Below are positions 1 through 64,000 of a stretch of DNA of 64,000 nucleotides, piece after piece (position 1 is the stretch's first letter; the number at the start of each line of letters is the position of its first letter). The translations under genes and the position numbers were made by a program. The notes beneath the pieces are model-generated. The model saw only the letters and a list, made by a program, of their open reading frames with translations. It was not told the origin of the DNA and searched no databases. The stretch covers positions 124,001-188,000 of the forward strand of contig JAHGAU010000017.1 of the NCBI GenBank assembly GCA_019925105.1. Reading direction: 5' to 3'. The stretch comes from Niebla homalea. Taxonomy: Eukaryota; Ascomycota; Lecanoromycetes; Lecanorales; Ramalinaceae.

Positions 1-394
1 CAGTCTTCCCTCTTTACTCGGGCAAGGTTGACGCTACTGCATGGTAAATTGGTGCCACTATTTGTGTCTGCATTCCAGACGGCGACGCTGGTTCTGAGCG
101 GATTTCAGTTGCGTTTCTCTTCCGGCTGATCAAATGCAGGCTTCTTTTTAGCACCGAAAGTGGCCTGAATGACGGTGCCTTACAAATTTAACCATCCTCA
201 TCTAAGGTAGGAAAGACACGTCAAACTTGCTATTGGTTCATCGTATGCATTCATCTTTCTATCCAATCGCCCTCTCGTGTTTCATCATTATTCGAGTCAA
301 CACTCATTCCATTACACACACCTTCCTCCCCCTTATCGATGGCATGGTCACATATGTCTATTCATAGTAGACCTTGCCCCCAACGTCTCCCGCA
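1..394. other. Non-coding or unresolved left edge
   Basis: No supported gene. Short ORFs on both strands overlap each other and show no domain, signal peptide or splice-supported extension. Confidence 0.4.
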
Positions 395-718
395 CTACTC
401 CTGTCCGCGGCTGCATCGATCCGCCTCGAGATCGAAACATGAGGTGCAGTAAGGAGGCTGAACTGGGCCCAAGGATGATGGCTGGTGCTCGATACACCCC
501 CGAGGACCAATGGGTGTGACGAATTGCGAGCCCACGCCAGCGAGATACTGTGAAATCTCTGCGATGGAACGCGAGGGTGGCTCGGCTTGAGTGTTCTCGG
601 GTCCTTTTGCCCCCTTCTCTTCAACTTTGGTATCGGCATAGGGCTGCTCGGCGGCTGTGTGGTCGATTGACACCTTTTCATCCTCGTTGGTCGCCATATG
701 AGACCTTGAGGATATCAT
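395..718 (-). CDS. Small GSQF-motif protein, copy 1
   Basis: I do not recognise this protein. The 107-residue minus-strand ORF has a hydrophilic N-terminal half rich in Glu, Lys and Ser, then the motif QYLAGVGSQF at about residues 57-66. A second conserved block follows, HQPSSLG, and then a CxxCF pair. The same blocks occur in the ORF at 3235-3585, and the GSQF block recurs at 12007-12387 and 22021-22666, all on the minus strand. This shared pattern is the reason for listing such a short ORF. The 22-kb copy has an intron upstream of the motif, so the true start here may lie in an unseen exon. It has no signal peptide or membrane segment. Function is unknown and the gene could be a relic. Confidence 0.4.
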   Translation of the reverse strand: MISSRSHMATNEDEKVSIDHTAAEQPYADTKVEEKGAKGPENTQAEPPSRSIAEISQYLAGVGSQFVTPIGPRGCIEHQPSSLGPVQPPYCTSCFDLEADRCSRGQE

Positions 719-3234
719 TAGTCAAGGACTGTTCCCATGAACGAGTATAGCGTTGTCTACCCATTATTTGGGCCTTGTAACGTGACCTCGGACCTTGCAG
801 ACATGACGAAGGAAATCTTTGAGGATTCGTCGGAGCGTTTGGGACGATGTGAGGATTGTAAAGATCGCTAGATCTTATGTCGTTGAGAATGGTAGAGTGA
901 CAGTGCTTTGGCGAGCTTTCAATATGCCAAAATTCATAGATGCATAGAAGGTAGAAGTATTGTCGTACTTCGGCGGGGGGCAGAACTTGATGTGGGACTT
1001 TTTCAAGATTGGAGGATTCAAGGTGGGCATCGACAGTCCTGGGGAAAAGCTGCATCCATTCTCTCGTGCATTTCCTTGTCAATTTTATCTCCCAGCTTTA
1101 CCCCTTTTCGCGACTATTGCGACTCCGTTTCTGCTTTTGATGAAAGAATTAAATTATCAAATGTCAGCAGAGGGTATCTTACATGCAAAGGTGGACGGCT
1201 TAGACGCAGCTGATGGAGTCTGCTCATCACGATCCGTTGACCCCATGTTGTCCCTGAGTGGCTGCTCCGAAGCTTCCAGATTACTCAGAGTGTTTTCGAG
1301 ACCTTCAGGTTAGAGGATGATCTTGCTTTCGTTGCATTTCCTCGTCATAGCTGCCGAGAAAGCTTCGATGTGCATCCTTTACTCAGGCGCCCCAATGACT
1401 GACAAGGAGACGATGCAGACTGCAGGAACCGGTTCGCTGACTCATCAAAACAGATTCTTAAACGCAAGGGTAGGCTTCATAGACTGGTGGCCTTCCTACT
1501 GGGCCTCCGCCTGCCCACAGGGGCTGCCTCCGCACGCGTATGGTTGCAGTCATCCCATTGCTGTCTGAAAATGCCTCGGCCGGACTGAAGAGCGTTGAAT
1601 CAACTGAGATGATCCTTCGTTCAGCGACTAGAATCTAAGCGACCGTCTAGCAGATGATGAGAGCACACTCTTCCTCGGGTACCTTAGATCAAGTGCCACG
1701 TGCTTGCTCCGCTAGGCAATTTGGACCCACTCAATTGGCTGTCTATGAGGGGTAAGGTGAGCATACTGATGAGTGCAACAAGGGGTCATTGCCAGACGCC
1801 GGGGTAAATGCATTGTAATCGACTGGTGCGTTTCACTACCACTCTTCCTTTACTAAGAATGGCTTCGAATCGTCCAATCCGAGCGCTTGGAAACAGCTAG
1901 CAGCAATCCTCGATATTGGATGACGGGAAGGATAACAAATGCCGAAGCCCTCAGGAGAGGCTCCCACAACCTTTAAACCTGGGTAATTCCGACGCTCAGC
2001 TTCCCCAAGTCCCCTTTAGGATTGATGCCAGCACAGAGCGATTAAGGTTGCCGTTCTCATTCGTTGGAGGGCCGCTAGCGGGCTTTGCCTCGTTTGCCTT
2101 GCCGAAAAGGTAAGAGGAATTGCCAAAGAGTACAAGCCACCACGCCCAATTTTGTGTAACCCTTGCCCGTCATCATGGTGCCATGCTGACTTATGAGCTG
2201 CTTTTCTTTGCAGTCTTTCGTGCGAAAGCTGCTGACTGCAATACAGCTGAGTGGGGTTGATCGCCTTCTATGATTAGAATACCCTTTCGGCATTTCTTAC
2301 GTCTAGTCGGTTCGTCATCCCGCTCTACTGAATTGGAAGAAGCCGGGGCATTTGTTGATCCCAAAATTTTGGTTGCTCCTGCATAATCTTTGTCAATGAT
2401 TTCTACACTCCTCAGCTGCCCCTACGAGGTGTTGGATAGAGTCGTTGGCGGCATGAGCGAATATATGTGTCCCTGTCAATTGATTTGGTGCCGGCGAAGG
2501 TACCTTGCTCGATGGAGGACTTCTCTGTGTTGTCTGTAAGAACCTAATGTCCGCCATTTCTTGTGAAGAAGATTAAGGTTTGCCCACCGCGTGCCATCAC
2601 TAGCCTACTCGTTAGGAGCAAAAACCACGGCCGGGAAATCCTGCAATTCGGTCAAGGTTTTTCACAATTAATTCACCCAAAACTTCGCTGATGCCAAAAA
2701 ATTATTGGTGAAAATGTCGCTGCGCTTGACTTAAGATACACATTCTGGACAAAGGCCTTTGTCACAGGCAGTATATCTGTGGCGGGAATAGGAGTCCAAC
2801 ATTGCGCACGGTGCAATTCTTTTGCTCCCGCCAAGGCCACCACAGCCACGGCAGCAGGCCCCAGGCCGCAGTGCTGTCCAAGGGTCCCTCGCTCTCTCCA
2901 CACATCCTCGTCTCCACAAGGAAGTGAGAGAATGATTTCACGAAGGCTTTTAGATCGCAGACGCGATGAAACTGAAATGATCACTGGAGACCAACCGGGA
3001 ATCCTTCTGATTGATTGCAGGCCTCTTCCTGGTAGGACAAGCTGCTGCACTGACTTATTATGCATAATGCATTGCTTGTCAAGTAGATAGGCCCAACCTC
3101 GTCTTTGAAGGATACGTCAGACATCTTCTTCAATTACCCCAGCCATCGTTTCTCTATCTAAGCAAGCGCTCTTCTTTTTTCGATTCCCTTTCCATCCTGC
3201 ACACCTTTTCTTTCTTATCTTTTCCTCGAATGCG
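719..3234. other. Gene-poor stretch, no supported gene
   Basis: About 2.5 kb with only short, mutually overlapping ORFs on both strands. None has a recognisable domain or convincing splice structure. Base composition is near that of the genic part of the window, so it is not an obviously AT-rich repeat-mutated block. Confidence 0.4.
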
Positions 3235-3585
3235 TCACCACGCACGTCTTCGCGGAGTGGAGTTTGCAGTATCGTCGCCCCCATTCTGTGCGCCGCTGTA
3301 TTGGTCGATGTCGGTATGGAAACAGGTGTGGCAGCAACAACCCGGGTTGTGACCCAAGGATGAAGGTTGATGGTTGGTGGGCTTAGGAGGCGAAGCTTCT
3401 TGCAAATGTTTCTGGGGAGTGGTGGGATGGGCAAACTGTGAACCAATGTCGGCCAGGTACTGAGCATGCTGAGCACTTGAGGTAGAGTACAACTGGTCTT
3501 GGCCATCATTGGACCCTTCTTCACCTTCACCCCTAGATCTGGTACGCGAATTGGACTCTCTGGTGGTTGTCTGATCATGTAGCAA
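3235..3585 (-). CDS. Small GSQF-motif protein, copy 2
   Basis: A 116-residue minus-strand ORF of unknown function. It contains QYLADIGSQF near residues 42-51, then HQPSSLG and a Cys cluster with CxxCF, in the same order as copy 1 at 395-718. The region before the motif is hydrophilic and low in complexity (Arg, Ser, Glu, Gly). An acceptor-like TCAG lies near the 5' end on the minus strand, so the ORF is probably the 3' exon of a two-exon gene like the copy at 22 kb. I see no signal peptide or membrane helix. The match to copy 1 extends across two separate blocks, which is stronger than a chance four-residue match, but expression is unproven. Confidence 0.4.
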   Translation of the reverse strand: MLHDQTTTRESNSRTRSRGEGEEGSNDGQDQLYSTSSAQHAQYLADIGSQFAHPTTPQKHLQEASPPKPTNHQPSSLGHNPGCCCHTCFHTDIDQYSGAQNGGDDTANSTPRRRAW

Positions 3586-3699
3586 GTCTCGAGACTCAGT
3601 CCTAACATGTTCGGACCTTCAAAAAGTTGTCAGTCACTGCGACGCTCAAGGGAAAAGCAGCTGATTGCCCACTGAAGATGGAGGTCTCCAGCTGTATTT

Positions 3700-4071
3700 T
3701 TGGACCCGGGAGCCATTGTGCAAGAAGCTGTTGAGATGCTCGGTCGCTTCGAAATTGGTGGGTCACGGGCTAGAAAGGCTTCAAAATTTCCAGAGGGGGC
3801 TTCAGATGACTGCGAATCAGAGTGTGTTCTTGGAGAGAGATATGGAGCTAGCAATCCAGGAACAGAGGTACATGTTCAATTGCGAGGAGCATTGGTGGGC
3901 ATCCTAGCCTTTTCAAAAGGAGGACCCAGGCTACGATGTTCAGGGACAACTGTGGAAAGTTTCTACGACAATTCTTCCGATGCTACATTACCCGACAAGG
4001 ACTTCCCTTTTCTCGGACCTCTCGCGAGTACCGAGTTCCTTTGGGACGGTATTGCAAATCCTTTGCAATAA
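3700..4071 (+). CDS. Hypothetical ORF, 123 aa
   Basis: An open frame with fairly even amino-acid composition and no recognised domain. A minus-strand ORF overlaps its 5' part. It may be one exon of a larger gene or a chance frame. I list it only because it is the best coding candidate between 3.6 and 5.5 kb. Confidence 0.18.
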   Translation: MDPGAIVQEAVEMLGRFEIGGSRARKASKFPEGASDDCESECVLGERYGASNPGTEVHVQLRGALVGILAFSKGGPRLRCSGTTVESFYDNSSDATLPDKDFPFLGPLASTEFLWDGIANPLQ

Positions 4072-5517
4072 CGAGTGCGGGTGCCGCGCTACAGCATGGA
4101 CTCGGCTATCCAAGTCCCCCCTTTTTGGTCTGCTGGATTTGCCACCGCCCATTATCTCTGGCTGGCTACTTGAAAGGATCAAGCAGGCTCAGCCTATCGT
4201 TAGACGCCGAGCGTGGAGTGTGACATTTTACTGATGGAGGATGATGGCGATCACCGTGAAAAGACCACGAACCACGACAATTCCGTTGTTGCATCGTGTA
4301 TGCAGCCCTGGGCACGATTTTCCCCGCGCACAAATATGCTGTCTTACGACGGGTTAATGGCAGTAACACAAGCTCGACTTCATTGTGATGCTCGTTGAAC
4401 GACTGCAGGGATTTATCCGGTTCTCCATTCGAGACCTACGAGAACTTGCCCCATTCCACTCTGGGAGCGTTCCTTCGAAACTGGCCACTGGGAATAGGTG
4501 CTACAATCTTGAAACATTACGCTTTATCAGATAAAACGGAACGTTTCGGGTTTCATGAGAACGGCGTAGGTTTCACATAGGCAAAAGCAGTGTGCCACCT
4601 GCGCCTCCCAGACGCTATGGGGGAAAGTGTGGGAGTTTGATTATGACTCGCAGGCTTGTGCTTGCGGACCCCGATTGGGGTTGGGGCCATGACATCCCTT
4701 GTCATTGGATATTCACAAGGAGATTCAGTCAATCTGTCTGGAATATGCGCGTCATTTCTGACATTTCGGCTGGAACCGCGGCTTGCTCCATCTTCGCAAT
4801 CCCAAGGTATCTCAACTGATTACACAAAGTCATGGTCAGCGGTCAGGGGAAACAATCCCTTATTCAGCACCATGATCAAACCCGGTAGAGTCATGGACGC
4901 TCAAGTGAGACACCAGAAGTTTCAATATTGTTCAACAGGGGGTGTCCATATGCCCGTCACGCTGATCTAGATCTACATCTAGTGACTTTGAGAAGAGTAA
5001 TAGGCACAACCTTCTTGAACGGATCCTCTTTATTGTTACTACACATGCTCGTCCATGAAACGCAGTCAACTCTCTAAAAATATCCTGAAACATCCCCGTA
5101 GAGCTTGTCACCGGGCAGAGTATCAGCTGGTCGATCCAGAAGGAGTTTGCTTGCCTTCCCAATGAGAGATCGAGACTGGATTGATACTCTTCTCCTAGCG
5201 CGCCCTGTTTTGCGGGCTCTTGTTCACCACATACAGTCATGTTCAGCTGCCTACACTCTCTTTGGGGAGCCTTGCTGCATGTAATGGTGAGCTCCACCGG
5301 TTTCGTTGCACGACGTTGCAATTGTCTCACGCTGATCCGTGCGGTGTAACCCAAAGTTACCTACCTTAAATGGAAGATTCCGGGGAGCAACGGCCCGTGC
5401 ATAAGGCCATCACCAGCCACTACAGCCACCGATGCTAAGCGGCAACCACAACCTACCTATTAGCCGTTCCCCCACCGCGTTGCAGCCTTCTCACATCCTC
5501 AGCTTCCCCTCAGAAAA
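4072..5517. other. No supported gene
   Basis: Only short ORFs. A minus-strand frame at 4932-5354 (140 codons) is the longest and has no recognisable motif. The last 100 bases are C-rich and lie directly upstream of the ankyrin gene, as expected for its promoter and leader. Confidence 0.4.
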
Positions 5518-6879
5518 ATGAAGAAGTGGCTCCAGCCAGATTCGACTCGCAGATGCAATGGAACTGAAACGACCTCGGCCGACAGTTCCGGCCCTCCACC
5601 TCCGTACGCTCTCCAGGACCCTCATCCTCCCAATGGCCTACCTCAGCCTCTATCGACCCCGCTACGGCGTGAGATGACAGCCAGTGGAGCCCATGGTCTT
5701 GTCTCTGGCCCTGCTTACTTCGCTTCGCGCGCATTGTCGAGTACGAGACCTCCTGGCACGGTTCATATCAACATCTCTACAACCTTGGATGGAGATGCTT
5801 GCTTCGTCCCGCCCCATGACATTCCGTGTCTCCGTGGAAGAGACGTGAATGCTGTGGATCTGCGTACCTTCGAGGATCATGTCAAACCAGACTTGGACAG
5901 CATAGTGAATAAAGAGCAAGGATCAGAACATCCATGGGGTGCGCATGGTCGTCTCCTGCACATTCAGCGAGTCATCGATCAATGGAATGCGGGATTTTTC
6001 AGGCCTCGAGGAGTGGAGGTCCATCTGAAGATAGATTCCCTTGGCGAGGCTCTTACAACCGGGGCGCCAGTCCAGCAACCTAGCGGTCCAATTCGCCAAG
6101 CACTCTACGAAGCCGTGAAGCGAAATGATGTTGGTATGGCCAGGCTTCTGCTTTCCGCGGGTGCGGACCCCAATGACCGACCAATATGCGCCGAACCTGC
6201 AATTGTCCTTGCAGCTCGGAACGGCAACACAGAGATTGTGGACCTACTGCTGCAACAAGACGTGAATCTGGAAGCAAGGGCACCCGCCGCAGGAACGGCT
6301 CTCTACATTGCCCTGGCTTCTGGAAGGTCGGCCCTCGTTGAAAAGCTGCTCTTCTGTGGCGCTCAAGCAAAAACGGCGCATCCGTCCGGTGGTGAGCCTG
6401 CCTTGTATCGTGCTGTCTCGAAAAAGAACATCGAGATCGTGGGGCTGTTGCTGCAACAAAAGATCGACCTGGAAGCAAAGCCCCCAGGTGGTTTTACCTC
6501 CGTTTACAAGGCTGCTCAGGAAGGGGACACAGAGATCCTTGATCTCCTGCTATCCCATGGCGCAAAAGCCGAATGCAAGGCACCTGGAGGCCCCTCAGCT
6601 CTGCATCTAGCTGTAATGAAGGGAAATCTGGCAATTGCAATACTTCTGGTAGCCTATGGCGCGAATGTCAACTCTACGCCGCCAGCGGGCAATACCGCAA
6701 TCTTTGAAGCTGTGAAGAGGCGTGATCTGGCCCTGATTGATGTGCTCCTCTCAAAAGGAGCAGATGTTCATCGCAAGGCTCCCGGTGGGATATCAACCAT
6801 AACTCTTGCGGCTCAGACTGGGGACACTGCCATTGTACGGCACTTGCTTGAAAGAGCTACAAGGACAAGTAGACCCTGA
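5518..6879 (+). CDS. Ankyrin-repeat protein
   Basis: A single-exon 453-residue protein. From about residue 190 to the end it consists of seven consecutive ankyrin repeats, each about 33-34 residues, with the usual A(V/A)xxG(N/D)xxIVxLLLxxGA core. Ankyrin repeats bind partner proteins. No enzyme domain is fused here. The first 190 residues are a Pro/Ser-rich leader followed by a segment I do not recognise. There is no signal peptide and no membrane helix, so the protein is probably cytosolic or nuclear. The start is the first ATG of the frame, preceded by a C-rich leader. Standalone ankyrin proteins are expanded in many filamentous fungi and their partner cannot be told from sequence. Confidence 0.8.
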   Translation: MKKWLQPDSTRRCNGTETTSADSSGPPPPYALQDPHPPNGLPQPLSTPLRREMTASGAHGLVSGPAYFASRALSSTRPPGTVHINISTTLDGDACFVPPHDIPCLRGRDVNAVDLRTFEDHVKPDLDSIVNKEQGSEHPWGAHGRLLHIQRVIDQWNAGFFRPRGVEVHLKIDSLGEALTTGAPVQQPSGPIRQALYEAVKRNDVGMARLLLSAGADPNDRPICAEPAIVLAARNGNTEIVDLLLQQDVNLEARAPAAGTALYIALASGRSALVEKLLFCGAQAKTAHPSGGEPALYRAVSKKNIEIVGLLLQQKIDLEAKPPGGFTSVYKAAQEGDTEILDLLLSHGAKAECKAPGGPSALHLAVMKGNLAIAILLVAYGANVNSTPPAGNTAIFEAVKRRDLALIDVLLSKGADVHRKAPGGISTITLAAQTGDTAIVRHLLERATRTSRP

Positions 6880-7679
6880 TATTGGTTCCGTGATCAGCGT
6901 CACAGGAAAAGCAATCGTCTGAGGGATATGCCCTCTCTGGTTCTGCATTGCCATTTCTAATCCCGGCTTTTCACTACGCTCGAGCGAGTCTGCAGTATTG
7001 GTAGACGTTGCTCATGCCTGCAGAAGAGCCTTTGGTAATAAGGCAATGAATTGATGGCGACGATGTCAATTGATGCTTGATTCCATCGCACGGCGGAGAG
7101 TGACATCTCAGGTTCCTCGAATGGAATGCAGACCGTATCCTCCCACGTGCCTTTATCGATCTTTGGTGTACTCGCGAGTCATCACAAGTCATCCTGACAC
7201 GTTCTTGAGTCTCTGGTGACCTGGCGACTGGCTTTTACTTCCACAGTCTTCCGCTCTTCCCCACAGTACCCCTACCTAGCATATTGGAGTGCACGCGATT
7301 GGTCCTTGCTGCATCTTACAATATTCCTCTCGAAGAATCATTTGTCAAGACACTACTCGGTCTACCTGAAGCCGTCCGCACTATTCCAAGTCCTTATCAA
7401 ATGAGCTTATCGATCTAGACGATGGCCAAGCCATTTTGGTACACTCCTGCATACAGCGGTTCAATGTTACCTACAAGAAACCTTGACTGTTTGATGAGTC
7501 TGCTACTCAGGCTGTTGCGGACTGAAGTCAACATCTGATCTCTCTGACGTCCTACCCTCTAATCTGAAATTAATGCGCGAGTATTTGCTCACCTTGGAAC
7601 AATCTTGACTCTAAACTGCATTCATAAGAGAATTATTTCGCAGGGATCACGGTCAACTCTATTGTCGTCGTGAACAGTC
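6880..7679. other. Intergenic, no supported gene
   Basis: 800 bases between the ankyrin gene and the secreted protein gene, holding only ORFs under 75 codons with no motif. It presumably carries the 3' end of one gene and the promoter of the next. Confidence 0.5.
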
Positions 7680-9275
7680 ATGTCCTTTGAGATTCTGGTC
7701 TCTTTCAGCTTACTCTTCGCACCTACACACGCCGCTATCCTGACCGACAATACCTCAAACATTGACGTTTCGTCGAGAGTCGTGCCCGGTAGGAATGATG
7801 CTCCAACCCATTCTTTTCCAGCAGCACCGGCCTCGTCCACTCCGGAATCGCTTCTGAGCCAAACGTCAAATTGTTCATTCCCACAGATCAAACCAAACCC
7901 CATTTGCTGGGAGCTGCTCGGCATCAACGAGTGGTTGCAAGACTGTTGGAAGCAGAATGATGAGCAATGTCAAGGCCTAGACTTCGCGAACTGCTACATC
8001 TACATCGAGGGAAACAGCACTGGGGCAAATTGCACAATAAACGCTCAAAATGATTGCCGCATGCCAAATGCAGAGCTCTTTTCGCATCAGAGGGTCTTTT
8101 ACACCATGTGGAACATTTACGCGATCAACAACTACTTGACCAATTTTGAGGTTGCAATAGTGAGCGCAAGGGGCATCCTACTAGGCGATCTTCCATATTT
8201 GGTTGAGATCTGGGATCCCATAACAGAAAGTAACACCGCCCTCGACAACATCTTACTCGTCCTGAGCTCGATCTTCGTCTTCGCCAGAGTGCTAGGGCTC
8301 CTTGAGCTGGACTGGGTGGCTGACTATTTCGCCGACTCAATGCTCGCTGCAGTGGCCCTCGTTCCCACCATCCGCCGTTTTGTCTTCCCTGAGACCGGTA
8401 ATGTCGAGTCTCAGTTCACCGAGGTCGCGCAAATATCGCACAAACTTGACCTGACAAAAGCTTACCAAAACATCAGTCAAGCGCTGACCCAGATCAACGG
8501 GAATTTCACCGCCTTCATTGGCATGGCAAACAGCACCGTGTTTTGTAACCCGGTCTCCGACCAAGAAAGCTTAAGCAAATACCTGACGCAAGCATTCTCC
8601 ACTTTCATCATCTCGCAATTGATGGGAGGTAATGCGTACTACATCATTTCAGCACCATGGAATCCCTGTATCGACAACGACGGGAACTCTTACACCCCAC
8701 CAAGCGGCACTGCCATGTGCGGAGACAGCTGGTATGATACAGAGTCGAACACTGCCTACTCCATTGTCTCCCAAGAGGATGTCGAGAAGAATATGACCGA
8801 TGTGACGATGGAGATGTGACGATGGAGATGTTTAATAATTACACGACGCCGCAGGCGCTCTTCCTGGGCGCACAAAGCTGCAATGGTGGGAACGGGGGGA
8901 ATGTATTGTGGGCAGGAGCGCCCAAACCAGGGGGAAACGTGGACATTGAGAGTATTACTTGCTTGAGTAGTACACAGGTGTGTTGAGCCGAGCTTTTGCG
9001 TGACTACCAAAGCCTTTGCCTGCCTTGTCTATGTTGCCTGGTCAAATATGCTGCTGACTGAATGCTCAATGAGACAGGTCTGCCCGTACAATCAGGACTC
9101 GTCCAACACCGAGTTCAGCAACCCGAATTGCAAGAACCAGTACAAGTTTGCACTGCCAAATTGTCCTGGCTCGGAGACGGAAAAGTTGGTGCCGGTGAGT
9201 TACTGTGGCAAATGCGACGATAGCGACTACGGGACTTGCTATCATGAGTGCAGGAATAAAGTCCAGCTGCATTGA
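7680..9275 (+). CDS. Secreted Cys-rich protein, frame broken by 14-bp duplication
   Basis: The first 379 codons begin with a clear signal peptide (about residues 1-19) and continue as a protein rich in Cys and N-glycosylation sites. There is a hydrophobic stretch near residues 180-225. The frame ends at 8819, inside a perfect 14-bp tandem duplication (8803-8816 and 8817-8830). Ignoring one copy, the same frame continues through another 49 codons with matching composition (Gly, Asn, Cys). It then joins, by an intron at 8978-9077, a Cys-rich exon ending at 9275. The gene is therefore either truncated at 379 residues or an allele or assembly variant of a longer protein. The fold resembles uncharacterised fungal extracellular proteins, possibly a DUF7872-like type, but I cannot confirm the family. 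A degenerate relative lies near 13.99 kb. Confidence 0.65.
8803..8830 (+). repeat. 14-bp perfect tandem duplication
   Basis: Two adjacent identical 14-bp units, 8803-8816 and 8817-8830. The length is not a multiple of three and the second copy brings a TGA into frame at 8817-8819. Removing one unit restores a continuous reading frame into the downstream Cys-rich segment. Confidence 0.95.
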
Positions 9276-9844
9276 GTCAGTCATCTGGCCATGTGTCGTC
9301 AAGCATCCGGGATGGACAATGCAGCATCTGGTACCATGGAACAACTGCGAATCACCAAACCAGAGCGCCGGTAAGTCCACGAGGCCTGACGTGGAGCGAT
9401 ACTTGCCATTCCACTTTCCAATTCATCCATGGTGAGAGAAGCGCATACCCATACTTCCACGAAGGAGGAAATATCATGGAGCAAGCTTGGGCATGTTTTG
9501 ACATCATGATAACATCACGCATGACGATCCGAACCATTGTCAGAGAACAATTGATATTCAGTGCAATCACTGAATAGACATCCTTGGACCTGCAGGAGCA
9601 TGTTGGTCATTACGCTTTGGTTCCTGCAAGATCAGTTTTCGCGCGTTTCGATGATGTACGATGAGCGGTGACTATTGCGGGGAATCAAAAGTGGCATTAT
9701 CGTTGCTATTGAATAACATCTATTCCGATACCCCCGGATACCCTCCATGTCTCTTATCCTCTTCGCAGACAAGTTCATCTTCTCAATTGCTTACTCTCTT
9801 ACCTCCATTGCGCTAATAGAAGGTTGCAGCCCCTATCAATCAAT
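9276..9844. other. Intergenic
   Basis: No supported gene. Short ORFs on both strands lack motifs. The final bases form the leader of the CFEM gene. Confidence 0.5.
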
Positions 9845-11154
9845 ATGGCGTTGTCACTGTTGCTTCTTGCATTCATCACCTCACCCATTAGCAGTACAAT
9901 CGCACAATCCGCAGGGGCAGCACAACCTTCAGGGGGAGATCCCAGCAACATCTTCGACTACCCTTTCTGCTCTGTGTGTCCACCAATCTCCAAAAAGCGG
10001 ACCTCGTGGGCTCCGACCAGTAAAGCTTTGAGCTGACCGATGGCGATCTCAGCAATTATGCAATAACGAAACCAATTCACTCTCGCCCTGCGGTGCCACC
10101 GATCTCAATTGTCAATGCGGGCCTACCTATCGCTGCGAGGCTGCTGCATGCGAGGCGGTAACGTGTGCTCAGAGTGACTATGATAGTAAAAGCCTCCTTT
10201 CTCCCACGCTGCCCCTACCCCTGTCTTTCGCAGAACTAAGCACACCCGAAAGGGTAATACCGGTACTCATTCTGTTGTTAACAGCCACCTTTAACCTTAC
10301 GGAAGAGCTCTGCGCAAACGTCTACGCCACATCCCCATCCATCAGCACGAGCGCATCCTCGGCCATCGCTTCAGCCACATCGGCTGCCAAGGCAGATGTG
10401 GAGGGGAAGGACGTGACCGATCAGTCGATCTACCCGCAATGCGATGTGAGTCAACCCTCCCGGAACCTCCCCTTGCCTCCACTGGCTAAACCGCTTGTGG
10501 TCGCACGTCCCATGGAATGATTACTGACAGCCGACCCCACCCACCCCAGCAAACCTGCCAAGACCAGAACAGCCTCCTCGACATCTGCGGCTCCTTCGCC
10601 AACCGCACGTGCGCCTGCCAGACTTACTACCCGCTCCGCGCGGTGGGCGAGTGCCACGCGGCCAACTGTAGCGCGGCCGACAACCGGAGTGAGTTTTGTT
10701 TTTTTGCCCATTCACATACACACACACACACACACATACACATAGGACATCACCTTTCCCTCCCTCCCTCCTCAACCCCCCACCGGCATCACATGTCGGA
10801 CTAATGCGTTCTACTTCCTCTTCTTCTTCTTCATCTTAACACCCACACCCAGTCATCACGGCCCTGACGCAAAAACTCTGCAACCCCGTGGGTGGCATCG
10901 GTGGCGGGGCTAGGGGGACCTACATCGCCCCCGCGTACGTGGGCGCGAACATGACGACCACGGCCAACGTGACCAACTCGACCAACATCACCACGGGGGG
11001 TGGCGGGGTGAGGAGCACGATGCCGTCGCCGTCGCCGAGTCCGTTCTTGGGGGGTGCGGCGAAAGCGGTGGTGGTGGGGAACGCGGGTGGTGGTATGATG
11101 GGGTTGGTGGTCATGGTGGTGGTGGGGGTTGTGGGGGGGGTGGCTGTGCTGTGA
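9845..11154 (+). CDS. Double-CFEM GPI-anchored protein
   Basis: Five exons: 9845-9973, 10053-10185, 10285-10445, 10550-10688 and 10853-11154. They give 287 residues in one frame. A signal peptide covers roughly residues 1-22. CFEM domain 1 begins with PxCxxC and CFEM domain 2 with PxCxxxC; both contain the CxC pair and further spaced Cys typical of the family. A Thr/Asn-rich linker with several N-glycosylation sites leads to a Gly/Val hydrophobic tail, the usual GPI-attachment signal. The protein should sit on the cell wall or plasma membrane. CFEM proteins of other fungi act in haem uptake, adhesion or host interaction; which applies here is unknown. Both CFEM modules are interrupted by introns at comparable places, suggesting exon duplication. 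Intron 4 holds a (CA)n microsatellite near 10717-10742. Confidence 0.85.
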
Positions 11155-12006
11155 GAGAGAGAGAAAAAGAGAGAGGGAAGAGGTGGAGTGAAAGGGATGA
11201 CGGCGGCGGGGGGGGGACCTGACAATGGAGGGTTTGCCTTTTGTCAGGAGGTCCTGGTTCGTTTTGCCTGACAGCCAATAGAGGGTGATGTGATACGGGT
11301 TAGGATGATAATAGCGGTCACATTTCGGTTCCTGGTTGCCAAACGATGTAGACCGTGTTAATGTTCGCCGCTACACGATATGGAGATGTTGTATGGGAAG
11401 ATTCAATCCTTGATTATACGTCTGATGCCTCTTGAGGCGGAAAGCAATCGACTCGGGGACATTGAATATTGGCAATCGGGGGTTAGGTAGCGCTGTCTGA
11501 ACATAGACTGTCACAAATGGCCCCGTTCTCAAGTATCGTATTCTCTCTCTCTCCTGTTGAATCGCGAACAGTTCTCAGGCGTCACTTACGAAAGGAGCTC
11601 GCACCCTCGGTAGGCTCCCCAGGAGCAAAAAAAAAAAAGATTGCAACAGCGTGGGCAAAACCTCGCGATACCTGTATAATGATGAGCGCTTGGCTGTGAA
11701 GGAAACAAGATTTTGGTGTAAAACCTACTCAGAAATAGCTTGATGAGTAGAATCAAATGCCATAGAAACTTTCTCCAATTATGGGGGGGGGATGTGATCT
11801 TGGCGCGGATACTGCAAGGCCCAATGTTTGCGACAAGATAAGGCGGTCTTGGCAGAGCGATGACATAAGCAAAGTCTTGGCATGCACGCCTTGCTGTCCA
11901 CTGATCACCGCTGCAAGCTGGGCGGTCCGGTCGCCAAGAAGTCCTACCCTATGTCCTCTGCCAGAGAGGTAAGATCCAGTCTCCGCGCATGATGGACCTC
12001 TTGTGT
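11155..12006. other. Intergenic with purine and GA tracts, no gene
   Basis: It starts with a GA-rich tract just after the CFEM stop and holds short unsupported ORFs only. A minus-strand frame at 11753-12148 continues from the GSQF region but has no motif of its own. Confidence 0.4.
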
Positions 12007-12387
12007 TCAAAACGTCTTCTTCGCCATGACCTTGTGAGTCTCCCCTACGACAGGTGGTGGTCCCAGAATGCAACATCTCTCGGCTGACCCTTCTGCCAGG
12101 AACCGATCCATTGGGCTCATGCCCAGTGTGGTATCCTGCGGGAGGCAATCTTCGAGAATGTGGTCGCCGCCTGGATGAGGCTGATGCGGGAGTTCATCGA
12201 ACTGCGAGCCAACCCCGAGTAGGAGCTGATTCTGCCGATTGCTGGTATCCCGGATCCCATTTGAGGGGCAAGGACGGGGAGACGTCATCTCATTGGGAGT
12301 TGATAGTGATTCTTTTCTCGGGTTTGGTTGCCCTGCCATATAATCAGCTTCAATGTGGTGTAATAAAACCTGTCGATCTGAGATCAA
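12007..12387 (-). CDS. Small GSQF-motif protein, copy 3
   Basis: A 126-residue minus-strand ORF of unknown function. It carries QLLLGVGSQF near residues 55-64, followed by HQPHPGG (compare HQPSSLG in copies 1 and 2) and a Leu-Pro-Gln segment. The N-terminal part is hydrophilic. It ends in a basic tail. The spacing and order of the blocks match the copies at 0.4, 3.2 and 22 kb, but conservation is weaker after the motif. It may be a diverged gene or a decaying one. Confidence 0.35.
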   Translation of the reverse strand: MISDRQVLLHHIEADYMAGQPNPRKESLSTPNEMTSPRPCPSNGIRDTSNRQNQLLLGVGSQFDELPHQPHPGGDHILEDCLPQDTTLGMSPMDRFLAEGSAERCCILGPPPVVGETHKVMAKKTF

Positions 12388-13985
12388 ATTGGGGGCAGAC
12401 CATTTCTTGCTGTCGCAAGGAGGTTTGATCCACTCATCAAACCATTACCAGGCCAATTTAAGGTGAGAAATGGGAGGCAAGGACTGCTGGTCAAGGAGGG
12501 CCATTATTGAAAAGAATTACGGTGGCGTCCTCCCATTTTATAGAGATGCACACAAGAGCCTTTACCAGCTCTCCCTTGGGTCTGCTCGATTGTGTGTGCA
12601 ACCCTGAGGCTCTGCAATGCCACACGGACTTTGTTTGGCCAACATGACTGTAGGATGCTGCATAATCCACCACGTCTCGGCCAACCGTGTTCCTCTCAGT
12701 GGAGGCGCCAATGTAGGTATTTTCGCATGAGCCACCAAAAAAAGCTACGGAAAATCGAGACAGCCCGCAAACCTCAGGGTAGCTGCATATCCTGCATGTG
12801 CTGCATGACCCGCAAACAGGCGCTATGACCCGGAGAGTCCAATGATCACCTTCCTGATACGGTCTTTTGCCGTGGGTCTGATCGATCAGCAGACAGTGCA
12901 ACAGTGGTGTTGGGCATTCTTGCATCTACAGAATCTCGCTCTGACCATTTCTATTGGGCCTGCTGAGACAGCGAAGGCTATTGCTGGAAATCAGTTCTCG
13001 CGGATGATTTCGCTGTCGATGGACGTGCTTTTACGAACCCCGAGGATCTCTGCAGAGCAATACCTGCAAGAAGCTTAAAAGGCCTGATAACGGCTCCGAT
13101 TACGCAGGACTACGACTACAGGCGCTACATCGATGCCCTCGTAGAGGTCATGGGGACGTTTGCTGGCGATAGGTCACACACCCATCAGAGGTAAATGCGT
13201 CTCAACTCGATTGGCCATGTAAGGGAAAATTAGATGGCAATAGTATCTGATTATTTATGCTAGGCTATCCTCTAGTAAAGCTTTTGAGTTGAAGCCAAAT
13301 GACAAAAAGCGCCTCTTGGAACCAGCTCGCCAGCTTTGCCACCCGCACGAAAGTAGTGACCCTCATGACCACCAAAGTTGCACGGACGAAGGCCATGAGA
13401 TTTGATATAGCAACAAAAATAAATTGGTGATCATTCCCTCCTTCTTAGGGCTCGAAATCGGATCAGCTGTAAAGCCGAGCTTGTGAAGCTGAGAACTTCG
13501 AACTGCCAAGGGTCCAACCACATTTTGGATATACATCATTGGAAGGAATGTACAGGTTGTCACTGGACTGACGCTACCTTCTCGATGCGATGCTTCTTTG
13601 GGACTCATCTCCGCTTGACCCCATGGACTCCTTCACGCTATGATGCCTTTCGCCAACGCCACGCGTGAAACCCCGACTTCCTGGGGTGATCATGACTTGT
13701 AAGGTGCTCAATTTGAGGTACAAGTGAATGACTTCACACACGAACAGAGACCGATGGAAGGCAAGGTGCGAGGCGGGCGTCTTCTCCAACCTTCCCCCCC
13801 TTGATGATTTGCTCACTTCTGCCACCACACTCTCTTTTGAAGGACGACACGCCATAAGAGGGATCGAAAACCTCAGCCGCTAAGTCTGGAGATTGACGGC
13901 ATTTGACGCAAAGCAAGAGCATGTCAGCGCAGCATTCTCCCCAGATCAGGGTGTTCTGGGACTTGGAGAACACCTTGTTTTGGTT
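12388..13985. other. Gene-poor stretch, no supported gene
   Basis: ORFs of 78-144 codons occur on both strands and overlap each other. The plus frame at 12842-13078 looks the most protein-like but has no recognised domain. No splice chain could be built that joins these into a gene. Confidence 0.35.
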
Positions 13986-14066
13986 TCCCAGGTGTCCTGG
14001 TCTCCGACCAAGAGAGCTTTAAGCGAATACTTGACGCAGGCCATTCTCCCTTCAGGGCCGTCGATC
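13986..14066 (+). pseudogene. Relic fragment of the 7.7-kb secreted gene
   Basis: About 50 bases starting near 14000 match, with a few substitutions and single-base insertions, the segment of the secreted protein gene around 8551-8605 that encodes VSDQESLSKYLTQA. The insertions disrupt the frame. Only this block is recognisable by eye; flanking sequence has diverged. It indicates an old duplicate of that gene that has decayed. Confidence 0.55.
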
Positions 14067-15286
14067 AAGAATAATGGATGAGGGAGTCATTGCGATGCGC
14101 TGCGTTTGCGATGCTTTTTCCCTGCGCCTTTGCATCCTCTTCCACCATTATTTATCTTCACGATGTCGGGATCGTTTGGCATGCGATGGTTGCCGATTAG
14201 GTGGTGCACGCCATGGACCAAATCTAATTTTTTTCCTCTTTTCTTTTTTCCTTTTTGGCAAGGCCTGCAGGCGTGGTGATACCCAAGTGGTTCAGCAGAA
14301 GGCGCAGGTCATCGGAGCCCTCATGTTTGGTACCGTTAACCCAGTGTGAGATTTCCTCACTTCGAAGTGTAAGCTCGACTCCTGGTTGCAGTGGAGGACC
14401 CATTAAATGACTTTGTGGGCCCTTTTGGCAATCTGAGGCTGAAAGCTGAGGGAATGCCGACCTGTTGATAGAGTGCTTGGGTGAGCATCAGGGGTCCGAG
14501 GTAGGAAAGAGATCTTTCTGGAGACTGTGTGTGGGGATGGCGGAACCATTGTAGCGCACCAGGTCACCCGTCTTGTATACAAGCTTGGGTGACAAATGCC
14601 TCACCCGGGACGCTGGTGAGGGGATTCTGGATTTCCACTGAGCCAGGATGGAACGAGCGCTTCTGACGAGGGCGTCCGTGGACTCGTGGGTACGACGTGG
14701 GTAGGTCGAGAGGCCCTCGGACGTATGGACACGTATTCACCTGTAGCGAACAGGATGCGTCGTATATATTGATCTTGAGTGAATGCTTTTTGCCACAAAG
14801 ATTCTTGGCAACCTCCTTGATTGGGTCTCTTCCCATAGAAATCCGTTAATGGTACAAGATTGTCATAGTTGTATTCCGGGATCTCTTCATTCTTGCAAGC
14901 GCCGTTTCCCCCCCCAGCAGAGACGCTGCCATGAAGTCCGTAGTACAACGGGGCTCCGGTCATTTTGCAGATGGTGTGTGGGGCCCGGAGGTGGATAAAT
15001 GGTGATATATCTTGAGTAGTAGTAGAAGGCAGCCTCTCGAGACCAACCGTGATGATGAGATTGATCCTCTAAAAAAAAAGGGTTGCGCTCAAGGCTGATG
15101 GTTGTGTGCTCCACCGCCGGACGACGGTCCATATGCATGGCGCGGTGGAGGCTAGGTATTTATGCGACGTGCAATTCCTGCTCTTGACTTCTGTTCACTT
15201 CGACCGCAGCTGTTATGCATTTGCAGCAATAAACCCCGGGGCCATAACGACTCTCGTGGTTGGTGGAACCTGTTTGCGCTCCTTCG

Positions 15287-15289
<3 letters not shown>
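14067..15289. other. Gene-poor stretch with one minus-strand candidate frame
   Basis: A minus-strand frame at 14601-14963 (120 codons) begins with a plausible protein-like segment for about 75 residues and then becomes Pro/Ser-rich, as if reading into an intron at a GTGAAT near 14740. I do not recognise it and no partner exon was found. Nothing else is supported. Confidence 0.3.

Positions 15290-15322
<33 letters not shown>
15290..15322 (+). repeat. (CT)n microsatellite
   Basis: An uninterrupted run of about 16 CT units. It lies in sequence without a supported gene. Confidence 0.95.
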
Positions 15323-15325
<3 letters not shown>

Positions 15326-16899
15326 TCCAGTTGTGAATCTTAGGATGCTGCTGCGTTCACGTCCTTAAGATCCAGTATATATTTTCCAAATCCGAGACTT
15401 TCCTTCTTGACATCCCCCCCCCCCTTCCGTCCGTCTCCTTACCCCGGACATCCACAAGAGCTCCAGGAACAAGTGCGTAGATGTGATTTTCGCACAGAAG
15501 CCAGCCACCACCGTACTCATACTCCTGACATATCCCCTTTGCGGCCTGCGCTGATGCTGGAAAAAGGAAAAAAAAATGGAAATAATTGTCGCGTCATCTC
15601 GAGGTGCACTTGCGTCGATGGGTATCAATCATTGTTATCAGAGCAAAGGGAAGGATAGAGGCGGTTCTTGGTGGCGTGAGCTCTCATCGATGCTGTGCCG
15701 TCAATTGATTCTGCCGTCAAATGCTCGAAATCATGTTGGTCATTGTATGCTTATGAGGGATAATGCGCTGCCGTCGAAGTTCTGTTGCGTTGCAGCAACA
15801 CGCCATCCCATGATCTGTTGAGGAATAGGGTGGTCCTTAGGCATGGCGGTGGGAGGCTAGGTGTTCTTTAAAGTGCCATAACTTAGTTATCCCCTCGTCT
15901 AGTTTGGCGAGTCGGAGCCCCCCCTGATATCGTTGAAATGACTGCCGTCCGTCTTGAAAGGGTAGGACTCCTTGTTGTTGCGCTTGCTCCGGTCGTCGGC
16001 GCGGGGTCCATGGGTATCCGTTGCAACTTAAGGGTATTGGTTGCTTACTCACGGTTTGAAATAGTAACATTGGTGGTTGGAAAGACCGGTCTCCGATATA
16101 ATTATTATTTGGCTGCTGTCGCTGGGAAAACGGGTTACGTATAAGCTGGTTCATCTTTCACATATGAACTCTTACAGTTGCTTGACTCATGCTGTCTTGC
16201 TGTATCTATGCAGCCTTAGGGTGAAACTTGGCTTAAGGGGGTAGGCAATTGATAGTTCGACTGCATATTGAGATTTGACTGAGACTGGCCTGGACTTTTG
16301 AAGTGTTGCTGGTCGCGGCAGATTTGGGCCTTCAACGCCACTTTCTCTTGTGTGTGCTGCCAATCGCCGTCCTTGTTCGGGTTTTCGCCATTTGGAGACG
16401 CGTGGATCGAAAACCTCCGAGCCGGGAGACTCGGGAACGGGCAGAAAGACTCTACGCTGAGCGCTCTGCTCAAAAAACAAATATTAAGTTTCTCTAACAA
16501 TATCGAAAAGAATCGTCGTTTCGTCTTTTGTTCCGTTCCCTCTTTTGTTGACAAGACGTAGGGGAAGGTCGGGTGCTAGAAGTTGTGGTGGAGCTTGCAA
16601 GTGTCCCTGAATCCTGATCAGACGGCGAGCCTTTCTAACATCAATGGCATGTGCTCGATGGCGATCATCTTGATGTTTTCATTGAATTCTTAGATGTAGC
16701 ATGATGCTCCTGAAACAGTCCCAATGAATTTATTGTTGTCCCACTGTTGCCACAAACGCCGCCGCTGCTGACCGTAGGATAATATAGTAGGGTGTTGCAG
16801 GTATGTTGATGACGAGACTTTGATTGGACGAGATGGTCTGAGTCCTGAGCGGGGGCTAAGTCAGGTCCATGGACCGCTGTGGAGGCGTCATGCAATGCT
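15323..16899. other. Gene-poor stretch
   Basis: Several minus-strand frames of 70-112 codons (15837-16154, 16216-16554, 16665-17060). They are Gln/Asn/Pro-rich, have no recognised motif and could not be joined convincingly. Confidence 0.3.
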
Positions 16900-17261
16900 T
16901 CAACGCAATAGCACCGTTGGGCATAAGCCGGGTTTGGATGCAGTCGCATTTCCAAATAATAACAATCGTGGTGCATCTGTTGAGTAGGTGATGTGTGGCT
17001 CGGTGTCTGAACCGAGGAGCGGTCCAGAAGTGTAAGTTGATGGATTTGTGAGGCGGGCACGCCTCACAAGTGTGATCGTTATGAGTACATTTGCGTAATT
17101 ATGGTCGCCACAAGAGTCAACGCCCCACTCTGCATGGCATGTTCTGTTTGTCGTAGCTGATCCTGAAAAATAATAGAATTCTGTGAACACTTGTCCAAGT
17201 GAGTACCTCGAAGTAGTGATGCAGTCGACGACAAAGAGGCGATGAAAAACACGTGAGGCAT
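16900..17261 (-). CDS. Candidate small secreted protein, two exons
   Basis: Exons 17261-17207 and 17162-16900 with a 44-nt GT...AG intron give 105 residues. The N-terminus starting at 17261 is hydrophobic enough for a short signal peptide (about residues 1-18) and is followed by a segment with two early Cys. No family is recognised. The second exon is also open without splicing as part of a longer frame that begins at 17334, so the start is uncertain. The whole call rests on the signal-like start and the splice signals. Confidence 0.22.
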
Positions 17262-20092
17262 CGTGGTTGTTACGGTTTGGCGCGTGTAGTGTTTTGGTCT
17301 GATGTTCTGTTTGAATGGTCAAGGTCATACACAAACAATGCTTATAGGCTGTTGGAAGATTGCGTCAGCTGACCATGTGAAAGCGTCAGAGTGAAACTGG
17401 GAATGGCCGACAGAAGCTCCTTGCCCGTCATTTACGTCTTCTTCTTCCGCTGCAGTGGCTCCGTAGCTGGGTACAAGGGGGTCTTTCAATTTCTCAACCC
17501 CAGAATCTCTTTCCGCCCCTTAACAGAGCGTTAGAGTGTTGCAGGACCAGTCAGCCTCACCGATAGCACTCTGCTGGCTTCAATATGATGGTACTTGAAG
17601 CTGACCGCCATTGGATATCAGAATGATGTCTTCCCTCGCAGGTCTACTTCGTTGAGGTAAGATGCCTTGAAGATTTCCTATGATCACGTTAGAGACGATT
17701 TCAGTACGAGCAAGGCATGAGGTACCGAATCTCCGTGTTCCATTGCTTGGGATGATTGAAACGGAATCACTGAAGGCACCTCTTGTATAGTCGTAATTGC
17801 TCAGCAAGTGGGAGTTGGCTAGCTGCTGTGGGAGGTGTCGTAGAGTCAAAAGAAAGTATAGAAAGGGAAAAGAAGGAGAGAGAGAAGGGCAAAAGGACAG
17901 TAGAAAAGGAAGAAGATGAGAGTGCTTGTTTGAGGCCAATAGTGCGGGGAGCTTTTGGCGACGAAAATAGAGGCGGCTTTGGAAGCACATTGTGCAAAGC
18001 TGCAGAGACACTACTGCAAGCCTATTGGTCTTTCCTATGAACTTACGCTCTCATTGGAGTTGAGAAATGGTACTAACTCCACCAAAAGTCTTCTGCCCTC
18101 ATTATGAGCGTAGGTAACTTTTGTCAGCTTCTTTTTCTTGATCTACAGGTGAATGCTGGAAATTATACGAAATTATACGAAGGCCTGATAGCTAGGAACA
18201 TTGATTATTACATGAAATTACCCTCTCGATCATGGAATCTTCAGCTATCTGACAGGGCTTATGTTCTATTATTCATTACGGATAGCTTCAGTACAGCGAC
18301 TTGATCAATTTGAGATACCCGGAGCATGGACAAAACCAAGAGAATGGGGGGGCCCAAGCGATGTCGTCTGACCAAAGATCTACATCAAACCGCAGATATC
18401 ATGTCACATGTGCAACTGCTGGACCTTTCCAAGTAAGCTTCGCACCCAATAGGAATATGTGCGAGAACGCTCATGTATGCAGGGAGCTCCAGCAGGTAAG
18501 GGTCTCTGATCTACGAAGAGAATGTCGGGAATGAGGAAAAAATTACTGCAGCAGATTTTCGATCCTAGCTAAGGGCCGCAAATACTAAAGAGGTCGTCTG
18601 AGCCTATGATGCACGTATTCTACCTGCTCTTTCTAACGGGATTCTCTAGACCCTTGGCGCAGATAACTGACCTTTCGACCAGGCGTCTGCCATATTAAAG
18701 GATCAACAACACGAGAATCTGGCACAATCTATCGGGACCTTACTTGATGATTGTCGTCATCCGCATACCACCATTTCCAAGCGCACAGACCAGCAATTGC
18801 CCAATGCGACTTGTTAAACCACCGACAACGAATTCGTATCGAGTGCCCCGCGAGCCAATACCCTGCGAGGGCGCTTAATCTAAGTCTTGCAATCTCAAGC
18901 TATGTCCGGATCTGCTTAACGCCACCTCTACTCTTTTCAACATGCCGGGTCCGAATGATTGACAACGCATACATTCTTGTTAACACGGCAGAGACTCTGT
19001 CACACGTCCGGGTCGATTTACGTCCGCTATGCGCGCTATCGTACCAATGTGATAGAAGGATCTACCGCAGACGATCGGGATATCCTGCATCACACGCACT
19101 CAGGCCAGGCACCTTGATGCGACTTTGCTGCGACGTCGATCACAGCGCCGGAAAATACACGTCTATCACTGGCCACAGTCGGATCATGTTACCATATTAT
19201 CGGAAAGCTCTCAGCCTGATGCAGCGGCCAATGGCGGGTCTTCGTTGCTTCGCTACCCTGCTTGTTTTCCTTGCTGTCTCTTGTTCATCCCACTCTTCAA
19301 CTTCTCTCAATCTCGCTTGAAGAAGTCGGTTGCTGGGACGCCCCGGACTTCTCCTTCTACCTTTTCTTTAGCCACCTTTCCTTCCCCTCCTCTATTCCTT
19401 TTCTAGCTCCTTCTGATCTAAGTGGCTCTCCACAATCTTCCGCCAACGAGCTAATACCCTCGGATCCCGATTCCAGTGCTCCTAGTAACTTACCTACAAT
19501 TCTCGCAGGCTGCGAGGGCTCTCATCTTGCCTCAGCGAGCTTGCTGACATAGGTACCCCATCACGCTTCACGGGTGGGAAATTCTTGGATGCAATGGGCG
19601 TTGTTCAATAATCGTAACTACATTCTAGCGAGGATAGCACACCCGATCCCCTTGCTCTGCACTTCCTTTGAAGATTCGCATGGGGGGAATAGTTGTCCAC
19701 CACTATTTGGAAGGCAGCGGGAAATGGCAACAGCCAGCAAAACCGTGCTGTTGTCTCGCAAAGGGAGTTGAGATCACGCAAAGAATATTTCCGGATGCTG
19801 GGCTATTGATGGACTTAAGATCGATTACTGACGGGTCTGCACGAGCACCATCACCCTCCTCTCCCCGGAACGGTTGCCACTTGTGCTCCATCCTGCCATT
19901 GAAGCGTGGTCCCGAGCGCCCTTGTAAGTCATCATAGCATGATTGATTGGAATAAGGATGGTATGATTTTAGGAATAGTAGTATTGGCGCACCCACAATC
20001 CTCCTAGATTGAATTGCGTAGTTTAATATCTTGTCCAAGACCACGAAAGCAGTCTGCCTTTATTTTGTGACGCAGTCAATTCTCATTGAGAT
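17262..20092. other. Gene-poor stretch with relic-like segments
   Basis: At 17362-17400 the sequence resembles the intron of the GSQF gene at 22350-22384. At about 17640-17670 a minus-strand segment encodes GILPQRS, also present just after the GSQF motif of the 22-kb gene. These look like pieces of a decayed copy. The plus ORF at 18751-19320 (189 codons) has no motif and unconvincing composition. A polypurine tract lies near 17850-17920. Confidence 0.35.
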
Positions 20093-20524
20093 CTATTTAC
20101 CGAGTTTATAGGATAGTGAGACCTGACATGTTGGCCAAGAAGAAGCAAATACAAGCAGAATTGCTTGACAAGCTCGTGGATTCCTAGACGCCCAGCAAGG
20201 CGTCCCAAGTGCTCTAGCTTCTTCTCGCTGCCAGCGGGATGAAATGGCCAAGCTGACGCGTGGTCGTCCAGATTGCTCTTCATTGTTTGCAGCTCCACCT
20301 CCAACAACAGTATCTTTCGACCGTGAGACTCCACGAGGTCTGTCTGTAATCATCATTGTACACAACCGCCGCTTAGCAATCAGGATCTCGCTCATCCATT
20401 GCCAGTACTTCTGATCCTCATCCATCGGCTCCTCCTCTGCCCTTCGCTCTTCAATGATCTTCTGCCTTTTCGCCTCCTCCTTCCTTGCTTGCCTTTGCGT
20501 TCCTTCTCCCTCTTTCTTTGCCAA
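20093..20524 (-). CDS. Hypothetical charged protein
   Basis: A 143-residue minus-strand ORF. Residues 1-50 are highly charged (Lys, Glu, Arg, Gln) and suited to a coiled coil, then a Trp/Tyr-containing segment follows. The second half also has an open frame in another phase (20083-20334) that looks equally protein-like and amphipathic. A frame change or missed intron near 20340 is therefore possible. No family is recognised. Confidence 0.25.
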   Translation of the reverse strand: MAKKEGEGTQRQARKEEAKRQKIIEERRAEEEPMDEDQKYWQWMSEILIAKRRLCTMMITDRPRGVSRSKDTVVGGGAANNEEQSGRPRVSLAISSRWQREEARALGTPCWASRNPRACQAILLVFASSWPTCQVSLSYKLGK

Positions 20525-22020
20525 ATTCTGAATTTATCACAAACCTGGCCAATCAAAGATCTGTAGGTGAGAACATGACTGTCCATCGAGAACGCAAGCA
20601 GATTCAAATTTTTCTCTCTTGAACAGCTCGTCTATCCCTTTATCGCGACCAGCCCGTCGGAATTGGGCTATTCAACGGTTGGAGGAGGGTCGACAGGCCG
20701 ATCCCGAGACGCGTATGGCTTTCTATCGATCATAGGTTTCTTTCGACCTGCGACCCTTCCGTACAGCGGGGTGGGTGTGGGCGATGGACAATTCTCGTGG
20801 TTTCTTGCACGATCTTCTCACGGGGTGACCGAGGTAAGGATTATGCCCCGTGAGAAAGAGCGGTGTCTTCGAGACCCAATTTTCTTCCCTTTGCCTCTTA
20901 AAATAGGCCGTCGGGTTGCGGTTGTATGTATATAAGGGTACCATTTGGATTGGTGTTGCAGAAGGTGTTTAGCAGGACTTGCTGCTGCAGAAAGCGACGA
21001 GTGCGCCTCGATCCGAGGTACACATCAGGGAGCCAACCGGCACTCCTCTCGTGTAGGCCCATGAAAGTGTCATTGGCCCTGTAAAGGGATTTGCAGGACC
21101 ATGATAGCCATACAAGAATCGATGTGATGATTGCAGGGTATAATCTATAGCTTGCGAGGGATAAGGCTTCCCATAAGCTGGCCCTTGTGGGGTGGCGTAT
21201 GGGCTTATAGGTAGATACGCGGCCTCTTCGGCCTCGTCGTGACTCCACATCCGCACTATTACGTTAGGTAAGTGAATGCGATGGAGCTACCAGTGGCCCA
21301 GACTCCGGCTCCGCATCGGATTCAGGGCTGCCACTGGGTAGAACCATGAAGAGGAGCGGAATGAGCGTCCCAGTGGGTAGGGAGAAGATTTGTTCTTGAA
21401 TTGGCTAAGGTGCATAGCCATATGCTTGTCGAGCCATACCCTCTGAGAGAGCTAGCCGGTGCTCTTCTCGTGTGGGTCCATTTTTACTTTGTTCTTGAAC
21501 TGGAACCCACATAACGCCTTTGGGTAACGGATGGCGCAGAACTTGAAGATGTTGCTGTAAATGTCGCCGCAAAAGACGGTGTCTTTCTGTGCCTCTTCGA
21601 TTTTTTCACTTCAACGGAGCTAGCTGAGGGAGTATGTGGAGAGTAAGAAGTTCTGGGATGTCTTCGAGGTTGAGGAGGATCACGGTTAACATGGTCAAGT
21701 ATCGTGTCCATGTCCAGAGGAATTCGGGAATTGTGTTTGCGTCGCTGCTAGCCATGGTGATGTTCTCATAGAGCTTTAAGTATTGAGTTTCAATAATTCG
21801 ACACTAAGTTTTCAAATCCAATTAAGATGCTTTATGCTGGAGCTCGTTGTCTTGCTCTTCCCCTTCCCCGTTGTCTCGTTAAAGCGTCAGACCAAGCGTG
21901 TCTGTATTTTTTTTTTGAAAGGCGATGGAGGGTGAGCTGCCGATCCGTCCTGTGGATCTGAAGGCGTCTGGTCGGTAGCTCTTAAGTGGCGGACGATACT
22001 TGGTTCGGATCCATTTCCCT
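20525..22020. other. Gene-poor stretch with a diverged direct duplication
   Basis: Two minus-strand frames (20969-21256 and 21484-21711) are protein-like and could be exons of one gene. An acceptor-like CTAAC...TAG occurs just before the first of them on the minus strand. Blocks at 21023-21064 and 21443-21484 are similar to each other, so part of the locus is duplicated. No domain is recognised. Confidence 0.3.
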
Positions 22021-22666
22021 TTACACTTGTGCTGAAGAAGGGGTTTGAGAGGGCTTTTTCTTAACCTTTTCCATGTCGGCTGGAATCGTACCGTCGCAGT
22101 AATGCCGGTACAATGACATGCCGTAATGGGGTCCAAAAAAAGAGGCTGCCAATTCCGTGGGAACGGCATTCGGTAATGGCACAGATAATACAGACGTATG
22201 TTGGTGAGGTGTCTGTGCCAATATCGTATCTGGATATTCAGACCGTTGAGGTAAAATGCCAGATGTGCCAAATTGGGAGCCCACGCAAAGGAGGAAATAT
22301 GGATCTTGAGTAGAGCTCTCCCTTGTTCTTTGAGACTAGTAGAGAGGTACATCAGCTGACCGTAGAAAGCATCAGACTGAGACCACGTACGCTCACTGAG
22401 GTTGCCTCATCGTTGTGTCCCACATCTTCCCCAGAGACTGTACTGGTTTGGGTTGTCTCTGGAAGAATCTCCTCCTTTGCACTAACCACAGATTGAGACT
22501 TCGACTGCCGGCCGCATGCCTCCGTGCTGCAGCTCTGCGCCTCCTGGCTGGAAGCGTTCTTCCGATTACGGATGAAGGAATTTTCCATTGATTGGTTCTG
22601 CCCTTGGTCGGCAGCAACGTTCGTTGTCAAAAGTCTGTCTTCGACACAGCTTTGCTCTGCGCTCAT
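22021..22666 (-). CDS. GSQF-motif protein, copy 4 (two exons)
   Basis: Exons 22666-22397 and 22335-22021 with a 61-nt phase-0 intron (GTGAGC...CTACTAG) give 194 residues in one frame. Exon 1 is hydrophilic (Ser, Glu, Gln, Thr) and predicted disordered. Exon 2 carries the motif CVGSQF about 18 residues after the junction. It continues with GILPQRS, a Pro/His/Thr region, an aromatic segment (FFGPHYG, YRHYC) and a basic tail. This is the best-resolved member of the four-copy family. It has no signal peptide or helix. Function is unknown. Its clean splice structure and long open frames argue that at least this copy is a real gene. Confidence 0.5.
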
Positions 22667-25199
22667 AAGTAAGCTCAGAGAACAGGAGAGCGAATGCTGC
22701 TCTTTTATACAAAGCAAGCTTCTCAACGCTTAGCCCTCTTCAGGTTTTAACCAAAGGAGCCTCCTGGTGCATCGTCAGAGTGCCGCGCTCTCTTCTTGGA
22801 CTGGCTCAACGGGATGTCGCATACCAGGATTGGCCCCGTGCTTTCAAGTGACAGCTCCATCTTAATCAACGCTAGACTTGGGTCCTGTTCTCGCCGTGGA
22901 TAGATTGGGAGCAAAAACCCGAGCTGTCATCGCCCAGACGCATCCTGACCTGCCTATTGGTCCTACTCAATGCCTTCGATGTTGATCCGTACCCTTGACA
23001 GGTCGGTTGGACCATGCTTTCGGCGTCAGCCTACAATACTAGTCCATACAGTTTCGAACATTACCAGCCTTCCCCAACAAGACTATCATTCTCCCGAAAG
23101 TCGATTTCCCCCACGAGAATCTAGCAAGGCCCCAGATTCAGTCTCGCCGGATCCTCCCCTGTCCATAGATATTCGACCACTACGTAGTAAGAGAAAGGAT
23201 ACCCGCTCAATGGCGAAAATAGTCCAGGCTAGGTTGCACATGATTGGATGCTGGTGGCGTAAAGCAGCCATGGCCAAACGGTTTCCGCAACGAACAAAGA
23301 CAATACGACAGCGAATTGGCGAAAACATAATGCATGAGAGGGCAATTTGCCTCAAGTGTTGCGTATTTCAGATGGACGTGCGGACATGCTGCGACCCTAT
23401 AATCCCTGCATATCCCTGCATTTTCCGATTCCATTCAACCTTGTCAAGCTCACAGTAGTGACCTTTTGTGCACGTAGCCGTTCATCGAAGCTGCGCGGAG
23501 TCTATCAGAGCGTCATGTTACTAGATTTTCACTGGCGGACCTGGTGGAGGATCTACCGTGCCGAGCGTATGCATTAAAGATCTTGCAGGATCTGGGCGCT
23601 TTGTTGCCAACGGGAATCTGCAATTCTTGAAGAATGGACCAATCAGCCCCAGTTGCAGTATGCGAGTCCATCAAAAAGCACGGGACTTTCGGCAACGTTC
23701 TCCATGTTCAAACCTTATTGAACCACGGGCGCCTGGCTGTCACCCGGGAACTTGGATGGCATCGGGCGAGGCACGAATATTCACGGAAATCAGCCTTGCA
23801 GGTGCGCTGCCTTATTTAAGGCATAATTTGCCTACGCTAATCTTTGGCCACTTTCATTGAGCGTCTACCACAGGATTGTCAGTATCCATTTATCTCATGC
23901 TGTGTCATTATCCTCGATCCTAGCCCTCTCGCCCCACTTTCTCACCTTCAACTTTTAGCCTCCCATTTTGTTCTAGATGCTAGAGCTCTAGCCTCATGTG
24001 TCATGTGGCCTCCCATTCTCTCAGCTTTTGCACTTCCTGCCTTCACACCTTCTTTGCCTCAGACCAACCTATCCCGCCTGTGTGTGATCTCGCGAATTGC
24101 CCACTTTGGCCACATCTTCCTCGCAGACTGACTTCCGGTACTAACATTGTCTACCAGCCGAAGCAGCTTTCACGATTCTCGATATCGACGGCAGAAGCTC
24201 GCCGGCTCCAAGCAACCTTAATTCGGACATCAATCCGCTAGACCTACGTGTAGAACGACAAGCTCTTTGCAGCCAGAGTCACACATTCATAGCGCCAATG
24301 AGATTGAGGCAAGTTTGCTGCAACTTCAATGGTTTCGAGTGAAGAATGCCATTCCGGTCTCCTAACCCCGAGCATTCAATCATCAAACACGACTTCACAT
24401 AGCCCCGTCGCCCATACTGCTACCTCAGACACTTGAGATACTCGAGGCGCGGACAGTGAGGCCTAAGCGTTTGTACGGCCGAAAGCCGGCCGGACATAGT
24501 GACATCAGAACTCTTATACGCGGCTGTGCTTTTTATTTGTGCGTGAGAAAAGTGTCTGATGTTCAGATGGTGCATGGTCAGAGGGCGGTTCAGCAACATT
24601 CCATTATAACTCTCCAATCCTACAAGCTCAAGTGGAGCTTAGAGCTGCCTTTGTGTATCACAGTTCTTCTTTGCGTAGGAAAGAAGGCCATACCAGTCCA
24701 TAGTATCCTACCGTTTGGAGGTGAGCAGGTTTCGATCTCGTCGAAAGTAAACTCAAAACGTTGCATCTTGAAAACAGCTCCCTTTCGACCATGTGTCCTT
24801 TGCATATAGTGGTCATGCAGACCAATGGAGCGCGCCTGTGAACAGTGCCTGCTAGGGAATATTTCTGCATCACCCATCTCCCCCTCAGAAGCTTGTCCAT
24901 ACTCTTACCACTTGCGATCTCCATGCCTATGAATACTCACATTTGATGCCTTTCACAAACGCGGTGACATCGCGCCTCCTCCAAGCTTGATGCTTTCAGC
25001 AGGCATAGTTGCTGCTAGCCCCGCAGTATCATTGTCTCTGTAGGGCCCATAACCCCCTCCAAGCTCTTAAACTTGCACTTAGCAGCACATAGACTCATTA
25101 CGCAACTCCGCTCAATAAGCTTCTGCGGCCGTCCATCTCCAGTCTCAATGCTCCATAGCAAGCTGGGACTCGCGCATATCCCTCAGTCCCCACCCCGAA
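22667..25199. other. Gene-poor stretch, no supported gene
   Basis: The longest plus frame, 22970-23458 (162 codons), has no recognised domain. Others are shorter and overlap. The end of this stretch is the 3' flank of the BolA gene. Confidence 0.4.
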
Positions 25200-25631
25200 T
25201 CACGTCCCCTCCTTTCCCCTCTTCCTCTCCTCCTCTTCCGGCGTCTGCGTCTTCAATTGCAAAGCATGCACCCCACCCTCGCGCTGTAGCTCGTCCTTCA
25301 ACAATGCATAGATCACACGATGCCTGGCGGGCTGCATCTTGGATTGGAACGCGTCCGAGGTGATGACCATGCGGAAATGTGTTTCTTTGGAGACGGAGCC
25401 GGCCATGGCGGCGTGGTGGGCGTGATTGGCGGAGTCGTTGTGGATTTCAAGGTGGGTGGGGGAGAGGGAGGATGTGATCTGCAGAAAATGATCAGAGGGA
25501 GGTTTGAAAGTATACAGCACGTAGCTCTGAGAGAAAGGATGGGGTACCTTGGCTCTCATGGCGTCTTCGACCGGCGTGGTAGACATGGTGGAGAGACGGC
25601 GCGCAGCTTGTAGGAGGGAGCGGTGGATCAT
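25200..25631 (-). CDS. BolA family protein
   Basis: Exons 25631-25548 and 25478-25200 with a 69-nt intron give 120 residues. BolA proteins work with monothiol glutaredoxins in handling [2Fe-2S] clusters. The sequence shows the fold: an N-terminal helix (VEDAMRAK), the central LEIHNDSANHAHH segment with the invariant His cluster, the conserved SKETHFRMVI strand, and the C-terminal HRVIYALL...GGVHALQL block. The N-terminus is basic and Ser/Arg-rich, fitting a mitochondrial presequence, so this is probably the Bol1/BOLA1-type mitochondrial protein rather than the cytosolic BOLA2 type. It is divergent from the CoA-ligase gene across about 760 bases. Confidence 0.88.
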   Translation of the reverse strand: MIHRSLLQAARRLSTMSTTPVEDAMRAKVPHPFSQSYVLYTFKPPSDHFLQITSSLSPTHLEIHNDSANHAHHAAMAGSVSKETHFRMVITSDAFQSKMQPARHRVIYALLKDELQREGGVHALQLKTQTPEEEERKRGKEGT

Positions 25632-25759
25632 TACTCGTGGTCTGACAAGAGCGTGGCGATGAGGTTCGGTGCTTTAGATAACGAAGAAGGGGATTTACCA
25701 ACAGCAGTCTACGGCTCTGCAAACCCACAGGTAGGTTTACAGAAGGGTCCTACCAAGAG

Positions 25760-26060
25760 AGGATGAATCAATTGAAAATAGGACAATATGATGATCTACG
25801 CTATTTAAATTAAGTGAAATTACTTGGCCCCCCTTTGCAGTTTGCGGATCGCAATATACACCTTCAATCTGGGTTGTTCAATTTATGCGCTTTCATATCC
25901 TATCAGATTGAAGCTTACGTACCTTTCAATATTCTTGTTCATGTATTTTCAATCGTTATATATCTGCCATAATCATTAATTAAAGTCAATTCAGGGCAAG
26001 ATAGATTCAGAATAATATTCAAGGTTAAATCAAATTGTATACATAAGTTCTGACCGTATC
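25760..26060. other. AT-rich spacer between divergent genes
   Basis: Roughly 300 bases clearly richer in A and T than the rest of the window. It lies between BolA (minus) and the acyl-CoA synthetase (plus), where both promoters should be. No ORF of note. Confidence 0.6.
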
Positions 26061-26390
26061 AATGTATTTATTTAAGTACGAATCTTGTCCAATCGGAGTA
26101 ATAACAGTGATCGAAAATAATGGCCAAGCATTCTCACGTAACTGTAACGACCTCGGTCTCGGTGGACCGGAATTACATACGGCCGCCCAAAAACTCACGT
26201 CACCACGCGTTTCCTACTTCCTAATTCCTACTTCTAGAGGGGCAAGAGGGGCTCCACTCGCATTGGGCCCCGAAACGTCCATGGCTTCGGTCTTCGAAAA
26301 TATTAATGGCAAATATTAATGGCAATTGACTAGCATGAACGCCGGTCTTCCTCCAATCATCTTTGACCAAGGCCATCTCTTCAGTCGAGG

Positions 26391-28391
26391 ATGCTTGCGC
26401 ATCTCCTCCCTCGCATTCACCCTCCTCCAACACTATCCTCCTCACGCCCTCTCCTTGCCCGATTGAACAGACCACCATTGACCCGGCCACGACCCAGAAT
26501 GGCTTCGACATTCCCTGATCTCCCAATATTCCGGGCCATTGGCTCCCATGACCCGCACAAGACCGCCATCATCCACTCAAAATCCAATCGACGCTTCACG
26601 TATGGAGAACTGCTCAAAGATGTCGAAGACGCAAAAGTACGGTTATACCATCAATTGAAAGCCGCCACATTGGGGAATGAGCCAATCGGTGGCCAGAGGG
26701 TGGCATTCCTCATGGAAAATGGTTATGACTATGTAGGTGCGACATCAGGCATGGAGAGTGAAGAGAGTATGTCTATGCTAATCTATGACAGTAACGCTGC
26801 TCTCGATTTTCGCTTGCGACAGCATAGCTATCCCTCTATCCTCCTCCTTCCCGGCATCTGAGCTTCGGTACATTATTGACAATAGCGAAGCTGTCACTCT
26901 CCTCTCGACTGGCATGTTTCAACAGCAGACCGAGGAGGTACTGAAAGAAGGCATCTCACGCTCGCCCATTCTCAATGTGATCGACAAAACGCTCTCAGGC
27001 TCGGGTCATGATGAGGTCCAGCTAGTCCAGCTTCCAACGACCAAGGGAGGAATGATGCTCTACACGTCTGGAACCACAAGTCGCCCGGTACTGTCCTCGC
27101 TTTGAAGCCCTTCATCCACTCTACCGCTGACAACCCAATTTAGAAAGGCGTTGTCCTCAATACCTCCACTCTGACAGCACAATGTCAATCTCTCCTACAT
27201 GCCTGGAACTACCTGTCAACCGATCACCTCCTACATACCCTCCCTCTGCACCACATTCACGGCACTGTCAATGCCCTTTTAACCCCCCTCTTCGCCGGTT
27301 CCACGATCGAATTTCTCTTCCCTTTTAACGCAGATGCCGTATGGTCCCGCCTTGCCGCGCCCTTCCTCTCTCCCTCTTCCCCTTCACCATCGCAGCAACA
27401 ATCAGCCTCACAATCCACACCACAACGGGAGCCAATAACCTTCCTCACCGCCGTCCCCACAATCTACACCCGCCTCCTCTCCTCCCACCCTCGCCTCACA
27501 CCAACCATCCAATCCGCCACCCGCAAAGCCATATCCCCTCAAAACCTGCGCCTCAACATCTCCGGTTCCGCCGCCCTCCCCACGCCCACCAAAACAGCCT
27601 GGTCCGACCTCTCTTCAGGCAACATCCTCCTTGAACGCTACGGCATGACTGAAGTCGGTATGGCTCTATCCTGCGGTCTCGCCTTCTCGGACCGTGTGGA
27701 CGGTAGCGTTGGATGGCCGCTCCCCGGGGTTGACGTCCGGCTCGTTGACACCGAAACTTCCACCGCTATCCCCCTAGGTGACGAACTCGATCCTCAGGGT
27801 AGGGAGAGGGAAGGGGAGATCCAACTCCGAGGCCCCACCGTTTTCCAAGAATACTGGCGCAACGAATCGGCCACATCCTCCGAATTCACAGCGGCCGACC
27901 CCGACGATGCCAATCAAGGCAAATGGTTCAAGACGGGCGACATAGCCACCCGTCGCTCCGTGCCTGGGACAGGGGAGACCCAAAAGGATTGGGCGACGGG
28001 GCCCTGCTACTTCATCAAAGGCAGGAAGAGCACCGACATCATCAAAACCGGCGGGGAAAAGGTGTCCGCATTGGAGATTGAGCGGGAATTGTTGGGTCTG
28101 GAGCCAGTGACAGAGTGTGCGGTTGTCGGGGTGGAGAATGAGCAGTGGGGGCAGAAGGTGTGTGCCATTATCGTGCTCGCGGACGGTTGGGTGGGTGCAA
28201 AGGGAAGGCGGGGAAGTCAGGGGGCTGAGGGGCCCGGCAAGCCGTGGTCGATAATGGATATGCGGCGGGCGTTGAAGGATAAGCTGGCAGCGTACAAGAT
28301 ACCCCAGGAGATGAAGGTGGTGGAGCAGCTAAACAAAAACGCGATGGGAAAGGTGAATAAGAAGGCTTTGGTGGCAGAGATGTTTGGGTAG
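26391..28391 (+). CDS. Acyl/malonyl-CoA synthetase, ACSF3-like
   Basis: Exons 26391-26736, 26792-27087 and 27144-28391 give 629 residues of the ANL (AMP-binding) superfamily, which activates a carboxylic acid with ATP and transfers it to CoA. The phosphate-binding motif YTSGTTSRPKG spans the second junction (about residues 205-217). The ERYGMTE motif is near residue 379, the TGD motif near 479, and the hinge and C-terminal KTGGEKVSALEIE near 515. The catalytic Lys in NAMGKVNK is close to the end. The Arg/Pro-rich, Leu-containing N-terminus fits mitochondrial import. Overall length and motif wording are closest to malonyl-CoA synthetases (ACSF3), but other short/medium-chain ligases remain possible. 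A longer low-complexity Ser/Gln insert lies around residues 285-305. Confidence 0.85.
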
Positions 28392-29183
28392 GAGGCTGGG
28401 TACTTAACACACAAGCAACGCTATTGAGCAGGAATAAGAGGAGCGAGTCCGTGGAGAAGAGGTGGATGCATCAGTGACCTTAGCTGGAAATCCTCCAGCG
28501 GCCTCCTTTCATCCAACAAGGGCCCCTGGGCCTGAGCAGATGCCAACGCGTGTGACCGATTCCTCTTGGATAGCTTGCGGGGTATGCAGGAGAGAATAGG
28601 AAATCATTCGATACAGACTTCCGCAACGACGGTAAATGGTGGAAGAGGCAATCTATGTCAGGGATCTAGTGAGACTGTTAGGCGTACGTGTGTGGACCTA
28701 TATGTAGTCCCTTTACCGGCTTCAAGACCTTTCCAAGACTCCGCAAAAATTGACCTAGGGACCTCAATTTCTGAAGGGCCCCGTGAAGCTCGAGGTTTTT
28801 GGACCTGATTCGAGCTCATGAAGCGCTCAAACGTGCAAATAGCCGCCGTCATGGCCGACTTTCTGCCCAATTCCCTGCTCTGTCTTTGTTTTGAACCCCT
28901 CCCAATCTTGATTTGATGGATTGTGACAAAAATTCCTCGATGACATTTCCTAGAGATAAAACAAGTCAATACCGCGCCCTTGGGAAGAGACGAGAGAACA
29001 CACCTGGCCAGCCCAATCAATGGATTTGAGGAGGTCCAGATAAAGGTTCTAGTGGTACCTGGATGATTTGTTTACTTCCAAAGCGCCCAGTAAATCCCCC
29101 CCAAAAATTAATTTTTTTTAATAAATATTTAGAAGTTGAACACAGAGAGCCACACATCAGACAAACCCCTTTCCATGCTCCAT

Positions 29184-29240
29184 CTCCTCCTCCTCCTCCT
29201 CCTCCTCCTCCTCCTCCTCCTCGTCGTCGTCCTCCTCCTC
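29184..29240 (+). repeat. (CTC)n trinucleotide repeat
   Basis: About 19 trinucleotide units, mostly CTC, with a short GTC/CGT interruption near 29222. On the minus strand it is a GGA tract able to stack as purine-rich DNA. Confidence 0.9.
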
Positions 29241-29351
29241 CCCCTTCCCCCACAAACCCAGCATGGATAAATGGATAAATAAGTAATTAACGACCAAACC
29301 AAAACGACTTGCTCAAAGCCGGACGAGTTACAGCTATGCGCGAACGACGCG

Positions 29352-29384
29352 GCGGGTATGTATATATGTATGTATGTATGTATG
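29352..29384 (+). repeat. (TATG)n tetranucleotide repeat
   Basis: A short run of TATG/TATA-type units in the 3' flank of the downstream minus-strand gene. Confidence 0.85.
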
Positions 29385-29657
29385 GGCTTGGGTGTGTTTC
29401 ACGCTACCAAGGCCAAGCCAAGCAGCGGTAGGGGACGGTTTGGTGGGTACGGGTGCAGTTGCAAGGTAGATATACATGGGGGATTGTGATGTGTGTGGCA
29501 GAGGGGATTATAGTAGGTAGTCGTAGTACCTTTGCATTTCCTAGCAAGCACGGCTGACAAGGCAAGCGAGTGAAGGTATAGTATGATAATTCGCGGAAGC
29601 CGACGAGGCGAATCAAACGGCTGAGGCTGAGGGTGATCGAACTTTGATAGTGATTGA

Positions 29658-31518
29658 CTAGGGTCGCGCTATATGTTTGGCTATCCGATGTAGCTTCTTG
29701 GTTACGTCTTTCAAAAACACGTCTCCGTACCAGCCCATGAGTTGCTCCCACTTTGTAAGGAGGACTTCTAGTGTGTCATGCAGAGCGCCGTTACAGATAC
29801 ATAAGAGGTTCATGTAGTGCATACGAATCCCCTCCTCCATTGAAAAATAGTTGACCCAGTACTGGATCACGGGCCCCTCCGTGCAGACGGAAAATGCAAA
29901 GGGGGTCCTACTCTTTTCGGCATCAGGAAAGATGCTTTCGTAAAGATCGATGAGCTGTTGTTGGAGATTGACCATGCAGGCTCCAGACACCACGGCTTGG
30001 TTTTCTGCCTCGAAGATGGGCTTGCCAGTAGCGTACGCTTTCCCCTCAACCACCTGGATTGGGAACCGGACGTTCAAGTAGTCCATGGTGGGATCGGAGA
30101 AGAGTTTCCCCTGCAGTTGCAAGACTCTGAGGAGATCGTCGGCCTTTAGTTTGCTGAGACCTAGGCCGATCAACGCGTTGGTTATCGTAGAGTGTTGGAA
30201 GCCAATCGTGGAATCCGGGCGAGGATTCTTGACGGCGCCGTCCTGCTTGGATTGGGATGGAGCTGCAGGTGGCTGTGAATTCGATTGCGACGTCATGGGG
30301 GAAGGGAAGGACTGGTCTGCCTGTTGCCGTTTAGGAGGTCGCTCGAAAACGTCATCCGTCTCGTTGTTGGCTTGGTCCAGAGCCTCGAGGTTCCAGACGC
30401 CGTCTTGTAGGATAGTGGGCTTGAGGTCGGGATTCCAGTCTAGGTTGAGATTAGCACACAAACCCATACCTACTAGAGCCATGCAAGAACAGCCTACCGG
30501 CCTTCCTAGGACAATTGAACAACCCATTCGGAAACAATTCGTCGAAGGCACTGTTAAGAAGCTCGAGTAGGTCATCTTCTCTGGAGGCGCCTTGGGTCTT
30601 GCTGCTGAACTTTTGGGCTGTCTCCCTTGCTATGCGGGAGATTTCACCCTTCCTCTCTACCAGAACCTCCCGCTTAAATATGACATCCAGCAGGTCTTGT
30701 ATCTCGGATGGGGGATATTCACAGCGGATATATACCCTAGCCTGTCCGAGGATGTTGTAACGATAGAACTTTTGCGAGCCTGTTGATTTCTGCGAGCGTA
30801 CCGATGCCGTCGCCGTCTCGGAGTTCAGCTCCGAAAAGCTGAGTTGTTGGGTCATAGTCCCTCTCTTTCGCACTCGATTTGCAGATGTGACAGCAGGCTC
30901 CATCTCTTCGGGCTGCTTCAACTGACTTTGCAGCTTCTCCAAGTTCCCTTCAGAGAGGCGAGATCCTGTCTCGGACTGCTGGCGTTGCTCGTCCGAAGGC
31001 TCGCCTTCAGCATTGCGGACTCGCTTGTTTCCTTGGGTTTCCGGAACACTGGCTAAGTCTAACGAGGCAGCAGCTGGTGGTGATGAGAATTGTCGGTCTT
31101 TGCGTGAAGGCTTCTTTGCTCGCTCGTGTTTCGGAGTGTATGATAAATCAACTGGCTCTTGAGAGACGACCGCAGCCGGTGCTGGCGCAGACGGTGGATC
31201 TGTTCGCCGCCGCTTCTGCAAGCAGTGGTCTTCGTCTTCTTCGGTGCGTCTCCGCTTCTGCGCTCTTGTTTGTTGGCGGGTATTCGGCTCTTGAGTGGGT
31301 ACAGAGGGCTTCGAGGAAGTCTGGATCGGGGTACAGCTAGCAACTCCTATAGCCAGAGCCTGTCGCGATTGATGGGTTTTAATAGGCGTAGACTTTCTGT
31401 TCTTCGGCACGCGGTTTGATCGACCTTTCAGCTGTTAGTCTGGGCGGCTATGCAATGAGAGCTGAAAAGGACCTTTGGGAGGTGCTGAAGAAGTCGTAAT
31501 TTTGCGTTTTGAAGCCAT
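29658..31518 (-). CDS. Nuclear-type protein with DUF7924-like C-terminus
   Basis: Exons 31518-31473, 31424-30498 and 30439-29658 give 584 residues in one frame. The introns are 48 and 58 nt, the first with ACTAAC ten bases before its AG. The first 220 residues are disordered, with several clusters such as KRRR that look like nuclear localisation signals. Residues about 225-305 form a conserved block beginning FYRYNILGQARVYIR. After a second disordered linker, the C-terminal 190 residues form a folded domain (PIQVVEGKAYATGKPIFEAE onward) that resembles a domain common in ascomycete proteins of unknown function, which I believe is catalogued as DUF7924. No catalytic residues are evident. Many ascomycetes carry several paralogues. 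The role is unknown. Confidence 0.75.
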
Positions 31519-32244
31519 AGCGATTGGAAGGCAGAGGAAGACTATATTAAAGCGCCCAGGTTAGGAGCAGACGAACCAAGATAGTGACAGCAGACGCTTC
31601 CCGCGCCCGGAGCTTGACGCGGGGTTGCCTCAGCTTGCAGCTAGCCCAAAGGGGCTTATTTGATTGCAACGCGTCTGATGGACTGAGGCAAACGCGTGTG
31701 CTTGGCGACCCTCAGTGGCTGGCAAGGCTGGGAATGGATCATCCCTGCTCAGTCGTTGTGTTCCTTCTGTTTCAAGGGCAAAAGTAAGCAGGCTTTTGGT
31801 TGGGTCTCATCATGTCCTCCAAGTCAGCGCCGGAATAATAAATGGTTGGATACAGTTGTTGCCATGTAGCAAGCCTGACGCCGATCCGGAAGGTCGTCTG
31901 GAATCGACTCTTCAGCTACGCTCGATTGTACTTGATTTAAATAGAGCGGTTGGTGAGGGAGCGCCGAATTCACAACGAGGGAGCAGAAGAGGAGCAGAAA
32001 GGGAGTAAATGGGCTAGGATAGAATCATGGCACCAAGTCTTGATTGGAAATGTCATGGGAATCTATGTGCATTCGCTATCAAGATGCTAGTAGCACAAAC
32101 TGCTGAGATAATGGATATTGGCCCCCTTTTAGGGTTGAGCCGCGCTTCCTCTGGTGCTGCAAGGACCGGCTTCTCACGAGCCGCAGACTTCAAGCGCCAG
32201 CGTTCCTTCTTCCCGCAAGTGTCTCAACCTCCTCATCTTGACCG
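31519..32244. other. Intergenic
   Basis: A 5' flank shared with no other start; no supported gene. Short plus-strand ORFs have no motif. Confidence 0.5.
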
Positions 32245-33341
32245 CTAGCAAGTAAACTTCGCCTTCGCCCTCGTACTCCCCGCATGCGCACTCTCCGTGT
32301 GGCCACTGAACTCCACCACCTCCGTGTCCTTCACCCCCAGAACCTCCTTGAACTTCCTCCCTAGCCCCATCAACACATCCTTGCTCTTCTCCGGTGTCCT
32401 CCCTTTCCCGCCCGCAACATCACCGTCGCCGCCGCCAGGGACACTCTTGCCGATCGTCTTGGTCCAAAGCCCAATGCGGTAGAAGCCCTTGCGGACGTTA
32501 ACGACGACGCCCATGACTTCGCCGTCCGAGGAGGAGGATTCCAGGGTCTCGCCGATGGCGGAGAGCATGACGTGCAGCCAGAGGTCGTCGATGGGGGCAG
32601 CGCGTTTGTCTTTGAACTGTGAACGACGTTAGTGCCATGAGGAACGTGATGGGATATGGTGGGATGAAGGTACTTGATATGCCCATTTCCCGCCGTGTTT
32701 ATTTTGGTGGTCTTCCCACTCTGGTCTGTGATTCTGTTTCAGCGCTTGCCCCTGAGGTCCTTGATGAGGTGGGGGAAGCAGTCTCACCGGACACCGCGCT
32801 TGAAAAGGTGGTAATCACTACGGCGGCATCAGCACGGCTCCTTCGTTCTGGTGAATCTCGGATGGGAGGAGGGACCTCTTCAGGGCGAGTTCAGATGTTG
32901 GTGTGATGTTGTTCTACTCGGCCGCGTCGATGTGGTCATCAGCTCATATACTTTTCTGCTTGGGTCATTCTAGCTGGATCTTCAATGATGCACTCACGTA
33001 GATCCCCCAGAACTCCTCCACGCTGTCAAACGTCACGACTTCCTTCAGCAAATCCGCCCAGTTGTCTCCCTATTGCCCAAGCGTCAGTTTAGGCTCACTC
33101 TGCTTCCCTCAAGCTCCTCTCCATCATAGAGGAGCAGAATCACCTTTCCTGAAGGCGGTTTCGTGAACCACAACGTCCATTCATTCATGAGAGGATGCTT
33201 GACGTTAAAATTGTCTTTGTCGTGCAGTACTGTGATGTCTTCATTCTCGGCTTTGGCGTCTCCATTCGTGGTATCGTCTGTGGTGATTGTGGGGTTCGTA
33301 TTCTCATCAGCGGCAGGAGGTTGTGTCTCGACTTCTGCCAT
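32245..33341 (-). CDS. Translation initiation factor eIF4E
   Basis: Six exons (33341-33144, 33069-32998, 32913-32876, 32817-32788, 32725-32674, 32616-32245) give 253 residues in one frame. eIF4E binds the mRNA 5' cap. The cap-pocket and fold Trp residues are in place: NEWTLWF near residue 55, FWGIYNNI across the exon 2/3 junction, the RPEWED motif, GGKWAYQ, and the DDLWLHVMLSAIGE block with KGFYRIGLWTK. The acidic, Thr-rich N-terminus is typical and unordered. Exons 3-5 are only 38, 30 and 52 nt, an unusually fine split. A Gly/Asp-rich insertion follows the last Trp block. The start chosen is the MAEVE Met, since the upstream in-frame Met would add an atypical leader. Confidence 0.9.
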
Positions 33342-34511
33342 GGTGAGGTGTGGGGCGAGGGTGATGTGAGATGATGGATGAGGAGGGTGCAGCGAGTGCT
33401 CCGTTTGGCTTTGGAAAGAGATCAGGATTTGCAGCAAATAGAGGATTCAGATCAGATCGGCAGGGCATACACAGTCTGGCCTTGAGCTGATCTAGTCGAA
33501 GTAAAGTGCAGATGGAAGATTGAAAGAGGGGAATCCTCTTGTTCGGGTAATTGCGATGCCTGGCTTGGAGGAACGGAAGGTTTGCCGAGATCAAGACGGA
33601 ATTTATCCGCCCTCGTGAAATAACCTTGAAGAAAGGAGATGAACGTTAAACAATGACATCTTTTTATGGTATGGACATTCTTCTACCAGATGCGTCTGAT
33701 CCAGTCGTCAAGAACTGAGCTCAACCACGTTTTAAGCGCCATAAGCGTTCTGGAAGCGACGTTTGACTTCTATTCTTGAAACATCTAGGCGTCTTTCGAA
33801 TTCTTATCCTCAAGGCTAGGTGGGAGTCCCACGTTAATATCGTTGTGGATGTTTCTTTCGCACTTCTCTCTTAAATCTCCACCACTATACTTCTGTGTGT
33901 CAGGCCTCTTAATCCAAAACCCAATGCGTTCGAGGTCTGAGACGTGCACTCCATCTTATTCAAAACTCAATCTAGCGCTGGAAAGGGCGTGGCGTAGGCA
34001 GTTTTGAACGCCGGAGTGCCTGGACTGGACCAAATTGCTTCGGGAACGCCCTCCTTCGCAATGCCCCCTTGTCGCTTTTGGCAAGCCAGCGCACAGCTTT
34101 CAGTGGGATGAAATGGTATATGAAAAGAGTTGCATGTGATAAATAGATCAAAATTTGATATCCTTCTTTCCTAAAGCAGAATTAGCTACGTCCAGATATT
34201 TTCATTTGGTCTTTACCAGTGACTGGATAGTAGACGTAGAATTTTGTTTACAGGTTGAAACACTACGACATCTTTCTACACTTCCATTTTCAAGTCGCAC
34301 GTCTCAGCAGTGAGAGTGTGAGCTGTTCCGTAATCTGACGGGGCCTACCGAAGGCGGACGGGGCGGTTCCTGAAGCAAGTTGAGGCTGGAACATACTGGA
34401 CCAGTGAGCTAGTGATGTACAAATCATTAAAGTGATGAATGGGACGCGCGATTCGACTCCTCAGGTGGTACATGGTCCAGGAAAAGCTAGGAGTACACTA
34501 TCTCGCGTGTA
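33342..34511. other. Intergenic
   Basis: No supported gene. Only the upstream part of the eIF4E frame and very short ORFs are present; 33.6-34.4 kb is moderately AT-rich. Confidence 0.55.
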
Positions 34512-35412
34512 GTGGCAGTTGTGGCTTCACAAGGGTTGGTCCTTTCAGACGTGCCAAATATCCGCGGCAATCTAAATCCTTGGCAGATCCCTTCTGCCTA
34601 TCAGCTCGATAATCCACCGTCAGATACCTTCGCACAAATTAATCCATCCCGATATGATTACCCTGTCCCGAACCTCTGGCCTGGTCCAGAACCCTCACCA
34701 CGTCGGTGCGACGACTTCGGCTTCCCAGAGACCAAGACTCGCCCACATCAGGATGAGACGGACTTCCCAGCAGGAGAGTACACAGTTCCAAGACATTGGG
34801 AGAGGGACTGCCATCGCTTATGCTCGTGGATCAGCAGGCAATGTGCATGTCACCATAAGACCATCGAGTTCAGAGAGCGCCGTTGGACACACTTGGGCTG
34901 AAGCAGGCGTTGTGAGTGCTCCGACGCAACCACACTTATCCAGTCAGTACCCGATATCTTTCACTTCAGAAGAAAACACCATTGACAAAGCCGTTACTAT
35001 GCAACCAGCTGACATACCTTGTCCCAGCTGCTATGATAAAGCGATGAGGAGGCGAGCGAGGACGGATCAGGACCGCAGGGACGGCGACCGCTACGATAAA
35101 GATCGTAGGGATCGAGACCGGAAAGACAAGAGCCATGGAAACAAGGGCAGCAGTCACAGCAATCACGGCAGGCACGGTGAGAGGAGCAGGCATCGACATG
35201 AGTCCGTCTTGAGGCCTGGAAGTTATTTGATCCTCCATACCCCGCTTTTGAGTACTAATGATATTGTAGGTTTTCAACCTAGTCATTGATCAGTGAGATG
35301 TGCCAGGTAGTCATGCCATGCGTGCAGATAATGGACTACAGGACCTCAACCTGATCCCCAATTGGCCAGATGTACCAGGGAGTCATGCAACGAGTGCAGA
35401 TGATGTATAGAA
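34512..35412 (+). CDS. Hypothetical CxxC/RD-rich protein, exons unresolved
   Basis: Two overlapping plus-strand frames (34512-34901 and 34654-35289) both look protein-like, so at least one intron or frame change is missed. The second contains IPCPSC followed by an Arg/Asp/Lys-rich highly charged tract and a His/Ser/Gly tail. A good intron, with donor GTGAGA near 35180 and a TACTAAT branch, could join that exon to a last segment ending near 35412 that encodes two copies of DVPGSHA. The CPSC-plus-basic layout recalls exon 2 of the Cys/His family at 42-51 kb (CPKC followed by charged helix), but the upstream Cys/His module is not evident. No family is recognised. Confidence 0.35.
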
Positions 35413-36409
35413 TGACCATGGAGTAACAGACAACCAAATGTTTTTTGGACGAACGTGAATTGGTGCAATATTATCATATGCAAGGTTCGGTTTCTTCGAA
35501 GCGGTCCCAACGCTGGAGGAGCTGAATTTGATCCAAAAGGGAACAGTGCATCGACGAGATAGCTTCGATTCTGTTCGAAGCCTTCCTCGAGGGTGGGACA
35601 TGCACGATTGTATGTGGACATCATGGTTGTGATGGGTCTGGACAAGACGGCTTGGTTTGATCTTAAAGGTGGTCATGCAGTTCGAGGAATCGAATTGCCA
35701 ACGCGAAATCGCCACGACCCAACTGCGATTGCCATGTATTGACGGGGAGATCCCATACTGCGATGTGTCGTCGTCATTGGGAGAGAATTGTAGGCCTGCA
35801 AAATCCTTTTATTATGAGGCATTGTCCACTTTGCAAACTCACTGACCCACTCGATTTCCCCATGCTTCAAATTGATGAGACTTTCGGCGATTCTTTAGCT
35901 TTGCCATGTTGTTCTAGGGAGAACTACTGATTCTGCATGAGTATCACAAGGCTTGGAGAAATGAACCGAGATGGCTCGTCTTTGTCGCAGAATGATAGGT
36001 AGGTTGACCGCGCCATATCTCATGCTGCCCTAAAGGCTGTTTAAAGCGTGACTGCGTAAATATTGGGCTCAGACAGGCCCAGACAGGCCCAAGCTTGGCT
36101 GAAGCAGCGGGCTAACCTCGTAAAAGCAGCGCGTACATCAGACAGAGGGGATCAAGCCGCTCCACAAGATTCTCCACTAATATAGCTCATCGTTGCCCAA
36201 TGATTGCTCATTTGCTGCAGCATTGCGCGAAAACCCTCTGCTTGTGTCTTTACGTCGCAGCTTTGAAGTACGAGGGTTAATGACGTCAAAGGTATCTCAA
36301 GGTACAGGGATGGAACATTATCGCAGTGTAATCAATCCAAGCATACATAGAGATCTCGGCTAGAGTCAAAATATCTACGACTTCTTGAGAGATTCTTATC
36401 AAGTCAGCC
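35413..36409. other. Intergenic
   Basis: No supported gene; only short ORFs. A small direct repeat of CCCAGACAGG occurs near 36073-36095. Confidence 0.55.
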
Positions 36410-37876
36410 ATGTCTTCCGGCTCAGAGTCAGGATCAGTCTATTCCGACTCTGAACCATTTCAATCAGGACAACGGCGATCGCCAACATATCAACCTCGAG
36501 ACCGTGGGACGACAGAGAGCGACGACGCCACAATACAACATCGAGCCTCCAGTAAACAGCAGCAAGCATCCAGTAGTACGCAGCCTTTGAATGCAATCTC
36601 AATGCGTCCGAATAAGTACCATGGCCCGCCATCCACCTGGCGGCATCACAACGCCCCTGAACGCGATCTCGCCGCCAGTCTGGACCAACTCACCGCCCAA
36701 GACTTGAGCGTCCATCTCTTCAATGCCCATAAGCTGAAGCAGTCGGGTCTGCAACAGCGTGCCGAGGGGGTTGATCCGGACGATCCTTTCGCCTTCACTT
36801 GGACACCGCCGAAGAGTTGGACGGCATGGCCGATGCCACCGGATGTTGTTCCGAGAGAAGATGGAGAGCGCCATGATCAGAAGCTGGTTCGAATGCCATA
36901 TCCTTATCTACCAAAACCTGTGAGGAGGGCTGGGCTGTTGCAGGATTTGCTGCTCGCGCAGATGCTAAGGGAGGCCAAGGTCAGACTGGGACAACGAGAG
37001 TGGGTCGACGAGTCCATCCAGGATCACCAGATTTTGAAGCCTCGGAAGCCGTCAATGCAGGGAGCTTCTGATGTCGACGGTCAGACATCGACGGTATGGG
37101 AGGACTCGGACTCAGATGGTACTGCTGCTGGTGGCAGAAGAAGGAAAATGCCTAAGTTAGCAAAGTCGGCTGCTCGAAACGCAAGCCCCGGGGAGATACT
37201 GGTGGCGCCTGTCATGCTAGCGGATGATTCTACTGCAAGGGCCATTGCCCAGCCTCTCATTCGGAGCGTAAGTAGCCGACTTGACGCGCTTTTGGGCAAT
37301 CTCCATCGCGCAAGGCAATCGTACCATTCAATAGAAGTAGAAGGCGCCACAACATCGCGTTCAAGGTCAACGAAACGTGATCGTGATCGCTCAGCAACGC
37401 CTGCCCCGGGGCCTTCTATGGTGGAAGACCCTTTATCCTCCTCCGCCGAGGAACACAATGATCCGAATGCCCATCCAAACAGTGCGCAGCGTCGCAGACA
37501 ATCTTCGCAACGTCAGCGGTTTCAATTGCGCAAGAAGTATCTCAATCTTAGGGACTGGAACGATGTCATCAGCCTAGCGTCGAGTAGCGGGATTCCTCTA
37601 GAAGTGATTGAAACATCGAAGCAGCGATGTGAGAGGCTTTTCGGTGCGCCAAGTAGGAGAGGCGCCCACATTGACCCAGAAGAGACTGCTTCTGGCGACG
37701 ACAAGTCGACTTCGAGTGGGTTTAGCACTGGGCCCAGTGAAGCAGGAAGCGGACTTCAGTCAGTTGCCAAGTATGGACAAGTAGCGAGTGACGCTTCATC
37801 GGACAATTTCCTTCAGCCAATCAAGGGCAAACGGTCATGGCGACATCGCAGTCGAAAACGCTTTCACGGATCATGA
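36410..37876 (+). CDS. RRN9: RNA polymerase I initiation factor Rrn9-like
   Basis: A single-exon 488-residue protein. Rrn9 is part of the upstream activating factor that recruits RNA polymerase I to rDNA promoters in yeast. The conserved block is around residues 80-150: a Trp-containing segment, then ERDLAASLDQLTAQDLSVHLFNAHKLKQ, then FTWTPPKSWTAWPMPP, which matches the fungal Rrn9 domain as I know it. The N-terminus is Ser/Glu-rich and acidic. The C-terminal third holds a basic region and a conserved helix-rich block near residues 370-410 (RKKYLNLRDWNDVISLAS). The tail is Arg/Lys-rich, fitting a nuclear or nucleolar protein. It lies about 380 bases upstream of the DNA methyltransferase, same strand. 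Confidence 0.75.
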   Translation: MSSGSESGSVYSDSEPFQSGQRRSPTYQPRDRGTTESDDATIQHRASSKQQQASSSTQPLNAISMRPNKYHGPPSTWRHHNAPERDLAASLDQLTAQDLSVHLFNAHKLKQSGLQQRAEGVDPDDPFAFTWTPPKSWTAWPMPPDVVPREDGERHDQKLVRMPYPYLPKPVRRAGLLQDLLLAQMLREAKVRLGQREWVDESIQDHQILKPRKPSMQGASDVDGQTSTVWEDSDSDGTAAGGRRRKMPKLAKSAARNASPGEILVAPVMLADDSTARAIAQPLIRSVSSRLDALLGNLHRARQSYHSIEVEGATTSRSRSTKRDRDRSATPAPGPSMVEDPLSSSAEEHNDPNAHPNSAQRRRQSSQRQRFQLRKKYLNLRDWNDVISLASSSGIPLEVIETSKQRCERLFGAPSRRGAHIDPEETASGDDKSTSSGFSTGPSEAGSGLQSVAKYGQVASDASSDNFLQPIKGKRSWRHRSRKRFHGS

Positions 37877-38255
37877 TTTCATATCTCACGGAAAGGCAAC
37901 CGGAGCAATCCTAGGAAACATCTCTGAACTTCCAAGCGATGTCATGTTTGCTTGAGTACATGTTTGATTGAAAAGTGGCGTTATGATTGATAGGAGCCAG
38001 TCATGTGATCAGCGTTTCAGTGAATGAAATTGTGGTCAGAGAGCAAGTTGATTGGGGCAATTCGTCGCCCCGCCATTTTCGACTCCACTACAACACTCAT
38101 GTCCTGAATTGTTGACAGGACCACGTAACACTGATCTAGTACAGATTGGCAGAAGATACGTTGCATTTAATAATCCATTTCGTGCCACTTCAACTATTTC
38201 GTCGTATCAAGATCAGGCTCTCTGCTCAAGCGTGACAGTTGGTCACCCGGAGAAG

Positions 38256-40094
38256 ATGGCCGATGCTCCTGCTGCTTCTCAAGATGCGGGATTGATTGAC
38301 CTCATTAGCAATGATGATGTGACTGATTACGACAGCGACACAACCCTAAAGGATGATTCTCAGCAGCCTCAGACTGCTACCGACCACGACCACGCTGCTG
38401 CTCAAGTGGGAGCAGTCTGTAAGACTATACTATGCATTAAGCACGTCGGATCGACCTTGAAAGCCGGAAAATGCGCGGAACTTATAGATGGGAGCTTCCT
38501 GAGAATTACAGAACTGCTCCAAGAAGTAAACAACGAGAAAGTCTTCCTTAAAGGCCATCGCTTTCGTCGCAACGTTGAATTGAGTGGTCTGCTAGAATTG
38601 AAACGCAACGAAGTACACCAACTTATTCGTCAGACTTCCGGGGGTGAGGACGCCTCGGAGTTTTCAACCAAAAATATCTGGTTCATACATTTATCTGATG
38701 TTGTACGAGTACGAGAACTCATCAAAACGAACTTACCATGGCCTGCAAAGAGCTACAAGGAGATCGAGCCTGATTATCATTACTTCCCCAATGAATGGCA
38801 AAAGGATCATTTCAGACTCGTATGTCGTTGGAAATACCTTAAAGTTAATGCAAAACAAGGCATAGTCTTGAAGCTTAGGCAGGAGGAGTGCGATATTGCC
38901 CACTCAGCATCAGACAGTGTACTCCAATTCTCCTTCCGTGGTAATACAATTAAGCATGGATCCTGTAATGCTTGGCTTCCTGGAGAACGGCAGTTCGATA
39001 CCAATGAAAGATTACGCACTCATAACAGGGATCCATTGGGTTTCTACAGTACATCAAATGACAATCTCCTCATCGATCTCACCGTCCAGGACTCTGAAAA
39101 TCACCGGTATACGCTTGGTGACGGATTCTGTTGTTCTGGTGGCACTTCACGTGGCGCCAAAGGGGCCGGTTTGCGCGTGTCATGGGGATTTGATCATGAT
39201 CCGGCCGCAATTCACTCGTACCAGAAAAACTTTGCCCACGCAAGCTGCTGGGTTGTCGATGCACACCATTTCGTCGCCTTGTTCGAGAATGACAGGGAGG
39301 AGGCGGCCAAGGTAGACATCCTCCATCTCTCACCACCTTGCCAAACCTTTTCGCCTGCACATACAAGACAGGGTCAGAACGACGACCAGAACTCAGCTTC
39401 CTTTTTCGCTCTCGAAGAGGTAATCAAGACCGTGAAACCAAGGATAGTCACGATAGAAGAGACGTTCGGGTTGACAGGCACCCTCAAGAACATACCCTAC
39501 TTTCGCGCCATGATCCAGACCCTCACAAGATTAGCCTTTAGTGTGCGTTGGAATGTATTCAACTTGAGGGAATTCGGCCTTCCGCAGCCTCGCAAGAGGC
39601 TCATTATCATTGCGTCTTGGTTGGTACCCTAGCAGACTGTCATATGCACGCTGAGTTTTGCTAACAATTGATGGCATTACAGCCCTGGAGAAACCTTGCC
39701 TCCCTTCCCTCAACTGACACATTGCGACCCTATTCGGCAGCATCTACAAAACAATCGCAAGCCATATACGACCGTGAATCAGATCATCAGTCAAATCCCT
39801 GCTGGCATTTCCTTGCATAATCCAGACCAGATGCCTCTTATCCACGAATTTCCATACAACGGAAACGAGTCTCTCCGCACTACCATCACGTGCGGAACCG
39901 GACAGTCCTGGCACCCATCTGGCACGCGGGCGTTCACTCTACGCGAGATCGCTTGCCTCCAAGGCTTCCCCTTAGAGCACGAGTTCGGCACCGTCGGCAT
40001 ACGAAAGCAGATTGGCAATGCAGTGCCCCCACTCGTCGCCAAACTAATCTTCGAAACAATCATCCAGCATCTGAAGAAGGTCGACAGCATGTGA
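38256..40094 (+). CDS. rid: RID/Masc1-class cytosine-5 methyltransferase
   Basis: Exons about 38256-39619 and 39683-40094, with a 63-nt phase-2 intron, give about 591 residues. The frame is open upstream to 38052 and could add 68. The protein has the cytosine C5-methyltransferase motifs in order: I (GFCCSGGTSRGAKGAG), a Trp-Gly-Phe-Asp motif II, IV (SPPCQTFSPAHT, with the catalytic Cys), VI as IEETFG instead of the usual ENV, VIII (REFGLPQPRKR), then IX/X ending IGNAVPP after the intron. Replacement of ENV by E-x-T is known from the fungal RID/Masc1/DmtA class, needed for repeat-induced point mutation in Neurospora and premeiotic methylation in Ascobolus. The 290-residue N-terminal part is a BAH-like or class-specific region. 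All catalytic motifs look intact. Confidence 0.88.
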
Positions 40095-40313
40095 AAGGTA
40101 AAGAGCAAAGTGGTGGCACCAAGTCATTGTCAGAACCATCAGGCAGTGTGGCACAACCAAATGCAGAGGCGCCTCAAGACAAGCGCATAGTGCGTGCCGT
40201 AGTCTTCAAAAATCCCCAATTCAATTTCATACCAAGAACTCCAGATCTACCATGTCCCCCTCCCCTCTTTTCCGTTCTCCCTCCCCCTCCCACCCATTCC
40301 ACTCCTCAATCAC

Positions 40314-40882
40314 TCATTCAACCACCCCACCCGCCCCCGGAACCTTCCCCTCGTCCTCCCCATGACTAACCACCCACGCACCCACAACCCCAACCGCAGC
40401 TCTCGCCATCCTCTCCGCCACCTCGTTTGGCACCTCGACGGCCGGCGCGGGCGTCGCGGTCACGGTCGTCGTTGGTAGCGCAGTGACACTCACTGGCCCC
40501 GGGCCCCAGATCTGTGAGGGCCGGAGCTTGGAAAAGGGCAGCGCCGTCACACTCACTGGCCCCGGCCCCCAGATCTGTGAGGGATGGAGCGTGGAGAAGG
40601 GGGGTAGGGAGTGTCGGGGGAGGGAGTTTGGGGAAACCTGGGTGTGATTGTCAGTGTGGGCGGGAAATGGGGGGGAATAGGTGAGTATATCATGGGGCTG
40701 GAATGTTGGTGGTGAGAAGGTCAAGAGCGGGACGGAAGTGTGGGGAAGAAAAAGGTGAGAGGAGGAGGAGGAGGAGAAGGAGGAGGGTGAAGAAAGGGAT
40801 GGATAGATGATGGGACTCACGCAAGCACCGTAGTGGCGGCGGCGGAAAGGAAAGAAGCCCAAAGGAAATTAGTGAACTGCAT
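40314..40882 (-). CDS. Small secreted protein, exon join uncertain
   Basis: A minus-strand exon starting at 40882 encodes a strong signal peptide of about 21 residues and ends at a GTGAGT. Downstream, the frame ending at 40314 encodes two tandem 21-residue units (PSQIWGPGPVSVTALP) from a 63-bp duplication, then a Thr/Pro/Ala linker and a conserved-looking helix ending in a Gly/Glu tail. The CT-rich stretch between them is intronic in character. The obvious donor is phase 2 while all good acceptors are phase 0 in the downstream frame, so either a weaker donor (GTGCTT, eight bases earlier) is used or the gene is out of frame. No family is recognised. Confidence 0.45.
40478..40600 (+). repeat. 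63-bp tandem duplication
   Basis: Two adjacent, slightly diverged 63-bp units, about 40478-40540 and 40541-40600. On the minus strand each contains CCCTCACAG, then 18 bases, then GTGAGT, i.e. an acceptor and a donor bracketing a potential 18-nt exon. Confidence 0.85.
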
Positions 40883-42287
40883 TTTCTATGATTGATTGGA
40901 TTGGTGATGGCGATTGGATGGTGTGTGGAGTTTTCAGAGGGATCACTGGATGATGTGGGAGATGGGATTTTTGATCCGTGTCTGTGAGTGAACGGGGCAG
41001 TTTGCTATGAGTTCAAAAAGAAGAGAGGATAGGGTAGGACGGTGGCCGAGCATTTATACAGCAGGAAATAACTCGTTGGCTGAAATTGGCGGAGGGCGTA
41101 GGAGTATACTTGTGTGGGTAAGGGAGGAGGGGGCGTCGTGGTGGCTGAATATCTCGAGAGTCTATTTTCCTTCTCTTATTTAAAACACTCGCACACGATC
41201 CTGAATTCCGTCACAAATGCAACATCTGCTAAAAAGTCTGCAAACGCAACGATGCGCAGGTGGTTGGAAGCGACATGTATGATGCTCATGCTATTTCTCG
41301 AGGTCCTCTTCTTCTGGACAATCGACAGGGAACGAAAGGAAGAAACGTATCGACTGCTGGAGGAGATGGTCGAGGACTGTTAGCACCGTTGCGCGGTGGC
41401 TCCCACGTAATAGCTTAGGGTTTTCATCTTGAGAGCGAAGGCTTCGATGGGAGTTTTGCCAGTAATTGGCAAGAGAGCAGGTTCGATAGACCTGTTCTCG
41501 CTTTGCCGTCTTTTTGATGCTGGACCTCGCCCCGTCTCAGCCTTGACAGCCCCGCGGGTGGAAGTGATACAAGACTCATTGGCTCACGAGCGATATTTTC
41601 GGATGAACCAGGGAATGGCACCGCAAAGTCTTGAATTCTGCTGGACTGCAAAAGCCACCTGGCCGGAGATTATCCCATCCACTGGTCAGAGCTTCTGTTT
41701 AGGATTCCATATGGCTAGTGTAATTGGACGTCATGTGGATTCTGTTCCTCTGTATTCACACTCCTTCGTTGATCATACATTCCGTACTGGTCAGCACTTC
41801 ACGGCGCTGGCAGTGTCTACACTACTCAGCAGCCATCTGGAAGTTCTGAGTGGGGTCAGGTGGCTTTCTCTATTGCATGACAACTTTCCATCCATGATTC
41901 CAGCTGCACCCGTGCTCCATGCAGCTGGGTCCATCTACGATCGCGCTAGAGAACAACACTTCCTGCGTCAGGTATTCCTACTGGCCTCAGCACCTACCTC
42001 AAACGTCCATATCCCCTCAGGGGTCATCATCGGGCTCCACAACAGATCATGTGAGAATGGAAACCTGGTCATGCTCTTCCTTGATACTCAAAGGGGTCAG
42101 CTGCTCCTATGGAGAAGTACTGAAAGGACTCTCAGCAACTATTAACAATCTCCAACAACCAGAAAAAGCCTCAAAGATTCTCAGGGTCTCCTTCATTCTA
42201 CTCTATTGTATAGTACACTGCCATTGCAAGGCTTACGCTATGGACCGATTGACAGCATAGCGGTCGTCTCCACTTCACGCAGAAGCC
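40883..42287. other. Intergenic with one unsupported long frame
   Basis: The plus frame 41429-42145 (238 codons) is the longest here. It has mixed composition, no recognised domain, and no clear signal or splice partner. It may be a chance frame or a decayed gene. The rest holds nothing recognisable. Confidence 0.35.
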
Positions 42288-42810
42288 ATGTCGGACAACG
42301 GAGCAGGGTACTCTCTTCAGCGCCCCGGTGAGCGGCGTTGCGGCTTTTGGAAGGTCCAAAGGCAATGTACACATGAAATTCTCGCGCTTAAGACCGCGTG
42401 TGCAAGGCATCCGGATTGCATATGCCATGTGCTCCTTGATCCTACCAGTATCTCGGGGTGTCGTCCAGCGTAGGTCCTGGATGGTCAAACGTTACATTCG
42501 GACGCCTTGCTTAACGGTGTGGTACAGGGACAGAAAGTAGGGCAAATGCGAGAGTTGCAAAGAAAAGCGCGGTCTCTTTGGCAACTTTTTGGGCAAGAAG
42601 AAGGACGAGTACGAAAAGAAGCAAGCCTTAAAAGAGGCGGGTCTAAAGGCAGCTGCAGAGGCCTTCAAATTGGCTGGTGAACGCTACAATGCTGCCAATC
42701 GTGGTCAGTCGATCCAACTCTACCGACATTTTGTTCATCAACATCTTGTCCTCTATGCTTACTATCATCACTCTCAGAGATGCATTCTAAGGTCATACCA
42801 AATTTTGTGA
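42288..42810 (+). pseudogene. Cys/His family member A, interrupted by TAG
   Basis: Exon 1 (42288-42469) encodes 60 residues with the family module CGFWKVQRQCTH...CARHxxC. A 58-nt intron with a CTTAAC branch ends at 42527. Exon 2 opens in the family's phase 2, but the fourth codon after the junction is TAG (42538-42540). Directly after it, the same frame continues with GKCESCKEKRG and a Lys/Ala-rich helical region to 42810, just the CxxC plus charged helix seen in exon 2 of the other members. The gene thus looks disabled by one nonsense codon, unless readthrough or another acceptor is used; I found no acceptor that avoids the stop and keeps frame. See the member F entry for the family description. 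Confidence 0.6.
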
Positions 42811-43225
42811 ACTTGGAACCACGCATGCCTCCTTGCGAGTTCGAAGCAGTCCAATGCTTATGCACGCACTACGATATTGAGCTGAAGGAGAGATGTCCGA
42901 GTCACTCCGGTACAACCGAGATGTGTAAAAAGCCGGACGTTGGTGCACCAGATTTCCAACCAAGATTTCTACCCAAGGATTATGGAAGGTATGAGAACCT
43001 TGAGGATAATTACAGATGTATTACTTATCCGTGCAAATTAGAAAGAACTGTTCCCGCAAATGTAGACATTGTTTGGAAATAAGGGCCCACTATCAAAAAA
43101 AGGAACAAGCCATGGCTGGGATACAACCTGATGCGTGTTCGTCAGTCGGGCTCAGACGCCCATCATTAGACGAGCACGACGAGATTCAGGGTCAGTACAC
43201 GAGATCGTGGCCATCTCGGAGCTGA
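42780..43225 (+). CDS. Cys/His family member B
   Basis: Exons 42780-42988 and 43042-43225 with a 53-nt phase-2 intron give 130 residues. Exon 1 carries CEFEAVQCLCTH, then C-x2-H and a further Cys six residues on. Exon 2 carries CSRKCRHC followed by a charged segment. The second Met (42825) is only three residues before the first Cys of the module and may be the start, giving 115 residues. No signal peptide or membrane helix. The spacing C-x6-C-x-C-x-H differs by a residue or two from the others, as expected for a diverging zinc-binding module. Its 5' end lies within the disabled frame of member A, so the two are nearly head to tail. Confidence 0.6.
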
Positions 43226-44986
43226 TGAAATTGAGCTGACCTTCAATTTAGCCTGTCTGTGATGTTTGCTGGATTTGGATAGCGAGATGGGTGCACAATG
43301 GAAAGAGTGGAGTAAACAAAGCCTGAACAAAGTATTTTGGAAATAGTCACGAAGTACAGGAGTGCCTAACAGGAAAGTTGGAAGACAAAGTCTATTGGTC
43401 ACAGGCGAGATGCATCTGGGGTTTTTTGAATTAAGGGGAGGGAGGAAGGGAAAAGGAGTGTCATGCGTTAGGAGACACACCAAAGTAAAAAACTTCTTCC
43501 AAGAGTAAAGGTCGGTGCAGTAGACTTTTCGACTCTCGTGCCTGCTCTACCTTGACCTCGTGATGCTTGCTTATCTAGGTCAGACACCGCCAAGCATGAC
43601 TCTCTTCTTGCCTTGAAGGCTTTTGACATTCACAAAGCAGTGCTGTTTGGCCTACCACCTTCGAATGCCGAGTTTTTCACATGCCTTGAATGACAACTGG
43701 ATTGGGACTGCGGCATTGATGAAAAGGAATCATCAGAGAATGAGGTTGCTTCTTCTCTCTAACCCTGGTTCTTTGGGTGTCAGCCGGTGTGTTGCGGGCA
43801 TGGAGTGCGGGTTATGGAGCAGTCATGCAGGCAATGCCAAGACATCCTCATGATGCGTGTAGATACCATCACCTCGCTGTACATCCCAGAACGCCTAGTT
43901 GTTTACCCACAAGCACCTTTCGTCTTTATAGATAGATCATCATATAGATCATACAGAATGCACACACATTGCATACCTACTTGCTTGCTGTGAATCTTAC
44001 ATTCGGGGACGCTTCATAGTCGACTCAATCTCCGCTACCTGCAATCACAGCCATCTAACCCAGTCTATGGGGTCGAGCTGACTTTGCAACCTCTTATTAG
44101 CCTTGCCCAGGCTTTACGGGCCTTCGAATCAAAGTCCCTCCCATCTGCGCAGGGGTATGCAGCTGAAATGGCTTCCAGACAGGTCATACATACTGCTGAC
44201 ATTGACTCCATTTCGAAAAGTCTGCCAGATTGGGGGGGTTCCCGACTATTTTACCACTCCTGAAGTATTACATTGCACGCACTACCTTTCAAGAGGAGCT
44301 TCGTAGAGTTGGCAAATTCTTTGAAGCCTTCTACACATGGGCGAAGCCTTGGATCGGACTCGACTACCGGCTCCCTTATCTTTTTCTGAAGCTTGCAGAT
44401 AGTGGATATTTCGGTGCAGGTTACATGCACTGCAAAAAACAATTGAGTCCTCGGAGTCTCCCGTAATGCTGGAGTCTTCAGCAATAGTGCAACTGTACTG
44501 GCATAGGTACCACACAGTGCGACCTCAACGGATTGAAGGGACTGGCCAGCTTTGCTAGCGCCTCGGGTTCGCTGAAAGCCTTGGATTCCTGCGAAGGCCC
44601 CACACTAAAGAGCACACACGGGTGGTCCATCGTGAAGACCCTGCATGTCATGGGTCTTTTGGCAGATGATGGCGTTACTATGATTGATGAGACTGGCTGA
44701 AGTAATAAGGACTGGTCAGCAACTGTCCCGTTGAGCAAGTTGTGTAACAACTACTGAGGCCATACGAGAGGGCCATTGAAGCACGCCTGTCAATACTTAA
44801 TGACAGGAACGACCCCTCTTCCTACATTTTTCCAACTCTCCTCCACATTCAGCTCACTCTGACTGCCGAAGCTAACATTTCATCAAAGCATTTACCAACC
44901 CAAGCGTCTCACGCTATCCCCTCAAATTCCTGTAAAGACTCCACACCAAGCTATCGGCCTCAGACACGTCGACGTGTTTGCCAAGG
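43226..44986. other. Intergenic with a possible family relic
   Basis: No supported gene. Around 43770-43850 the plus strand encodes CCGHGVRVMEQSCRQC, which resembles the core of the neighbouring Cys/His module (C-x-H-x8-C-x2-[H/C]). It is preceded by a stop and has no first exon. The rest of the stretch has only short ORFs. Confidence 0.4.
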
Positions 44987-45554
44987 ATGCCTTCCTTGAT
45001 GAAGAAACTCAAGGGCAGGGACAAAGGGATCGACAGGAAGCTGATCTCTGGTCCAGTCAATCAGACCCAAGGCGGAGGCAAAAGCATCGACAGGAAGCAG
45101 ATCTCGGGTCCAATCAACCAGACCCGAGGCGGAGACAAAAGCATCGACAGGAAGCAGATTTCCGGTCCAGTCAGTCAGACCCGAGGCGGAGACAAAAGCA
45201 TCGATAGGAAGCAGATCTCCGGTCCTGTCAATCAGATCCAAGGCGGAGGCAAAAGCATCGACAGGAAGCAGATCTCGGATCCAATCAACCAGGCCCAGAA
45301 CTTCGTGTTGCACAGTTGCGGGTATGAAACAAAAGTATTCCGTTGCGGATACGAATCGAAACCAGTGTTTAAGGCGTGCGAGACTCACCATTTCAAAGGT
45401 GGAACATGTGCCCGATGGGAACAGCGAAAAGTGTATGTGCCGCCCTCGCGACACACACACAAAGCGTGGGCACTGCTGACGAAGTTGATATGTTAGCTCG
45501 GACCCTGAGAACTGGTGTGCTCATAGCTGCCCAAATAAGCCCAGTGGAGCCTGA
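44987..45554 (+). CDS. Cys/His family member C with 19-residue tandem repeats
   Basis: Exons 44987-45432 and 45497-45554 with a 64-nt phase-2 intron (GTATGT donor, GCTGAC branch) give 167 residues. Residues about 16-105 are five tandem copies of a 19-residue unit containing IDRKQISGP, encoded by a 57-bp repeat. The family module follows: C-x7-C, then C-x2-H-H and a final Cys just before the junction, where the sequence TCARW parallels TCDKW of member F. The His normally found two residues after the second Cys is replaced by Tyr. Exon 2 is short, encodes CAHSC and ends after 19 codons, so it lacks the charged tail of the other members. The basic repeat region is specific to this member. Confidence 0.6.
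45050..45295 (+). repeat. 57-bp coding tandem repeat
   Basis: About four to five imperfect units of 57 bp in exon 1 of member C. Each unit encodes 19 residues and carries AAAGCATCGACAGGAAGCAG or a close variant. Unit length is a multiple of three, so copy-number change would keep frame. Confidence 0.9.
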
Positions 45555-46291
45555 CATAGCTATGCCTTGGGCAACCTGTCAACCATTCTAGGTCATGCGG
45601 AGGCAGCAAGCACGGTAGGCACCAATCGACAAGTTCCAGACTCAAACCTCACTGCTCTTGCGAACTGGAGTCCAGGTATGGAGGTGAGGAACACGCGGTT
45701 AGGTCGGGGACACCAGATGGACATGCTGGCTTGCCATTGTTCCCAGAAGACATTAAAAATCAGGAATAGCGGTCGCTGAGGTTTTGAGATATGTACAATT
45801 TGCATTGGGTGATGGGTTCGAGTATATTCCATCACCTGAGTGTCGTACAACCTCAGTGATACGAACCAACGTATCTCGGCTTTTATGAAGAGAGCTCAAT
45901 GAACTTATTTCCCGAGGATTCTGCTACTTCTTATACATCAGAACAATCTTAAAAACAGACGTGTGCACGAGGTTGCGTGTTTCTCCAAAATCAAAGATTC
46001 ATCTGTGCCGCAACACCCAATGCAGACCATACCATCCACCCAAATTCCAATAACCAAATGCAGACCGTACGTACATGCCATTGATGACCACTTCCCGCTA
46101 CAGTTGATGTGTGGCGCGGTCAGAGGGATTGATGAGCTGACCGGTCTTTGCGGTGTTTCCTCTGCTTTCCTGGCTCTACCTCTTCTTCCCCTATCTCTGA
46201 CACTAGCGGTAGCAGTCACAGTCGAATCTGTCCAGCATCGACTTGTGATCAGTACGCTTACTGCTTCCCGCTCCGTTGCCCAAGGTTCGTC
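45555..46291. other. Intergenic between convergent members C and D
   Basis: No supported gene. ORFs on both strands are short and unmatched to the family module. Confidence 0.5.
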
Positions 46292-46791
46292 TCAGCCAGG
46301 GCCAACTCCGCTCTCTTTCAAGGCCTCATACTCGGCCACGTTGTCCCTGTCCTCGTCGTCCAGGCGCTTCGTTTCCTGATCTTTCTGGTTCTGGGCGAGC
46401 TGCGCCTCGTATTCCTCGGCCGTCACCCGGTTCTTGTGATCCCTGCACCACCTGCCATATTGGTTGCTGCACGCACACCGGGGCACGTTATAAGTAGATG
46501 GTTTTTTTTCCCCATACGTTCAAAGATGAAGGGGAGAAGGAGGGGATTGACGAAGACATACATGGGGCCAATGACTTTCAGTGGCTGTTTGCACCACGTC
46601 TCACCGGGCTTGTCGACCTTCTCCAGGCCCTTGTGATTCTTGCAGCGCAAGATCCAATGATCTTCGTGCACACAGCCGATGAAATTGGGGGACTTGGGGT
46701 ACCGGTGCACCTCATTCAGGCATTTGTCGCGGGTTTCGGCATTGGTGTCCTTGAAGTGGATGTATTGGTTTTCAAGTCTTGCGTACGTCAT
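46292..46791 (-). CDS. Cys/His family member D (inverted)
   Basis: Exons 46791-46562 and 46466-46292, with a 95-nt phase-2 intron (GTATGT...GTGCAG), give 134 residues. Exon 1 has a Cys at about residue 24, then CVHEDHWILRCKNH, then a Cys after a longer 12-residue loop. Exon 2 has WCRDH in place of the CxxC pair, followed by a strongly charged Glu/Gln/Lys/Asp helix of about 45 residues. It is the only member on the minus strand. The intron phase and position match the others, which supports homology despite the looser spacing. No signal peptide or membrane helix. Confidence 0.6.
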
Positions 46792-48346
46792 GATTGGGCA
46801 ATAGCTGGGCTATCAACGGGAGGCAGTCGAACAATCTTGATGGAGTAGGCTTGTGATGGCAGAGATGCCTCTTGGAAAGGACTCTCTTGGTGGTTTCGAG
46901 TGAGCTGTATGATGGGGAAAAGAAATAAAGAACCAAAAGAATAGTAGCCGATGTGTGCCTTTAAGTAACCAGCAGAGTCCCTAGCTACTTCTTGCTTATG
47001 GTCAGCGTCAGGATGACAACATACCCATCGGCATCTCTGCCAACCATCCATTTTTCTTCCAGCCAATCTCCAAGGCCAACGGTGATCCCAACGTCTCTTG
47101 CCAAGACCCACAGTATGCAGGGGTCTTCTCGAAACCCTGCATGCTGCAAGCCCTGTAGTCAGGCTTACGCAAATACTCAACAACTCCCCAGAACATTAAT
47201 GGCTAAGGGAATGTGTCGACGTCCCTGAGCGTGCATTAGAAACGTCCTTGTTGAGCCATTTGGGCGTCCATACCTCTGGTAGACTTTAGAATCGAGTCAC
47301 TATTTTTGGGCTCCCACAATATGCATGACCTGCATGGACGACTGATTGCGAAGATCGGGAGTCACTAGGGCGAGGCTGCGATAAGGCTGCAGATCCGCTA
47401 CAGGTTTTCAAGGCGGAACCACCTATCTGGGTTGCAGGATGATTTGACTTGCGGAGCCTTCCACTGAATAGGGAATTGGGAGGGTCTGGTTCCAATATGC
47501 TATTGTATCACGTTGGAGCAGATTCGCAATCCTGTTAATTCTATCCACAGCCATACGGCTTTATCATGGAGAGTAGCAGACTTGCTTACAGTAGGTCTTA
47601 TACCGTTCTAATGTTTTGTGAAATCTTGATCATATGAATTGTATCGTATCCCTTCAAATGACAAAGCTGTTCCATCCTGTGAATGACAAATAGATGGCAA
47701 GTAGAGGACCTACCTTTCTTCCAGAGGCGACACAATCCACCATTGGAGAAAAGCTTTTATGAAATTCAATGGGTCCACCGGATGCGCATGATCCAATCGC
47801 ATTCACTTTCCTCAGTTCTCTCCCACGGCTTTGTCACACTGAGCCTTACAACAAGCACACTTCGTCCCAGATTTCATATCACGCGGCTCCCCATCAGAAA
47901 CGAGCGTTTCCAGAGTCCAGCACATTGGCTGAAATATTCTCGTGCACTTATCTTCCTGCAGGAGCCCGAGATCACAGGAGTGTCCTCGTACGAGATACCA
48001 CGTGACAGGCTGCCTGGATAAGGACCCTGCATCATGTGCGTCTCAGAGAGGTCAACAGCGTCATTGTTCTCCGGCACTTTGGTTAGAACCCAGAGGCCTT
48101 GGGGGGTCAAAGATGCCGATGGACGGCTGTTACGCCATTGCATTGCCCACAAGAGCGCGCTGAGTGGTGTGTACGGTCGCAACATAAAAAATGGGCGTCC
48201 TGCTACTGCTCTTGAGTCTCTATCCTTTAGCTCTTCGATGAGCTCAGGCATCAAGACCAAATTAGCCTTTTCTTTCTCCACGGGGTTATATCGTTCTCGA
48301 TTTCCTTGACCATTTTCCGCGCCAGAATTTTCCCTCGGCATTCTCA
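46792..48346. other. Intergenic, one unsupported minus frame
   Basis: The minus frame 47874-48347 (157 codons) has fairly protein-like composition but no recognised domain and no clear splice partners. Nothing else is supported. Confidence 0.35.
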
Positions 48347-48981
48347 ATGTCTTCTAGCCATGCAGCTCCTTCGGGGGCCAGCCATCAGGGGCCGCAAAAA
48401 TGCAGAGTTCACGAAACATTCTGGCAGTGTACACATCCTAGCCGCAGCTGGACACAGTGTCATAGTCATCAAGGCAGCAAACAGCTGTGCAACGAACTTG
48501 ATCACATGGTATCGTAGGCGCCCCCACTCCAAGTCATCGTAGTTCATTGCACTCACCTGCTTTGAACAGTTATGATCAAACCACAAAATGTCCACTTTGC
48601 TATTCCTACATATACGGTATCGATACTGAGGACGGAGGCTTCAATTTCAATCAACACTGCATTGAGATGACAATGACCTGGGCATGTGGCCACCCCACCA
48701 AAGAGCTCTGGATGTGCATGAAGCACCAGGATGCCAAGAACCCGATAGTGTTCCAAAATCACCCACCAGCACAATGCGAACATCCTCATTACAGGAAGTC
48801 CAACAACCCTGCAAGGGTATGTTGGCTCTGTCTGCATCAAAACATCGCACGCGAGTCCAGCAACCGGGTAGCCAGAATGATCGAGAGAATTAATTCTGGC
48901 GGAGGGGATCCAACAACCGTGCAAGGAAATGTTGGCTCTGTCTGCATCAAAAGTTCGCCGTCAAGTCCAGCAACTGGGTAG
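48347..48981 (+). CDS. Cys/His family member E, double module
   Basis: Exons 48347-48513 and 48570-48981 with a 56-nt phase-2 intron (GTAGGC...AACAG) give 192 residues. Exon 1 holds a textbook module (CRVHETFWQCTH...CHSHQGSKQLC). Exon 2 starts with CPLC, then a second complete module follows in the same exon (CIEMTMTWACGH...CMKH...C) with its own CWLC pair. The protein is thus two fused units, the second without an intron. The 3' end is altered: a 110-bp tandem duplication (from 48800 and from 48910) shifts the frame, so the present C-terminus reads the duplicate out of phase and stops at 48981. In the other phase, the duplicate continues as a plausible original C-terminus to about 49098. Confidence 0.65.
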
Positions 48982-49019
48982 CCAAACTGATCGAGAGAAC
49001 TAATTCTGGTGGGGGTATT
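48800..49019 (+). repeat. 110-bp tandem duplication in member E
   Basis: Copy 1 about 48800-48909 and copy 2 about 48910-49019, alike at most positions, including a long block encoding CWLCLHQ and IER(I/T)NSGGG. The unit is not a multiple of three, so copy 2 is read in another frame. Confidence 0.9.
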
Positions 49020-50075
49020 CCGTCAGAATGGCTTGACTATGATGGAAACGCCAAAGACCCTAGCGTCGCCGAGCAGATAGAGAGCCGCACGACTTGAGCG
49101 CAAGAGATCTCTCGCGTACACAGTAGCCGGAGGAGATGGAGCAGATGAGCGCAGACGCTGGGCAGCCACTCCACTAACCAAGTCACATGATGACAGAGAC
49201 ACCACTCGATCAAGAGTAGCGTGCAGGGTCTGCCATTGGTAGTGGACAAAGCTCTGTCTTCTGGTCAGTCATGGAACCTTGTGGAAAGGAGCGAGTAGAC
49301 TCTTCATCCGAGAGAGAGATAGTAAAACATCTCAGAATATGATCTCATTGAGGAATCATGAAACATGCAAACAGATTGCAAGTTCTTCCGAAGTCACCCT
49401 ATTGGCGGGCCAAGCTTTCGTCCCCACGACACACTTCACAGACGAGTAGAAACTTCTTCCCTGCAGTGACGTGCTTTCGTGAAACACCTATACCCACGAC
49501 GCACTTCACAGACGAACAGGGACTTATTCCCCACAATGAGGTGACGCCGGATCCGCATTATCGCCATGTAGAAGCCTTGACTGAAACGCAACGCGTCGCG
49601 CTAGGCTTTATGATCGGGACGGCTTTTCCTGTCAATTCTGCATGTTAATGGTCCCATGATAAAATCAGCGCTTCCACAGCCTAGCGGATTGGCCAGAGGT
49701 GATGCTGCCCACTTATTTTTGTACCCAAGCCTCAGCTTCGTGGGCTGTCCGGACGATCGATGATGTGTACCAGAAGGCGAGACCGAGACCGTGCATGATG
49801 TGTATCATGAAAGAGACGGCTGGGTCACCATGTTTTAGCGCATTGGCGGATATGCTATTGGTTGGTCGTCAAATATGTCAGGGATAGTGTGGTACAAAAT
49901 GATCGTGAGGGTCTGCATTAGATGGTCGCTATGCCAGTAATCGCTCTTTTCTTCCCCATCAGACTCAATCGTATTTATCCTGACTGTGATATCTTTCATT
50001 ACCTTCTGGACCTCCACATCTGTCGTACCATTGTTCTCCAATCACTTGGCCTGGCAGTTGAAAACATCGCTGACC
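48982..50075. other. Intergenic with diverged direct repeats
   Basis: No supported gene. It begins with the probable former 3' end of member E (open to about 49098 in the duplicate's phase). Two similar blocks at about 49417-49475 and 49476-49548 share CACGAC(A/G)CACTTCACAGACGA and look like an old tandem duplication. Confidence 0.45.
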
Positions 50076-50618
50076 ATGTCATCGGAAGGTAAGGGCAAGG
50101 AACCAGCCAGCGGTCTATCTGGCAAATCAGACTCTCCTCCCTTGCCATGCATTGTGGAGCTGGAGCGATGGGCCTGCGTCCATGTGCCCGAGGCAACCTG
50201 GAAGTGTGCTGCCCATCACAGCACGGAGGAAACGTGCGATAAATGGCTCCATACAGACGTGTACGAGGATCCTCCACAGACACATGAGGGCAGATTATAC
50301 TAACGCGCTTCTTCAAGTACCACTGATGTCATTCCATGTCCCAAGTGTCGATCTTTCGACGACGAACCAGATCCCATGGAGGAGGGCAAACCGATCATCC
50401 AAGAGATTAAACCAAGCATCCCGAGAAAGGAGCTGAGCTACGCCGAACGTGCAAAGACTGGACAGGTGTCCAAGGCCTCTCAGGCGAGGGTCGAGCGGGA
50501 TGCGGCCAACCACCAATTCCGGCGACTGTGCGTGGAAAGACGCGCTAGGGAGCTTCAGGATGCACAGCTGGAGTTTTACGACACGTTTGGGCATTCTTAT
50601 CCAAATCGCCGGCGATAG
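50076..50618 (+). CDS. Cys/His family member F
   Basis: Exons 50076-50260 and 50318-50618 with a 57-nt phase-2 intron (GTACGA donor, ACTAAC branch, TCAAG acceptor) give 161 residues. This is the clearest family member. Exon 1 has a 27-residue Ser/Gly/Lys-rich lead, then CIVELERWACVH, C-x3-HH, and a last Cys in TCDKW, followed by the junction. Exon 2 has IPCPKC and then about 85 residues of charged, probably helical sequence ending in a basic tail. The Cys/His spacing suggests one or two bound zinc ions. No signal peptide or helix, so it should be intracellular. I know no named family with this arrangement, and I cannot assign a function. An upstream in-frame Met at 49986 is less likely because the family starts close to the module. 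Confidence 0.65.
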
Positions 50619-51272
50619 AATCACAAGACGGCAGAGAGGATCGATTGATTAAAATTTTGCGTGGTCTGTATTGGGTACTGAAGTCTGGATGTAATGTGAG
50701 CTTGACAATTACGCGATCTCGTATTCACGAGCGAGCATGATTTTCTCTAATCTATGGGAGACAACATACGTCGTTCAGAATAAAGGTCTGAGCTTTTACG
50801 ATATATTGCAGAGATTTTTGACAGATCTACTGCAAGATACGGAAATCCGAGGGTGCGTGACGTACTATGTAGCCGCCATAATACGACCGTAGATAGTCAC
50901 TTGATCATGACGTGTGTGTTAGCGGTTCGAAAGACCACATGTTTCCGAGCTGCTTTTAAATTCGAAGGCTGCAACATCAAATACGCCCTTCGAGACTGAG
51001 TAGGCATTGAGGACTACGTATGAAGGGAAGCTCCGTGACGGTAACACAGTCCCTTGACACCCATTAAGGTTTTGCTAGTGCGTTTGCTGTTATTGCCCAG
51101 TACTCAGCATCCCAAACTCCTTACCTGGCAATCATTCCTATCTCATACGAAGCTAGAGACACTCGCACCATCCACGCACGCTGTGAGCGTCGTCCTATTA
51201 CCCACCATCGCGATCTTTCTTTCCGAGTGCGCTCTGTCATACCACACAGCCCTCGAAAGCCTATTTCTCAAA
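50619..51272. other. Intergenic
   Basis: No ORF of note. It is moderately AT-rich and contains the promoter region of member G. Confidence 0.55.
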
Positions 51273-51587
51273 ATGCCACCAAAGCAGCGGTGCATCCTCA
51301 AGAGGGTGCATTATACCTGCGTCTGTGTAGTATACGAAGTCGTCCGTCAATGCGGCAAACACCAGCAGTATGGAGGACGTTGCCTGATCCTCAAAGATGG
51401 ATACGGAAATCCGTGTCCAAATGAGTCAGCTTGCCTACTTTCGTGTTTTCTTGCCACCTTTGAGTCGCTGATATCAATCAGGGTGGAATATCAGGCGAGA
51501 ATCTGTCCTAAATGCGAGGAGAAAATTGAGAAGCGTCGGGAGAAGATCGATGACGCAGAGGGGCAGGCGATCGTGAATGACGACTGA
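51273..51587 (+). CDS. Cys/His family member G
   Basis: Exons 51273-51412 and 51482-51587 with a 69-nt phase-2 intron give 81 residues, the smallest member. The module starts at residue 7: CILKRVHYTCVC, then C-x2-H and C five residues on. Exon 2 has ICPKC followed by a Glu/Lys/Arg-rich helix and an acidic end. The His after the second Cys is Cys here. It is almost exactly the module plus CPKC plus short charged tail, so it may represent the minimal form of the family. Without the intron the frame also stays open, which could hide the splice from simple ORF-based gene calling. Confidence 0.6.
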   Translation: MPPKQRCILKRVHYTCVCVVYEVVRQCGKHQQYGGRCLILKDGYGNPCPNESACLLSCFLATFESLISIRVEYQARICPKCEEKIEKRREKIDDAEGQAIVNDD

Positions 51588-52105
51588 ATCACATCGCAGA
51601 TGTTCGAAGGATGGTCTATTCATTAGACGACTGTACAATATATGGCTGCAGCTCTTCGCGGAACGGGGCAAATTCGAGGATGACCATTCAATGACAGGAA
51701 TGTGTTTGCTGGCTCAGGACAATTTGCTGAACGGTAGAGGAGTTGCGATGGAATCTTCAAGATTTCGATAGAGGAGACTCATAAGTATATCCTATACGGT
51801 TGGATACTCAAACCTGAGTGACTAGCTTCAAGTCATTGATACCTCTATGGTGGCTTCACACTAATGCAACTTTGACATAAAGCTTATGCAAACCTACAGA
51901 CAGCTTAGCGTGTGATCTCCATCGCTCCCGTCAAGTGCGTCATACCATTTCTTCTCCAACATACAACGACATAGACTTTGAGGCGCCGCCGCAACGTTCA
52001 CAAGCCTTGTCCAATCGTTCGAACCTTCAGTCGACATCTTCAGGCTGCTTGATTCTCCAATGCTCATCCATTCTTGCCTCTCTTGCACGCACTCGTCATA
52101 TCACC
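51588..52105. other. Intergenic
   Basis: No supported gene; it holds the promoter region of the following gene. Confidence 0.55.
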
Positions 52106-53762
52106 ATGGCGAACTACACAACGTTGAAAGAACTGCCCGAGGGCATCTTCTCCCTTCTAGACACGGATTTATACAAGCTGACAATGCAATGCGCCATCCT
52201 TAAATACCTTCCCGATGTTCGTGAGTACCCCTTTTACCCCTCGGTGGCTCAATCACTGAACAACTGCAGAGGTCACATACACACTCACCAACCGAACCCC
52301 CGACATGCGACTTACCCGCGAAGCCTTCAACTGGTTACAAGAGCAAATAGCAAGTATGATGACGCTCTCGTCTTGTGATATGGTGGAAGAGGTGCTAACA
52401 GGATTCGTGCAGAGCTCTCCAACATCCGACTCTCCGATGAAGAACTTCATTTCCTCCAGAACACCTGCCCATACTTTAGCGCTGCCTACCTCCGCTTCTT
52501 GCGCACATTCTCTTTCGATCCACACGAGCAAGTCAAAATTTCATTCGTACCACTCAAAGACACCGGTGCCCTAGCTGATGTCGGCGATCTCCATCTACAT
52601 GTTCGAGGCCGCTGGCTTGACACCATACTCTATGAGATACCGCTGCTGGCTCTGACAAGTGAGGCATACTTCAAATTCTGTGACCACGATTGGCAGTACG
52701 AAGGACAAGAGGAGAGGGCGTTCCAAAAGGCCATTAGGCTTCTCGAGCATGGTTGCAACTTCTCAGAATACGGAACAAGACGAAGGAGGGACTACCATAC
52801 CCACGAGCTGGTCATGCAAGGCACGACTCGAGCAGCATCAGAAGCAAAAGAGAAAGGCTACAAAGGCAAGCTCAGCGGTACAAGCAATGTGCACTTTGCT
52901 ATGAGATGCGGCATTCCGCCGGTTGGTACGATCGCGCATGAGTGGTTCATGGGCATTGCGTCCATCACCAATGACTATGAGTATGCAAATGAAACAGCCT
53001 TGCGCTACTGGGTTGGATGCTTTGGCGAAGGGGTGCTTGGGGTTGCACTGACGGATACCTTTGGCACGCCAACATTTCTCAAGTCATTCAAGAAGACCAT
53101 GCCCAGTACGGTGGAAGCGGACAAGGACTCATTGGTCACTGTGCTCACACCAGAAGCACCACGGCCGGCCTTGTCTGGAACTGGTGACGTCCTCAATGTA
53201 AGTCCCGACCAGGCTGTTCCTGCCGCCGATTCAAGTGGGCAGGCCAAGCCGAGATCCTACGCGGAAACCTTCACTGGTGTACGACAGGATTCAGGTGACC
53301 CGTTGGAGTTTGTCAAGACGATGCGGGAGTTCTATGATGAAGAAGGCATCAAGGAGAAGAAGACCATTGTGTTTTCTGACTCTCTCAACGTCGATCTGTG
53401 TTTCCAATACAAGCATGCTGCAGAAGAAGCAGGATTCTTCCCGACATTCGGGATTGGCACGTTCTTCACCAGTATGTCCCATTCTCATTCTGATTCACTG
53501 ATGACGCCAGCTGACGGAAGTTCCAGACGACTTCACTCATGCCTCAAATGGCAAGAAATCCGCCCCTCTGAATATTGTCATCAAGCTTTCTTCTGCTTCG
53601 GGTAGGCCGGCTATCAAAATTAGTGACAACATCGGTAAGAACACGGGTGATGAGGAGACGGTACACAAGGTGAAGGAGACCTTGGGGTATGTAGAGAGAC
53701 AGTGGGTGGATGGGGATGAGAGGACGAGATGGGGAAAGGAAGGAGAGGAAGCAAAGGCGTGA
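52106..53762 (+). CDS. NPT1: Nicotinate phosphoribosyltransferase
   Basis: Exons 52106-52220, 52270-52353, 52413-53471 and 53527-53762 give 497 residues in one frame. The enzyme makes nicotinic acid mononucleotide from nicotinate and PRPP, with ATP, in the Preiss-Handler NAD salvage route. Family marks are the N-terminal [12 protein letters not shown], the [25 protein letters not shown] block (substrate and phosphate binding), the TDTFGT motif, GVRQDSGDP and VFSDSLNVD (PRPP site), and GIGTFFTND across the last junction. An insert of about 45 residues, Ala/Pro/Ser-rich, lies between the TDTFGT motif and the [16 protein letters not shown] motif. The C-terminus ends KEGEEAKA. It is presumably cytosolic or nuclear. 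Confidence 0.93.
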
Positions 53763-54672
53763 CCATCAAGCCCCTTGGTAGAGTACTCATGTACGAGATT
53801 GAGTGACTTTGATACACCGCAATTTGAGGCCAAGAGTCCTGGCACATAATCCTCACACGATCCCTGTTCTCTACCCCTGTAAGATGGCAAACCTTATCTT
53901 GGCACATGTGGTGATACTCTTATACTCGCTCCTCAGATGGCCGGACAAGAATTCCGGATCAGTTTCTCTGACCGCCAAACGTCCTCCTGGATACGTGAAG
54001 GCTGAATCTCATTACATGACGACCTCGAGAAAGGTGTTGCAGCATATACAATGCTTGCAGGACGCAAGGGTGGGCAATCTGAAAGTGTCGAGGTCCACTC
54101 AGATTGATCTATCGTCATTCCAATATGACAAATATTAATAGAGCGGTATAATTGCTCGTGGACCAAGAGTGTCACTGGCAAATTCTTTAAATAAAGGTGC
54201 GAGCATTTCCCCTCTCACGTCTGTGTGTTCTTCCATCACATGCTCGACTTATCTACTCACTCGGTGCATATCAACACCCAGGACCTCCTCTTTACATTAT
54301 TATAACACTGCTCGGCGCTGAGGTTATCGCTCAAGCCAGAAGACAGATGCACAGGCAACATCTCATCCAGTGAACTACAAGAACACCTCCCATCCACTGG
54401 ACCACAAGGATACATCCCGTCAACTGAAAGACAACACGTCCTTTCTATTTTCTGGGGCATAAATAAGGTGAGCTGTCCAGCATGCTTCTTCTACTCCCTC
54501 ATGCCAGCATGTCTGTGCATGCTGGCTCTGAATAAATATATACTTATCATATGTGTACAGATCTGCTTGGATAGCTGGCAGACTCACCGTATACGTTGGT
54601 CCTTTGTTGATTGGTCCTTGTTGATTCCTTTTGATTCAGAGAATCTATCTGCTCTGAGTTCGTCATAAGCCC
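53763..54672. other. Intergenic
   Basis: No supported gene. Short plus ORFs such as 53803-54138 have no motif. Confidence 0.55.
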
Positions 54673-56677
54673 ATGATGACAGAACCCGTTGAAATGCAGG
54701 TGGACGAGCCGGATCCGACTTCCGAGCAAGATTTGTCTGGAACGCAGCTTCCGGATGTAAGTTTTATCCTGCTCCTTCCCTTTCCGTCTTCCATCCTCAA
54801 CTTTCTTTACCTCGACCACTCATACCAATGCAACTCCATCGTTAAAAGACAACGATCCTTATATAAACAACACGCTCAAGAACGTGTCTGAAGCTAATAT
54901 ATGTACTGAACCTCGGCAGGCTGTAACCAGACGACTTTCCGACGCCTTGACCAAGATAGACAGTCTGGAAAAAGCCAACCGCCATCTAGAATTTCAAAAG
55001 GCAAATGTTCTGGCCACCAGCCAGTCATTACAATACACAGTTGCCAACCTAGCAGTCAACAACGACTTTGCCCGGTTTCGCGCGGAGAGGAATCATCAAC
55101 GTTACGCGGACTCTGTAAAGTCCAGGTATCTGTCCTCGGAGACAGCTCAACTCACCATGGCACAAAACCAAATCCAGCAGCTCTTGGCCCTCCTCGGTGA
55201 GGAGCGTGACCTGACACTAGACCTACAACAACGTCTCGATCATGAGACCATTGTCAGCCAAGCAATCGAGATTGGCGCTGAAGCGCTCCGAGAGAGTAGC
55301 CAAAATGCTCTGGAAGCGGTCGACGAACTCAGATTGCAGAAACAGCAGATGCTCAATCAGATCTTCAATCTGGAGGCTGTATGTGGAGAGAGAAGCGAAA
55401 GGATAGCATCGGTTGAGAAGGAGTTGCAGAAGGTCAAGAGTGTCTCTCCTGAAAGCCAAGGCTCGGCGGATATGGAGCTTGTCGGAGTGTCCCACACCAA
55501 TGAGGATGGGTCAAGCAAAGTGTCCTCTCCAGGTCAAACCAGACCTAAAGGACATGCTGTCTTCCTCATTGATGGCAATCATCACCAATTCACGAGAGAG
55601 GCCATATATGACCTGGGTGGCGACCTCACAGCTAAGATATTGATCGAAGGTGTACAGTCACTAATGGAGGACAAGCAGATCCACTTACGAGTGGCCATCT
55701 ACGCAGACAAAGACCAGCTTGCGGAAAGCATGGCAAGTAACCAGACTCTACATCACCCACGTGACTTCCTGGAATTCGAACACTCCTTCAACTCCGTCAG
55801 TCCTTGGACGGAGTTCATTGATACCAAAAGCACCGACCACATCTTTGAAATGCTCAAGTTGTATCTAGAAGATCCAACTTGCGAGTTCATTCTGATTGGG
55901 GGAAAGATGACTGAGTCTTTCAAGCGTCTCGCCCACCAGTACAAGGACATCCGACGTCGCCTCTACGTTTTCTCCAAGGCCAATCCTAAAAGCCTCATAC
56001 AACCAAAGTCCGAGGAATACAAGCTAATTAATCCAATGGGTCATATGTTCCAAGAAGACCGTCCTGCCCCATTGGCTCGTTCGCAAATTCAGCACGGGCC
56101 AGTTACTTTTGATCAACACGGTCGTCGTGTTGATCCTCGCCTCTATACCACACAATCTCTCATCAACCTTGTCACCAGCTGGAAACTTTGCAACAACCAT
56201 TACTTGATCGGCATATGTCGGTACGATAGATGCCATCACTGCCATAACCGGCAGTTGACGCAGGAGCATCTGGAGACGCTTGCCTTTTTGGGCAGGAGCC
56301 TCGTCTGCCGCAATGGTCCTGCATGTGAGGATCCAACATGCTATGCCGGACACATATGCCCTCGACAGACTTGCGATGGACAGCAGTGCAAATTCCCCAG
56401 AGATCAACATTTGGAGGGGACGATCAAGGCTCCTGAGCCAGTCAACCCATTCAGCACTTCCCCAAGGGGAGACACCCAACTTGCATCCACAGTATCCATG
56501 TCTAGTCCCGCGCGTGGAAGGACTATTCTTTCCCCCCGGGCGAGAACCTCCAATGCCAGAATGAATTCTCCAGGTACTGTTGCAACACATTGGTCACGCA
56601 TGCGTGACGAGCAAGAGCCCCATGAGGACCGTCGTGAACTATTCCCGGGAAGGCAGAGTTCCCGGCGGCAATACTGA
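54673..56677 (+). CDS. NYN-like / CCCH zinc-finger protein
   Basis: Exons 54673-54756 and 54920-56677 give 613 residues. Residues about 30-200 form a long coiled coil. Residues about 235-375 start HAVFLIDGNHHQF and contain alternating hydrophobic strands and acidic positions, as in NYN/PIN-like nuclease folds; ascomycete proteins of this layout carry a domain catalogued, I believe, as DUF7923. A CCCH finger (C-x8-C-x4-C-x3-H) lies near residues 450-470, and a second Cys/His cluster near 495-530 may form another. The C-terminus is Ser/Arg/Pro-rich and disordered. The combination suggests RNA binding, perhaps RNA cleavage, but whether the acidic residues form an active site cannot be decided here. 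A second, nearby Met (54676) is an equally good start. Confidence 0.8.
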
Positions 56678-57829
56678 TGGCGAGCCCATGATGTCTTAAA
56701 TATAGGAGGATGGCTTTGAGCTCAACCGCGTGGACATCATCGGGCGATATGATACCACGTCAAACATTCTTCACAAGCATCAGGTTTCGCGATTACTGAT
56801 CCATGCTAGCTGTAGTCCAAAGATTGGCTGTAGCTAAAGGAGATCAAGGATCGGATTGCTTTGCTCCTGGGGAGGATCTCCTTGTTCCCACGCACATCAT
56901 ACAGACTCGATACATTCCACGCCACATCTGACATTTCTGCACCTTTTACAGCCATCCAATACAATTACACAGACATACCATTTCCACGAAGCTCATCAAT
57001 GGCCACATCGCCAGGAGTTTTGAGCACATTGATAGTTGACGATGGAAAAACATCTGATGTCTATTTCCCACCGACCAAGTAAAGTTTACGTCTGCAGCAT
57101 TTTCCCCCTCCAACTCCGCAGCGAGCCAATTCCTAATCATCGAACACTCGGAGGGGTTCCTTTTACAATCGTGCACAAACATCATCTCAGCATCCCAACA
57201 ACAGCAGCACACACTCCCACCAACCACCATTATTGCATATCTCAGCCATGCGACACACCAGATATTCAATGATGTCTACGACAAAACAGGCAGGCTCGTC
57301 GGTTGGGAGGGTTTTTCCTCTCTGTTTCTTTTCTTAATCATACATACATGCAGTGGTGGAATTGTTTCTACTTTTCTTTGACATAGTCTAGCAATACAGT
57401 ATCTAATAGATAGCATGGTACCACCACACACATTTCTGCCAAAATCCCCCCCCAAATGATCAATGCGATGCAATGCAAATGTTAATGCGCCCCATTCATT
57501 CGCGACTCCCTCCACTCTCCCACAGACGACAAAAAGAAAATGAAATGAAAAATGAAAAGTGAAAAGAACATGGCAATATTCGCAACTCATGTCAGTCAAT
57601 CCATTAATCCCCCCCATGTTTCCCCCCGCAAACACCCCTCACCTTGCATTCATTGCCCGGGGGGGGGTGCATAATTAGGTCCTCCTTATCCAACCCAACT
57701 CTATTCCATTGAGGGTGCTGGGGAGGGGGTGGGGGTGGGGGGCGTGATATCACTACCACGCACGTCTTCGTGCGCCCAGCCAAACCAGGTTTTTTTTCTT
57801 TTTGAAGCCGACTTTTTTTGTGTTTGGGG
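56678..57829. other. Intergenic
   Basis: No supported gene. It has homopolymer C and G runs toward its right end, leading into the tandem repeat array. Confidence 0.55.
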
Positions 57830-59368
57830 GGGGTTATCGCAAACGTGCATCCCGTACGTATATACCTGCCACAAAGACACACAGAGAGAGAAGGCGGGAG
57901 AAAAGGAGAGAAAGGGGGGGGGAGAGGTGGATGCGTCTGATCGATCGTTCAAGGAAGCCGGCCCCCCATGGAGATGGGATAATAGGATGAATGGACGAGA
58001 TGGGATGGGTAATAGGATGTATGAATGGATGGGATGGGATGCATAAATGGATGGGATGAGATGGGGGGTCATCACAAACGCGCACGCCCGTGCGTACGTA
58101 CGTACAAGAGAGAGGGAGAGAGGGAGAGAGGGAGAGAGGGAGAGGGAGAGAGTAGGGGAGAGAGCGAGGGAGAGAGCGAGGGAGAGAGGAGGAGATGGAT
58201 ACGTCTAATCAATCGTATAAGGAAGGCGCTTAAAGGGCATAGAGATAGAGATGGGATAATAGGATAAATAAATGGGATGGGATGGGATAGGATGGGATGG
58301 GGTAGGATGGGATAGGACGGGATGGGATGGGATGGGGAGGGGGGTTTATCCCAACGCGCGCCCCGTACGTGCCAGAGAGAGAGAGGGGAGGGAAGAGAGG
58401 GAGGGGGAGAGATGGATGCGTCTGATCGATCGTACAAGGAAGCCGGCCCCCCATGGAGATGGTGTAATAGGATGGATGGGATGGCATGGGATGGCATGGG
58501 ATGGCATGGGGAGGGGGGTTTATCCCAACGCGCGCCACGTACGTGCCACGGAGAGAGACGGAGGGGGAGAGGGAGAGGGGGAGGGAGAGATGGATGGATG
58601 CGTCTGATCGATCGTAAAGGAAGCCGGCCCCCCATGGAGATGGAATAATAGGATGGATGGGATGGGATGGGATGGGGGGTCTGTCCCAAACGCGCAACCC
58701 GTAAGGTACGTACGATGCCCCTGAGAGAGAGAGGGAGGGGTAAGAGATAGAAGGGGGAGGGGGAGGGATGGATCGTACAAGGAAGCCGTGAGGGGGAGGG
58801 CATAGAGATGGGATAGTAGGATGGATGCGATGGATGGGATGGGATGGATAAATGGGATGGGGTGGGGGGGTTTATGCAGACGCGCGTCCCGTAACGTACG
58901 TGGGTTGCCCCCGAGAGAGAAGGGGGGGGAGAGAGATAGATGCGTCCGATCGATCGTACAAGGAAGCCGGCCCCCCATGGAGATGGGATAATATGATGAA
59001 TGGACGAGATGGGAGGGGATGGGATGGGATGGGGGTTTATGCCAACGCGCGCCCCGTATGTACGTTGCCCCCGAGAGAAAAGGGGGTGGGAGAGAGGGGG
59101 AGGGATGGATGCGTTTCGATCGTACAAGGAATTCGCCAGGGGGATGGAGATGGGATAATTGGATGGATGGGATGGGGAGGGGATGGGGAGGGGGGTTTAT
59201 GCCAACGCGCGCCCTGTGCGTACCTGCCCTAAAGAGTGAGAGAGAGGGAGAGGGGGGGATGCGTCTGATCGATCGTACAAGGAAACCGCCCGGGGGGGCC
59301 ATGGAGGTGGGATAGTGGGATGGATGGGATTGGAGGGGGAAGGTAGGTTGGTAGGTAGGTAGGTAGGG
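57830..59368 (+). repeat. Degenerate purine-rich tandem repeat array
   Basis: Eight imperfect units of about 160-280 bp. Each unit has, in order, a core like AACGCGCGCCCCGTACGTGCC (seen near 57838, 58072, 58346, 58521, 58683, 58869, 59039 and 59200), a GA-rich tract (GAGAGGGAG), the block TGCGTCTGATCGATCGTACA followed by AGGAAGCCGGCC, and a GGATGGGAT run. Unit length varies mainly through the GA and GGGAT runs. The plus strand is strongly purine-rich and has many closely spaced G runs. Long ORFs on either strand here are by-products of the repeat and have no start or domain support. A (GGTA)n run closes the array. Confidence 0.92.
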
Positions 59369-60138
59369 ATATGGGTGTGTTAATGTTTCAGGGCAACAAA
59401 AATGTTGATGTTTGGGAATGATATCGCGTATTTATATATATATGCAAAACATAAAACATGGAACGTGGAAAATGGTGGGTAGGGGCAGCGGTTGGACAAG
59501 ATTTACTCGTCTGCACACGGCACATTGGTGTTTTTATAATCTTGAAGCTGTTGGAGGGTGATTTAAATCAGATAGAACGGATCATCTGATATAAGATGCG
59601 CGAAATGTTGGTTTGAGCGTGCGAGTTTGCTTTGTTTGTCCTGTTCTGTTTTTTCTCTTTCACTTCTTTCTTTCGACCGACCTTGATCGGATGAGCGAGG
59701 AGATGCCTGTGACACGGGGTTGAGATGTTTGGAGTGTTGAGATGAGATGTGTGCACACTGGGTTAATCAATGTAGCAAGAGAGAGCAGCATGTATTATCT
59801 GCGAAAGGAAATCCTGGCTCATCGCGGTGGTGGTGGTGGTTGTTGTATGTTCTGATGGGTTTTGTTCATCGTAATGGAATTAGGGGTTTTGCGCGGAGAG
59901 GATTGGGGAGAGAGAGAGGGTGTGTGTGTTTGAGTGAGTGAGTGAGGGTATGGTAGGGGGCACCACAGTGAAGAAAGTGATAAGCTCATGAGAAGCATGC
60001 GGTTGTCATCTTCACTTGAATCAACCCATCGGGAGCTGTGGAAACTCATCAAAGACAGAAGGATTAAGGATCTTTAGCTTGGGTCATCTCAGCTTTGCAC
60101 GGTTCATCTGTGCCCAAATTTCCCCAAACGCCGCAGCT
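59369..60138. other. Intergenic
   Basis: No supported gene. AT-rich with TATATA and short G/T runs; it is the 3' flank of the folate gene. Confidence 0.55.
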
Positions 60139-61770
60139 TCATCCCGTGGACTGACCGCTCTCGAGGACTTCTAGGAAGCCACCGACGAGGTGCACACTGC
60201 CAGTAACCAGAACCATGGCTCCCTCGTCATCCCCATCTTCGGCTCGCGCAATTGCCCTGCACCACGCCACAGCCTCCTCGATGCTCCCTTTAACCTCAAC
60301 GCGGGTCTTCGCATCTAGCTCCTTCCACGTCTCTGCGAGTTTCTTCTGCACCTCCAGAGTATCCACGCTCGAGCCGGTGACGTTCATATTCTGCAGATCC
60401 GGCCGGAAGCCGGCTTCCTGGAAGGTCTTGTTGGAGCAAAATACCGCATGCGTGAAGGGTTGTTCCCTGCCGGCACCCGCCGCATCATCCAGGGTCTCGT
60501 GCAACCGCGTCGCCAACGCTGACGCATCCCGTGTTTGCTGGTTGAAAAGCAAGATCCTCTTCCGCTTTCGGGGTTGTGAGGCTTTTTTGATTTCTGACCC
60601 GAACCAGGTCGCCGCTAATGCGATACTCTCCAATGTGTGCCCGGAATCCATACACCACGTCATTGGTCCTTCGACACGGGTCTCGCACCGGCCGCTCAGG
60701 TGTGCTGATTCCAGCCCGCGGACGACTTCGATGGGGAGACCGGCCTTCTCGATCATCTGCTTGTAACCTAGAGCTAGGAGATGGGCGCCCGCGATGGTTA
60801 GGGCGAGGCTGGCGTTGGTGCATTGAAATGTGCCGGCGAGACCGAGCTTGATTTTCGAGAGCTCGGGGAAGGGTGTCACCAGTGTGAGTTTTGTCGGGAC
60901 ATCCTTGGCCCGCCGTTCTAGCACGGCAAAGGCGGTGGCGGGTTGTGGGGCAGTGAAGCAAGGAGCGGAGGATTTCATAATCCCACCTTTGTGCCAGGCA
61001 ATCTCCTCGATTGTGTTGCCAAGAATGGCGGTGTGATCGATACCCAAGGATGTGATGGCGGTGACTGTGGGGCGGGTCAAGATGTTGGTGGAGTCGTATT
61101 CGCCGCCGACACCGCATTCGATGATGGCGGTGTCGACGCCTTCGGAGAGGTAGGCGTGGAAGGCCATGAGGGTAAGGAAGCGGAAGTAGGATGGCTTGGC
61201 GGTCACATCTGTCGGTTCGGAGCGTTGGCGAGCGGCAGATTCAAAACGGTCCCAAGTTTCGAAGAAGTATTGGGCGAAGCTGGATTCGGTGAGGGGCTCA
61301 TTGTTGATCTGGATCCGCTCACGGACAAAGCGAAGGTGTGGAGAGGTGTAGAGGCCGATTTTATGAATGACTGGGTTTGGATGCTTGGGCGAAGGCAAGT
61401 ATTGAGCCAGGATGGAGGATATGAAAGTGCTGGTTGAACCTTTGCCTTTGGTACCGGCTATGTGGATTGGTTTCAGGCGATTGAAGTCGGCAGGCTGGAT
61501 GCTGTCGTGTCAATGGGATAGGAGGAGACAGATATATATTGACATGAAAATTTCACACCTCATAACCAAGCCTTTGAACCCAGTCGAGCATCTCGGCTTT
61601 TGCTGTTTCATTCATACGGCCACCGCTCTTTCGAACGGCTTCAACGACGGTGGCATTGGATTGGAGGGTGTTGAGAGCGGCGATGGCATCCTATCATCAT
61701 CTTCAGTACATGATTGATGTCACTGGATCTACTCTGCTGATCAAACACTCACGCCATAGGTTCGACTCAT
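60139..61770 (-). CDS. MET7: Folylpolyglutamate synthase
   Basis: Exons 61770-61753, 61690-61557 and 61501-60139 give 504 residues in one frame. The enzyme adds glutamate residues to reduced folates, which keeps them in the cell and active in methionine and purine synthesis. The ATP loop HIAGTKGKGST is near residues 65-75 and IGLYTSPHLRFVRERIQIN follows, the folate-binding region of the family. Then come IECGVGGEYDSTN and GIDHTAILGNTIEEIAWHKGGIMK, the second signature. The C-terminal domain shows RILLFNQQTRDA. The wording fits FPGS rather than dihydrofolate synthase. The first exon is only 18 nt (six codons). No clear mitochondrial presequence is seen with this start. Confidence 0.9.
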
Positions 61771-62182
61771 TTTGCTCGAAGAGGAGCTCGATCGGACAAG
61801 AACACAGACAATTGGGAATGACTGAACTGCCCATGTTCTGTGCATAGGCCACTCATATACAGCCGCTACACCTGAGCGGGATGTCTTGGGGTACCATCTT
61901 GGTCAGCAAGGCCTGATTGGCCTCCTCAGAGTATGAGTCAATCAAGGACTGCTGTACTTGTACGTGAACCAGACATTCAAAGTGGAGAAAATGGGGAGAG
62001 TGGGGCTCCCCAGGGTCCGCGAAAACGCGAAAATCACGTGCTTCTCATCTTGGGATAGCGTTCTTTCCCTGGAAAAGGTGGGAAAAGGGGGTGAGGGTCG
62101 CAATACTACAGGGTGAATTGTCAATTGTGAATTTTGAGTTGTATATTGCGATCCCTATCTCTACACAGCCATAATGGGCTTT
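61771..62182. other. Intergenic between folate and Sac1 genes
   Basis: About 400 bases without a supported gene. It contains the promoter of the folylpolyglutamate synthase gene and the 3' end of the Sac1 gene, both on the minus strand. Confidence 0.6.
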
Positions 62183-64000
62183 TCACTGTATTCGCTTCTT
62201 GGTCCCTTCCTCTAGATGGCCCAGGCGGGTATTGCTTGCTCCACGCTCATGCTTTGAGACCAGACTGCCAATCAGGGGATCCTTCACCACCCGACTCATT
62301 GTCTCTTGGAAACCTTCTGCTGCCCAGCGAGGAGTATTGAGCTTGGGCCAATTGACCTGGCATCTCCTCGTCAGTACACCATCATCACGCCAACACGAAC
62401 GCGCGCAGGAAGCCAAGAGACTCACATATAACATGCCATTACCCCATACGAACCTCCCGCACCACGCCCCTACCGCCATACACACAAATGCAAACACTCT
62501 CAATGGCCAGATCGTCGTCTCTGGGCTCGTCCGAGTCAATCCTGTCACTAATATAAAGAACATGCATGCGGCCAAGACATATGGTACTGCCTGCACGAGC
62601 ACTGGCCGGCGATCTTTGAACACCAAGTTCGTACCCGCGGGGGCCGGATGGTAATTCCCCAAGAACAGGTCAAATGCATCTTGCCTGGGCCCGTCGCCAA
62701 AGTTGTTCTTCACGTAGCGGGTAAGTGAATTATTCAGATCCTGCATGGCGCCTGCCCGCGTCCGCTCGCCCGTACGGGTGAAGTCCGTCTTGAGTGCGCC
62801 GGTGCCCGAGTAGGACTTGCTGACAACATCGGCATTGTCAGCCCAAATATTGCGGAAAAAATGCGCAAACGCGGCGTCGTCGTCGGCGGACTCCCCCAGC
62901 CTCAGCACGCCGATATCAGTGAGTTGACGGGTCAAAGTCCAGCGCGCTAGCATGGTTTGCACCACATTCGTACGGTCCAGGCAGTCCATACAGTTCGTGC
63001 GGACTACCGCGGTCTGTTGGTTGCGAACTTCAAGCCGCCCCTGCGGGTCCGCAGGCATGTCGAACCCTCGGAAGTACTGTCCTTTGCGTAAACCATCGGT
63101 GAGTTGGTCCAGAAGCAGCTGCGCGCGGTGCCATTGCAAGCCCTTGGTTTCGTTGTGGAAGTCGAAGTAGATGTAATGGAGGCGGTCGTAGGCTTGGTGT
63201 TTTTGGCTGGCTTCGACGATGTGGATTTTCTCGTCGGTGACATAGTCTGTTTGGGTGGCTTCCTCAGGGCTGGAGACGAGAAGGCGAACCATCTGCTCGT
63301 AGGCTCGTTTGACCTTGTCTTCACGACCGCGCTGATTGACAAGGTTGACGAGGTAATTGTCACCGTAGAGGCTTATTTGCTCGTCGAAGTGTTTGCGCGC
63401 CGCATCAATAGCGGTTTCCACGCCTCGAACTTGAAGGCTGGGGGTATAATGCAATGTGTTGATTTCTGCCCAATAGACAGGCACGCTACCGCGGGTTTGG
63501 ATGTAAGACATGACCTGGGTTTCATGGCCGTCGTTGACAACTCGACCATTCTGCATGCCTCCGCCTCCGGCAAACCCGCTTGGGGTGGCCTCGCTTTCGT
63601 TCAAAATGACAACCTGCTCGGTCTCATTGTAATTGGCGACGTGGCCCAGATCATCAATTCCACGTGTGAGGTACCTCGTGCCAGCCCGATGCCTCGATCT
63701 TCGAGTGATGAGGGTGAATGAGAAAGGAGTGCCTTTGACGTTGGTACTTGTGATTCTCATCATGCCAAACATGACAGGCAATATGAATGGATCCACTCCA
63801 GGTTGTGCTCCCCCACGTAGACCCGACGCACTTCCAGCTCCTGTGGCGAGATCTATGAGGTCAGATTGCACGAAGCGATTCCAAAAGAAGCGATCGTCTG
63901 CTCTTTTCCATAATGGCTGTGATAGATCGGACTGGGCTTGCCGTTGAAAGCTGTTGGTGAGATCGAATGAATACGAGAAGTACATCGGGCCATTCTTCAG
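62183..64000 (-). CDS. SAC1: Sac1 phosphoinositide phosphatase (5' partial)
   Basis: The frame is open to the window edge, so the N-terminus is missing. Sac1 removes phosphate from PI4P and other phosphoinositides at the ER and Golgi. The visible part begins at the conserved YFSYSFDLT of the SAC domain. The catalytic loop is C-x5-R in RTNCMDCLDRTN. Two hydrophobic segments near the C-terminus (PVLVQAVPYVLAACMFFILV and a second beginning VFAFVCMAVGAW) are the membrane anchors. A 69-nt intron at 62357-62425 (GTGAGT...GCCAG) is in frame and has no stop, so an unspliced reading gives 23 extra residues between GNGMLY and VNWPKLN; the family wording supports splicing. The last exon is 62356-62183. 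Confidence 0.93.
   Translation of the reverse strand: MKNGPMYFSYSFDLTNSFQRQAQSDLSQPLWKRADDRFFWNRFVQSDLIDLATGAGSASGLRGGAQPGVDPFILPVMFGMMRITSTNVKGTPFSFTLITRRSRHRAGTRYLTRGIDDLGHVANYNETEQVVILNESEATPSGFAGGGGMQNGRVVNDGHETQVMSYIQTRGSVPVYWAEINTLHYTPSLQVRGVETAIDAARKHFDEQISLYGDNYLVNLVNQRGREDKVKRAYEQMVRLLVSSPEEATQTDYVTDEKIHIVEASQKHQAYDRLHYIYFDFHNETKGLQWHRAQLLLDQLTDGLRKGQYFRGFDMPADPQGRLEVRNQQTAVVRTNCMDCLDRTNVVQTMLARWTLTRQLTDIGVLRLGESADDDAAFAHFFRNIWADNADVVSKSYSGTGALKTDFTRTGERTRAGAMQDLNNSLTRYVKNNFGDGPRQDAFDLFLGNYHPAPAGTNLVFKDRRPVLVQAVPYVLAACMFFILVTGLTRTSPETTIWPLRVFAFVCMAVGAWCGRFVWGNGMLYVSLLASCARSCWRDDGVLTRRCQVNWPKLNTPRWAAEGFQETMSRVVKDPLIGSLVSKHERGASNTRLGHLEEGTKKRIQ

Follow-up and report, generated by a model that had tools for sequence, protein, structure and literature searches.

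An array of at least six genes (A, B, C, E, F and G, encoding seven domains, with D a possible further member) was found at 42-52 kb of the window, the whole stretch of 64,000 nucleotides that was analysed. With a probability of about 0.6, this local array arose from one ancestral two-exon gene and constitutes a fast-diverging, probably intracellular zinc-binding family. As judged from the sequence, common descent appears to have good support in B, E, F and G and fair support in C and A, and it is unproven for D. The preliminary description had treated seven loci as paralogues; their coordinates were confirmed, and the individual parts are listed in Table 1.

Table 1. Predicted gene parts and repeats of the cluster, by position in the window.
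Feature	Position	Strand	Basis and remarks
Gene A exon 1, C-x8-C-x-H-x8-C-x2-H domain	42288..42469	+	Relaxed motif; leave-one-out HMM E 0.03
Gene A probable exon 2 frame, GKCESCKEK followed by a charged stretch	42541..42810	+	Codon score 0.16; TAG bars phase-2 splice; overlaps B start
Gene B exon 1, alternative start ~42825	42780..42988	+	Strict motif; leave-one-out HMM E 2.3e-5
Gene B intron, phase 2, 53 bp	42989..43041	+	Splice test
Gene B exon 2, CRHC followed by a charged segment	43042..43225	+	Splice test
Gene C exon 1, ~five 19-residue repeats then domain	44987..45432	+	Strict motif; tandem repeat
57-bp tandem array in gene C exon 1	45020-45297	+	Tandem repeat
Gene C likely intron, phase 2, 64 bp, GTATGT donor	45433..45496	+	C6-C7 gap of 14 results
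Gene C short exon 2, C-x3-C	45497..45554	+	Splice model
Gene D exon 1, membership doubtful, first loop of 15 residues	46562..46791	-	Not separable from background
Gene D candidate intron, phase 2, 95 bp	46467..46561	-	Splice model
Gene D exon 2, C-x2-H followed by a charged stretch	46292..46466	-	Splice model
Gene E exon 1, first domain	48347..48513	+	Strict motif; leave-one-out HMM E 8.5e-6
Gene E intron, phase 2, 56 bp	48514..48569	+	Splice test
Gene E exon 2, CPLC of domain 1 plus intronless second domain (CGH...CWLC)	48570..48981	+	Relaxed motif at 48658; low-confidence models
110-bp tandem duplication of CWLC-helix segment, second copy out of frame	48799..49009	+	Repeat
Gene F exon 1, domain	50076..50260	+	Strict motif; leave-one-out HMM E 5e-9
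Gene F intron, phase 2, 57 bp	50261..50317	+	Splice test
Gene F exon 2, CPKC plus long charged tail	50318..50618	+	Splice test
Gene G exon 1, domain	51273..51424	+	Strict motif; leave-one-out HMM E 1e-3
Gene G intron, phase 2, 57 bp, retention possible as the frame stays open	51425..51481	+	Splice test
Gene G exon 2, CPKC plus charged stretch	51482..51587	+	Splice test

The Cys/His motif is confined to the cluster in the DNA sampled

The Cys/His pattern claimed earlier was confirmed: as C-x8-C-x-[HCY]-x7,8-C-x2-H it was present in six of the seven loci and again in the second domain of E, but D, with 15 residues in its first loop, lacks it. A relaxed form, C-x(7,9)-C-x-[HCYW]-x(6,9)-C-x2-H, matched seven times in 264 kb (the window plus 200 kb from other parts of the genome), and all seven matches (A, B, C, both E domains, termed E1 and E2, F and G) lie inside the cluster, each with 8 residues between the first two cysteines. 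The strict form matched five times within the window (B, C, E1, F and G), always at 42.8-51.4 kb, as compared to a mean of 0.017 and a maximum of 1 in 60 order-2 Markov simulations of the window. It was absent from 20 further stretches of 10 kb sampled in this genome (200 kb of 50.6 Mb), of which ten flank the window on contig C17, ten lie on contigs C1-C8, and five of the 20 are AT-rich. Two Cys-rich places examined as further copies (47818-48042, minus strand, and 35.5-35.9 kb, plus strand) did not contain the motif. Domain B carries an extra cysteine between C1 and C2.

Leave-one-out HMMs were built from eight hand-cut domains and run against 6277 six-frame ORFs. F, E1, B and G outranked all background ORFs, while C (E 0.02), A and E2 (E 0.05) each had one or two unrelated ORFs level or better, and D (E 0.42) fell behind five unrelated ORFs. 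C, A and E2 sit at the edge of the background, and D is not separable from it. One recurrent background match, locus L019 on contig C2 (E 0.0017-0.16 in eight runs), was rejected because its sequence lacks the motif spacing. Codon scores back the reading frames weakly: nine of the 14 predicted exon stretches lie in the range where most of 54 intergenic open frames fall, and another forward frame scored slightly higher in exon 1 of A, E and G.

A predicted phase-2 intron at a common site in four loci

Every locus had been proposed to contain one phase-2 intron, with exon 2 usually opening on CxxC. Both features are supported in B, E, F and G, where a phase-2 GT-AG join leads to CxxC 7-8 residues on. 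This proportion, four of seven loci, compares with 25 of 3776 control Cys positions (binomial P ~7e-8), a value that is only indicative because the motif, domain cuts and splice test were defined with the loci of the preliminary description already in view. When any phase was counted, the figures were five of seven loci (A in phase 0) and 58 of 3776 controls. Control positions came from window sequence beyond 42-52 kb and from those sampled loci, 15 of the 20, whose GC is >45%; the AT-rich loci dropped here were kept in the strict-motif, relaxed-motif and HMM backgrounds. Gene B also has an alternative phase-0 intron of 107 bp, and a second phase-2 donor fits in G. Since the predicted intron of G is open in frame, G could be read unspliced.

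In gene C, the best-scoring donor and predicted intron give a C-x14-C gap like that of E and F; after the splice C-x3-C stands in place of CxxC, and alternative acceptors are possible. The spliced Cys gaps of 8, 9-10, 9, 14 and 2-3 residues are common to E1, F and C, the sixth ligand lies 14 residues from the CxxC in C, E1 and F and further away in B and G, and C-x2-H is followed by x6-C in B, C, E1, F and G. A and D do not fit. In A, an in-frame TAG precedes the KCESC frame; no phase-2 GT-AG intron leads into this frame, only a weak phase-0 donor (GTGCTC, 42429-42540) does, and the gene is likely broken or differently spliced. D has a phase-2 candidate intron followed by C-x2-H, and may lie outside the family. 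The second half of E is a full second domain for which no intron is required.

Chance resemblance among Cys-rich open frames would account for the lack of conservation between the ligands, for the position of D within the background and of C, A and E2 at its edge, and for the weak codon scores. The motif enrichment and the common splice geometry, however, are far beyond the controls. Chance was rejected for the cluster as a whole by the motif counts and the splice control, it is strongly disfavoured for B, E, F and G, and we consider it a very remote explanation.

Divergence and the search for relatives

Cluster members are 17-29% identical to the sequence that heads each alignment, and in the alignment the ligands are fixed while the other positions vary. 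These values, taken among paralogues, would fit the earlier view of a fast-evolving family. Because little except the metal ligands is kept, ordinary similarity searches would miss such genes. With protein E against the six-frame translation of the 50.6-Mb genome, gene F (E 0.25) was the sole match beyond E itself and its duplicated tail, and none of the searches of this genome that used F, B, G, D, C, A or two single domains recovered a further cluster member. Weak matches to F (locus L004, E 0.82) and to E2 (locus L038, E 8.75) were both without the motif. A profile search of 5.8 billion proteins yielded 3984 candidates and no homologue at E <= 0.1, and a second search of 5.8 billion proteins yielded 268 candidates and no homologue at E <= 10; both searches need shared 5-residue words, and their reach into a family this divergent is thus poor. 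A limited literature search found no description of such a family.

Filamentous ascomycetes contain unannotated small CGH...CPxC proteins, and the cluster genes could be diverged members of that widespread but unnamed family. E2 (ACGH...CWLC) and the CPKC or CPLC of E, F and G resemble the pattern, and relatives without shared 5-residue words would be invisible to the protein searches. Yet no Pfam-A family scored above its cut-off, and neither search returned a homologue at its threshold, whereas a RID-like gene near the cluster drew 443 proteins from the same database. We regard this widespread-family origin as possible but tentative.

Location and structure of the proteins

The preliminary description reported no signal peptide. 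A crude hydropathy scan over residues 1-35 agreed for A-F, in which no 9-residue mean exceeded 1.2, but G peaks at 2.4 from residue 16, inside the domain. Small size, richness in cysteine, fast divergence and a tandem arrangement are typical of genes for secreted fungal proteins, and together with the hydrophobic stretch of G these traits could point to secreted, disulfide-bonded proteins, for example acting on a partner organism. The lack of a strongly hydrophobic segment in A-F in the scan speaks against this, the conserved His, CxxC and C-x2-H point to metal ligation instead, and secretion is improbable. The cluster proteins are probably intracellular, and zinc binding would match the ligand pattern.

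Structure prediction for the ligand arrangement gave a hairpin in both AlphaFold2 models, but both models are of low confidence, with mean pLDDT values of 54 and 48, and they disagree beyond it. Under the array reading, each gene would encode a small protein built on one module, C-x8-C-x-[H/C/Y]-x7,8-C-x2-H, with CxxC after the phase-2 intron (C-x3-C in C). Around the beta hairpin the ligands would most likely coordinate one or two zinc ions, and the CxxC would lie close to the start of a charged C-terminal helix. We propose that, with the fold kept by the metal site, nearly every residue on the surface may vary freely, and that this variable surface, together with the tails, most likely serves in partner binding. 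The roles in genome conflict or allorecognition raised in the preliminary description would be conceivable.

Growth of the array and its RID-like neighbour

The array appears to have grown by local duplication, which is visible in the 57-bp repeats of C and the 110-bp repeat of E. Broken protein-like frames were observed between B and C. The same region could be read as largely dying, with mostly relics and only one or two working genes, given that the exons of A do not join in the phase of the family, that the second CWLC copy of E is out of frame, that frames between B and C are broken, and that codon scores are weak in most exons. Against this, B, E, F and G have kept open frames, ligands and matching splice sites, and ligands are fixed where other positions vary, so that a dying array seems unlikely.

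A RID-like gene lies ~2 kb upstream of the cluster. RID/Masc1 methyltransferases are described in PMC6709928 as carrying an EQT or EET triad in motif VI, and the translation of this gene has EET (IEETFGL), in agreement with that criterion. Named lichen entries occur among the 120 listed of its 443 database matches, and the best named match among these 120 is the lichen Ramalina farinacea (64%). A second DNA methyltransferase was found on contig C1. Five of the 20 sampled stretches are AT-rich with a positive composite RIP index, while the cluster itself has no RIP signature. Its indices equal those of gene-rich DNA, and a makeup of RIP-mutated copies is therefore unsupported. The link between RIP and the cluster is circumstantial: given strong RIP signatures in the genome, only short or already diverged copies would be expected to survive, which would favour small, unlike paralogues.

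A more far-reaching version of the array reading is a long shot. It posits a zinc module with a new ligand order, limited to one group of probably lichen-forming fungi, in an array that, since similar copies fall to RIP, diverges permanently beside the RID gene and provides a variable intracellular recognition set, directed at self/non-self or against mobile elements. If the array reading itself holds, small zinc-type proteins would gain a new ligand signature, the HMM and the intron site together would help in annotating such genes, and the cluster would be a testable case of how a multigene tandem array persists in a genome with strong RIP signatures.

Comparison with known systems

In line with the claim that the family is unrecognised, a Pfam-A scan of the cluster proteins gave no family at its cut-off. 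An NCBIfam scan of five pieces (A and C left out) also gave nothing, NCBIfam being built for bacteria and archaea. The Apicomplexa microprotein PF23527 scored 18.9 bits against C (cut-off 27, E 0.0015), within the repeat region of C, and Pfam CHCH scored 8.9 bits against E (cut-off 27.2). KDZ-associated CxC6 scored 13.6 bits against D (cut-off 27.5, E 0.08) and CxC4 11.6 bits against E exon 2 (cut-off 26.9, E 0.25); scores for this pair (PF18717, PF18721) are at most half the curated cut-offs, B, F and G have no match, and an identity as KDZ CxC clusters was rejected on these weak scores. No transposase domain, KDZ included, was found in the 20 window ORFs scanned with Pfam (out of 45 window ORFs >=150 aa).

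Zinc-finger spacings were compared with the seven models. CCCH fingers (C-x8-C-x5-C-x3-H, tested as C-x7-9-C-x4-6-C-x3-H) resemble the cluster in being small zinc modules with a first gap of 8 residues, but their full spacing occurs in none of the seven models and no Pfam CCCH match was obtained. RING fingers follow C-x2-C-x9-39-C-x1-3-H-x2-3-[CH]-x2-C-x4-48-C-x2-C. Together with B-box, AN1 and MYND-type fingers, they share with the cluster six to eight Cys/His ligands and a CxxC ahead of a charged stretch, but these spacings were found in 0 of 7 models, with no Pfam match above cut-off. The C2H2, Zn2Cys6, GATA, AN1, B-box2, LIM, MYND, BED and twin CX9C (CHCH) spacings were likewise each found in 0 of 7. 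Tandem arrays of fast-evolving, lineage-specific genes occur in fungi, and the cluster resembles them in its local paralogues, high divergence and short genes. Unlike those arrays generally, it has no evident signal peptide and combines a common metal-ligand signature with a common intron site.

A Cys/His motif found in the cluster

A strict form of the Cys/His motif was matched five times in the window, every time within the cluster of loci A to G, as compared to a mean of 0.017 in 60 simulations under an order-2 Markov model of the window, and was absent from 200 kb sampled elsewhere in the genome. The relaxed form, C-x7,9-C-x-[HCYW]-x6,9-C-x2-H, gave seven matches in 264 kb, all in the cluster (A, B, C, F, G and the two domains of gene E, E1 and E2) and all with a C1-to-C2 spacing of eight residues. 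By this form E2, previously described as having a looser loop, is a second complete domain that needs no intron.

Leave-one-out HMMs from eight hand-cut domains, one omitted each time, were searched against 6277 six-frame ORFs. F, E1, B and G outrank all background ORFs; C, A and E2 lie at the edge of the background, and D ranks beneath five unrelated ORFs. The cluster is a real, diverged tandem family without a name, in which six of the seven loci claimed as paralogues (A, B, C, E, F and G) belong with good or fair support; D is a doubtful member. Searched across the genome (50.6 Mb in 52 contigs, the window being C17:124001-188000), protein E recovered its own gene with the duplicated tail and otherwise gene F alone (E 0.25). 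When F, B, G, D, C, A and two single domains served as queries, no further member of the cluster came up: the query gene was returned, once along with its duplicated tail, and F and E2 each gave in addition one weak match elsewhere, rejected because the motif is missing.

Features in and around the cluster (window coordinates)
Feature	Position	Strand	Remarks
Cys/His-rich frames	35500-35927		Upstream of RRN9; CGHHGC and CRRH...CPLC; no Pfam match for the second frame
RID-like DNA methyltransferase gene	38052-40100		PF00145, EET triad; ~2 kb upstream of cluster
Protein-like stretches	43250-44990		Between B and C; interrupted by stop codons and changes of frame; resembles a gene that has decayed or has many introns
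57-bp tandem repeat, ~5 copies	45020-45297		19-residue repeats, N-terminus of C
Cys-rich open frame	47818-48042	minus	Between D and E; ends ...KCACCKAQC; possibly a further relative, but lacks the motif
Domain E2	48658	plus	
Two 51-nt direct repeats	49423-49543		Located between E and F; 80% alike
DUF7923 and tandem CCCH zinc finger gene	54761-56677		Past NAPRTase gene
Low-complexity tract	58000-59300		Strongly G-rich, GC-skewed; ATGGG/GAGAGG-type repeats

Introns and coding potential

Introns were sought as GT-AG segments 45-120 bp long that contain a branch-like site, start at most 25 codons past the last motif Cys and lead to CxxC within 12 residues. Candidate phase-2 introns of this kind occur in B (53 bp), E1 (56 bp), F (57 bp) and G (57 bp), with CxxC 7-8 residues past the junction; the same criteria, applied to 3776 control Cys positions, gave an intron in any phase at 58 and a phase-2 intron at 25. 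For phase 2 in four of seven loci the binomial probability is 7e-8, a value that assumes independent loci and a test fixed in advance, the latter untrue. B also has a phase-0 alternative, and G, whose intron is open in frame, has two fitting phase-2 donors. Once spliced, E1 and F share the Cys gap series 8, 9, 9, 14, 2; the C6-to-CxxC distance is longer in B and G.

The preliminary description gave every locus one phase-2 intron, which is supported for B, E, F and G. C and D yielded none in the search leading to CxxC, although both have phase-2 candidates: in C, a strong GTATGT donor and 64-bp intron give gaps of 8, 10, 9, 14, 3, and in D the candidate leads to C-x2-H in place of CxxC. A departs from the claim, as a TAG precedes its CESC frame; the best phase-2 join terminates after DRK, and the frame is reachable only through a weak phase-0 donor. 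The good codon score of this second frame (0.16) suggests that it either coded for protein in the past or is reached by a different splice. For the predicted frames, codon usage offers weak support: 5 of 14 exon stretches (A2, the C repeats, D1, D2 and G2; numerals denote exons) outscore the main body of 54 open frames from intergenic DNA and nine do not, and another forward frame scores slightly higher in A1, E1 and G1.

Family searches and structure

Pfam-A gave no family at its cut-off for the cluster proteins; weak scores were PF23527 for C (E 0.0015, within its repeats), CxC6 for D (0.08), and the NDNF domain (0.11) and CxC4 (0.25) for E exon 2. NCBIfam returned nothing for the five pieces tried, and none of the seven models has any of eleven classical zinc-type spacings. 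To this extent the family is indeed unrecognised. Two profile searches of a large protein collection, which includes lichen proteins (matches of the neighboring methyltransferase), found no relative among sequences sharing 5-residue words, a dependence by which the empty result does not show absence of relatives.

AlphaFold2 models of E2 were poor (pLDDT 54 and 48); at this low confidence both contain a hairpin whose strands run from C1 and from shortly before C4, and the first only, a helix from CWLC onward. A crude hydropathy scan agrees with the proposed lack of signal peptides in A-F, where no stretch within the N-terminal 35 residues is strongly hydrophobic; in G there is such a segment from residue 16.

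A possible mechanism and the RIP setting

The cluster is a set of paralogues whose ligand skeleton is fixed and most of which share a predicted intron site. Its best explanation, at a probability of about 0.6, a figure slightly reduced by the weak codon scores, is a tandem array of fast-diverging paralogues built on one ligand module. The Cys/His skeleton would bind zinc and alone set the fold, freeing surface residues to vary, and these variable surfaces, together with charged tails, may bind partners. Local duplication may be ongoing (compare the 57-bp repeats of C and the 110-bp repeat in gene E), while RIP, the fungal repeat-mutating process, would remove long similar copies and let short, diverged genes persist.

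The six best protein matches of the neighboring RID-like methyltransferase have 62-67% identity, the single named one being from Ramalina farinacea (64%); further named entries among the 120 matches listed all bear genus names that we take to be those of lichens. Its translated motif VI reads IEETFGL, and contig C1 carries a second PF00145 gene. An EET variant of motif VI is reported for some RID-like enzymes in PMC6709928. Of the 20 stretches of 10 kb sampled, five are AT-rich, at 19-33% GC, and have a positive composite RIP index. The stretch immediately before the window (C17:114001-124000) is AT-rich, at 23% GC, with a strong RIP index. RIP indices show no signature in the cluster itself, so RIP did not write its divergence directly, or not recently. 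A causal tie between the RID-like gene and the adjoining cluster is part only of a bolder reading; here their nearness is noted.

The lichen Cladonia rangiformis presents a comparable bimodal picture, with RID and DIM-2 homologues, according to PMC12542154. Together these features point to a filamentous ascomycete as the source of the window, most probably a lichen-forming Lecanoromycete. In C. rangiformis, according to the same paper, two transposon families of ~730 bp may evade RIP owing to their size, or may instead reflect very recent activity; size-based escape of this kind would fit the cluster genes, at 0.3-0.6 kb.
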